A DNA stretch of 39,161 nt from Eubacterium sp. (GTDB taxonomy: Bacteria > Bacillota > Clostridia > Lachnospirales > Lachnospiraceae): the NCBI GenBank assembly GCA_024681515.1, contig JAILAR010000068.1, positions 1 through 39,161 of the forward strand, given 5' to 3'. Below, one piece after another: positions 1-39,161 of this stretch. Below the pieces are notes generated by a model. The model searched no databases. It was given only the letters and a program-made list of their open reading frames with translations, and was not told the origin of the DNA. Position 1 is the stretch's first letter. Each line of letters starts with the position of its first letter. A program made the translations under genes and the position numbers.

Positions 1-279
1 CCGGAACTGACCTGGGAGGATGTGGGAAATCTGGGACCGCATGAAGCGACGTTTCTGAAGCTGGACTGCAGTCTGGCCCGCAGGACCTTTGGCTGGAAGC
101 CGGTCTGGAACATCGACCGGGCATTGGAGGAGACGGTGGCCTGGACCAGGGTATATGCTGCCGGCGGAAATGTAGAAGAGGAAATGAATCGTGAGATCGA
201 GGCATTTCTTTCCGATGGAGTCACAGGAGGCACAGACGGACCAAGGCAGGCAAGGGCGGTTGCAGCGGCAAGTGTATAA
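1..279 (+). CDS. rfbG: CDP-glucose 4,6-dehydratase, C-terminal fragment
   Basis: Partial gene running in from the left edge; only the last 92 codons are present and the frame is open from base 1. The segment HEATFLKLDCSLARRTFGWK followed by an ALEETVAWTRVY helix matches the end of CDP-glucose 4,6-dehydratase, an extended short-chain dehydrogenase that converts CDP-D-glucose to CDP-4-keto-6-deoxyglucose using bound NAD. The catalytic Tyr-Lys and Rossmann motifs lie outside the window. The next gene, RfbH, acts on exactly this product, which supports the call. It belongs to a CDP-3,6-dideoxyhexose pathway for surface polysaccharide. The final 20 residues are low complexity and not conserved in the family as far as I know. 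Confidence 0.8.
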   Translation, partial: PELTWEDVGNLGPHEATFLKLDCSLARRTFGWKPVWNIDRALEETVAWTRVYAAGGNVEEEMNREIEAFLSDGVTGGTDGPRQARAVAAASV

Positions 280-296
280 AAACGAAAAGGTTGTGT

Positions 297-1637
297 ATGG
301 AACAGAACGAGAGAGAAGAAAAACTCAGAGCCGAGATCAAGGCACTGGTGGCAAAGTATTATAACGAAGTGAAGAAACCGCAGCAGGAGAAGGCGTATCA
401 GCCGGGTGACCGGATCGCGTACGCTTCCCGTGTGTTTGACGAGAAGGAAATGCTGTCGCTGACGGATGCCATGCTGGATTTCTGGCTTACCACCGGACGG
501 TTTGCCGAGCAGATGGAGAAGGAATTTGCAGAGTGGATCGGTGTTCGCTATGTGCATCTGGTAAACAGCGGCTCCTCGGCGAATCTTCTGGCCTTTATGG
601 CACTGACCTCTCCGCTTTTGGGAGATCGTCAGATCCGCCGCGGAGATGAAGTGATCACCGTGGCCTGCGGTTTTCCGACAACCGTAAGCCCGATCCTGCA
701 ATACGGAGCCGTACCGGTATTCGTGGACGTAACCATTCCGCAGTACAATATCGATGTGACAAAGCTGGAGGGTGCACTATCAAGCCGGACAAAAGCGGTG
801 ATGATCGCGCATACGCTTGGGAATCCCTTCTGTATCCGGGAGGTAAAGGCATTCTGCGAAAAACATAACCTGTGGCTGATCGAGGATAACTGTGATGCGC
901 TGGGTTCGAAGGTGACCATTGACGGAGTAACAAAATACACCGGTACCTGGGGAGATATCGGAACTTCTTCCTTCTATCCGCCGCACCATATGACCATGGG
1001 AGAAGGCGGAGCGGTGTACACCGATGATCCGCTCCTTTCCAGAATCCTGCTTTCCATGCGGGACTGGGGCAGAGACTGTGTCTGTCCGTCAGGTCGGGAC
1101 AACCTCTGCGGACATCGCTTTGACGGGCAGTTCGGGGAGCTGCCGCAGGGCTACGATCACAAATACGTGTACAGTCATTTCGGCTATAATCTGAAAGTGA
1201 CGGACATGCAGGCTGCCATCGGGGTGGAGCAGTTGCATAAGTTCCCGGAGTTCATCCGGAGAAGAAGGGAAAACTGGCAGTATCTGAGGGACAGACTGGA
1301 ACCGCTTTCGGACAGGTACATCCTTCCGGAGCCGGAACCGGACAGTATTCCGTCCTGGTTCGGATTTCTGATCACCGTGCGGCCGGAGTCCGGGCGTACC
1401 AGGAATCAGGTGACACGGTATCTGGAGGACCATAATATTCAGACGAGGCTTCTCTTCAGCGGAAATCTGACACTGCATCCCTGCTTTGATCAGATCCGCG
1501 GGACAGATGCATATCGTGTGGCAGGACCGCTGGATGTGACGGAACGCATCATGGAGAATTCGTTCTGGATCGGTGTGTATCCGGGAATGACGAATGAAAA
1601 GCTGGATGCGATGGTGAAGGCACTGGGAGAGGTATAA
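297..1637 (+). CDS. rfbH: CDP-6-deoxy-4-keto-glucose 3-dehydrase (E1, RfbH)
   Basis: 446 aa, PMP-dependent [2Fe-2S] enzyme that removes the C3 hydroxyl of CDP-4-keto-6-deoxyglucose on the way to 3,6-dideoxyhexoses. The aspartate-aminotransferase fold is evident from SGSSANLLAF (91-100) and EDNCDALGS (196-204). The lysine that normally holds PLP is replaced by histidine in the PPHHMTMGEGG segment (H230), the hallmark of E1 enzymes. Cluster ligands appear as C261-x-C263-x7-C271, with C199 a probable fourth. ATG at 297 is chosen over the TTG at 291 because an AAAAGG site sits six bases before it, while the TTG directly abuts that site. The gene lies 17 bp after the dehydratase, so they are probably cotranscribed. 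No E3 reductase or later rfb gene is in view. Confidence 0.9.
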   Translation: MEQNEREEKLRAEIKALVAKYYNEVKKPQQEKAYQPGDRIAYASRVFDEKEMLSLTDAMLDFWLTTGRFAEQMEKEFAEWIGVRYVHLVNSGSSANLLAFMALTSPLLGDRQIRRGDEVITVACGFPTTVSPILQYGAVPVFVDVTIPQYNIDVTKLEGALSSRTKAVMIAHTLGNPFCIREVKAFCEKHNLWLIEDNCDALGSKVTIDGVTKYTGTWGDIGTSSFYPPHHMTMGEGGAVYTDDPLLSRILLSMRDWGRDCVCPSGRDNLCGHRFDGQFGELPQGYDHKYVYSHFGYNLKVTDMQAAIGVEQLHKFPEFIRRRRENWQYLRDRLEPLSDRYILPEPEPDSIPSWFGFLITVRPESGRTRNQVTRYLEDHNIQTRLLFSGNLTLHPCFDQIRGTDAYRVAGPLDVTERIMENSFWIGVYPGMTNEKLDAMVKALGEV

Positions 1638-1717
1638 ACGGACTGCAACAAAAATGCAGTTATGATGGAGTGGTGATGAATTATAATACAGCTTCGGGGC
1701 TGTGAAATGAGGGGATT

Positions 1718-3583
1718 ATGAGAAAAAGTGTTGCCATGGCATTCTTGGCAATGAATGTCATGATGTTCGGCCTGACGGGGATGGCGAGCGCAGAGGAGAT
1801 TAAGTCCGGATGGAAGCAGTCCGGACCGGTCTGGGAGTATTATGATGAATCCGGGAATCCGGTCACCGGGTGGGCTGAGATTCGCGGCAAATGGTACTAT
1901 TTTGATAATAACGGTGCCATGCAGACAGGCTGGATCGCCAGCGGGAGCCGCTGGTTCTATCTCGGCGAAGACGGTGCCATGTGTAAGGGATGGAAGGAAC
2001 TGGAAGGAAAATGGTACTATTTCCAGGCTGACGGTGCAATGAAAAAAGGATGGCTCTATAACGGGAAGAATTATTATTTCTTTGCCACGAACGGCGTTTT
2101 GCAGACCGGCTGGAAGAAGGTCGGAAGCAAGTGGTATCATTTCAATGACTCCGGAAGAATGGAAACGGGCTGGAAGGAGATCGGCGGAGCGTGGTATTAC
2201 TTTGCAGGCAGCGGGGCCATGCTGAGAGGCTGGATCAATGACGGAAACAGCTATTATTTTCTCGGTGATGACGGCGCTATGCAGACGGGCTGGACCCGGG
2301 TCGGGAGCAAACGGTACTATCTCGATGCAAAAGGAAGGATGCAGACCGGTTGGAAGAAGATCGACGGGAACTACTACTATTTTTCATCGGACGGCAGTCA
2401 GAAGATTGGGTTTCAGGAGATCGACGGGAAGGCGTATTACCTGAATGACAGGGGAGTGCTTCAGACGGGATGGTTTGTGACTGGCGGGTATCGCTATCAT
2501 ACGGATGCAAACAGTGTTATTCAGACCGGCTGGCAGACTGTCGACGGAAAGAAATACTACTTTGAGTCTGACGGACGGATGGTGACGGGAGAGCAGACCA
2601 TAGACGGTGTCAGCCACAGCTTCAGTGCAAGCGGTGTCTGGATCCAGCCGGAAGAGATCCGGGAGGGCTGGGTAAATTATGATCCGGCACCGGGGCTGGA
2701 ATTTGCCAAGACGCATACGCAGCATGATATCGATCTCGGACTTCCTCGTGATAAGTGCGAGTTTGGCTGGGAATGCGCGGAGTTCCTGTCCAACTGTATC
2801 GGCAAGGGCGGCATGAAAGAGTATGATGCGCATGCCACGGCTCTGCATAATAAGCTTGCAGCTAACCCGCAGATCCAGGAGATCGTGATCAAGCTGGACA
2901 ATGGGTACATTAAGCTGGAAAATGTTCCCGAGGGGTGTGAGATCGCAGCAGGAGATCCGATCCTGCTGTATTGCCCGAATGAAACGGACGGAAAGCCCTT
3001 TGTCCACTCCCTGTTCTTCGTGGGATGGACCGAGGACGGATACGCGAAGATCTACTGCCACAATAACCGGAACAACGGCGGCGTGAACCGCTGGCCTGCG
3101 TGCTATGCCTGCCACGGACGGCTGACAGAAGCACATGTCATGCATATCCGGGGAAATTCCCCGAAGAAGAACGGAACCTATCCGGCAAATTCCTGGATGA
3201 CCATCAAAGGAAAAACCTGGCATATCAACGGCAGCGGCATCAAAGATGTGGGCTGGACTCAGATCGACGGATCCTGGTATTACTTCAATGATGACGGGGA
3301 GCTGGTGACGGGAACGGAAACGGACGGACAGTATAACGGATGGAAGGATATTGACAGTAACCGTTATTATCTGATGGAAGACGGAAAAATGCTAGAGGGC
3401 TGGCACTGCATCGGTGGTAACTGGTATTTCCTGTCCAGGGCAGGACTCAGGACCGGATGGCTCCGGAGCGACGGATCCTGGTATTATCTTGACGATAACG
3501 GCGTGATGGTGGCTGATGCAACCAGAAAGATCGACGGCAAGGTATATGAGTTTGCAAAGAACGGTGCATGTAAAAACCCGTGA
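1718..3583 (+). CDS. secreted cell-wall-binding repeat protein with internal papain-like amidase module
   Basis: 621 aa. A signal peptide (1-25, ending MASA) is followed by about 14 tandem 20-residue units of the form GW-x5-WYYF-x3-Gxmxt (27-315), typical of choline/glucan-binding wall repeats. A different module sits at about 318-475: it has WECAEFLSNC with candidate nucleophile C353, GDPILLYC, and VHSLFFVG with candidate H430. This order resembles the Amidase_6/CHAP group of NlpC/P60-like peptidases. Five or six more repeats follow (480-621). The layout suggests a wall-anchored peptidoglycan or peptide hydrolase, but the substrate is unknown and the third catalytic residue is not certain. 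A GAGGGG site is 3 bases before ATG. It lies 80 bp after rfbH and need not share its transcript. Confidence 0.8.
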   Translation: MRKSVAMAFLAMNVMMFGLTGMASAEEIKSGWKQSGPVWEYYDESGNPVTGWAEIRGKWYYFDNNGAMQTGWIASGSRWFYLGEDGAMCKGWKELEGKWYYFQADGAMKKGWLYNGKNYYFFATNGVLQTGWKKVGSKWYHFNDSGRMETGWKEIGGAWYYFAGSGAMLRGWINDGNSYYFLGDDGAMQTGWTRVGSKRYYLDAKGRMQTGWKKIDGNYYYFSSDGSQKIGFQEIDGKAYYLNDRGVLQTGWFVTGGYRYHTDANSVIQTGWQTVDGKKYYFESDGRMVTGEQTIDGVSHSFSASGVWIQPEEIREGWVNYDPAPGLEFAKTHTQHDIDLGLPRDKCEFGWECAEFLSNCIGKGGMKEYDAHATALHNKLAANPQIQEIVIKLDNGYIKLENVPEGCEIAAGDPILLYCPNETDGKPFVHSLFFVGWTEDGYAKIYCHNNRNNGGVNRWPACYACHGRLTEAHVMHIRGNSPKKNGTYPANSWMTIKGKTWHINGSGIKDVGWTQIDGSWYYFNDDGELVTGTETDGQYNGWKDIDSNRYYLMEDGKMLEGWHCIGGNWYFLSRAGLRTGWLRSDGSWYYLDDNGVMVADATRKIDGKVYEFAKNGACKNP

Positions 3584-3608
3584 GAATCCGTAGATCAGAA
3601 AAAAACAG

Positions 3609-3637
3609 TTGACAATTATAATGCAAAAGAGTATTAT
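3609..3637 (+). promoter_or_regulatory. sigma-A-type promoter in the 3584-4043 gap
   Basis: TTGACA (3609-3614), a 17-base spacer and TATTAT (3632-3637), so a start near 3644 is expected. A second TATAAT lies inside the spacer at 3617-3622. No coding region follows for 400 bases; the first thing downstream is the inverted-repeat block at 3722-3852. Confidence 0.55.
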
Positions 3638-3721
3638 ACAATTTGAATCTAATGATGGTTTGGAGAAAGATCATATGTTAGATCAAAAGAGTTAACAATT
3701 CCATTCATTTATATTTCTTAT

Positions 3722-3852
3722 AAAAGAAGGAATCAGAGGTAAGTATTGTATCGATGCACTTAGGGTATACTATGCCCTTCGGGCAGCAAAGTACAGAGAT
3801 GTACAAATTCGTACAAATCTGTATATGCAATGCACATCTGGTTCCTTCTTTT
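3722..3852 (+). ncRNA. candidate structured RNA (no known family)
   Basis: An outer 16-bp arm at 3722-3737 (AAAAGAAGGAATCAGA) pairs with 3837-3852 (TCTGGTTCCTTCTTTT) with a single G-U. Inside are a TGCCC-TTC-GGGCA hairpin (3772-3784) and a 13-bp hairpin with a 2x2 internal loop (3792-3804 with 3811-3823). The 3' arm ends in TTCTTTTT, as a terminator would. A good promoter lies about 80 bases upstream. I do not recognise a known riboswitch or sRNA. It could equally be a non-coding mobile repeat, because the outer arms also look like terminal inverted repeats. Confidence 0.4.
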
Positions 3853-3865
3853 TGCGTGTTGTATT

Positions 3866-3980
3866 TGGCACGGTGTTCTTTGACAACTAAATACCGCCTC
3901 CCCGGATGGGCGGTAACCATCCGGTTCGGGTAAGCAGTCGCGACGACCTGCCGCTTTCGGCAGCGAGCGTGCCAAGAACA
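3866..3980 (+). promoter_or_regulatory. structured leader with competing helices upstream of the 4044 gene
   Basis: TTGGCACG (3866 on) can pair with CGTGCCAA near 3968. The adjacent TGTTCTT can instead pair with AAGAAC just after it, and these two helices cannot nest. ACCGCC pairs with GGCGGT and the overlapping CCGGAT pairs with ATCCGG, again alternatives. CTGCCG-CTTT-CGGCAG (about 3948-3963) is a clean hairpin. Mutually exclusive helices ahead of a gene are what a switch would show, but no known aptamer was recognised. Confidence 0.3.
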
Positions 3981-4043
3981 GGGGATCCAGGGCGGAGGTA
4001 ACAAGTAACCAATATAAGAATAAAATGAATGGAGACATTGCTT

Positions 4044-4589
4044 ATGAATACGAAAGAATTTAAGAATCCCATGACCAAGTATTTCCAGTATGAATATGCA
4101 CTTTACATGATGGTGTCAGATTTCTTCCACAAGGTGCACTGTGATTCTCTGGTGTTGAAGACACTGGAACTGTACTACAAGGAGCTGGTAAGTGAGAACC
4201 GGGAAACAGGCCACGTTTCCTACGAGCGCCAGTACAGGATGGAAGACAGGATCCTGGAGCTGATCGACAGGGATATCGCCGGTAAGGTGGTGTTCCCGGG
4301 CATGGAGATCTGTGATGCGGAGCTGACGATCCGTAATGAGGAAAGTGGCCTGCACTCCTTCTTCTACAGCGACGGAGTCTATGGATTCGGCGTCGGCCTG
4401 AAGCTGGGGTCGAAGATCGGGATGGACGGAGAGGAGAGGATCTTCCTGAAGGGTCTCTGGTTCCACAACCTTTCCCCGTCGGTAGTGAAGTGTGACGTAG
4501 CCGACGGTAAAAAAGTGCTTGAAAATTCTGATAAGATGGTCTACAATAACTCCAAGTGTGCAAAAGCAGAGATGGAGACTGCGTCCTGA
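4044..4589 (+). CDS. hypothetical cytosolic protein, 181 aa
   Basis: I do not recognise this family. The protein starts MNTKEFKNPM and has an aromatic, probably helical first half (YFQYEYALYMMVSDFFHKVH) and a beta-rich second half rich in glycine and phenylalanine (FFYSDGVYGFGVGLKLG). It has no signal peptide, no membrane segment and no obvious catalytic motif. ATG at 4044 is preferred to the ATG at 4029, because GGAGA at 4031-4035 gives normal spacing only to 4044. Its last 24 codons also contain a promoter (4519-4547) and the 5' arm of the aspS T-box (from 4574), so the final residues may be dictated by RNA rather than by protein function. It lies downstream of a long structured gap. Confidence 0.6.
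   Translation: MNTKEFKNPMTKYFQYEYALYMMVSDFFHKVHCDSLVLKTLELYYKELVSENRETGHVSYERQYRMEDRILELIDRDIAGKVVFPGMEICDAELTIRNEESGLHSFFYSDGVYGFGVGLKLGSKIGMDGEERIFLKGLWFHNLSPSVVKCDVADGKKVLENSDKMVYNNSKCAKAEMETAS
4519..4547 (+). promoter_or_regulatory. promoter of the aspS-gatCAB operon, inside the upstream gene
   Basis: TTGAAA (4519-4524), 17 bases, TACAAT (4542-4547), giving a start near 4554, about 15-20 bases before the first T-box helix. It lies within the 3' part of the 4044-4589 reading frame. No other good promoter was seen between 4550 and 4891. Confidence 0.5.
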
Positions 4590-4835
4590 CGTGCTGACAG
4601 GGAGCCGGCGGCCGAGACTGAGAGCTGCGGTAAGATACAAGGGACAAGCGGAACACTCCGGAGCTGACTGCCTGAAGGGATCGAAGTTCGATCGGGGGAG
4701 TAGGGCGGTCCGTCAACGGCACGTTACGCCGAAAGAGAGCGGACTTTATTTAAGGTCCGAATTCGGGTGGTACCACGGTTATAAATCGTCCCGAGGCATG
4801 TAGTTTTTATGGAACACAGCCTCGGGACGTTTTGT
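4571..4835 (+). promoter_or_regulatory. T-box riboswitch of aspS-gatCAB, specifier AAC (overlapping GAA)
   Basis: The conserved T-box GGGTGGTACCACGG is at 4765-4778, followed by a terminator with 11-bp arms CGTCCCGAGGC (4787-4797) and GCCTCGGGACG (4819-4829) and a TTTT tail. The Stem I apex carries ACAGGGAGCC. The base helix is GGAG (4574-4577) with CTCC (4656-4659). In the pheS leader of this window, the codon TTC is followed by A and then the 3' arm CACC. The same position here is AAC (4652-4654), an Asn codon, with GAA (Glu) one base earlier at 4651-4653. Uncharged tRNA should stabilise the antiterminator. The acceptor-pairing bases TGGT need a G-U pair if the tRNA ends GCCA. Confidence 0.9.
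4787..4833 (+). terminator. intrinsic terminator of the aspS T-box
   Basis: 11-bp perfect stem CGTCCCGAGGC / GCCTCGGGACG with a 21-base loop, then TTTT. Its 5' arm begins nine bases after the T-box sequence and so competes with the antiterminator. Confidence 0.85.
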
Positions 4836-4890
4836 ATTTCCGGGGTGTACGGTTTGGTGTATCAGATTGTCAGAGAAAGAGGAAGAAAGT

Positions 4891-6627
4891 ATGTACAGAG
4901 ACAAAACCATCGACAAAATGTCAGAAGCAGATGTTGGAACAAATGTCCGCCTGGCGGGCTGGGTTGAGAATATCCGTGATCACGGCGGCGTATCCTTTAT
5001 AGACCTTCGGGATATGTACGGTGTGATGCAGGTGGTCCTTCGGGATACGGCGCTGCTGGAGGGGATCACCCGTGAGCAGGCCATTTCCGTAGAAGGTCTT
5101 GTGGAGCATCGGGACGAGGAGACTTACAACCCGAAGATCCCCACGGGAACTATCGAGCTGGAGGCGCACTCCATCGATATCCTGGGTAAGGTGTATACCC
5201 AGCTTCCCTTCGAGATCATGACCTCCAAGGAAGTTCGTGAAGAGGTTCGTCTCAAGTACCGTTATCTGGATCTTCGGAACCAAAAGGTGAAGGACAACAT
5301 CCTGTTCCGTTCCAAGGTCATCAGCTTCCTTCGGAAGAAGATGGAGGAAATGGGCTTCGTGGAGATCCAGACACCGATCCTCTGCGCATCCTCACCTGAG
5401 GGCGCCCGGGACTATATCGTTCCGTCCCGCCGTTACAAGGGTAAGTTCTATGCGCTTCCCCAGGCTCCGCAGCAGTACAAGCAGCTGCTGATGGTGTCCG
5501 GCTTTGACAAGTATTTCCAGATCGCTCCCTGCTTCCGTGATGAGGATGCGAGAGCGGACCGTTCTCCGGGAGAGTTCTATCAGCTGGACTTTGAGATGAG
5601 CTTTGCAACCCAGGAGGACGTATTCAAGGTAGGAGAGGAAGTGCTTTCCGCAACCTTCAAGGAGTTTGCACCGGAGGGTTATACCGTGACCGAGGCACCC
5701 TACCCCGTGATCAGCTACAAGCAGGCGATGCTGGAGTTCGGCAGTGACAAGCCGGATCTTCGGAACCCCCTGCGGATCATAGATCTTTCTGATTTCTTCC
5801 AGAAATGTACATTCAAGCCTTTCCACGGCAAGACGGTGCGGGCCATCAATGTACCGCGGAAGCTGTCCAAGGGCCAGCATGAGAAGATGCTGAAATTTGC
5901 GCAGGATATCGGTATGGGCGGCCTGGGTTATCTGGAGGTTCTGGAAGACGGAAGCTATAAGGGACCCATCGACAAGTTCATTCCGGATGACATGAAGGAA
6001 GAACTGAAAACCCTGGCAAAGCTGAACGTCGGAGATACCATTTTCTTTATCGCAGATAAGGAGCAGAAGGCAAATCTCTTCGCAGGACAGATCCGGAACG
6101 AACTGGGTGCCCGTCTGGACATGATCGAGAAGAATGCATACCGGTTCTGCTATATCAACGATTTCCCCATGTATGAGTACGATGAGGAGATCAAGGGGCC
6201 TGCATTTACCCATAATCCGTTCTCCATGCCCCAGGGCGGTCTGCAGGCGTTAAATGAGAAGGATCCGCTGGATATCCTGGCTTATCAGTACGACATCGTC
6301 TGCAACGGCGTGGAGCTCTCCTCCGGTGCCGTGCGGAATCACGATATGGAGATCATGGAGAAGGCCTTCGAGATCGCAGGCTATTCCAAGGAGGTTCTTG
6401 AGCAGAAGTTCGGAGCGCTGTACAGTGCATTCCAGTTTGGTGCACCTCCGCATGCCGGCATGGCACCGGGCGTGGACCGTATGATCATGCTGCTGCGCAA
6501 CGAGGAGAACATCCGTGAAGTTATCGCATTCCCCATGAGCGGAACCGGACAGGATCTGATGTGCGGTGCGCCGGGTGAAGTGACGGAGATGCAGCTGAGA
6601 GAGACACACATTAAGGTAAGAGATTAA
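4891..6627 (+). CDS. aspS: aspartyl-tRNA synthetase, probably non-discriminating
   Basis: 578 aa class II synthetase that charges tRNA-Asp and, when non-discriminating, also tRNA-Asn. The N-terminal OB-fold anticodon domain is seen in RLAGWVENIRDHGGVSFIDL. Motif 2 reads FRDEDARADRSPGEFYQLD and motif 3 reads GMAPGVDRMIMLL near the end. The bacterial GAD insert lies between them, and the length is normal for bacterial AspRS. ATG at 4891 follows AGAGGAAG; the frame extends upstream to a TTG at 4867 that lacks a ribosome site. It heads aspS-gatC-gatA-gatB. Both the Asn-type specifier in the leader and the linked amidotransferase imply that Asp-tRNA(Asn) made here feeds GatCAB; the dual specificity itself is inference. 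Confidence 0.95.
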   Translation: MYRDKTIDKMSEADVGTNVRLAGWVENIRDHGGVSFIDLRDMYGVMQVVLRDTALLEGITREQAISVEGLVEHRDEETYNPKIPTGTIELEAHSIDILGKVYTQLPFEIMTSKEVREEVRLKYRYLDLRNQKVKDNILFRSKVISFLRKKMEEMGFVEIQTPILCASSPEGARDYIVPSRRYKGKFYALPQAPQQYKQLLMVSGFDKYFQIAPCFRDEDARADRSPGEFYQLDFEMSFATQEDVFKVGEEVLSATFKEFAPEGYTVTEAPYPVISYKQAMLEFGSDKPDLRNPLRIIDLSDFFQKCTFKPFHGKTVRAINVPRKLSKGQHEKMLKFAQDIGMGGLGYLEVLEDGSYKGPIDKFIPDDMKEELKTLAKLNVGDTIFFIADKEQKANLFAGQIRNELGARLDMIEKNAYRFCYINDFPMYEYDEEIKGPAFTHNPFSMPQGGLQALNEKDPLDILAYQYDIVCNGVELSSGAVRNHDMEIMEKAFEIAGYSKEVLEQKFGALYSAFQFGAPPHAGMAPGVDRMIMLLRNEENIREVIAFPMSGTGQDLMCGAPGEVTEMQLRETHIKVRD

Positions 6628-6670
6628 TTACAGGAAATGAGTGAAGGATCTTGAAAGAAGGAGAAGCAGG

Positions 6671-6955
6671 ATGCAGATCACAGACGAAACCATCGAATAT
6701 GTTGGCATTCTTGCGAAGCTGGAGCTTTCTCCTGAGGAGAAGGAGCGTGCGAAGCAGGACATGTCAGAAATGCTGGACTACGTCGGAAAGCTGAATGAGC
6801 TGGACGTATCCGGCGTAGAACCCATGAGCCACACATTTCCCGTATCCAATGTGATGCGTGAGGATGTGGTGACCAACGGGGATGAACGGGAGAAGATCCT
6901 GGCAAATGCACCGGAGAAGACCGAGGAAGCATTTATCGTACCGAATACATTTTAG
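6671..6955 (+). CDS. gatC: Asp/Glu-tRNA amidotransferase subunit C
   Basis: 94 aa, the small belt subunit that wraps GatA and stabilises the GatCAB complex. It opens MQITDETIEYVGILAKLELS and has the family pattern LDYVGKLNELDVSGVEPMSH, ending in EEAFIVPNTF. AAGAAGGAG sits eight bases before the ATG; upstream in-frame codons at 6641 lack such a site. It lies 43 bp after aspS and 63 bp before gatA. The gap before gatA contains a small hairpin repeat that is shared with the region ahead of the SulP gene. Confidence 0.95.
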   Translation: MQITDETIEYVGILAKLELSPEEKERAKQDMSEMLDYVGKLNELDVSGVEPMSHTFPVSNVMREDVVTNGDEREKILANAPEKTEEAFIVPNTF

Positions 6956-6962
6956 ATTCCGC

Positions 6963-6998
6963 TTTGCCTTCAGGCAAAACGAGAATCGTACGCACCCA
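6963..6998 (+). repeat. short hairpin repeat, copy 1 (gatC-gatA gap)
   Basis: TTTGCC-TTCA-GGCAAA hairpin followed by GAGAATCGTACGCACCCA (6981-6998). Nearly the same module, with the stem bases changed in a compensating way, is found at 27996-28032. Confidence 0.4.
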
Positions 6999-7018
6999 CA
7001 AACGCAAGGAGTAAATAC

Positions 7019-8521
7019 ATGGAAAGAGAAGCTATTCTCCGCCTGACTGCAGTGGAATTGGGAAAGGCCATCGCTGCAGGTGAGGTGACCAGCATGGAAG
7101 CTACGAAGGCTTATCTGGATCAGATCGGCCATCGGGAGAAGGATATCCACGCATATATAACCGTCGATACGGAAGGCGCACTCAGACAGGCGGCTGAGTG
7201 TGACGAGAAGATCAAGGCCGGGACGCTGAAAGGACCGCTGGCCGGTGTACCGGTTGCCATCAAGGACAATATGTGCACCGAGGGACAGCTGACCACCTGT
7301 GCGTCCAAAATCCTGGGGAACTTTGTTCCTACATATACTGCAACGGCAGTACAGGCCATGAAGGATGCAGGCGTGGTGATCCTGGGCAAGACCAACATGG
7401 ATGAGTTTGCCATGGGAAGCACTACGGAGACCTCTTACTTCGGACCTACCAGGAATCCGAGAGATCTCTCCCGTGTTCCCGGCGGTTCCTCAGGCGGTTC
7501 CGCAGCAGCCGTGGCAGCAGAGGAATGCGCTGCAGCTCTGGGAAGTGATACCGGCGGATCCATCCGTCAGCCCGCAGGTTTCTGCGGCGTAACAGGTATT
7601 AAGCCCACCTACGGACGGGTATCCCGGTACGGACTGATCGCTTACGGTTCTTCCCTGGATCAGATCGGACCTCTGGCAAAAGATGTCGCTGATTGCGCGG
7701 CCATTCTGGAGATCATTTCCACTACGGACGAGAAGGATTCCACTTCCGCCCGTCTTGCAGAGGGAAGTGAAGAAGCGGCTACGGATTTTACGTCAGCGCT
7801 TGTAAATGATGTAAAGGGAATGAAGATCGGTGTGCCGAGGGATTATTTCCTGGAGGGAATCGATCCGGAAGTGAAGGAGAAGGTGCTGGCAGCGGCGGAC
7901 AAATTCCGTGAGCTGGGAGCAGAGGTGGAAGAGTTTGATCTGGGTATGGTGGAATATGCCATCCCGGCTTACTATATCATCGCCTGCGCAGAGGCATCCT
8001 CCAATCTGGAGCGGTTTGACGGTGTGAAGTACGGTTATCGTACAGAGAGCTTTAATGATCTTCACAATATGTATAAGAAGACCCGTTCCGAGGGCTTCGG
8101 GGCAGAGGTGAAGCGCCGTATCATGCTGGGAAGCTTCGTACTGTCCTCAGGATATTATGACGCATACTACGTTAAGGCTCTGCGGGTGAAGGCTCTGATC
8201 AAGCAGGCCTTCGACAAGGCATTTGAAAAGTATGATGTGATACTGGGACCGGTGGCTCCCACTACGGCACTGCCCATGGGAGAGTCTCTGTCAGATCCCA
8301 TCAAGATGTATCTGGGTGATATCTATACCGTATCCGTGAATCTGGCCGGGTTGCCGGGCATCTGCCTTCCCTGTGGTGAAGACTCCAAGGGACTTCCGGT
8401 GGGCCTGCAGTTGCTGGGACAGACCTTTGCGGAGAAGAAGATCATCCGTGCGGCTTATACATTTGAGAAGAATCGCCAGAGTGAGCGAAGAATCCTGATA
8501 AAGGAGAGCATTCATGAGTAA
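7019..8521 (+). CDS. gatA: Asp/Glu-tRNA amidotransferase subunit A
   Basis: 500 aa amidase-signature enzyme that releases ammonia from Gln or Asn for transamidation of Asp-tRNA(Asn) and Glu-tRNA(Gln). The Lys / cis-Ser / Ser triad is visible as K82 in PVAIKDN, S157 in GGSSGGS and S181 in GSDTGGSIRQP, with the usual spacing. AAGGAG at 7006-7011 supports the ATG at 7019. The last eight bases overlap the start of gatB, which points to coupled translation and balanced subunit supply. GatA delivers ammonia through a channel to the kinase site in GatB. Confidence 0.97.
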   Translation: MEREAILRLTAVELGKAIAAGEVTSMEATKAYLDQIGHREKDIHAYITVDTEGALRQAAECDEKIKAGTLKGPLAGVPVAIKDNMCTEGQLTTCASKILGNFVPTYTATAVQAMKDAGVVILGKTNMDEFAMGSTTETSYFGPTRNPRDLSRVPGGSSGGSAAAVAAEECAAALGSDTGGSIRQPAGFCGVTGIKPTYGRVSRYGLIAYGSSLDQIGPLAKDVADCAAILEIISTTDEKDSTSARLAEGSEEAATDFTSALVNDVKGMKIGVPRDYFLEGIDPEVKEKVLAAADKFRELGAEVEEFDLGMVEYAIPAYYIIACAEASSNLERFDGVKYGYRTESFNDLHNMYKKTRSEGFGAEVKRRIMLGSFVLSSGYYDAYYVKALRVKALIKQAFDKAFEKYDVILGPVAPTTALPMGESLSDPIKMYLGDIYTVSVNLAGLPGICLPCGEDSKGLPVGLQLLGQTFAEKKIIRAAYTFEKNRQSERRILIKESIHE

Positions 8522-9953
8522 AGAATATGAAGTCGTCATCGGACTGGAAGTCCATGTCGAACTGAATACGAAGACGAAGATCTTCTGCGGCTGCTCCACG
8601 GCCTTTGGTGGTGCGCCGAACACCCATGTGTGTCCGGTCTGCTCCGGTATGCCGGGAAGTCTTCCTGTGTTGAATAAAGGTGTGGTGGAGAAGGCCATTG
8701 CAGTAGGTCTTGCCACCCATTGTGATATCACAAGGAACAGCAAGTTCGACCGGAAGAATTATTTCTATCCGGATAATCCGCAGAATTACCAGATCTCTCA
8801 GCTGTACTATCCCATTTGCAGAAATGGCTACGTGGCCATCAAGGATGCGGGTGGAAATGAAAAGCATGTGCGGATCCACGAGATCCATATGGAGGAGGAT
8901 GCCGGGAAGCTGGTGCATGATGCTTTCACGGATGAGACCTACGTGGATTTCAATCGCTCCGGTGTGCCGTTGATCGAGATCGTGTCCGAGCCGGACATGC
9001 GCTCGGCAGATGAGGTCATCGCATATCTGGAGGGCCTTCGGGAGACCATCCAGTATCTGGATGCTTCCGACTGCAAGCTGAACGAAGGCTCCATGCGTGC
9101 GGACGTGAACCTGTCCATCCGTGAGAAGGGCAGTGATACGTTCGGTACCCGTACCGAGTCCAAAAACCTGAACTCCTTCAGGGCCATTAAGCGTTGTATC
9201 GAGAATGAAGTGAACCGCCAGATCGATCTGATCGAATCCGGCGAGAAGGTAGTGCAGGAGACCCGCCGCTGGGACGATGAGAAGGGCTATTCCTATCCCA
9301 TGCGCTCCAAGGAGGATGCGCAGGATTACCGGTATTTCCCGGATCCGGATCTGGTACCCATCGCGGTATCCGAGGAGTGGATCGAGGAGATCCGCGGCCG
9401 TCAGCCGGAAATGCGTGCCGAGAAGATCGCACGTTATAAGGAAGAATACCAGCTGCCGGATTATGATATCGATCAGCTGACCGGTGAGAAGAAGCTGGCG
9501 GATCTGTTTGAGGGTGCGGTTGCCGCGGGTGCAGATCCGAAGAAGGCCTCCAACTGGCTGATGACGGAGACCATGCGTCTCATGAAGGAGACCAACACCG
9601 ATGCCTCCAATTTAAAGTTCAGCGCAGAGAACCTGGCAGAGCTCATCGCTCTGGTGGATGCAAAGGAGATCAACGGTGCGGTGGCGAAGGAAGTCTTCGA
9701 GAAGGCTGTATTCTCCGATAACCTAAGTCCGGCGCAGTATGTGAAGGATCATAATCTGTCTACCAAGGCAGATGACGGTGTCCTCTCTGAGGTGGTGGAC
9801 AAGGCGATCGCTGCCAACCCCAAGGCTGTGGAGGATATCAAAAACGGTAAGGGGAAGGCCATCGGCGCCATCGTCGGCTTCGTTATGAAGGAGATGAAGG
9901 GCAAGTGCGACCCGGGAACCGTGAACAAGATGATCGCTGAGAAGTTGAAGTAG
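8514..9953 (+). CDS. gatB: Asp/Glu-tRNA amidotransferase subunit B
   Basis: 479 aa subunit that binds the misacylated tRNA, phosphorylates its side chain with ATP and completes amidation. It shows YEVVIGLEVHVELNTKTKIF at the start, a zinc site made of C25, C27, C40 and C43, and the family motif RSGVPLIEIVSEPDMRS. The C-terminal tail domain (about 330-479) is the helical YqeY-like part that contacts tRNA. ATG at 8514 overlaps the gatA stop and has AAGGAGA inside gatA. It closes the amidotransferase operon; the region after it carries an interspersed repeat rather than a terminator, so readthrough into the next gene is possible. Confidence 0.97.
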   Translation: MSKEYEVVIGLEVHVELNTKTKIFCGCSTAFGGAPNTHVCPVCSGMPGSLPVLNKGVVEKAIAVGLATHCDITRNSKFDRKNYFYPDNPQNYQISQLYYPICRNGYVAIKDAGGNEKHVRIHEIHMEEDAGKLVHDAFTDETYVDFNRSGVPLIEIVSEPDMRSADEVIAYLEGLRETIQYLDASDCKLNEGSMRADVNLSIREKGSDTFGTRTESKNLNSFRAIKRCIENEVNRQIDLIESGEKVVQETRRWDDEKGYSYPMRSKEDAQDYRYFPDPDLVPIAVSEEWIEEIRGRQPEMRAEKIARYKEEYQLPDYDIDQLTGEKKLADLFEGAVAAGADPKKASNWLMTETMRLMKETNTDASNLKFSAENLAELIALVDAKEINGAVAKEVFEKAVFSDNLSPAQYVKDHNLSTKADDGVLSEVVDKAIAANPKAVEDIKNGKGKAIGAIVGFVMKEMKGKCDPGTVNKMIAEKLK

Positions 9954-9969
9954 ATGAGTGGGAAGTGAA

Positions 9970-10081
9970 GGGATTCTTCCTCGCGTTGCTCGTCAGAATG
10001 ACAGGTAATCATGTCATTCTGAAGGAGCGCTTGGCGCGACTGAAGAATCCTGTCACTCGTTTTGTTCGTCAGAATGACAGG
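9970..10081 (+). repeat. interspersed palindromic repeat, three units
   Basis: GGATTCTTCC...CAGAATGACAGG (9971-10005), an inverted unit TGTCATTCTGAAG...GAAGAATCCTGTCA (10012-10055) and a partial forward unit ending CAGAATGACAGG (to 10081). The same family occurs at 34085-34170. The GTCATTCTGA / GAAGAATCC pair is a palindromic repeat I know as common in gut Firmicutes genomes. The last unit supplies the AGG of the ribosome site for the next gene. Confidence 0.75.
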
Positions 10082-10087
10082 AGAACT

Positions 10088-10825
10088 ATGAAGGTAACGC
10101 TTGCCGTGGTGATGCCGGCGTACAATGAAGGAAACAGAATATACGAGAACCTGCAGATCTGTGCGAAAGCCATCGGGCAGTTCTGCCCGTCCTTCCGGAT
10201 CCTGGCAGTCAATGACGGCAGCAAGGATAATACCGAGGAGGAAATGCGCCGCGCGGCCGCAGAGGATCCGCGGATCGGTATCATTTCCTATGAGAAGAAC
10301 CGGGGGAAGGGCTATGCCATCCGCCGGGGAATGTCTGCCAGCAAAGCAGAGTACACGGCGTTTCTGGACGCGGACCTGGATCTGCCGCCGGAGCAGCTGG
10401 AAGGGTATCTGACGGTGGCGCAGCAGGAAGGGAAGGACATCGTCCTGGGCTCCAAGCTTCACCCGGATTCCAATCTGGAATATCCCTTCTATCGCAAGGC
10501 CATGACTTTGGGATATTATCTTTATCTGAAACTGCTGTTCCATCTGCCCATCCGGGATACCCAGACGGGGATCAAACTGTTTCGGACAGAGGCGATCCAC
10601 CCTGTGGTACAGGCTATGAAGTCGGACAGGTTCTGCTTTGATATCGAGCTGCTGGCCATGGCCCGGAAGCGGAACCTTTCGATGCAGGAAGAGCCGGTGG
10701 TCGTGCGCTATCACGGAGACGGAGAGCGGAAGACGAAGATCCGGCTGAAAACCATTTTCGATATGTTTTTTGAAACCTTCCGGATCTGGCGGCGGCTGCG
10801 AAGCTATGATCCGACGGTTGGATGA
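10088..10825 (+). CDS. family 2 glycosyltransferase, dolichyl-phosphate-mannose-synthase-like
   Basis: 245 aa, soluble GT-A fold. It starts MKVTLAVVMPAYNEGNRIYE, then has VNDGSKDNT (41-49), NRGKGYAIRRG (71-81) and the metal-binding DAD (D94, D96), followed by DTQTGIKLFR in the acceptor region. This is the pattern of enzymes that move a hexose from a nucleotide sugar to a polyprenyl phosphate. There is no C-terminal membrane domain. The frame is open further upstream to 9965, but that part is the repeat; ATG at 10088 has AGGAGA just before it. Likely role: supplying a lipid-linked sugar for envelope glycans, perhaps with the LCP ligase that follows. The donor sugar cannot be read from sequence. 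Confidence 0.85.
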   Translation: MKVTLAVVMPAYNEGNRIYENLQICAKAIGQFCPSFRILAVNDGSKDNTEEEMRRAAAEDPRIGIISYEKNRGKGYAIRRGMSASKAEYTAFLDADLDLPPEQLEGYLTVAQQEGKDIVLGSKLHPDSNLEYPFYRKAMTLGYYLYLKLLFHLPIRDTQTGIKLFRTEAIHPVVQAMKSDRFCFDIELLAMARKRNLSMQEEPVVVRYHGDGERKTKIRLKTIFDMFFETFRIWRRLRSYDPTVG

Positions 10826-10940
10826 TGTTTGGGATGAGTGGAATATTGGAAAATTTTCGCTTGCATTTCGGAGGAATCTGTCATATAGTATTGCAAATCA
10901 GGACGCGAGATGGCATAATTATGATTATGTAAACAAGATC

Positions 10941-11062
10941 ACGGGGCGCTTTAGGCACGCATGCGTAGCAATTATCGCTGAACACGGACTGTATAAGAAG
11001 TGTAAGGTGTATAATCGATAAATACGTGCGAAGCGATAATTCACGGAGCGCCGGAAGGCGCG
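10941..11062 (+). repeat. inverted-repeat block in the leader of the LCP gene
   Basis: AATTATCGCT (10970-10979) pairs with AGCGATAATT (11032-11041), extended by CACG/CGTG after a 3-base symmetric loop. The block is flanked by ACGGGGCGCTTTAGGCACG (10941-10959) and ACGGAGCGCC...GGCGCG (11043-11062), two members of a short repeat also found at 25078 and 32741. No gene lies within it. Confidence 0.45.
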
Positions 11063-11084
11063 CAGTGTGGAATAGGAGTTTCGA

Positions 11085-12281
11085 ATGTCATTTGACGATG
11101 ATTTTTATGATGATGACGAATACGGCGAAGATGATTATTACGATGATCCGGAATATCGGAAAAAACGCTCGGGATCGGATGATGACGATGATGAAGGGCG
11201 GGGGATCTCAGCCAATGCAAAATGGGGCATTGCGCTGATCATTGAGCTGATCATTATCGTGGGACTGATCTTCGGATTGGTCCGTTCGTATGTCCATAAT
11301 AAATACAGCCTTCTGGATGTGCAGGAACTGAACAAGGAGGAACTGCTGATCAACGAGGGCGTGAATGAGGAGCAGATGAAGGGCTACACCAACATTGCTC
11401 TTTTTGGCGTGGATGCGCGGGATTCCAGTTTAGGTGCCGGAAACCGCAGCGATGCCATGCTCGTAGCCAGCATCAATAACGACACGAAGGAAGTAAAGCT
11501 TGTGTCGGTATATCGGGATACCCTGCTGGAGATCCCGGACGAAGAGGGCGCATTTACGGCGAAGATCAATGCTTCTTATGCTTACGGTGGGGCAAAACGG
11601 GCAGTCCAGGCGTTGAATTCCAATTTGGATCTGAACATCACGGATTTTGTTACCGTGAACTGGGAAGGGCTGACCCGTGCCATCGACGCTATCGGCGGGG
11701 TTCCCATTCATGTGGAAGAAAACGAGCTGGATATGCTGAATGCGTGTCTGACCGAGCAGATCAGTGCTACGGGGATCTATTCCGACGGTGTCTTTGAGAC
11801 CGGACTGATCGTTCTGAACGGAGCGCAGGCCACGGCCTATTCCCGGATCCGGAGCACGGATCAGGGAGATATCACCCGTACCGAGCGTCAGCGCGAGGTG
11901 CTCACGGCCGTGATGGAGAAGATGAAAGACAGTGATCTTTCTACGATCGACAAGGTCATCGATGAGGTATTCCCGTACATCAGTACCAGTATGACGGAAG
12001 ATGAAATGATCGACCTTGCAAAAAGTGTCCGCTCTTACAAACTGAATCAGACGGCAGGATTCCCGTTCCAGTATCAGTATTACAGTTCGGATACCAAGGG
12101 CTCCTGCATCGCACCGGAGGATCTTACCGGAAATGTAGCCGCACTCCATCGTTATCTGTTCGGGTTGCAGGACTATACACCGACAACATCCGTTCAGCGG
12201 ATCTCAAATGCAATTTCAAATGAAACCGGATTCTTCAGTAAAGGGAAAGTTTTGGCACCGGGTGAAGAGTCAGGGAATTAG
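11085..12281 (+). CDS. LytR-CpsA-Psr (LCP) family wall-polymer transferase
   Basis: 398 aa type II membrane protein. A very acidic cytosolic head (1-40, DDDFYDDDEYGEDDYYDD and so on) is followed by one membrane helix (47-67) and an extracytoplasmic LCP domain from about residue 100. The domain shows NIALFGVDAR, NRSDAMLVAS, VYRDT, the KINASYAYGG loop and RIRSTDQGDITRTERQREVL, which are the arginine-rich polyprenyl-phosphate-binding motifs. LCP enzymes attach lipid-linked polymers such as teichoic acid or capsule to peptidoglycan. AGGAG stands 7 bases before the ATG. It ends just before a strong terminator. The acidic head is unusual in its density; many LCP proteins have short cytosolic tails. 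Confidence 0.93.
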   Translation: MSFDDDFYDDDEYGEDDYYDDPEYRKKRSGSDDDDDEGRGISANAKWGIALIIELIIIVGLIFGLVRSYVHNKYSLLDVQELNKEELLINEGVNEEQMKGYTNIALFGVDARDSSLGAGNRSDAMLVASINNDTKEVKLVSVYRDTLLEIPDEEGAFTAKINASYAYGGAKRAVQALNSNLDLNITDFVTVNWEGLTRAIDAIGGVPIHVEENELDMLNACLTEQISATGIYSDGVFETGLIVLNGAQATAYSRIRSTDQGDITRTERQREVLTAVMEKMKDSDLSTIDKVIDEVFPYISTSMTEDEMIDLAKSVRSYKLNQTAGFPFQYQYYSSDTKGSCIAPEDLTGNVAALHRYLFGLQDYTPTTSVQRISNAISNETGFFSKGKVLAPGEESGN

Positions 12282-12286
12282 AGCTG

Positions 12287-12325
12287 CACGTGGCGGTCCG
12301 GAAACGGGCGGCCACGTGGCTTTTA
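12287..12325 (+). terminator. intrinsic terminator after the LCP gene
   Basis: CACGTGGC (12287-12294) pairs with GCCACGTG (12311-12318), an inner CCG/CGG pair closes the loop, and GCTTTTAT follows. It begins six bases after the stop codon. Confidence 0.75.
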
Positions 12326-12349
12326 TACCAGAATAATGCGGAGGATGAG

Positions 12350-13591
12350 ATGAAAAAACATATCATGGTAGCACAGTCCGGCGGCCCGACGGCAGCGATC
12401 AATGCATCACTGGCGGGTGTGATCCGGGGAGCTCTGGCAAGCGAAACTTACGATAAGATCTATGGCGCGATCCACGGGATCAGCGGGGTGCTGAATGAAC
12501 AGTTTCTGGAGCTGTCGGAAAGGGCACGGACAGAGGAGCGTTTCCTGGAATGTCTGGAACTGTCGCCGGCCATGTTTCTTGGTTCCTGCCGGATAAAGAT
12601 GCCGGATCCGATGGAGAATCCGGAGATCTACGACCAGATCTTCCGGACCCTGGAGAAGATGCATGTCGGGGCGTTCTTTTACATCGGCGGAAATGATTCC
12701 ATGGATACCGTTACGAAGCTTTCGCAGGCGGCCAAAGCATTTGGTTCTCATATTTTGTTTGCCGGTGTGCCGAAGACCATTGATAACGATCTGATCCATA
12801 CGGATCATACGCCGGGCTACGGTTCTGCGGCAAAGTTCATCGCGTCCTCCATGCTGGAGATCGCGCATGATACCTATATCTATGATATTCCGTGTGTGAC
12901 CATCGTTGAGATCATGGGACGTGATGCGGGATGGCTGACATCGGCAGCGGCACTGGCACGAAATGAATATAACCGGACACCGCAGCTGATCTATCTGCCG
13001 GAGGTTCCGTTCCATCGCTCGCAGTTTGTGGAGGATGTGAAGCGGGAACTGAAGAAGAGTAAGAACGTTGTGGTTGCAGTATCCGAAGGCATCCGGGACG
13101 AGAAGGGCATTTACATCAGTGCGAAAGAGGCTGTGGCAGATAAGTTCGGTCATAAGCAGCTCTCCGGTGTGGGCAAGGTGCTGGAGAATATCGTGAAGAG
13201 AGAGCTTCATATTAAGGTTCGCTCGATCGAGCTGAATATCCTCCAGCGCTGTGCGGGACATATCACCTCGGCGCAGGATCTGAAAGAATCCTCAGAACTT
13301 GGCGAGATGGCTGTTAAGCTGACGGAAGAAGGAAAGACCGGATTCATGACGTCCATCCGGCGGATCTCCGATACGCCGTATCGCTATGAGATCCGGCAGG
13401 CGGAGCTGACGGAGATCGCAAATAAGGAGCGGGATGTGCCGCGGGAGTGGATCAACGATGCCGGAAATGATGTAACGGAGGAGATGCTCCGCTATATCCG
13501 CCCGCTTGTTGCAGGGGAAACGAAGACGGAGTGGAAAGACGGACTTCCGGTATATCTTCCGGTGCCGCATCTGAATCATCCGGGGGAGTGA
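12350..13591 (+). CDS. pfp: PPi-type 6-phosphofructokinase
   Basis: 413 aa. Phosphorylates fructose 6-phosphate in glycolysis, most likely with pyrophosphate as donor. The PFK-A fold is clear from AQSGGPTAAINAS (8-20). The donor-deciding loop is GGNDS (113-117), with D116 where ATP enzymes have Gly, and the second signature is PKTIDND (141-147) where ATP enzymes have PGTIDND. MGRDAGWL (189-196) also fits the PPi group. N115 replaces the Asp usual in GGDDS, which I believe is common in one clostridial clade. ATG at 12350 has GGAGG five bases upstream; the frame is open back to 12290, but that is terminator sequence. The gene stands alone. Confidence 0.88.
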   Translation: MKKHIMVAQSGGPTAAINASLAGVIRGALASETYDKIYGAIHGISGVLNEQFLELSERARTEERFLECLELSPAMFLGSCRIKMPDPMENPEIYDQIFRTLEKMHVGAFFYIGGNDSMDTVTKLSQAAKAFGSHILFAGVPKTIDNDLIHTDHTPGYGSAAKFIASSMLEIAHDTYIYDIPCVTIVEIMGRDAGWLTSAAALARNEYNRTPQLIYLPEVPFHRSQFVEDVKRELKKSKNVVVAVSEGIRDEKGIYISAKEAVADKFGHKQLSGVGKVLENIVKRELHIKVRSIELNILQRCAGHITSAQDLKESSELGEMAVKLTEEGKTGFMTSIRRISDTPYRYEIRQAELTEIANKERDVPREWINDAGNDVTEEMLRYIRPLVAGETKTEWKDGLPVYLPVPHLNHPGE

Positions 13592-13696
13592 TCCGGGCGG
13601 AAATTACTTCCGGAAAATCTGATGAGAATACGCGGGTTATAGTTCTTCAATTTATCGATATTCGCTCAATTGTCTGACATTTTGAACGTTTTTATC

Positions 13697-13725
13697 TTGA
13701 TTTTTCATTTCGCAGGGAGTATAAT
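13697..13725 (+). promoter_or_regulatory. promoter of the 6S RNA
   Basis: TTGATT (13697-13702), 17 bases, TATAAT (13720-13725). Predicted start near 13732, directly ahead of the 6S RNA closing stem. Confidence 0.65.
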
Positions 13726-13731
13726 AAATTC

Positions 13732-13945
13732 AGAAAAGAGAAGATCGTATGCAGATATCTGGGATGCTCGATCACTCCTGTTTATTTGAACCTACATCTA
13801 CTTTAAACGGGATTCCTATATCTGTGGCTGGATGACCGGCCTCCTCTGAGTGGACTTCAGAAGGTCACTTGCGGACACCCACCTGGCATTGTTTGCTAGG
13901 AGTCAAACGCAGGAGCCGGCATCTCGGGTATGTGTATACGGTTTT
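13732..13945 (+). ncRNA. ssrS: 6S RNA
   Basis: Regulatory RNA that mimics an open promoter and binds housekeeping RNA polymerase. The sequence matches the clostridial 6S layout I know: TTTGAACCTACA, TTTAAACGGGATTCCT, GGCCTCC and CTTGCGGACACCCACCTGGC, with a large central bubble. The closing stem is readable as GATGC (13763-13767) with GCATC (13919-13923) and CTCCTG (13775-13780) with CAGGAG (13910-13915). A good promoter lies just upstream and a terminator 30 bases downstream. No reading frame crosses it. Exact ends are estimates. Together with its promoter and terminator it accounts for most of the gap 13592-14076. Confidence 0.78.
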
Positions 13946-13975
13946 CAGATTTTCTGAACCATAATCGATTTATAT

Positions 13976-14000
13976 AAAGGCAGCCGGAGAGCTGCCTTTC
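13976..14000 (+). terminator. terminator after 6S RNA
   Basis: AAAGGCAGC-CGGAGA-GCTGCCTTT, nine perfect pairs, then CTT. The A/T ends allow it to work in either direction. Confidence 0.7.
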
Positions 14001-14076
14001 TTAATGTATCATAAATATATCTTGCACTTAATGCACTTTTCGTAATGTTTATGTGCAGGGATTACGGGAGGCAGTT

Positions 14077-15294
14077 ATGAAGACATGGATCCGAAGGATC
14101 ATAGGTTTTGTAAAAGGGACGGCAGATGAGCATATTGATGCCTTTGCAGGACAGTCAACGTTCTTTATCTTTCTTTCATTTTTTCCGTTACTGAATATTC
14201 TTCTTGCTCTGGCACCGATCCTGCCATTTTCAGAGCAGCAGATCACGGAGCTCATTTTGAAGGCAATCCCGGCGGATCTTTCCCCATATGTGCGGGCGAT
14301 CATTTCCGATATCTACAACGGGGGAGCGCCCAGCTTCACGATCTTCTCCATTCTGATGGCAGTCTGGTCCGCGGCAAAGGGGATCATGGCTATTCGCAAC
14401 GGGTTAAATGAGGTGTATCGATCCAGGGAGAATAAGAATTTTCTGGTGATCCGCGGGATCAGTGCTTTATATACCCTGGTCTTCATTGCAGTGCTGGTGG
14501 TGCTTACATTTGCAAATCTTTTCGGACGCCAGCTCTATGCGGACATTCTGGAAAAACATGAAGAGATCCGGGATATCGCCCAGCTCATCGTACGGCTTCG
14601 CGGCGTGGGGTCCTTCCTGGTAATTTTCTTCATGCTGCTCGGCATGTATACATTTATGCCGAATCGGAAACTGCTTCTTCGGTATCAATGCATCGGTGCG
14701 ATTTTTGCGGCCGGATCCTGGGTGCTGGTGTCCTGGGGATTCTCCTACTATATTGAATATGCCCTGTCAAAATCCCAGATGTACGGATCCCTGACCATGA
14801 TCATCATGCTGCTTTTCTGGCTTTATCTGATGGTCAGCCTGATCTTCTGGGGAGCGCAGATCAATCAGTTTCTTTACGATTATGTCTATAAGGAACGGGC
14901 GGATCGGATCACGGAACGGAGGTTTAAACGTCGTGCGATCCGAAAGGCCTGGGCCGCGGAAAAGGTCATCAGACACAGACAGGCAAAGGGCTGGCGGATC
15001 CCGAGGCGGCTGGCGAAGAAATATCCGGAACTGGTGAATCAGCCGAAGAAGGGGGAGAGGGCGGAGAATTCGGAGAAATCGGAGCTTTCGGAGAAACAGA
15101 AGGGGGAATCCAGGGAGTTTACGGAACAAGAGGAAAAACCGCAGGAAGAGCCTGGGGAGGTTATGGAGCGAGTAGAAAACCCGCAGGAAGAGACCGGAGA
15201 AGTGATGAAACAAGAAGAAATTACGAGTGAAATAAATGAAAGGTCGCAGGACAAAGATGTAATCAAGACTGATAATAAAAACGACGATCAATGA
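14077..15294 (+). CDS. YihY/BrkB-family membrane protein
   Basis: 405 aa. Residues 1-285 form the YihY domain with about six membrane helices, including LSFFPLLNILLALAPILPF and YLMVSLIFWGAQINQFLYDY, the family end motif. From about residue 300 the tail is cytosolic and strongly charged, with imperfect EEKPQEEPGEVMERVENPQEE-type repeats rich in Glu and Lys. The molecular role of this family is unsettled; the old ribonuclease BN name for YihY is an error. GGGAGG sits five bases before ATG 14077, so the earlier GTG at 14053 is rejected. It follows the 6S RNA terminator and probably has its own promoter. Confidence 0.85.
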   Translation: MKTWIRRIIGFVKGTADEHIDAFAGQSTFFIFLSFFPLLNILLALAPILPFSEQQITELILKAIPADLSPYVRAIISDIYNGGAPSFTIFSILMAVWSAAKGIMAIRNGLNEVYRSRENKNFLVIRGISALYTLVFIAVLVVLTFANLFGRQLYADILEKHEEIRDIAQLIVRLRGVGSFLVIFFMLLGMYTFMPNRKLLLRYQCIGAIFAAGSWVLVSWGFSYYIEYALSKSQMYGSLTMIIMLLFWLYLMVSLIFWGAQINQFLYDYVYKERADRITERRFKRRAIRKAWAAEKVIRHRQAKGWRIPRRLAKKYPELVNQPKKGERAENSEKSELSEKQKGESREFTEQEEKPQEEPGEVMERVENPQEETGEVMKQEEITSEINERSQDKDVIKTDNKNDDQ

Positions 15295-15414
15295 GATCAG
15301 CGTAAAAAACGGAGTGACAGATTGTGCAGACGAGTTTGTTCCGGAATTATGAAAATCTGGAATTTTGGATTTTTGGAATAATAGGATTGCATCAGAAAGT
15401 TTGGGTACACAAAT

Positions 15415-16161
15415 ATGGATCGGAATAATGTAAATGATCGGGATATAGAGGAAATGGCTCCTGCATCCTCTCTTACATATGCGACTATTGATTATGACCG
15501 GGAAAAGCGACTGGGCGTGAATGAGGTTATTTTCGGGCTTGGCAAATCCGCAGATCAGATCTCCGGAATCCTGCAGGACATGATCGATCATGGGCTGGGA
15601 CGGATCGCGGTTACCAGGATCGACGAAGCGAAAGCGGATTTGGTTCGTAAGCAGTTTCCGGATGCGGAGTATCTTTCGATTCCTGAAATGCTGATTTATG
15701 ATGAGGATAAAATGAAATTAAAGGATCCGGCGAAGAAAGCAGATTCCTTTGGGCTGGTATCGGTGGTGACGGCAGGAACCTCCGATCTGAAGGTGGCAGA
15801 AGAGTCAGCTTGTATGAGTGAGTTCTTGCATCACGAAGTTCTCCGGGTATATGATGTGGGAGTTGCCGGGATCCACAGGCTTTTAAGTCGGATCGAGGAG
15901 ATCCGGAAGGCGGATGTGGTCATAGTTGTAGCCGGAATGGAGGGAGCTCTGGCGTCTGTAGTCGGCGGACTGGTCAGCAAGCCCGTCATCGCGGTTCCGA
16001 CAAGCATCGGTTACGGTGCATCTTTCCAGGGATTATCACCGCTTCTTTCCATGCTGAATTCCTGCGCGTCGGGGGTGGGGGTTGTGAATATCGATAACGG
16101 ATTCGGTGCGGCCATGCTCGCAAATCGGATCCTTGGATTGCTGAAAGAAAAAATGTCCTGA
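15415..16161 (+). CDS. larB: LarB-like carboxylase for nickel-pincer cofactor
   Basis: 248 aa, AIR-carboxylase-like (PurE-related) fold. LarB carboxylates and hydrolyses nicotinic acid adenine dinucleotide to give the biscarboxylic mononucleotide precursor of the nickel-pincer cofactor of lactate racemase and related enzymes. Family marks are the N-terminal IDYDREKRLGVNEVIFGLGK, the VSVVTAGTSDLKVAEES core, VVIVVAGMEGALASVVGGL and PVIAVPTSIGYG. larC, larE and larA are not in the window, so this gene is an orphan here. No clear ribosome site precedes the ATG at 15415, so the start is the least certain part. It ends before a long bidirectional terminator shared with gltX. Confidence 0.88.
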   Translation: MDRNNVNDRDIEEMAPASSLTYATIDYDREKRLGVNEVIFGLGKSADQISGILQDMIDHGLGRIAVTRIDEAKADLVRKQFPDAEYLSIPEMLIYDEDKMKLKDPAKKADSFGLVSVVTAGTSDLKVAEESACMSEFLHHEVLRVYDVGVAGIHRLLSRIEEIRKADVVIVVAGMEGALASVVGGLVSKPVIAVPTSIGYGASFQGLSPLLSMLNSCASGVGVVNIDNGFGAAMLANRILGLLKEKMS

Positions 16162-16179
16162 TATATTTTATGCTCTGAA

Positions 16180-16228
16180 ATAGAAAACCGGGTGCATGCC
16201 ATAGGCGGACATGCACCCGGTTTTCTAT
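16180..16228. terminator. bidirectional terminator between larB and gltX
   Basis: A 19-bp perfect inverted repeat, 16180-16198 with 16210-16228, of the form ATAGAAAACCGGGTGCATG and its complement around an 11-base loop. AAAA on one side and TTTT on the other let it stop both converging genes. Confidence 0.88.
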
Positions 16229-16288
16229 GTGTACGGATCGCAGTGGGAACTGCGGAAAACTATGATAGAAACGGTGATAGAAGGTGCT

Positions 16289-17743
16289 CTATGCCAGTTT
16301 CTCGATCGCTGCCCGAATCCTCTTCAGAGACTCTTCCTTACCAAGCAGGCTCAGAAGTTCGGTTGCTCCGCCGGGAGTAGCTGCTTTGCCGGAGAGTGCG
16401 GTGCGGATCGGCCACATCACAAAGCCGGTCTTATACTCATGGGCAGCTGCAAATTCCTGAAGCGCGGCGAAAAGGGCGTCGTTGGAAAAATCCTCCGCGG
16501 CTTCCAGTACGGGGAGTACCTCGGCAAGCAGTGTCCGGGAGTTTTCCGGATTGGTCTTCATCTTTTTATGGGTATAGAGTGCTGTGTCATACTCCGGCAC
16601 CGCATCGATGAAATCCACCTGGTCTGCGATGTCCGGGAAGATCTCGATCCGGGACTGCACCATGGCAGCGACCTTTTTCAGATCGACCGGGGATTTCACG
16701 GCCTCCTGCAGATATGGCAGCGCCATCTCATGGAATTTCTCAGGATCCATGGCCTTCATGTACTCGCCGTTCATCCATTTCAGCTTGGTCATATCCAGAA
16801 CCGCCGGAGACTTGGACATGTTGTGGTAATTGAAGGCCTTCGTCAGTTCTTCAAGAGAGAAGATCTCCTGATTATCCTCCGGGCACCAGCCGAGTAGCGC
16901 AACATAGTTCACGATAGCCTCGGTCAGGAAACCCTGCTCCAGAAGATCCTCGAAAGAGGAGTGACCGCTGCGTTTGGACAGCTTCGCATGTGTCTCGTCC
17001 GTGATCAGCGGGCAATGGATGTATACCGGAACCTCCCAGCCGAAGGCATCATAAAGGCGGTTGTACTTCGGCGCGCTGGAAAGATATTCATTTCCGCGGA
17101 CCACATGGGTGATGCCCATCAGATGATCATCCACCACATTTGCAAAATTGTAGGTGGGATATCCGTCGGACTTGATCAGGATCATGTCATCCAGTTCCTC
17201 GTTGGGAACGGTGATGGCTCCGTAGAGTTCGTCGTCAAATGTGGTCGTGCCTTCCGTCGGATTGTTCTGGCGGATGACAAAGGGAACGCCCGCATCCAGC
17301 TTTGCCTGCACTTCTTCCTTCGAGAGGTGAAGACAGTGCTTGTCATAGTGGAAGACCTCTTTCCCTTCGATCTCGGTCTTCAGGCCGGCAAGCCGCTCTG
17401 CATCACAGAAGCAGTAGTAGGCTTCACCGCGCTCCACCAGCTGCTTCGCATATTCCATGTAAATGCCGGCCTGCATGCGCTCTGACTGCACATAGGGGCC
17501 GACTCCGCCGTCTTTGTCGGGACCCTCGTCCCAGAGAAGACCGGTTTTGATGAGCGTACGGTTGATGATATCGACAGCGCCTTCCACTTCACGTTCCTGG
17601 TCGGTGTCCTCGATTCGGAGGATAAAATCGCCGTCCTCATGTTTTGCAATGAGGTAAGCGTAAAGTGCCGTGCGCAGGTTTCCAACATGCATCCGTCCGG
17701 TGGGACTGGGTGCGAATCTGGTTCTGACTTTCTTTTCTGCCAT
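16289..17743 (-). CDS. gltX: glutamyl-tRNA synthetase
   Basis: 484 aa class I synthetase. The first signature is [16 protein letters not shown] (HVGN at 19-22 in the HIGH position), and the second is KLSKR (254-258, KMSKS position). The catalytic domain with [20 protein letters not shown] and the all-helical anticodon domain are complete. Since GatCAB is present and no glnS is seen, it probably also charges tRNA-Gln with Glu for transamidation, which is inference. The start ATG has an AAAGGA site just upstream on the minus strand. It is transcribed alone, convergent with larB and divergent from the 17999 gene. It is not linked to gatCAB here. Confidence 0.96.
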
Positions 17744-17867
17744 GATCAGTTGTCCTTTCCTGTTATTCTTTCCGTGGATATCCGCAAGGAGTATCTGCAG
17801 TGCGTCGGAACGCTAAGAGACATTTTACCACGGATGAGAATGAAAGAAAACGTATTTTTGAATATGT

Positions 17868-17896
17868 TTGAAATTCTCCGGAGAGTGTAGTATACT
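17868..17896 (+). promoter_or_regulatory. promoter of the DSAF protein gene
   Basis: TTGAAA (17868-17873), 17 bases, TATACT (17891-17896). The leader then holds an imperfect hairpin: GGTTCT (17938-17943) with AGAACC (17964-17969), enclosing AACGTC-CTTC-GACGTT (17945-17960). No T run follows, so it is not a plain terminator. Confidence 0.55.
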
Positions 17897-17998
17897 ATCA
17901 CCGTATATGCGGTTGTGAGTAAACATGCATTTTTCCGGTTCTGAAACGTCCTTCGACGTTATAAGAACCATAAGCTTATTATATGAGGGAGTTATGGT

Positions 17999-20023
17999 AT
18001 GAATTGGGGTATGGGCAAAACAGGTTCTTCTACCTTGGGCGAACTGAGCTGGGATTTCAGTAAAATGAGTTCCACAACGTTGTTCAGTATAGCTCTGCTT
18101 GCGGTACTTGTGATCCTTTTGATCGTGCTGGTGGTAGTGACGATTAAGGTTCTTTCAAGGGGAAGAAAAGAGGAGCGCGGGGAATATACCGAGCGCACCT
18201 ACACGACGCGTGACGGAGCAGAAGAATCTGATGAGGATACGGACGAAGACGACGAAGAGTCCTCAGATGATGAAGCTTCCGGGTCGGACGACGAGGATTC
18301 GGATTCGGGAAGAAAATCGAAAAAAGACAAAAAAAATGACAAAAAAAATGACAAAAAAAATGACAAAAAGAATAAAAAAGCAGAGAAGAAGAAATTAAAG
18401 GAACAAAGCCGCAATGAGTATGAGAGCGGCGATGGGGAAGATGATGAGGATGAGGAAGAAGACAGCGAGGCTGAGACGACCGTCCTCACAAGTGCAAAGA
18501 CTGAGAAACAGTCAGACAGATCCGGCAGCCGTGAGGATGTAGCGGCCGTAGTGGAGGCTGCACTTCAGGCAAAAGCGAAGGCGGCGGAGCTGGAAGCGCG
18601 CGTTGCCAGAGAGAAGGCGGAGCAGGCGGCTGAAGAGGCTGCACTTGCGGCAAAGAAAGCAAGTGAGGCAGAGGAGGAAGCCAGGGCAGCAGCACGTCAG
18701 GAAGACGACGAAGAAGAATCCGTATCAGAAACGTCTGAAAGTGAAGTTTCAAATGATCCGGATCATGCATATGCATCAGAATCTGCACAGGATCCGGATG
18801 ACGATGAAGAGGCAGATTCAGATGAAGATGATTCAGATGAGGATCTCGATGACGGTGATGAGTTTGGCCGTACGGATGAGATTCCGGTAGCAAGGATCCG
18901 CCGGGAGCTGGGCGAACCGGAACAGACCGAACAGGATCTGATGAAGGCGAAGACACAGATCGCAGATTCCGATCAGATCATAGAAGCGGTGAAGGCTGCA
19001 CGAAGCGGAAAGAAGCCGGCGGCAGAAGCGGACAGTGCATTTGGCGAGAATGCATTCGTAGTGGAGCCCGAGACGCAAAAGACGCTGGATACAACCTTTG
19101 ACAGTGCATTTACGGATCCGAACCTCAGGCAGGATTACATCTCCGGACAGGCAGAGGATGAGGTTTCGGAAGAAGGCTCAGAAGCGGCTTCAGATGTGGC
19201 TTCATCAGACAGCGCATTTGCGGCATCAGAAGAAATTCCGTCAGACAGTGCGTTTGCTCCGCAGGCATCGGAAGAGCTGGTGGACAGTGCATTTGCATCA
19301 CCGGTGGAAGAAGAAAAGGGCGAGGAGGTTCATTCGCTTCAGGTTGCAGGTGAGACCATTACGGTCAATCCGGTGAATGCGGTGAATATCCATACCGTGA
19401 ATGCGGCCGGACCGGTTCAGACGACCAATCCTGAGGCCGGGATCAACGATCCTTCTGAAATGAGCGAGTTCCTGTCGGACAATCCGGTTCCGAAGAAGGA
19501 AAAGAAGAAGCTGAAGAAGCGGGATGTGATCTTCGCAAAGAAATTTGATGAAGACATGCCGAGGATCGAAGGCGGCCGGTTCCTGTGGTACAATAATCAG
19601 GATATTGAGACGCTGACAAAGAAAGAAGATATGTATTTCTACTGCCATTATTTCGACGATCCGGCAGAAGCCGTGCTTCCGCTGATCATAGAAATGTATG
19701 ACTGTGCGTTTGTCCGGACCGAAGAGATTCAGAGGATCGCGTACGGGATCCAGTATAAATCCATGGGTCTTCGTGAGATCCTTACCGCAAAGGAAGATGT
19801 CAGCTTCGACCGCAGCAAGATCAAGAAGGATCCGACAGAGCAGGATCTTCTGCAGATCCGCGCAAAATGGGTGGATTATGTAGATAATTTCCTGCAGATC
19901 ATCGTGATCAAGGCTCCGGCGCACATGCAGGAGTATATCCGGGAGCAGTTATATGCCTACGGAGAGAATGATGTGGAGACGCTGCTGTTCTGTCCGGAAC
20001 CGGAAGATGATGAAGAAGAGTAA
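17999..20023 (+). CDS. membrane-anchored acidic low-complexity protein with five DSAF motifs
   Basis: 674 aa, family not recognised. One membrane helix (about 28-50) is followed by a basic stop-transfer segment, so most of the protein should be cytosolic. Regions in order: Asp/Glu/Ser-rich stretch (66-100); KKND repeats (104-120); acidic stretch; Ala/Glu-rich probable coiled coil (about 180-230); second acidic stretch; five DSAF motifs at residues 345, 368, 404, 416 and 429; and a folded C-terminal domain from about 505 with RFLWYNNQDIETLTKKEDMYFY and CAFVRTEEIQRIAYGIQYKS. It could be a scaffold that gathers partners at the membrane through DSAF, but this is only a guess. GAGGGA lies eight bases before ATG. 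It stands as a single gene. Confidence 0.8.
   Translation: MNWGMGKTGSSTLGELSWDFSKMSSTTLFSIALLAVLVILLIVLVVVTIKVLSRGRKEERGEYTERTYTTRDGAEESDEDTDEDDEESSDDEASGSDDEDSDSGRKSKKDKKNDKKNDKKNDKKNKKAEKKKLKEQSRNEYESGDGEDDEDEEEDSEAETTVLTSAKTEKQSDRSGSREDVAAVVEAALQAKAKAAELEARVAREKAEQAAEEAALAAKKASEAEEEARAAARQEDDEEESVSETSESEVSNDPDHAYASESAQDPDDDEEADSDEDDSDEDLDDGDEFGRTDEIPVARIRRELGEPEQTEQDLMKAKTQIADSDQIIEAVKAARSGKKPAAEADSAFGENAFVVEPETQKTLDTTFDSAFTDPNLRQDYISGQAEDEVSEEGSEAASDVASSDSAFAASEEIPSDSAFAPQASEELVDSAFASPVEEEKGEEVHSLQVAGETITVNPVNAVNIHTVNAAGPVQTTNPEAGINDPSEMSEFLSDNPVPKKEKKKLKKRDVIFAKKFDEDMPRIEGGRFLWYNNQDIETLTKKEDMYFYCHYFDDPAEAVLPLIIEMYDCAFVRTEEIQRIAYGIQYKSMGLREILTAKEDVSFDRSKIKKDPTEQDLLQIRAKWVDYVDNFLQIIVIKAPAHMQEYIREQLYAYGENDVETLLFCPEPEDDEEE
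18326..18361 (+). repeat. three 12-bp tandem repeats with A8 tracts, coding KKND
   Basis: Three exact units GACAAAAAAAAT within the 17999 gene, with a fourth partial unit. Each has a run of eight A. Unit loss or gain keeps frame; slippage within an A run would not. Confidence 0.8.
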
Positions 20024-20038
20024 TCAATAAATATTCTT

Positions 20039-20067
20039 TTGACATGTATTTCGGTATGTGTTAGAAT
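20039..20067 (+). promoter_or_regulatory. promoter of pheST
   Basis: TTGACA (20039-20044), 17 bases, TAGAAT (20062-20067). A start near 20074 leads straight into the T-box leader. Confidence 0.65.
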
Positions 20068-20095
20068 GCAAATCAGTTTAATATGGTCAAAGGCG

Positions 20096-20340
20096 TAGAT
20101 GGTGCAAAGTAGGAAGTGACGGATGTTGTTACAGAGAGCCGGGGATTGCTGGAAACCCGACCGACAGTTGCTTTTGAAATTTCACACCGGAGCTGCATGG
20201 AAGAATGGATCGCCAGTAGTTCATGCCGTAGAGAGAGCGCGTTAAGCTTCCCACGAGAGCCGGTGCAGATGCATCGGAAGGAGGGTGGTACCACGGTTTA
20301 TGATCGTCCCTCTGCCAGCAATGGCAGAGGGACTTTATAT
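20096..20340 (+). promoter_or_regulatory. T-box riboswitch of pheST, specifier TTC
   Basis: T-box GGGTGGTACCACGG at 20283-20296, then a terminator with arms GTCCCTCTGCC (20306-20316) and GGCAGAGGGAC (20323-20333) and a T-rich tail. Stem I has the ACAGAGAGCCGGGG apex, the base helix GGTG (20101-20104) with CACC (20185-20188), and the specifier TTC (20181-20183), a Phe codon. Uncharged tRNA-Phe should open the operon. The TGGT element fits the ACCA end of tRNA-Phe. Confidence 0.93.
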
Positions 20341-20342
20341 TT
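20306..20342 (+). terminator. intrinsic terminator of the pheS T-box
   Basis: 11-bp perfect stem GTCCCTCTGCC / GGCAGAGGGAC with a 6-base loop and TTTATATTT. After it comes a second perfect hairpin, ATGAACCATG-CGG-CATGGTTCAT (20352-20374), of unknown role. Confidence 0.85.
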
Positions 20343-20411
20343 GCGAGAGCAATGAACCATGCGGCATGGTTCATGTATTCAAGCGAGAGAAATGAAATAG
20401 GAGGATTAAAT

Positions 20412-21428
20412 ATGAGCACGCTTCAAAGAATCAAGGAAGAAGCAGAGAAGAGGATCGCGGAGGCGGTCAGCGCGGAAGCGCTGGAGGAGATCCGTGTTTC
20501 GATCCTCGGTAAAAAAGGAGAACTGACCCAGATCCTGAAGAGTATGAAGGATCTCTCTCCGGAGGAACGTCCGAAAGTTGGACAGCAGGTAAATGAGGCG
20601 CGGGTTCTCCTGGAGGAGAAACTGGCCGAGAAAAAGAAAGCCATGAAGCATGCGCTTCTGACGGAGCGCCTGAAGCGGGAGACCATCGATGTGACGCTTC
20701 CGGGCAAGCGGACCATCCGTGGACACCGTCATCCGAATCAGATCGCACTGGAAGATCTGGAGCGCGTATTCATCGGTATGGGTTATGAGGTTGTGGAAGG
20801 CCCGGAGGTAGAGTACGACCGTTACAACTTCGAACTCCTGAATATCCCGGCCAATCATCCTGCAAAGGATGAGCAGGATACCTTCTATATCACAAAGGAC
20901 ATCCTTCTTCGAACCCAGACTTCTTCCGTACAGGCCCGGATCATGGAACAGGGGAAACTCCCGATCAAGATCATTTCTCCGGGACGCGTATTCCGGTCAG
21001 ATGAGGTGGATGCGACTCACAGCCCCTCCTTCCATCAGGTGGAAGGACTTGTGGTAGGCAAGGGCGTTACCATGGCGGATCTGAAGGGAACCCTGGATCA
21101 GTTCGCGCGGGAGTTCTTCGGACCCAATACAAAGACCAAGCTGCGCCCCCATCATTTCCCGTTCACCGAGCCCTCGGCCGAGGTGGATGTGACCTGTTTT
21201 AAATGCGGCGGCAAGGGCTGCTCTGTCTGCAAAGGCTCCGGTTGGATCGAGATCCTGGGCTGCGGCATGGTACATCCCCATGTCCTGGAAATGTGCGGGA
21301 TCGATCCGGAGGTATACTCCGGCTTCGCATTCGGAATCGGACTCGAACGTGTAGCGCTGCTGAAGTATGAGATCGATGATATGCGTCTTCTGTACGAGAA
21401 TGATGTTCGTTTCCTGGGACAGTTCTGA
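20412..21428 (+). CDS. pheS: phenylalanyl-tRNA synthetase alpha subunit
   Basis: 338 aa class II catalytic subunit. The N-terminal coiled coil (1-90) binds tRNA-Phe; the catalytic core begins at [20 protein letters not shown]. Motif 2 is [20 protein letters not shown] and motif 3 is [31 protein letters not shown] cluster near residue 260 resembles the zinc-like loop of many bacterial PheS. ATG at 20412 follows ATAGGAGG; upstream in-frame codons lie in the leader hairpin and are rejected. Works as an alpha2-beta2 tetramer with PheT, which starts 51 bases later. Confidence 0.97.
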
Positions 21429-21479
21429 TTGGGATGCGGCATAGCTCAAACGATAGGTATCAATTAGGAGGAATAGAAT

Positions 21480-23912
21480 ATGAATACCCCTTTATCATGG
21501 ATCAAGGCCTATGTGCCGGATCTGAATGTGACACCGCAGGAATTTGTGGATCGGATCACTCTGTCCGGATCTCATGTGGAGAGTCACAATGTATATAATA
21601 AGAATCTGGAGAAGATCGTTGTCGGAAAGATCCTGTCCATCGAGCGTCATCCGGACGCGGATAAGCTGGTAGTATGTCAGGTGGATGTAGGGCAGGAGGC
21701 TCCCATCCAGATCGTCACCGGCGCACCGAATGTGAAGGTGGGTGATGTGGTTCCTACCGTGCTGGACGGCGGTAAAGTTGCCGGCGGACATGACGGCGGC
21801 GAGCTGCCGAAGGACGGTATCAAGATCAAGAAGGGCAAGCTTCGCGGCGTGGAATCCTTCGGTATGATGTGTGCCATCGAAGAGCTGGGTTCCAGCAGAG
21901 ATCTGTATCCGGAAGCACCGGAAGACGGCGTCTATATATTTCCGGAGGATGCGGGTGTAAAGCCCGGGGATGATGCGATCGCGGCCCTGGGACTGGATGA
22001 TACAAATGTAGAGTATGAGATCACTTCCAACCGTGTGGACTGTTTCTCTATCCTGGGAATGGCCAGAGAAGCAGCGGCAACCTTCGACCTGCCGTTCTAT
22101 CCGCCGGAGGTGAAGGTGGAATGCAAGTGTCCGGAGAAGACGGAAGATTACATTTCCGTATCCATCGAGGATCCGGATCTTTGCAAGAGATATATTGCCC
22201 GGGTGGTTAAAAATGTGAAGATCGCTCCGTCGCCGAAGTGGCTGCAGAGACGCCTCCGTGCACAGGGAATCCGTTCCATCAACAACATCGTGGATATCAC
22301 CAACTACGTGATGGAAGAGTACGGACAGCCCATGCATGCCTTTGATCTGGATACCATCGCAAAGCGTCAGATCATCGTCAAGCGCGCAAAGGACGGAGAT
22401 GTGTTCAAGACGCTGGACGGTGTTGAGCGGACGCTGGATTCCAATGTTCTGATGATCTGCGACGGTGAGAAGGAAGTTGCCATCGGCGGTATCATGGGCG
22501 GCGAGAACTCCATGGTAACCGATTCCATGACAACGCTGCTCTTCGAGGCAGCCTGCTTTGACGGCACCAACATCCGTCTCTCCGAGCGTCGTCTGGGACT
22601 TCGGACCGATGCGGCCGGAAAGTTTGAAAAGGGTCTGGACCCGAATCTGGCAGAGCAGGCCATCAACCGTGCCTGCCAGCTGATCGAGGAAATGGGCTGC
22701 GGCGAGGTGCTTCAGGGCATGGTGGATGTATATCCGAACCCGGTATCCGCATGGGAACTGCCCTTTGAGCCGGAGAAGATGAATCACCTGCTGGGACTGG
22801 AGGTTCCGGTGGAGCAGATGCTGCATATTTTCGAGACGCTGGGCCTTACATACAATGCAGATACGGAAATGCTGACGATCCCGACGTACCGTCAGGACCT
22901 GCACTGCATGGCGGATCTGGCAGAGGAAGTGGCACGGTTCTATGGCTATGACAAGATCCCGTCCACACTGACCACGATCAATGCGGGTATCGGCGGAATC
23001 CCGGTGAACCAGCAGGTCCAGGGTGTGGCACGTTCCGTGGCGGAGGCAAACGGCTTCTTCGGCGGCATGACCTATTCTTTCGAGAGCCCGAAGGTATTTG
23101 ACAAGCTGCTGCTGCCGGAGGATCACGAGCTGCGTCAGGCCATCCGTATCAGTAACCCCCTGGGTGAGGATTTCAGTATCATGCGGACGACGCCGCTGTC
23201 CGGTATGCTGACCTCTCTGGCTACGAATTTCAACCGTCGGAACAAGAACGTTCGACTGTACGAAATGGGAAATGTATATCTGCCTCACAGCCTGCCCCTC
23301 ACCGAACTGCCGGATGAGAAGCTTCAGCTGACTCTGGGTATGTACGGCGAAGGCGATTTCTTCACACTGAAGGGTGTGGTTGAGGAGCTTTTCGAGAAGC
23401 TGAACTTTGCTGCCGATGTGGAATATGTTCCGGTTTCCGAGTATCCGTTCCTGCATCCCGGCCGTCAGGCCCAGATCCGGAAGGGCAAGCTCCTGGTGGG
23501 CTATCTCGGACAGGTTCATCCGGAAGCAGTTGAGAACTATGATATGAAGGGCGATGTCTATGTGGCGGTTCTGGATATGGATACCGTGACCATGCTGACA
23601 AAGTCTGATATCAAGTATACCGGTGTGGCAAAATTCCCGGGCTCCGGCCGAGACCTGGCACTGGTATGCAACAAGACAGTTCTGGCCGGTGACGTAGAGA
23701 AGATCCTTCGGAAATGCGGCGGTGCACTGCTGGAATCCGTAACTCTCTTCGATGTTTATGAAGGAGAGCAGCTGGGCGAAGGCAAGAAGTCTCTGGCATA
23801 CAGCCTGTTGTTCCGCGCAAATGACCGTACTCTGGCAGATACGGAAGTGAACGAGAAGATCGACAAGATGCTGGCTGCGCTGGCAGAAAAGGGAATTGTT
23901 CTGCGTGCATAA
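21480..23912 (+). CDS. pheT: phenylalanyl-tRNA synthetase beta subunit
   Basis: 810 aa, normal length. Domains in order: N-terminal EMAP/OB-type tRNA-binding domain (about 40-155, with [20 protein letters not shown]), B3/B4 editing domain (about 210-390, including [16 protein letters not shown]), B5 domain (400-475), catalytic-like core (about 485-690) and the FDX-ACB anticodon domain at the end (about 715-810, ending [18 protein letters not shown]). It hydrolyses Tyr-tRNA(Phe) and supports tRNA binding. AGGAGGAAT lies seven bases before the ATG. Second gene of the pheST operon. Confidence 0.97.
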
Positions 23913-23944
23913 CTGAAACATTGAATTATCAGAAACAGAAGAAT

Positions 23945-25075
23945 ATGAAAGTATCCGACTTTAACTATGAGCTTCCGGAGGAGCTGATCGCCCAGGATCC
24001 CCTGGAGCGCCGCAGCGACTCCCGGCTCATGGTCTTAAACAGAAAAAAGAATACCATCGAACATCGGACGTTCCGGGACATCACGGAGTATCTCGCTCCC
24101 GGAGACTGTCTGGTGGTGAATGACACGAAGGTGATCCCTGCGCGTCTTCTTGGCGTGAAACCGGACACGGGAGCTGCTGTGGAGGTGCTGCTCCTCAGAA
24201 ACCATGGGGACAATGTGTGGGAAGCGCTTGTAAGGCCGGGAAAGAAGCTACGGCCCGGAGCGGTCGTGTCCTTCGGGGACGGACTGCTGACCGGAACCAT
24301 CGAACAAGTGCTGGAAGACGGAAACCGGCTGGTACGTTTTTCCTACGAGGGGATCTGGGAGGAACTCCTGGATCGTCTGGGAGAGATGCCGCTTCCGCCA
24401 TATATCACCCATAAACTGCAGGATAAGGACCGCTATCAGACGGTATATGCCGCTCATGAGGGCTCGGCTGCCGCGCCTACGGCGGGACTGCATTTCACAC
24501 CGGAGCTGCTTGCGGAGCTGGAAGCAAAGGGTGTCAGGATCGCAAGGCTGACGCTGCATGTGGGACTGGGAACCTTCCGGCCGGTGAAGGCAGAGACCAT
24601 CGAAGAGCATCATATGCACAGCGAGTATTATGAGCTTTCACAGGAAGCTGCGGATCTGATCAACCAAACCAAGGCGGAGGGCGGAAGAGTGATCTCCGTC
24701 GGAACCACCAGCACACGTACGCTGGAGACGGTGGCGAATGCGCTGGAAGCAAAGGCTGCCGGTTTATGGAACGAAGAAGAGGGCATGCCTTCCAATATGG
24801 CGGATATCGTGGCCCGGAATGCATCGGCTGCTTCGCAGAACACGGAGTTCCTTCCTCTGCGGGCCTGCAGCGGATGGACGGACATTTTCATCTTTCCGGG
24901 ATATCGGTTCCGGGTGGTGGACAGTCTGATCACTAATTTCCATCTGCCTCAGTCCACGTTGATCATGCTGGTCTCGGCCTTCTATGACCGGGAGCATGTA
25001 CTGGAGGCGTATCGGACGGCGGTGGAAGAGAAATACCGGTTTTTCTCCTTCGGAGACGCAATGCTGCTGCTATGA
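23945..25075 (+). CDS. queA: tRNA preQ1(34) S-adenosylmethionine ribosyltransferase-isomerase
   Basis: 376 aa. QueA transfers the ribosyl moiety of SAM to preQ1 in tRNA to give epoxyqueuosine. The family start [20 protein letters not shown] fixes the ATG at 23945 and excludes the TTG at 23921; the ribosome site is weak (AGAAG). Other marks are [37 protein letters not shown] and VGLGTFRPV, and the C-terminal [20 protein letters not shown]. It is 32 bases after pheT and is probably cotranscribed. Other queuosine genes are not in the window. Confidence 0.95.
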
Positions 25076-25077
25076 TC

Positions 25078-25097
25078 CGGGGAGCGCTTTAGGTGTG
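25078..25097 (+). repeat. short GGAGCGCTTTAGG repeat before the amidase gene
   Basis: CGGGGAGCGCTTTAGGTGTG, followed at once by the AAGGAG ribosome site. Member of the family also seen at 10941, 11043 and 32741. Confidence 0.35.
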
Positions 25098-25110
25098 ATA
25101 AGGAGTGGGC

Positions 25111-26163
25111 ATGAAGAGACTTTCAAAAATGAATAAACACTTTCTTCTGCTGCTCCTGACGATGAGTCTGCTCCTTTCGTTTGCCGGCTGCGGACGAAAG
25201 AATACGGTTGCCACCGAAGTGCCGGAGGATATCACGGCCGGGTTCGAGGCAAAGAAGGATTATGTTCAGACCACGAAGGATGATACCCTGATCTATCGGC
25301 TGCCGGACGAATCCTCGGAGGTGTATGGAAAACTGAAGACCGGCGTGGATCTGAACCGGACCGGGGCGAAGAAGCTTTGGACAAGGATCCGGCTGAATGA
25401 CACGACTTTGTATGTAAAATCGGCAAATGTAAAGGAAACCACCATCGAGTGGGTGACGGAGCAGAAGAAGGCAGAGAACTCCCATGTGGTTTATATCGAT
25501 CCGGGCAAACAGATCAATGCCAGCAAAGAGACGGAAGCACTGGCGCCCGGAGAAGCGGATGAAGACGGCAAGCCCAAGATGTCGCCGGCGTCCGTCGGAA
25601 CAGCCTCAGGTAAATTTGAATATGAGATCACCCTCGCCGTGGCGAAGAAACTGAAGCGGGAGCTGGAAATGCGCGGCTACGAGGTAATCCTGTCCCGGGA
25701 GACGGATACCGTATCTATCAGCAATGCGGAACGTGTGGCAAACGGAAACCGGAGCGATGCGGAGATCATCATCCGTCTGTCGGCGCATGCTTCCACCAAC
25801 AGCGATTCCCACGGAATCTTCAGCCTGATCGCTTCCGCAACGAATCCCAACACGAACAAGAATTATCAGGACAGTTTCTACCTGGCCAATATGCTGGTTA
25901 CGGATGCATGCATGGAGACGGACGCAAACCGGCTGGGAATCTATCAGACGGATAAGACGGTGTTCCTGAATTTTGCAAAAAAACCGGCGGCTATCGTGCA
26001 GTTGGGCTTTCTCTCCAATGCCGAGGAGGATACAAAGCTGGCAACGGAAGAGTATCAGACGAAGCTGGCGGACGGTCTGGCGGATGGGATTGATTCCTAT
26101 TTTGAGTACTATGACGGGAAGTCAGAGGACGAAGCAGGCGGTAAGGAAAGTGATCCAAAATGA
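25111..26163 (+). CDS. lipoprotein with degenerate amidase_3 domain (probable pseudoenzyme)
   Basis: 350 aa. Signal peptide with lipobox SFAGC (C27). Residues 50-112 look like an SH3-type domain, and 124-335 an N-acetylmuramoyl-L-alanine amidase (amidase_3) fold. The family has zinc ligands His, Glu, His and a catalytic Glu. Here the first His of DPGH is K133 (IDPGKQ), the ligand Glu is kept as E170 (FEYEITLAVAKKL), the third ligand is kept as H226 (RLSAHAS), and the catalytic Glu of the VEMGF-type motif is Q297 (AIVQLGFLSN). Two of four key residues are lost, so activity on peptidoglycan is unlikely; a binding or regulatory role is possible. ATG at 25111 follows ATAAGGAG. Confidence 0.85.
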   Translation: MKRLSKMNKHFLLLLLTMSLLLSFAGCGRKNTVATEVPEDITAGFEAKKDYVQTTKDDTLIYRLPDESSEVYGKLKTGVDLNRTGAKKLWTRIRLNDTTLYVKSANVKETTIEWVTEQKKAENSHVVYIDPGKQINASKETEALAPGEADEDGKPKMSPASVGTASGKFEYEITLAVAKKLKRELEMRGYEVILSRETDTVSISNAERVANGNRSDAEIIIRLSAHASTNSDSHGIFSLIASATNPNTNKNYQDSFYLANMLVTDACMETDANRLGIYQTDKTVFLNFAKKPAAIVQLGFLSNAEEDTKLATEEYQTKLADGLADGIDSYFEYYDGKSEDEAGGKESDPK

Positions 26164-26183
26164 TTACGGAATTATGAAGGACA

Positions 26184-26364
26184 GTTGACATAAAGTTAAC
26201 ATTTGAGTTGACATAAAACGACAGCTAGTTAACATAAAAATGGCAAGTAGTTAACATAATGCTGACATGTTGGTTAACATAATTTAATGGATTGGTTGAC
26301 ATAAAAACGGTGTTTTGGTTGACATAAGCCATCCTCCTTTACATAACATGGTAGATTTACATAA
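26184..26364. repeat. array of 11 GTTRACATAA elements spaced in helical turns
   Basis: Copies start at 26184, 26195, 26207, 26228, 26250, 26261, 26273, 26295, 26318, 26337 and 26355. Seven are exact GTTGACATAA or GTTAACATAA; the others have one to three changes. Steps are 11, 12, 21, 22, 11, 12, 22, 23, 19 and 18 bases, close to one or two turns of DNA. The sequence between copies is not conserved. All copies point the same way. The array fills the space between the lipoprotein stop and a terminator. It resembles a binding-site array; a transposon end with repeated sites is an alternative, but no transposase is near. Confidence 0.8.
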
Positions 26365-26369
26365 TACAA

Positions 26370-26403
26370 ACGGGTGAAAATGATGATTTTCATCCGTTTT
26401 TTG
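26370..26403 (+). terminator. terminator after the GTTRACATAA array
   Basis: ACGGGTGAAAAT (26370-26381), loop GATG, ATTTTCATCCGT (26386-26397) with one G-T pair, then TTTTTT. It would end a transcript from the amidase-like gene, placing the array in that gene's 3' untranslated region. Confidence 0.8.
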
Positions 26404-26458
26404 TTGATTTTTTACAAAATGGTAAGCTCTCTTTCTCCAATCCTTGGCATTCGTTCTA

Positions 26459-26487
26459 TTGACACTAAACATAGGAAGTGATAGGAT
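26459..26487 (+). promoter_or_regulatory. promoter of the SH3/SleB hydrolase gene
   Basis: TTGACA (26459-26464), 17 bases, TAGGAT (26482-26487). About 40 bases downstream is an inverted repeat, CAATAATA-AGTAA-TATTATTG (26526-26546), in the leader where an operator could act. Confidence 0.55.
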
Positions 26488-26583
26488 ACATGCGTCATAA
26501 AAATGTAACAATATGAGTTAGTTTGCAATAATAAGTAATATTATTGTAACCTGATTCGCAAAGCGGAGAGTGTGTTCGGAAAC

Positions 26584-27879
26584 ATGAGCAGAAAATCGGA
26601 TCTGAAAAAAAGTCGAATAAAGTTTAATCTTAAGCGGTATGTGTTCTCCGGACGCTATTTCGTAAGAAATGCTCTGATCGTCATGATCCTTTTGACGGTG
26701 GTGGCTATCGGAGCAGTCGGGTTTGGCCTGCTGTCCTCGATGAAGGAGGACGGGAAACAGGTAATCGAAGAGGAAACACCTGATGATATACATGGAGATT
26801 CGGTTCAGGATTCCGTTCAGGATTCTCAGGAAGACTCGAAAAAAACGGTGTCCAGTCTGAAACCGGAAACCCCCAGCATGATCATGGACATTTCCGATGC
26901 ATCCATGGAAGAGTTGAAAACCATCATCGAAGAGGAGCAGACGGTTGATCTGACCGCAAGAAATGTCAGCCTTCTGGCCGGAACCAGAACTGATAATTAT
27001 CGGGGATTCCTTTGCATAGAAGATGCGGTGAATGTCCGGGCCGCTGCTGATGTAAACTCGGAAGTGGTCGGCAAGCTCTACAAAGGTGCAACCGGAGAAG
27101 TGGATCAGGAAAATGATCATGCAGCAGACAGCGCCTGGACGAAGATCACATCCGGTGATGTGACGGGTTATGTTGCAACCACCTATCTGGTGCTGGGAGA
27201 AGCCGCTTCTCTTCGCGAGGATGAAACCATCGGGATGATCGGTACCACCACCGGACAGAATGTATGTATCCGTACTGCCGGGTCTACGGATGCGGATCTG
27301 GTCTATATCGCTCCGCTGGGTACGAGAATGCGGATCGATCAGGCCGAAGATGCGGATGGCTGGTATCATGTACAGCTGGCGGACGGAACCTTTGGATATG
27401 TTTCATCGGATTATGTATCGGTGGAAGAGACAGGGATCACGGCTATTTCCGCGGATGAGATCCGGGCAGTGACCGACTGGAAAGAAGAGCAGATCCGGAA
27501 GGAAGAAGAGAAGAAAGAAGAGGCCATGAAGGCAGATCTGTATCTGCTGGCGGCCATAACCTACTGCGAAGCCGGTGTGGAGCCCTATGAGGGACAGCTG
27601 GCAGTTGCAAATGTCGTACTGAACCGTCTGCACTCCGGGCGCTACGGTTCCACTTTGGAGGATGTTATTTACGCTCCGTATCAGTTTACGGGATGCAAGC
27701 TGTCCTCCTTCTCCTGGGCACTTCAGACCGGCGGCTCCGATTCCTGCCTGCAGGCAGCAAGAGAGGCGTTGGAAGGAAAGAACAACATCGGCGACTGTAT
27801 GTTCTTCCGCGCAACCTGGGTTGCAGATCTGGATGCCATCGGAGATTATACGATCATCGGAACACACGTATTTTATTAA
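26584..27879 (+). CDS. cell-wall hydrolase, two SH3 domains plus SleB/CwlJ domain
   Basis: 431 aa. One N-terminal membrane helix (about 29-51) with a long linker to residue 125; bacterial SH3 domain 1 (about 140-200, with EDAVNVRAAADVNSEVVGKL); SH3 domain 2 (about 222-280, NVCIRTAGSTDADLVYIAPLG); a charged Glu/Lys helix (300-318); and a C-terminal hydrolase_2 domain (319-431) with AAITYCEAG holding the likely catalytic Glu and VANVVLNRL. SleB/CwlJ-type enzymes cleave peptidoglycan, in spore cortex or vegetative wall. The start is uncertain: GTG at 26572 is too close to GGAGAG, while ATG at 26584 is 13 bases from it. ATG is chosen. It follows the amidase-like lipoprotein, another wall-directed gene. 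Confidence 0.85.
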   Translation: MSRKSDLKKSRIKFNLKRYVFSGRYFVRNALIVMILLTVVAIGAVGFGLLSSMKEDGKQVIEEETPDDIHGDSVQDSVQDSQEDSKKTVSSLKPETPSMIMDISDASMEELKTIIEEEQTVDLTARNVSLLAGTRTDNYRGFLCIEDAVNVRAAADVNSEVVGKLYKGATGEVDQENDHAADSAWTKITSGDVTGYVATTYLVLGEAASLREDETIGMIGTTTGQNVCIRTAGSTDADLVYIAPLGTRMRIDQAEDADGWYHVQLADGTFGYVSSDYVSVEETGITAISADEIRAVTDWKEEQIRKEEEKKEEAMKADLYLLAAITYCEAGVEPYEGQLAVANVVLNRLHSGRYGSTLEDVIYAPYQFTGCKLSSFSWALQTGGSDSCLQAAREALEGKNNIGDCMFFRATWVADLDAIGDYTIIGTHVFY

Positions 27880-27947
27880 AATATTGTGATTCGGATCCTG
27901 CGATTCGAATGTTGCGCAAAGCAGAGATCAGACAGGAATGATATTAT

Positions 27948-27981
27948 CCCGCAACCTCATTGTTATGGGGTTGCGGGTTTT
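27948..27981 (+). terminator. terminator after the SleB-type hydrolase
   Basis: CCCGCAACC (27948-27956) pairs with GGTTGCGGG (27969-27977), 12-base loop, then TTTTAAT. Confidence 0.85.
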
Positions 27982-27995
27982 AATTGCAGCTTCCG

Positions 27996-28098
27996 TTCCG
28001 CCATCAGGCGGAATGAGAAGCGTACGCGCCCATCACCGAAGGTGATGCCCGAACGAAGAGAGGGTTATGAGCCGGCTTCCGTGGCCGGCTCATAAGGC
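27996..28098 (+). repeat. three hairpins ahead of the SulP gene, including repeat copy 2
   Basis: TTCCGCC-ATCA-GGCGGAA (27996-28013), then GAGAAGCGTACGCGCCCA (28015-28032, matching 6981-6998), then CATCACC-GAA-GGTGATG, then TTATGAGCCGGC with GCCGGCTCATAA. None has a T run. The last ends 20 bases before the SulP ATG, so they lie in its leader. Confidence 0.5.
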
Positions 28099-28118
28099 AT
28101 AGAGAGGAGATTTAACAA

Positions 28119-29816
28119 ATGAACCGCGATAAACTGAAACCCATGTTATTCAGCAACCTGAAAACCTATAACGGAAAGAAACTGGTGACGGATGTGGTTG
28201 CCGGAATCATCGTGGCGATTATCGCACTTCCGCTGTCCATCGCACTGGCGCTGGCATCCGGCGTCAGTCCGGAGCAGGGGATCTATACGGCGATCATCGC
28301 AGGCTTCCTCATTTCCTTCCTGGGCGGAAGCCGTGTGCAGATCGCAGGACCTACGGCTGCTTTTGCCACCATCGTTGCCGGGATCGTTGCAACGAAGGGC
28401 ATGGGCGGACTGGCGATCGCGACGATCATGGCCGGGATCATCCTGATCATAATGGGATTTCTTCGGCTGGGATCGCTGATCAAGTTTATCCCCTATACCA
28501 TCACCACCGGATTCACGGCCGGGATCGCGGTCACTATCGTCATCGGTCAGGTAAAGGATTTTCTCGGACTGACCTATACGGCGGGGACGAAAACCATAGA
28601 GACCATGGAGAAGATGGAAGCCATCGGGAATCATATCCACACCATTAACTGGCAGGCAGTGCTGGTGGGTGTGGTCTGCCTGGCGGTACTGATCGTCTGG
28701 CCTTATATCACGGATAAGATCCCGGGCTCCCTCATCGCGGTTCTTGTGGGTATCGCCATGGTGAAGCTCCTGAATATGAACGTCAGCACCATCGGAAATC
28801 TCTATAACATCAGCAACGAGCTTCCGAAATTTCAGATGCCGGATTTCAGCTTTGAGACCATAAAGGAAATGCTGCCGGATGCGTTCACCATCGCGATCCT
28901 GGCGGCCATCGAATCCCTTCTGTCCTGTGTGGTGGCAGACGGAATGATCAACTCCCACCACCGTTCCAATATGGAACTGATCGCGCAGGGCGTCGGTAAT
29001 ATCGGATCCGCGTTCTTCGGCGGCATCCCGGCCACGGGAGCTATCGCCAGAACTGCCGCAAATATCAAGAACGGAGGACGGACCCCCATCGCCGGGATCA
29101 CCCACTCCCTGGTCCTGGTGCTGGTACTGGTGCTGCTGATGCCGTATGCGGCCATGATCCCCATGCCGACCATTGCGGCGATCCTCTTTATGGTGGCTTA
29201 TAATATGTGCCAGTGGAGAACCTTCGTGCATCTCTGCAAAACTGCTCCGAAGAGTGATATCCTGGTACTGGTGGTGACCTTCTTCCTGACGGTTCTGTTC
29301 GACCTGGTGGTTGCCATCGAAGTCGGCATGCTGATGGCGGTCGTTCTCTTTATGAAGCGTATGAGCGATGAGTCCACAGTCTCCGGCTGGAAATATTATG
29401 ATCCGGATGAAGATCCGGACGGACCGGAGCTGAAGGTCCTTCCGAAACACGTTCTGGTCTATGAGATCTCCGGCCCCATGTTCTTCGGAGATGCGGACCG
29501 GCTGGCAAGCATTAAATTTAAGGAGACCACGAGAGTGATCATCATGCGTATGCGCGGCGTGCCTGCGCTGGATGCGACGGCCATGCATGCCATGGATCAG
29601 CTATATAGCAGATGCGCGGAGAAAGGGATCCGGCTGGTATTCTCCCATGTAAATGAACAACCCCGCCACACCATGGAGAAGGCCGGATTCATTACAAAGG
29701 TGGGAGAGGATAATTTCTGTCCGCATATTGATGACGCACTTGCCTGGTCGGAGAAGCTGGTTGCTGAGGCGAAGAAGAAGGCTATGGCTGAGGCGAGAGA
29801 GCAGGCAGGGAAATAA
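28119..29816 (+). CDS. SulP-family anion transporter
   Basis: 565 aa. A SulP membrane domain of 10-14 helices (about 15-425) contains VVAGIIVAIIALPLSIALAL, the family stretch GVSPEQGIYTAIIAGF and the GPTAAF motif, and RTAANIKNGGRTPIAGITH. A STAS domain follows (about 440-545), with LVYEISGPMFFGDADRL and RMRGVPALDATAMHAM. Bacterial SulP proteins carry sulfate, bicarbonate or dicarboxylates; the substrate cannot be told here, and no sulfate-assimilation or carbonic anhydrase gene is adjacent. A GAGAGGAG site precedes the ATG. It ends at a bidirectional terminator facing argG. Confidence 0.93.
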   Translation: MNRDKLKPMLFSNLKTYNGKKLVTDVVAGIIVAIIALPLSIALALASGVSPEQGIYTAIIAGFLISFLGGSRVQIAGPTAAFATIVAGIVATKGMGGLAIATIMAGIILIIMGFLRLGSLIKFIPYTITTGFTAGIAVTIVIGQVKDFLGLTYTAGTKTIETMEKMEAIGNHIHTINWQAVLVGVVCLAVLIVWPYITDKIPGSLIAVLVGIAMVKLLNMNVSTIGNLYNISNELPKFQMPDFSFETIKEMLPDAFTIAILAAIESLLSCVVADGMINSHHRSNMELIAQGVGNIGSAFFGGIPATGAIARTAANIKNGGRTPIAGITHSLVLVLVLVLLMPYAAMIPMPTIAAILFMVAYNMCQWRTFVHLCKTAPKSDILVLVVTFFLTVLFDLVVAIEVGMLMAVVLFMKRMSDESTVSGWKYYDPDEDPDGPELKVLPKHVLVYEISGPMFFGDADRLASIKFKETTRVIIMRMRGVPALDATAMHAMDQLYSRCAEKGIRLVFSHVNEQPRHTMEKAGFITKVGEDNFCPHIDDALAWSEKLVAEAKKKAMAEAREQAGK

Positions 29817-29843
29817 ATCCTGAATATAAATCTTGTACATACA

Positions 29844-29879
29844 AAAAAATCAGCGCAGGCGAACCTGCGCTGATTTTTT
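29844..29879. terminator. bidirectional terminator between SulP gene and argG
   Basis: 16-bp perfect stem: AAAAAATCAGCGCAGG (29844-29859), CGAA tetraloop, CCTGCGCTGATTTTTT (29864-29879). Works for both converging genes. Confidence 0.9.
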
Positions 29880-29900
29880 ATTCGGGAGTGGAAAGAAGGA

Positions 29901-31121
29901 TTACTTTCCTTCGCGCTCCTGATCCAGCATTGCCCGAACCTTCATCGGAAGGCCGAACAGATTGATGAATCCGGTTGCATCCTTGTGATCATAGAGATCA
30001 CCGGTGGTGAAGCTTGCGATGGACTCAGAGTAGAGGGTGTACGGGGATGTGGTTCCGGCCTTGATGATGTTGCCCTTGTACAGCTGGAACTTCACGGTTC
30101 CGGTCACACGCTCATCGGTCTTCTCTACGAAAGCCTGCAGAGACTCACGCAGCGGGCAGAACCATTTTCCTTCGTAAACCAGATCTGCGAACTTTACGCC
30201 GATATGACGCTTGAAATCCAGAGTGTCGCGGTCGAGTACCAGCTCCTCCAGCTGCTTATGTGCTTCCATCAGGATGGTACCGCCCGGTGTCTCATATACG
30301 CCGCGGGACTTCATGCCGACAACGCGGTTTTCTACGATATCGATGATGCCGACGCCATGCTTGCCGCCCAGCTTGTTCAGCTCACGGATGATATCGGAGA
30401 CCTTCATTTCCTTACCGTTTACGGACTTCGGAACACCTGCTTCGAAGGTCATCTCTACATACTCGCCCTCGTCCGGAGCATCCTGCGGGGATACGCCCAG
30501 AACCAGCAGATCCTTGTAGTTCGGCTCATTGGCCGGAGACTCCAGCTCCAGACCCTCATGGCTGATGTGCCAGATGTTGCGGTCACGGCTGTAGCTGTGC
30601 TTTGCGTCGAAGGGAAGATCGATGCCCTTGCTCTTGCAGTAGTCGATCTCGGCCTCGCGGGAATCGAAGGTCCACTTGGGATCTCTCCAGCATGCGATGA
30701 TCTTGATGTCCGGAGCCAGAGCCTTGATGGACAGCTCGAAACGCAGCTGATCATTTCCCTTACCGGTAGCACCGTGGCAGATGGCTACGGCACCTTCCTT
30801 CCGTGCGATCTCTACCAGCTTCTTTGCGATCAGCGGACGTGCAAAGGAAGTTCCCAGCAGATATTTGTTCTCATATACTGCGTCTGCCTTCACTGTCGGC
30901 ATGATGTATTCGTCGCAGAATTCATCAACTACATCCAGAATGTACAGCTTTTCAGCACCGGAGTACTTTGCGCGCTCGTCCAAACCGTCCAGCTCGGACT
31001 CCTGTCCCACATCCACGCATGCGCAGATGACTTCATAGTCATAGTTTTCCTTCAGCCACGGAATGATCGCGGTTGTATCCAGCCCGCCGGAATAGGCAAG
31101 CACTACCTTTTCTTTTGCCAT
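29901..31121 (-). CDS. argG: argininosuccinate synthase
   Basis: 406 aa. Joins citrulline and aspartate with ATP to give argininosuccinate. The N-terminal P-loop-like [29 protein letters not shown] and [13 protein letters not shown] motifs are the family marks. The start is set at [13 protein letters not shown] (31121), which has AGGAGG about eight bases upstream on the minus strand; the frame continues upstream to 31199, but those codons are not family sequence. It is divergent from argC-argJ-argB across a region with ArgR-like sites. argH and argF are not in the window. Confidence 0.96.
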
Positions 31122-31209
31122 AACTTTGGCCTCCTGATCTTGCATTTTTTGCTGCGAAAACGGACGCGGCAAGAGTGCCGGTGGGCATTTCGCAAACACT
31201 GTCTTACAT

Positions 31210-31238
31210 ATTATAATAAAATATCACATTTCGCAAGT
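31210..31238 (-). promoter_or_regulatory. probable argG promoter
   Basis: On the minus strand TATAAT (31215-31210) lies 17 bases after ACTTGC (31238-31233). The -35 match is weak. Its placement beside the TGAATAA cluster fits ArgR control. Confidence 0.4.
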
Positions 31239-31249
31239 GGTATTTTCAC

Positions 31250-31312
31250 GAATATTATTCATTATTGTGTATAAAATATGAATAATATGTTGAATAATGA
31301 ATAAAATACAAA
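31250..31312. promoter_or_regulatory. ArgR-type operator region between argG and argC
   Basis: Four TGAATAA cores: one inverted (31255-31261) and three forward (31279-31285, 31291-31297, 31298-31304). They sit in A/T-rich 18-base contexts such as AATGAATAAAATACAAA, close to the ARG box of the Bacillus/Clostridium ArgR (AhrC) family. It lies between the two divergent arginine promoters. No argR gene is in the window, so the link is inferred. Confidence 0.55.
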
Positions 31313-31339
31313 AACATTACATAAAAATAAAATTGCCAC

Positions 31340-31368
31340 TTGCCATTTTACGGATAGAAGGCTATAAT
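31340..31368 (+). promoter_or_regulatory. argCJB promoter
   Basis: TTGCCA (31340-31345), 17 bases, TATAAT (31363-31368). This gives a leader of about 185 bases before argC, containing the tandem repeats at 31429-31517. Confidence 0.65.
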
Positions 31369-31428
31369 CCATACGGTAGAGTGACGGAGAAGACCTGAAA
31401 AACCGCGGATATTCGTGCTTTTCGGGTG

Positions 31429-31517
31429 TACGAATCATTTTATACGAATCATTTTTCGAATACAAGCACGGTTATTTCGCACGGTTATTTCGCACGGTTA
31501 TTTCGCACGGTTATTTC
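31429..31517 (+). repeat. two tandem-repeat sets in the argC leader
   Basis: Two 14-base units TACGAATCATTTT[A/T] (31429-31456), then four exact 13-base units GCACGGTTATTTC (31466-31517) with no spacer. CGTGCTT at 31414-31420 can pair with AAGCACG (31464-31470), and its CGTGC also with the GCACG of each later unit, allowing four registers. No reading frame uses them. Confidence 0.9.
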
Positions 31518-31561
31518 GAAAGATGAAATAGAATAACGAAATTTAAAAAGGCGGAACAGAC

Positions 31562-32659
31562 ATGAGTATCAATGCAGATAAGAAGATCAAAGTCGGCATC
31601 ATCGGAGCCACGGGCTATGCAGGCCAGGAAGTGGCCCGGCTGATCTATTCACATCCGGAAGCAGAGGTGATCTGGTACGGATCCCGAAACTATGTGGACC
31701 AACCCTATAGCGCAGTCTACGGAAATATGAAGGATCTGGCGGATGAGGCGTGCAAGGATGATGATCTCTCTGCTTTGGCCGAGCAGGCGGATGTGATCTT
31801 CACCGCAACTCCGCAGGGTTACCTGGCAGGAGTCCTGACGGAAGAGATTCTGTCGAAGGCGAAGGTCATCGACCTTTCCGCGGACTATCGTCTGAAGGAC
31901 GTATCCGTCTATGAAAAATGGTACAAGATCGAGCATAAGAGCCCGAACTTCCTGCCGGAGGCTGTCTACGGCCTTTGTGAGGTGAATCGGGAGGATGTGA
32001 AGAAGGCACGTCTGGTGGCAAATCCGGGTTGCTTTACGACCTGCTCCATCGAGTCCCTGTATCCGCTGGTGAAGGAGCATGCCATCGATGTTTCCACCAT
32101 CATCGTGGATGCGAAGTCCGGAACCTCCGGAGCCGGCCGCGGTGCCAAGGTGCAGAATCTGTTCTGCGAAGTAAATGAGAGTATCAAGGCTTACGGTGTC
32201 GCAAGCCACAGACATACACCGGAGATCGAAGAGCAGCTGGGTTATGCGTATTACGCAGGAGATGCCGAGGCGCTTTCCAGACCCGGCGGAACACCGATCC
32301 TGATCAATTTCACTCCGCATCTGGTTCCCATGAACCGGGGGATCCTGGCTACCTGCTATGCAACGCTGGCAGATGGTGTGGATGCGGCGAAGATCGCGGA
32401 GATCTATAAGACCTATTATGAGAGGGAACCCTTCATCCGGCTTCTGGGTGAGGGAGGAACGCCGGAGACCCGCTGGGTGGAAGGCAGCAACTTCCTGGAT
32501 ATCGGATTTGTTGTGGATCCGCGGACAAACCGCGTGATCGTTATGGGTGCGCTGGATAACATGGTGAAGGGCGCAGCCGGACAGGCGGTTCAGAATATGA
32601 ATCTGATGTTCGGTCTGGAGGAGACCACGGGACTCCTGTTCCCACCGGTGTTCCCTTAA
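31562..32659 (+). CDS. argC: N-acetyl-gamma-glutamyl-phosphate reductase
   Basis: 365 aa. NADPH-dependent reduction of N-acetylglutamyl phosphate to the semialdehyde, third step of arginine synthesis. N-terminal Rossmann motif GIIGATGYAGQEVARL (13-28), catalytic Cys in VANPGCFTT, then KSGTSGAGRGAKVQN and SHRHTPEIEEQL. The ribosome site is weak (AGGCGG); ATG at 31562 is the only good family start. First gene of argC-argJ-argB. Confidence 0.96.
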   Translation: MSINADKKIKVGIIGATGYAGQEVARLIYSHPEAEVIWYGSRNYVDQPYSAVYGNMKDLADEACKDDDLSALAEQADVIFTATPQGYLAGVLTEEILSKAKVIDLSADYRLKDVSVYEKWYKIEHKSPNFLPEAVYGLCEVNREDVKKARLVANPGCFTTCSIESLYPLVKEHAIDVSTIIVDAKSGTSGAGRGAKVQNLFCEVNESIKAYGVASHRHTPEIEEQLGYAYYAGDAEALSRPGGTPILINFTPHLVPMNRGILATCYATLADGVDAAKIAEIYKTYYEREPFIRLLGEGGTPETRWVEGSNFLDIGFVVDPRTNRVIVMGALDNMVKGAAGQAVQNMNLMFGLEETTGLLFPPVFP

Positions 32660-32740
32660 GAACGATGACCGAAATCGTGTGGTGCGCGAAAATGATAACC
32701 GGGTGTAGGGCATATAGTCTGCAGTGTGAGCGCATGATCT

Positions 32741-32759
32741 ACGGAGCGTTTTAAGCGCG
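32741..32759 (+). repeat. short GGAGCG-TTTAAGCGCG repeat before argJ
   Basis: ACGGAGCGTTTTAAGCGCG followed by AAGTATGGAATAAAAGGAG. The 11043 copy is followed by the similar CAGTGTGGAATAGGAG, so the likeness extends through the ribosome site. Confidence 0.4.
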
Positions 32760-32787
32760 AAGTATGGAATAAAAGGAGTATACAAAG

Positions 32788-34017
32788 ATGGTGAAAGTGA
32801 TCGACGGCGGTGTGACGGCTCCGAAGGGTTTCCTGGCTGCAGGACTTCGGGCAGGCATCAAGCCCGGCAAGACAAATAAAGATATGGCTATGGTTTATTC
32901 CGAGGTTCCGGCAACGGTAGCGGGTACATTTACCAGAAATAAAGTGACTGCGGCTCCGGTTCAGTGGGACCGGAAGCTGGTACAGGAACAGGAGACCGCA
33001 CAGGCAGTCGTAGTAAACACGGGCGTCGCAAATGCGGCAACCGGAGCGGAGGGACTGGCGAATTCCGAGCGTACCGCAGAGGAGGCCGGTAAGGTCCTGA
33101 AGCTGGCAAAGGAACAGGTTCTGGTGGCATCCACGGGTGTGATCGGATTCCAGCTTCCCATGGATGTGATCCTGAGCGGTGTGGCACAGCTGGCACCGGC
33201 ACTGGCTCACAGCCGTCAGGCAGCGCTGGATGCGGCGGAAGCGATCCTTACCACGGATACCCATAAGAAAGAGATCGCAGTCGAATTTTCCGTCGGCGGT
33301 GTGACCTGCACCATGGCAGGTATGAGCAAGGGCTCGGGTATGATCCATCCCAACATGGGAACCATGCTCTGCTTCATCACCATGGATGCCGCCATTGATA
33401 AGACTCTTCTGCAGCAAAAACTTCGGGAGGTCGTTGACGAGACCTATAATATGGTCTCCGTAGACGGCGATACCTCTACAAATGATTCCGTTCTCGTTCT
33501 TGCAAACGGAATGGCAGGTGCACCGAAGATTGAGGCGGAGGGAGAGGATCTGACTGCATTTACAGAGGCGCTGATGACGATCTGCACCTATCTTGCCAAG
33601 CAGACCGCACAGGACGGTGAGGGTGCAACGCGTCTCTTTACCGCGCATGTGACCGGAGCACCGGATCGTGAGACTGCACGGACGTTGGCAAAGTCCATCA
33701 TCACCTCCAACCTGACCAAGGCAGCCATCTTCGGACAGGATGCGAATATGGGGCGGCTTCTTTGTGCCATGGGTTACTCCGGAGCGGAGTATGATCCTTC
33801 CAAAGTAGATGTGACCATGGTAAGCAAGGCCGGTTCCATCAAACTGGTGGTGGCTGGTGCCATGCCTGCATTTTCCGAGGAAGAAGCACTGAAGATTTTG
33901 GAGCCGGAAGAGATCACTGCGGAAGTAGAGCTGCATCAGGGAGACGTAGAGGCTACGGCCTGGGGCTGTGACCTGACCTATGATTATGTGAAGATAAACG
34001 CAGATTACCGTTCATAG
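32788..34017 (+). CDS. argJ: glutamate N-acetyltransferase / ornithine acetyltransferase
   Basis: 409 aa. Recycles the acetyl group from N-acetylornithine to glutamate; some forms also use acetyl-CoA. The precursor cleaves itself before a nucleophilic Thr: [16 protein letters not shown] shows the site between G191 and T192, where most homologues have Ala-Thr. The segment [13 protein letters not shown] and the end sequence of the family (VKINADYRS) are present. AAAGGAG lies about ten bases before ATG. Second gene of the arginine operon. Confidence 0.96.
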
Positions 34018-34084
34018 AACCAAAGAGCAAGGAGCCTTTGCGTTACTCAGGATGCCAACGGATGATGTACGATCTGTTATACCG

Positions 34085-34170
34085 TGTCATTCTGAGCGGG
34101 CGCTGCAGCCCGGTGGGCTGCGTTATGCGCCGAACGACCAAGCGGCAGCGCGAAGCGAAGAATCCTGTCA
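34085..34170 (+). repeat. interspersed palindromic repeat, argJ-argB gap
   Basis: GTCATTCTGAGCG at one end and CGAAGCGAAGAATCCTGTC at the other, enclosing GCAGCCC-GGT-GGGCTGC (34105-34121). Same family as 9970-10081. It ends about 28 bases before the argB ATG. Confidence 0.75.
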
Positions 34171-34198
34171 GGATAACAATATGAAATCGAGGGAAATC

Positions 34199-35089
34199 AT
34201 GAAAAATAATGACCAAATGGAAGCTGTCATCGCCAAGGCCCAGACACTGATCGAGGCTTTGCCGTATATCAAGCGGTTCAACGGAACAAAGATCGTCGTA
34301 AAATACGGCGGAAGTGCCATGCTGGATGAAAACCTGAAATTCCATGTGATTCAGGATGTGGCGCTCCTGAAGCTGGTGGGCATGAAGCCGATCATCGTTC
34401 ATGGCGGTGGTAAGGAGATCAGTAAATATCTGACGAAGCTGGGCATCGAGTCCCAGTTCATCAACGGTCTTCGGGTGACGGATGAGCAGACACTGGAAGT
34501 GGCGGAAATGGTACTCTCCAAGGTAAATAAGAGTCTCGTCACATTGATGTCCGAGGTAGGACTTCGTGCCATCGGTATCAGCGGTAAGGATGCGGATCTG
34601 CTTCAGGTAAAGAAGAAGATGGCAGGGGACAAGGATATCGGATATGTGGGTGAGGTCGTGAAAACGGACTCCGCGCTGCTGGATACCCTGATCGACAATG
34701 ATTTCATCCCGGTCATCGCCCCCATCGGTGTCGGCATCGAGGACCATCACGGCTACAACATCAATGCCGATGACTGTGCCTGCGCAGTGGCTACGGCCAT
34801 CCACGCAGAGAAGCTGGCATTCCTGACGGATATCGAGGGTGTCTTCACGGATCCGATGGACAAAAAGACTCTCATTTCCGAGATGGATATCCACGAGGCA
34901 GAGGAGCTGATCAACACCGGCGTTGTCGGCGGCGGCATGCTTCCGAAGCTGCAGAACTGTATAGAAGCCATGAACAAGGGCGTATCCCGCGTCCATATCC
35001 TGGACGGACGTCTGGAGCATTGCCTGCTGCTGGAGTTCTTTACCGAAAAGGGTATCGGGACCGCAATTCTGAAAGAGGCACTGTTTTAG
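34199..35089 (+). CDS. argB: acetylglutamate kinase
   Basis: 296 aa amino-acid-kinase fold. Phosphorylates N-acetylglutamate, second step of arginine synthesis and often the feedback point. VVKYGGSAM near residue 30, HGGGKEIS (glycine-rich loop), [18 protein letters not shown] and the [12 protein letters not shown] stretch are family motifs. ATG at 34199 has GAGGGA four bases upstream and gives the usual length; the frame stays open through the upstream repeat to 34052, which is not family sequence. The next gene starts on the base after its stop. Confidence 0.96.
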
Positions 35090-35596
35090 ATGATACAGAC
35101 ATTAAAACAACTGATCCTGAAATATCAGGAGCTGATCCGATACGTGATCGTGGGCGGCATTACCACGGCGGTAAACCTGGGGATGTACATGCTGCTCACC
35201 TCCACGTTCCTGGATCCCAATAAAGGATGGGAGCTGCAGGCGGCCAATGTGATCTCCTGGATCGCAGCCGTGACCGTGGCCTATATCCTGAATCGAAATG
35301 TGGTATTCCGCAGCAAGAACAACGTGGTCTGGGAGATGATCCAGTTCTATGCGGCACGTCTGGCCACTTTGGGGCTGGAGATGGGAATGACCTGGTTCTT
35401 CGTTACGATCCTTGGCTGGAATGACCGCCTGGTGAAGCTGATGGTCCAGTTCGTACTGGTGATCAGCAATTACCTGTTCAGCAAACTGGTGATCTTCCGG
35501 GATCGAAACAAGGACAAAAACAAAAATCTGAATAAAAATCAGAATAAATCTGAAGAGAAGGGCGAAGACTACAAACGGACGGAAGATTCGGCCTGA
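35090..35596 (+). CDS. GtrA-family membrane protein
   Basis: 168 aa. Four membrane helices in the GtrA pattern: YVIVGGITTAVNLGMYMLL, NVISWIAAVTVAYILNRNVVF, a third near 95-115, and VQFVLVISNYLFSKLVIF. GtrA-like proteins are thought to help move lipid-linked sugars across the membrane for wall or O-antigen glycosylation. The last 25 residues are a hydrophilic Asn/Lys-rich tail (NKDKNKNLNKNQNK). ATG follows the argB stop with no gap, so it should be translated by coupling, although its role is unrelated to arginine. The glycosyltransferase at 10088 is a possible partner type. Confidence 0.88.
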   Translation: MIQTLKQLILKYQELIRYVIVGGITTAVNLGMYMLLTSTFLDPNKGWELQAANVISWIAAVTVAYILNRNVVFRSKNNVVWEMIQFYAARLATLGLEMGMTWFFVTILGWNDRLVKLMVQFVLVISNYLFSKLVIFRDRNKDKNKNLNKNQNKSEEKGEDYKRTEDSA

Positions 35597-35613
35597 TACG
35601 ATAACGTTTTACG

Positions 35614-35646
35614 AAATGCACCGGCAGCGGTGCATTTCTGTTTTTT
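35614..35646 (+). terminator. terminator of the argCJB-gtrA operon
   Basis: AAATGCACC (35614-35622), GGCAGC loop, GGTGCATTT (35629-35637), CTG then TTTTTT. Confidence 0.85.
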
Positions 35647-35669
35647 GTGGCGAATCCCCTTTTTTTATA

Positions 35670-35698
35670 TTGAAACTTTGTAAAATATTCGTTACAAT
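35670..35698 (+). promoter_or_regulatory. promoter of the comEA-like gene
   Basis: TTGAAA (35670-35675), 17 bases, TACAAT (35693-35698). Confidence 0.55.
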
Positions 35699-35782
35699 AC
35701 TATTACGTGTGGGATGCAGAGAATCCGGCGTAATCAGCGCACTTTTCAGGGGCGCAGACAGTTTCTGATCGATACGGATCAG

Positions 35783-36505
35783 ATGAAAATAAAACAGAAA
35801 AAAAAACAAATACAGGACGCTTTGCTTTCTGCGGTTTTCCTTATCTTTGCTCTTTCCGGTTGCGGGGCGGGGCAAACGTCTGAGGAGTGGTCCGTACATT
35901 CCTATATTACAGAGGATACTGAAAACGGTAAGCAGGAAGATGGCGCGGAACTTGCACCTTCTACCGACTCCGGTAATGCTTCGGAAGAATCTTCCACCGA
36001 CCCAGGTAATGCTTCGGAAGAGAACACGGAGCAGACGGCGGCACTGGTGGTGCATGTCTGCGGGGCGGTGAAGACTCCGGGAGTTTATTCCCTGCCGGAA
36101 GGAAGCCGTGTGATGGATGCGGTGGATGCTGCCGGAGGGTTTTCGGAGGAGGTGGCTTCATCAGCGGTAAATCTGGCAGAGAAGCTCGCGGACGGAAGTC
36201 AGCTGTATATTCCAAGCCTCGAAGAGGTTGCCGCCGGTAAATATCCGGGCACAGCGCAAAGTGCGGTTTCGGAAACCGGGGCAAAAGAGGCCGGGGAATC
36301 AGAAGATAAACAGATCATAAATATCAATACCGCAGGTGTGAGTGAGCTGATCACCCTTCCGGGGATCGGTGAAAGCCGGGCGAAGGATATCATTGCGTAC
36401 AGAGAGAAGAACGGTTCCTTCCGCAAAACGGAATCCCTGATGGAGGTTCCGGGGATCAAAGAAGGAACATTTCAGAAGATCAGGGATCGGATCCGGGTCG
36501 AATAG
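35783..36505 (+). CDS. comEA: ComEA-like DNA-binding lipoprotein
   Basis: 240 aa from the ATG at 35783. Signal peptide with a consensus lipobox LSGC, then an acidic Ser/Glu linker with a duplicated S-T-D-x-G-N-A-S-E-E unit, an SLBB domain (about 88-150, VVHVCGAVKTPGVYSLPEGSR split by its usual loop) and two helix-hairpin-helix motifs at the end (ININTAGVSELITLPGIGES and LMEVPGIKEGTFQKI). ComEA binds double-stranded DNA outside the membrane during uptake. An ATG at 35714 would add 23 basic residues before the signal peptide and leave almost no leader, so the later start is preferred; neither has a clear ribosome site. Lipid anchoring rather than a membrane helix is notable. Confidence 0.82.
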   Translation: MKIKQKKKQIQDALLSAVFLIFALSGCGAGQTSEEWSVHSYITEDTENGKQEDGAELAPSTDSGNASEESSTDPGNASEENTEQTAALVVHVCGAVKTPGVYSLPEGSRVMDAVDAAGGFSEEVASSAVNLAEKLADGSQLYIPSLEEVAAGKYPGTAQSAVSETGAKEAGESEDKQIININTAGVSELITLPGIGESRAKDIIAYREKNGSFRKTESLMEVPGIKEGTFQKIRDRIRVE

Positions 36506-36515
36506 GAGAATACTA

Positions 36516-37205
36516 ATGAAGAATGTGTTGATCGTTGATGATGAAAAACTGATCGTGAAGGGTCTGAAGTTCAGCCTTGAACAGGACGATATGGCTGTGG
36601 ATATGGCTTATGACGGAGAGACGGCGGTGGAAATGGCACGCGCGAAGGAGTACGATATCATTTTACTGGATATCATGCTTCCGAAGCTGACAGGTCTCGA
36701 GGTTTGTCAGGTGATCCGGGAATTTTCGGATGTGCCCATCATCATGCTTACCGCCAAGGGTGAAGATATGGATAAGATCATTGGCCTGGAGTACGGGGCG
36801 GATGATTATATCACCAAGCCGTTCAATATTTTGGAGGTAAAGGCACGGATCAAGGCAATCCTTCGGAGAAATTCGAGGAATGACTCTTCGAAGCAGGAGA
36901 AGTCAAATGCCATCGAGCAGAAAGGCCTTCGGATCGAAACCGATTCCCGCCGTGTATTTATCGGAGATAAGGAAGTCAATCTGACGGCGAAGGAATTTGA
37001 ACTGGTGCTGATCCTGGTGTCCAATCCCAACAAGGTTTATTCCAGAGATGAGCTGATGAAAATGGTCTGGGGTCCGGGGTATCGGGGAGATGCGCGGACG
37101 GTGGATGTCCATGTACGTCGGCTGAGAGAGAAGATCGAGAAGAACCCTGCGGAGCCGGAATACATTTATACGAAATGGGGCGTGGGATATTATTTCCAGG
37201 AGTGA
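36516..37205 (+). CDS. OmpR/PhoB-family response regulator
   Basis: 229 aa. Receiver domain 1-118 with D8-D9, phosphoacceptor D52 (IILLDIMLP), T79 and K101 (DYITKPFN), then a winged-helix DNA-binding domain (about 130-229) with the TAKEFELVLILVSNPNKVYS and VDVHVRRLREKIE segments. AGGAG is seven bases before the ATG. It sits ten bases after comEA and may be cotranscribed. No histidine kinase gene follows, so its partner lies elsewhere or it is an orphan. Confidence 0.95.
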   Translation: MKNVLIVDDEKLIVKGLKFSLEQDDMAVDMAYDGETAVEMARAKEYDIILLDIMLPKLTGLEVCQVIREFSDVPIIMLTAKGEDMDKIIGLEYGADDYITKPFNILEVKARIKAILRRNSRNDSSKQEKSNAIEQKGLRIETDSRRVFIGDKEVNLTAKEFELVLILVSNPNKVYSRDELMKMVWGPGYRGDARTVDVHVRRLREKIEKNPAEPEYIYTKWGVGYYFQE

Positions 37206-37257
37206 TGACCGTGGCAAATTGAAATTCTGACTTTTGTTCCTAAACGGAAATATACGT

Positions 37258-37314
37258 GATCAGAAATCAGATCAGAAATCAAATCAGGAATCGAATCAGA
37301 AATCGAATCAAGAT
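37258..37314 (+). repeat. 4.5 copies of a 12-bp tandem repeat
   Basis: GATCAGAAATCA twice, AATCAGGAATCG, AATCAGAAATCG, then AATCAAGAT. In one frame these read as D/N-Q-K/E-S codons ended by TAA, but no start precedes them within 50 bases. Confidence 0.8.
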
Positions 37315-37325
37315 AAATAATGAGT

Positions 37326-37353
37326 GACAGCCTCTGGATTCAGAGGCTGTCTT
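37326..37353 (+). terminator. hairpin after the response regulator
   Basis: GACAGCCTCTG (37326-37336), GATT, CAGAGGCTGTC (37341-37351), then TT only. Strong stem, weak tail. Confidence 0.55.
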
Positions 37354-37371
37354 CGTGAAAACGGGAGTACT

Positions 37372-39051
37372 ATGGCGGGTGCTGAAGAGATAACCAGATG
37401 GAAAGAGAAAATCCTTCGGAGCAGGCGGAAGGAAGACACTGCACTTCCGGCCTTTGTTTCGAAGGAACTTGCCGTGGAGAAATCCGCCTACAAAGGCGGG
37501 CCCGCTTATCGCCTGATCCCGCAGCGGCCGGCAGGAAATCTCTTTTATATTTATCACAGTGACTATACCAAAGCAATCTCGACGGACCAATGGCGGTTTA
37601 TCCTGAGGCTTTGCCGGATGACGCAGATGGCGGTGACGGTTCCTTTATATCCGCTGGCGCCGGAGCAGGACTGCGAGGATGTCTTTGATTATTTGGTGCA
37701 GGCCTATCAGGACTACTGTAAGCATCGCGAGAAGGGACCTCTGATCCTGGTAGGAGCCGGAACGGGCGGTGGCTTTGCGGTCTCACTCATGCTCCAGATC
37801 TGGAAGGAGGGACTGTCGGATCCGGATAAGGTGGTACTTCTGTCTCCGGTGATGGATACGGAATTTTTTGACAAGGAGCTTGAAGAGGATGCAAGACAGA
37901 AGATGGGTCCGCAAAAATTTGACCTGCGAAAGGAATTCCTGAACCGATACTGGGTGAAAAACTATGCCGGTCGGACGGAATTCACGGCACCGATCTATGA
38001 GGATCTGCATGACATTTCCAAAGATATCCTGGTGGCTTCGGGAACGGGCGATCCGTTCAATGAATACACAAGGGAGTTCTCTTCCCGGGTGCAGGATACG
38101 GGAAATCCTCTGAAATACTTTGAATACCGGGAAGCAGGAAGGGATTTCTACCTGCATGAGAAAAGAAAGGATACAAAGCATCTGATACGGGTGCTGCACG
38201 ATTTCCTGCTGGATACGGACGAAGCGATCCTGCATTACTACACAGAGGAGATCCGGCAGAGAGCCGAGTGGTCCAAATGGTTCCCGGAGATCTTCCGGGA
38301 TGAGCGGGCCGTAAAATATATCTCCGGACATTCATTTCGTGCAAGAAAAGAAGGACAGTCCAAAAATATCTTCAGCCTGATGGGGGCTGCGGTACAAAAA
38401 GCCTACGATGAGGCTGTGGAGCTGTTCCTGAAGGAATATCCTGACGGAACCGTGATCTACGTCGGATGCAGCCTGGATACCATGCTGGAGCGGGTGGATA
38501 ACGGACGGGTCCTGTGGTATAATCTCGACAGCCCGGGGCGGATGGCCGTTCGTACCATGTATACCGGCCTCGGCGGACGGGAAAAAAGGATCGAGAGGTC
38601 CGTCCACGATTACAGCTGGGTGAACAAACTGGTCATGGAGAAGGACAAGGGGATCCTCTTTGTGATCAAAGATGTTTTTGCTTACATGAAGAAAAAGGAA
38701 ATGCGGGAGTTCCTGGATCTTCTGTACCGGAATTTTCAGGGCTGCAACGTCCTTTTCGATATGCCCACACCACGGGCGAATCTCATGTATAACTGGAAGG
38801 GACGCAGCCGTGGCGCGGAATACCGGAGAAGGCGCCTGGCCATGCGGGATCCCCGACGTGAGATCGAGAGTATGAGCCCTGTCTATGCGGTGATCTCGGT
38901 CCGCTCGGTTCTGGAGAATGTTAAATCGAAGAAGGACTGGAAGCTGGGACTGAGATTCTCCTACTGGTCCAACAGGAATCGGGAAGCCTGGAAGATCATG
39001 CATATCCGGCTGGGCTTCGAGAAGTACAGGACATTTGAAGAACTAAAATAA
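37372..39051 (+). CDS. fusion: inactive-looking alpha/beta hydrolase fold + LCM-type methyltransferase
   Basis: 559 aa, soluble. N-terminal part (about 35-285) follows the hormone-sensitive-lipase type alpha/beta hydrolase layout: VTVPLYPLAPEQDCEDVFDY, then GAGTGGGFA (128-136) where active enzymes have GDSAGGxxA, and SGTGDPFNEY (223-232) with the acid D227. The nucleophile Ser is G130, and the HGG oxyanion motif is replaced by IYHSDY (60-65). C-terminal part (about 300-559) resembles the leucine carboxyl methyltransferase (PPM1/TcmP-like) group: VIYVGCSLDTM (361-371) as SAM motif I, VLWYNLDSPGR (380-390) as the acidic strand, and ILFVIKDVFAYM (428-439). Likely a SAM-dependent methyltransferase with a substrate-binding hydrolase-like domain. 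GGGAG precedes ATG 37372; the earlier GTG lies in a hairpin. Confidence 0.75.
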   Translation: MAGAEEITRWKEKILRSRRKEDTALPAFVSKELAVEKSAYKGGPAYRLIPQRPAGNLFYIYHSDYTKAISTDQWRFILRLCRMTQMAVTVPLYPLAPEQDCEDVFDYLVQAYQDYCKHREKGPLILVGAGTGGGFAVSLMLQIWKEGLSDPDKVVLLSPVMDTEFFDKELEEDARQKMGPQKFDLRKEFLNRYWVKNYAGRTEFTAPIYEDLHDISKDILVASGTGDPFNEYTREFSSRVQDTGNPLKYFEYREAGRDFYLHEKRKDTKHLIRVLHDFLLDTDEAILHYYTEEIRQRAEWSKWFPEIFRDERAVKYISGHSFRARKEGQSKNIFSLMGAAVQKAYDEAVELFLKEYPDGTVIYVGCSLDTMLERVDNGRVLWYNLDSPGRMAVRTMYTGLGGREKRIERSVHDYSWVNKLVMEKDKGILFVIKDVFAYMKKKEMREFLDLLYRNFQGCNVLFDMPTPRANLMYNWKGRSRGAEYRRRRLAMRDPRREIESMSPVYAVISVRSVLENVKSKKDWKLGLRFSYWSNRNREAWKIMHIRLGFEKYRTFEELK

Positions 39052-39114
39052 AAACTATGATAGTATACGGGGCCGACAGGCTCCGATAACATAAACATAA
39101 GGGAGACAAAATAA

Positions 39115-39161
39115 GTGGAAAAGAAGAACATGCAGAAAATCCTGCTCGGAAATGAAGCAAT
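39115..39161 (+). CDS. iorA: indolepyruvate ferredoxin oxidoreductase alpha subunit, N-terminal fragment
   Basis: Only 15 codons before the right edge: MEKKNMQKILLGNEA. The KxLLGNEA start is what I know from clostridial IorA, the TPP-binding subunit that oxidises aryl pyruvates from aromatic amino acids to aryl-acetyl-CoA with ferredoxin. GTG at 39115 is eight bases after GGGAGA; the ATG at 39130 is the alternative. With so few residues the call rests on one motif. Confidence 0.55.
   Translation, partial: MEKKNMQKILLGNEA

Follow-up and report, generated by a model that had tools for sequence, protein, structure and literature searches.

Direct-repeat arrays of a word resembling the XerD arm of dif in Clostridia: a possible platform of putative Xer half-sites

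Introduction

Between two cell-wall genes of a Eubacterium sp. (Lachnospiraceae), the short word GTTRACATAA is repeated many times on the same strand. Why should a single word be repeated in this way, and what could bind to it? The window, i.e. the whole stretch of DNA analysed, comprises 39,161 nucleotides of contig JAILAR010000068.1. The original prediction for this locus described eleven copies in helical phase, and proposed that they form a protein-binding array, an anchoring or partition site, or the end of a lost transposon. Here we describe the array, its orthologs and its occurrence in other genomes, and we compare its word with the arms of known Xer sites.

The array at the locus

The array and its neighbouring features are as follows (coordinates in the window):

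25111..26163, + strand, N-acetylmuramoyl-L-alanine amidase lipoprotein gene, upstream neighbour (Amidase_3, PF01520, E 7e-25)
26184..26193, + strand, array word GTTGACATAA, exact
26195..26204, + strand, array word GTTAACATTT, two mismatches
26207..26216, + strand, array word GTTGACATAA, exact
26228..26237, + strand, array word GTTAACATAA, exact
26250..26259, + strand, array word GTTAACATAA, exact
26261..26270, + strand, GCTGACATGT, three mismatches, the eleventh copy of the original prediction, probably chance
26273..26282, + strand, array word GTTAACATAA, exact
26295..26304, + strand, array word GTTGACATAA, exact
26318..26327, + strand, array word GTTGACATAA, exact
26337..26346, + strand, array word CTTTACATAA, one mismatch to GTTNACATAA and two to GTTRACATAA
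26355..26364, + strand, array word ATTTACATAA, one mismatch to GTTNACATAA and two to GTTRACATAA, adjoining the terminator
26368..26399, + strand, terminator-like hairpin followed by a T-rich tail
26459..26487, + strand, promoter-like TTGACA-17-TAGGAT, 5' of the hydrolase gene and outside the array
26572..27879, + strand, SH3 and Hydrolase_2 (SleB-like) cell-wall hydrolase gene, downstream neighbour

The array indeed lies between a stop codon, that of the amidase gene, and the terminator-like hairpin. All seven exact copies of GTTRACATAA (starts at 26184, 26207, 26228, 26250, 26273, 26295 and 26318) are on the + strand and all seven are preceded by a purine. Their steps are 23, 21, 22, 23, 22 and 23 bp, and the steps between copies listed in the prediction were likewise reproduced. 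The predicted number of eleven holds for these seven and for three weaker copies, but the copy at 26261, with its three mismatches, is at chance level. Steps of 11 and 12 bp occur only beside weak copies.

When the 437-bp intergenic stretch was resampled 2000 times with a first-order Markov model, the exact word turned up 0.012 times on average (both strands) and never more than once per resampled stretch, and a chance origin of the array was therefore rejected. The whole window contained 38 words with at most two mismatches versus 36.0 expected, i.e. no excess; the unusual feature is the clustering of the words, not their total in the window. Tandem Repeats Finder reported weak arrays only at the locus, with scores of 37 and 64. 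The seven exact copies gave a Rayleigh R of 0.23 at 10.5 bp, which does not support the predicted helical phase, and of 0.96 at 11.1 bp, a regularity with a P value of 0.006 versus random steps of 18-24 bp. That is, the exact copies are regularly spaced yet rotate around a 10.5-bp helix.

No Rfam match to positions 26000-26700 was obtained up to an E-value of 0.1. A structured RNA element was rejected on this basis, and arrays inside open reading frames (ORFs) and in antisense orientation, described below, also argue against it. A BLAST search of plasmids with the region gave no matches, and a search of phages gave short Erwinia-phage matches only (query bases 229-278, on the terminator side). 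A consensus scan yielded 8 promoter-like matches in 26150-26620 versus 2.1 expected, and it assigned -10-like partners to some of the words, whereas the prediction had stated that no word has a matching -10 box 17 bases away. At 26497-26515, 3' of the hydrolase promoter, we observed a direct repeat resembling TGTAAY-N5-TGTAAC, similar to a WalR box, which recurs in many orthologs (L010-L024) and is partly degenerate in the window itself.

Conservation at orthologous loci

An amidase search matched 60 of the 61 genomes of the genus set, and 30 loci were taken, own genome included. Words after the stop codon were counted in the 13 loci whose amidase is 50% or more identical (L009-L021). Just after the amidase stop, the own genome has 10 words with at most two mismatches, while G019 has 6 and G036 and G017 have 8 each. 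Two or three words were found in each of L014, L016 and L017, and a single one in each of L013, L015 and L018, whereas L019, L020 and L021 lack words near the amidase stop. Copy number of the words varies between orthologs, and single GTTTACATAA words remain in the same gap of some distant genus members (e.g. L036).

Alignment of the orthologous gaps, as proposed in the original prediction, showed words that were kept and spacers that had changed. With the fourth base of each word scored as spacer, own genome and G019 had identical columns in 54/54 word and 26/61 spacer positions, own genome and G036 in 68/72 and 33/83, own genome and G017 in 66/71 and 28/82, and G036 and G017 in 67/71 and 50/82; the alignment was partly word-driven, so that the contrast is suggestive and not a formal test. 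These numbers suggest that the word columns stayed nearly identical in the four aligned species while the spacers changed. The steps of 19 and 18 bp on the terminator side were kept in the own genome, G019, G036 and G017. The claim that both the word and its facing on the helix are preserved holds for the word, but not for a 10.5-bp phasing.

Arrays in other genomes

The own genome (197 contigs) has one such array, and contains 73 exact GTTDACATAA words versus 19 for the reversed control. Word pairs were present in 14 class genomes out of 393 (2 for the control) and in 33 family genomes out of 396 (6 for the control); both counts include the own genome. A search for clusters of at least three words in other genomes had also been suggested, and in a genome-contig collection the three-word pattern gave 113 stretches. 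Seven were dropped for a spacer identity of at least 0.9, and the 106 that were kept include some likely tandem repeats or chance matches, e.g. L087 and L091. Among the 80 titles listed of the 113 stretches, 69 belong to Lachnospiraceae, Oscillospiraceae, Ruminococcaceae, other Clostridia or Bacillota and 11 to other groups; Lachnospiraceae account for 47 of these titles, one Butyrivibrio included. No description of such word arrays was present among the literature matches listed.

Steps in the 106 arrays are mostly 18-24 bp, with 21-22 bp being common. The flanks of the arrays contain 93 additional words in 748 kb versus 10 controls. If the array is taken as +, 46 of the 77 arrays with clear flanks have their flanking genes in ++ orientation, 14 have them in +-, 11 in -- and 6 in -+, and by GC skew the array strand is the leading strand in 70 of 104 cases. 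The loci occupied by arrays differ from genus to genus. The setting between wall genes emphasised in the prediction is therefore real at this locus but not general, as other arrays flank radA, thrC, NAD kinase, sepF and recA genes. A survey of neighbour families covered 140 of the 146 neighbour proteins, with the 6 longest left out. The 25 commonest Pfam (of 172) and NCBIfam families did not include a transposase, which speaks against the predicted transposon end. Ten stretches of viral contigs match the pattern, of which at least one is a true tandem repeat. Rows of words are found in the viral-contig records L177, L180, L183 and L184, with up to nine copies in L177.

Eleven arrays are embedded in ORFs, where they occupy several reading frames and either strand. 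All steps are divisible by 3 in 11 of these 11 arrays, as compared to 122 of 293 steps elsewhere, although this count is somewhat biased because some ORFs run off the edge of the locus and because a frame that reads the TAA of the word as a codon cannot stay open. The word is translated as VDI or VNI in seven ORF arrays and as LHK or LHN in two, and in the antisense ORF arrays as LCK in one and YVN in one. Three of the host ORFs pass curated NCBIfam cut-offs (HemW, RlmD, TlyA). Judged from their sequences, the arrays look like in-frame insertions in, or tails of, ordinary enzymes. That frame and strand vary among these arrays implies that the DNA word itself is what is kept. In-frame insertions or tails of words were seen in L064, L126, L164, L075, L114, L111, L123 and L115 (HemW, RlmD, TlyA and others).

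Resemblance to the XerD arm of dif

Two positions of the word were free in the search, and across 441 copies in 106 arrays a purine precedes GTT in 84% and the fourth position is D (A/G/T) in 97%, which gives the extended consensus RGTTDACATAA. Read on the opposite strand, this consensus is the 11-bp XerD arm of dif. According to excerpts of PMC3025954, dif of B. subtilis is ACTTCCTAGAATATATATTATGTAAACT, which ends in TTATGTAAACT (reverse complement AGTTTACATAA), and dif of E. coli ends in TTATGTTAAAT. Excerpts of PMC2731167 list the dif arms TTATGTTAACT and TTATGTAAACC and describe positions 23 and 24 of dif as more variable. The array words match the right-arm pattern of dif, TTATGTNAAC(T/C), whose reverse complement is (A/G)GTTNACATAA. 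The array itself is not a dif site. XerCD/dif has two inverted arms around a 6-bp centre, whereas the array consists of direct repeats of one arm with steps of 18-24 bp, and the inverted XerC arm with its 6-bp centre is missing.

A dif-like site conserved in the genus, GTTACCATAA-N5-TTATGTRAAC, lies near the terminus, and its right arm is the array word. The pattern GTTANCATAA-N5-TTATGTNAAC occurred with at most two mismatches in 36 of 57 genomes, versus 8 of 57 for the reversed pattern. An exact dif-like site with the GTTACCATAA left arm was found in six genomes, including the own genome (C142:101763). Its spacer has 5 nt, in contrast to the 6 nt of classical dif. Bacillus-type dif patterns gave no match in the own genome. 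Across 22 genomes, the second of these patterns matched no better than its control. The histogram of gaps between inverted arms is weak, as gaps of 5-7 hold 16 matches and gaps of 25-26 also hold 16.

Genes resembling xerC/D lie within a few kb of the array in 8 of the 106 loci, with a score below the XerC and XerD cut-offs. In two of these eight, the first array word supplies the stop codon of the xer gene. A cluster of cwlD, radA, a XerC/D-like recombinase and an array was observed in Oscillospiraceae/Ruminococcaceae (L070, L083, L088, L093, L094, L149, L073 and L122).

Position relative to the terminus

In both complete relatives, G005 and G002, this arm forms inverted pairs close to the GC-skew switch. 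The dif-like site of G005 lies at the switch, 11 bp after a xer gene, and that of G002 lies 41 kb from the switch. The window is syntenic with 195-210 kb of G002, and contig C142 of the own genome is syntenic with the G002 terminus. In G002, about 374 kb, or 9.7% of the genome, separates the orthologous locus from the skew switch, and 8.6% separates it from the dif-like site. In G005, the genes of the window map around 2.36 Mb, a long way from the terminus, and that 20-kb block contains one exact word.

Sampled single words numbered 3 in 410 kb near the terminus versus 13 in 300 kb elsewhere in G002, and 4 in 240 kb versus 19 in 300 kb in G005. The word-rich contigs G616, G508, G568 and G764, which were selected for having several arrays, contained 29, 14, 17 and 16 words (controls 1, 0, 1 and 1). 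No skew switch was present in their sampled parts, and the words of G616 surround a dif-like site. In G302, a two-word pair is on the origin side of the contig and an inverted pair of arms is in the terminus interval. Overall, the evidence for clustering of words at the terminus is mixed to negative.

A XerS-like gene is located at the skew switch of both G002 and G005 (228 bits, cut-off 267). Upstream of it is a difSL-like 24-mer, TTCGTGAAACCATAGTTTTGCGAA, which is identical in G002, G005 and G016 (L353), the last of which also has the XerS-like gene. The coordinates of these loci are:

G002, L310 at 3,689,909, with 3,690,023-3,691,204
G005, L326 at 183,189, with 183,436-184,545

At the terminus, the genus therefore combines a recombinase gene with a linked Xer-type site, as in known difSL/XerS systems, although the arms of difSL are unlike the array word. 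With the XerS-like gene and difSL-like site at the switch, dimer resolution there may fall to XerS instead of classical XerCD.

Alternative explanations

The word is probably a Xer half-site. This reading follows from the conservation of words but not spacers, from the identity of the word with the right arm of the dif-like site of the genus, and from the recurrence of arrays, including those in frame inside ORFs. For the broader question raised by the original prediction, the conserved words and the in-frame arrays make a protein-binding array the best reading. Alternatively, the words might be bound by a non-Xer protein, for example of the nucleoid-associated or domain-boundary type, with a half-site that looks like a dif arm through chance or common descent; the inverted pairs near the terminus would then be its dimer sites. 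The excess of single words throughout the own genome, their lack of concentration at the terminus in G002 and G005, the odd 5-nt spacer of the dif-like site and the presence of XerS/difSL at the terminus would all fit such a protein. We nevertheless consider it unlikely, because the match extends over the whole arm, including the flanking purine and fourth base that had been left free, because dif-like pairing occurs near the terminus in G002 and G005, and because XerC/D-like genes adjoin some of the arrays. A response regulator of the OmpR family (WalR/PhoP type) that controls the downstream hydrolase through TTWACA-like direct half-sites is an improbable candidate. WalR/YycF and PhoP boxes are likewise direct half-sites near wall genes; the reverse complement of the word holds TGTTA, TGTCA or TGTAA, which come close to the WalR motif of S. 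aureus, TGTHH-N6-WGTNDD (PMC10746227); and both the 11- and 12-bp gaps and the single words in the gap of distant genus members would suit it. Yet the array word is longer (10-11 bp), the six exact-word steps are all 21-23 bp rather than the half-site spacing of about 11 bp, a terminator separates the array from the hydrolase promoter, the own genome has three TTWACA-N5-TTWACA sites versus seven for the control, and arrays elsewhere flank unrelated genes or sit inside ORFs. The response-regulator reading is thereby weakened.

A mobile-element remnant or decoy, either the multi-site end of a transposon or Xer sites serving integration, would explain why arrays sit at differing loci across genera as insertions in genes, and why viral contigs match the pattern; multi-site ends exist in known transposons. 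We regard it as very unlikely, since the neighbour survey brought up no transposase in the commonest families, four species share the same gap and terminator-side spacing, and no two-ended element was seen at the locus of a genome that has one array. Even less probable are overlapping sigma-70-like promoters with the words as -35 (TTGACA) or -10 (CATAAT) boxes. The promoter-like matches exceed expectation and the last two words form TTTACA-16-CATAAT, but the common steps of 21-22 bp give overlong spacers, the array would fire straight into the terminator, and some arrays are antisense or inside ORFs. A functionless tandem duplication with drifting spacers agrees with the weak tandem arrays and the variable copy number, but is hardly credible, as words are unchanged and spacers near random between the own genome (G000) and G019, and arrays recur at many loci.

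Possible function of putative Xer half-site arrays

If the words are Xer half-sites, each may bind one Xer monomer separately, as their sequence suggests. With the inverted partner arm missing, a Xer-loaded row could not recombine by itself, and would instead act on passing chromosome machinery. The chances seem about even that the array is a platform of putative XerD-type half-sites without a partner arm, perhaps unloading SMC. Karaboja et al. are said to have described, in 2021, XerD-specific SMC-unloading sites in B. subtilis, and the XerD-bound chromosomal sites reportedly require neither XerC nor dif. That XerD unloads SMC in B. subtilis is stated in excerpts of PMC8357415, PMC12322038, PMC8242196 and PMC9733580. 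By analogy with XerD at its own B. subtilis sites, the likeliest job of the arrays would be to unload or stop SMC complexes, which we propose tentatively. Although this would be the same mode of action, the arrays differ from the B. subtilis sites in having many direct-repeat words, in also lying inside ORFs and in occurring in Clostridia, and clustering at the terminus is contradicted for single words in two relatives. The array might have the anchoring or partition role of the original prediction, given that the word matches the arm of a Xer site.

A more speculative and rather doubtful extension is that gut Clostridia have a second, non-recombining Xer system, with rows of XerD half-sites serving as polar landing pads along the chromosome arms, where SMC motors would be unloaded or stopped, in lineages whose dimers are now resolved by XerS/difSL, and with rows tolerated as in-frame insertions in genes such as hemW, rlmD and tlyA. 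The arrays may bear on the question how XerD unloading sites are built outside B. subtilis. If they bind Xer, they provide a large natural design set (3-11 words, steps of 18-24 bp, both strands), which could show what makes an unloading site and whether it is polar, and which bears on chromosome organisation where XerS handles dimers. In-frame arrays in housekeeping genes would then show chromosome-scale needs rewriting protein loops.

Inverted pairing of the word was also observed next to an array. In L116 (6775-6880), three tandem inverted word pairs with 6-nt spacers lie directly before a direct-repeat array.
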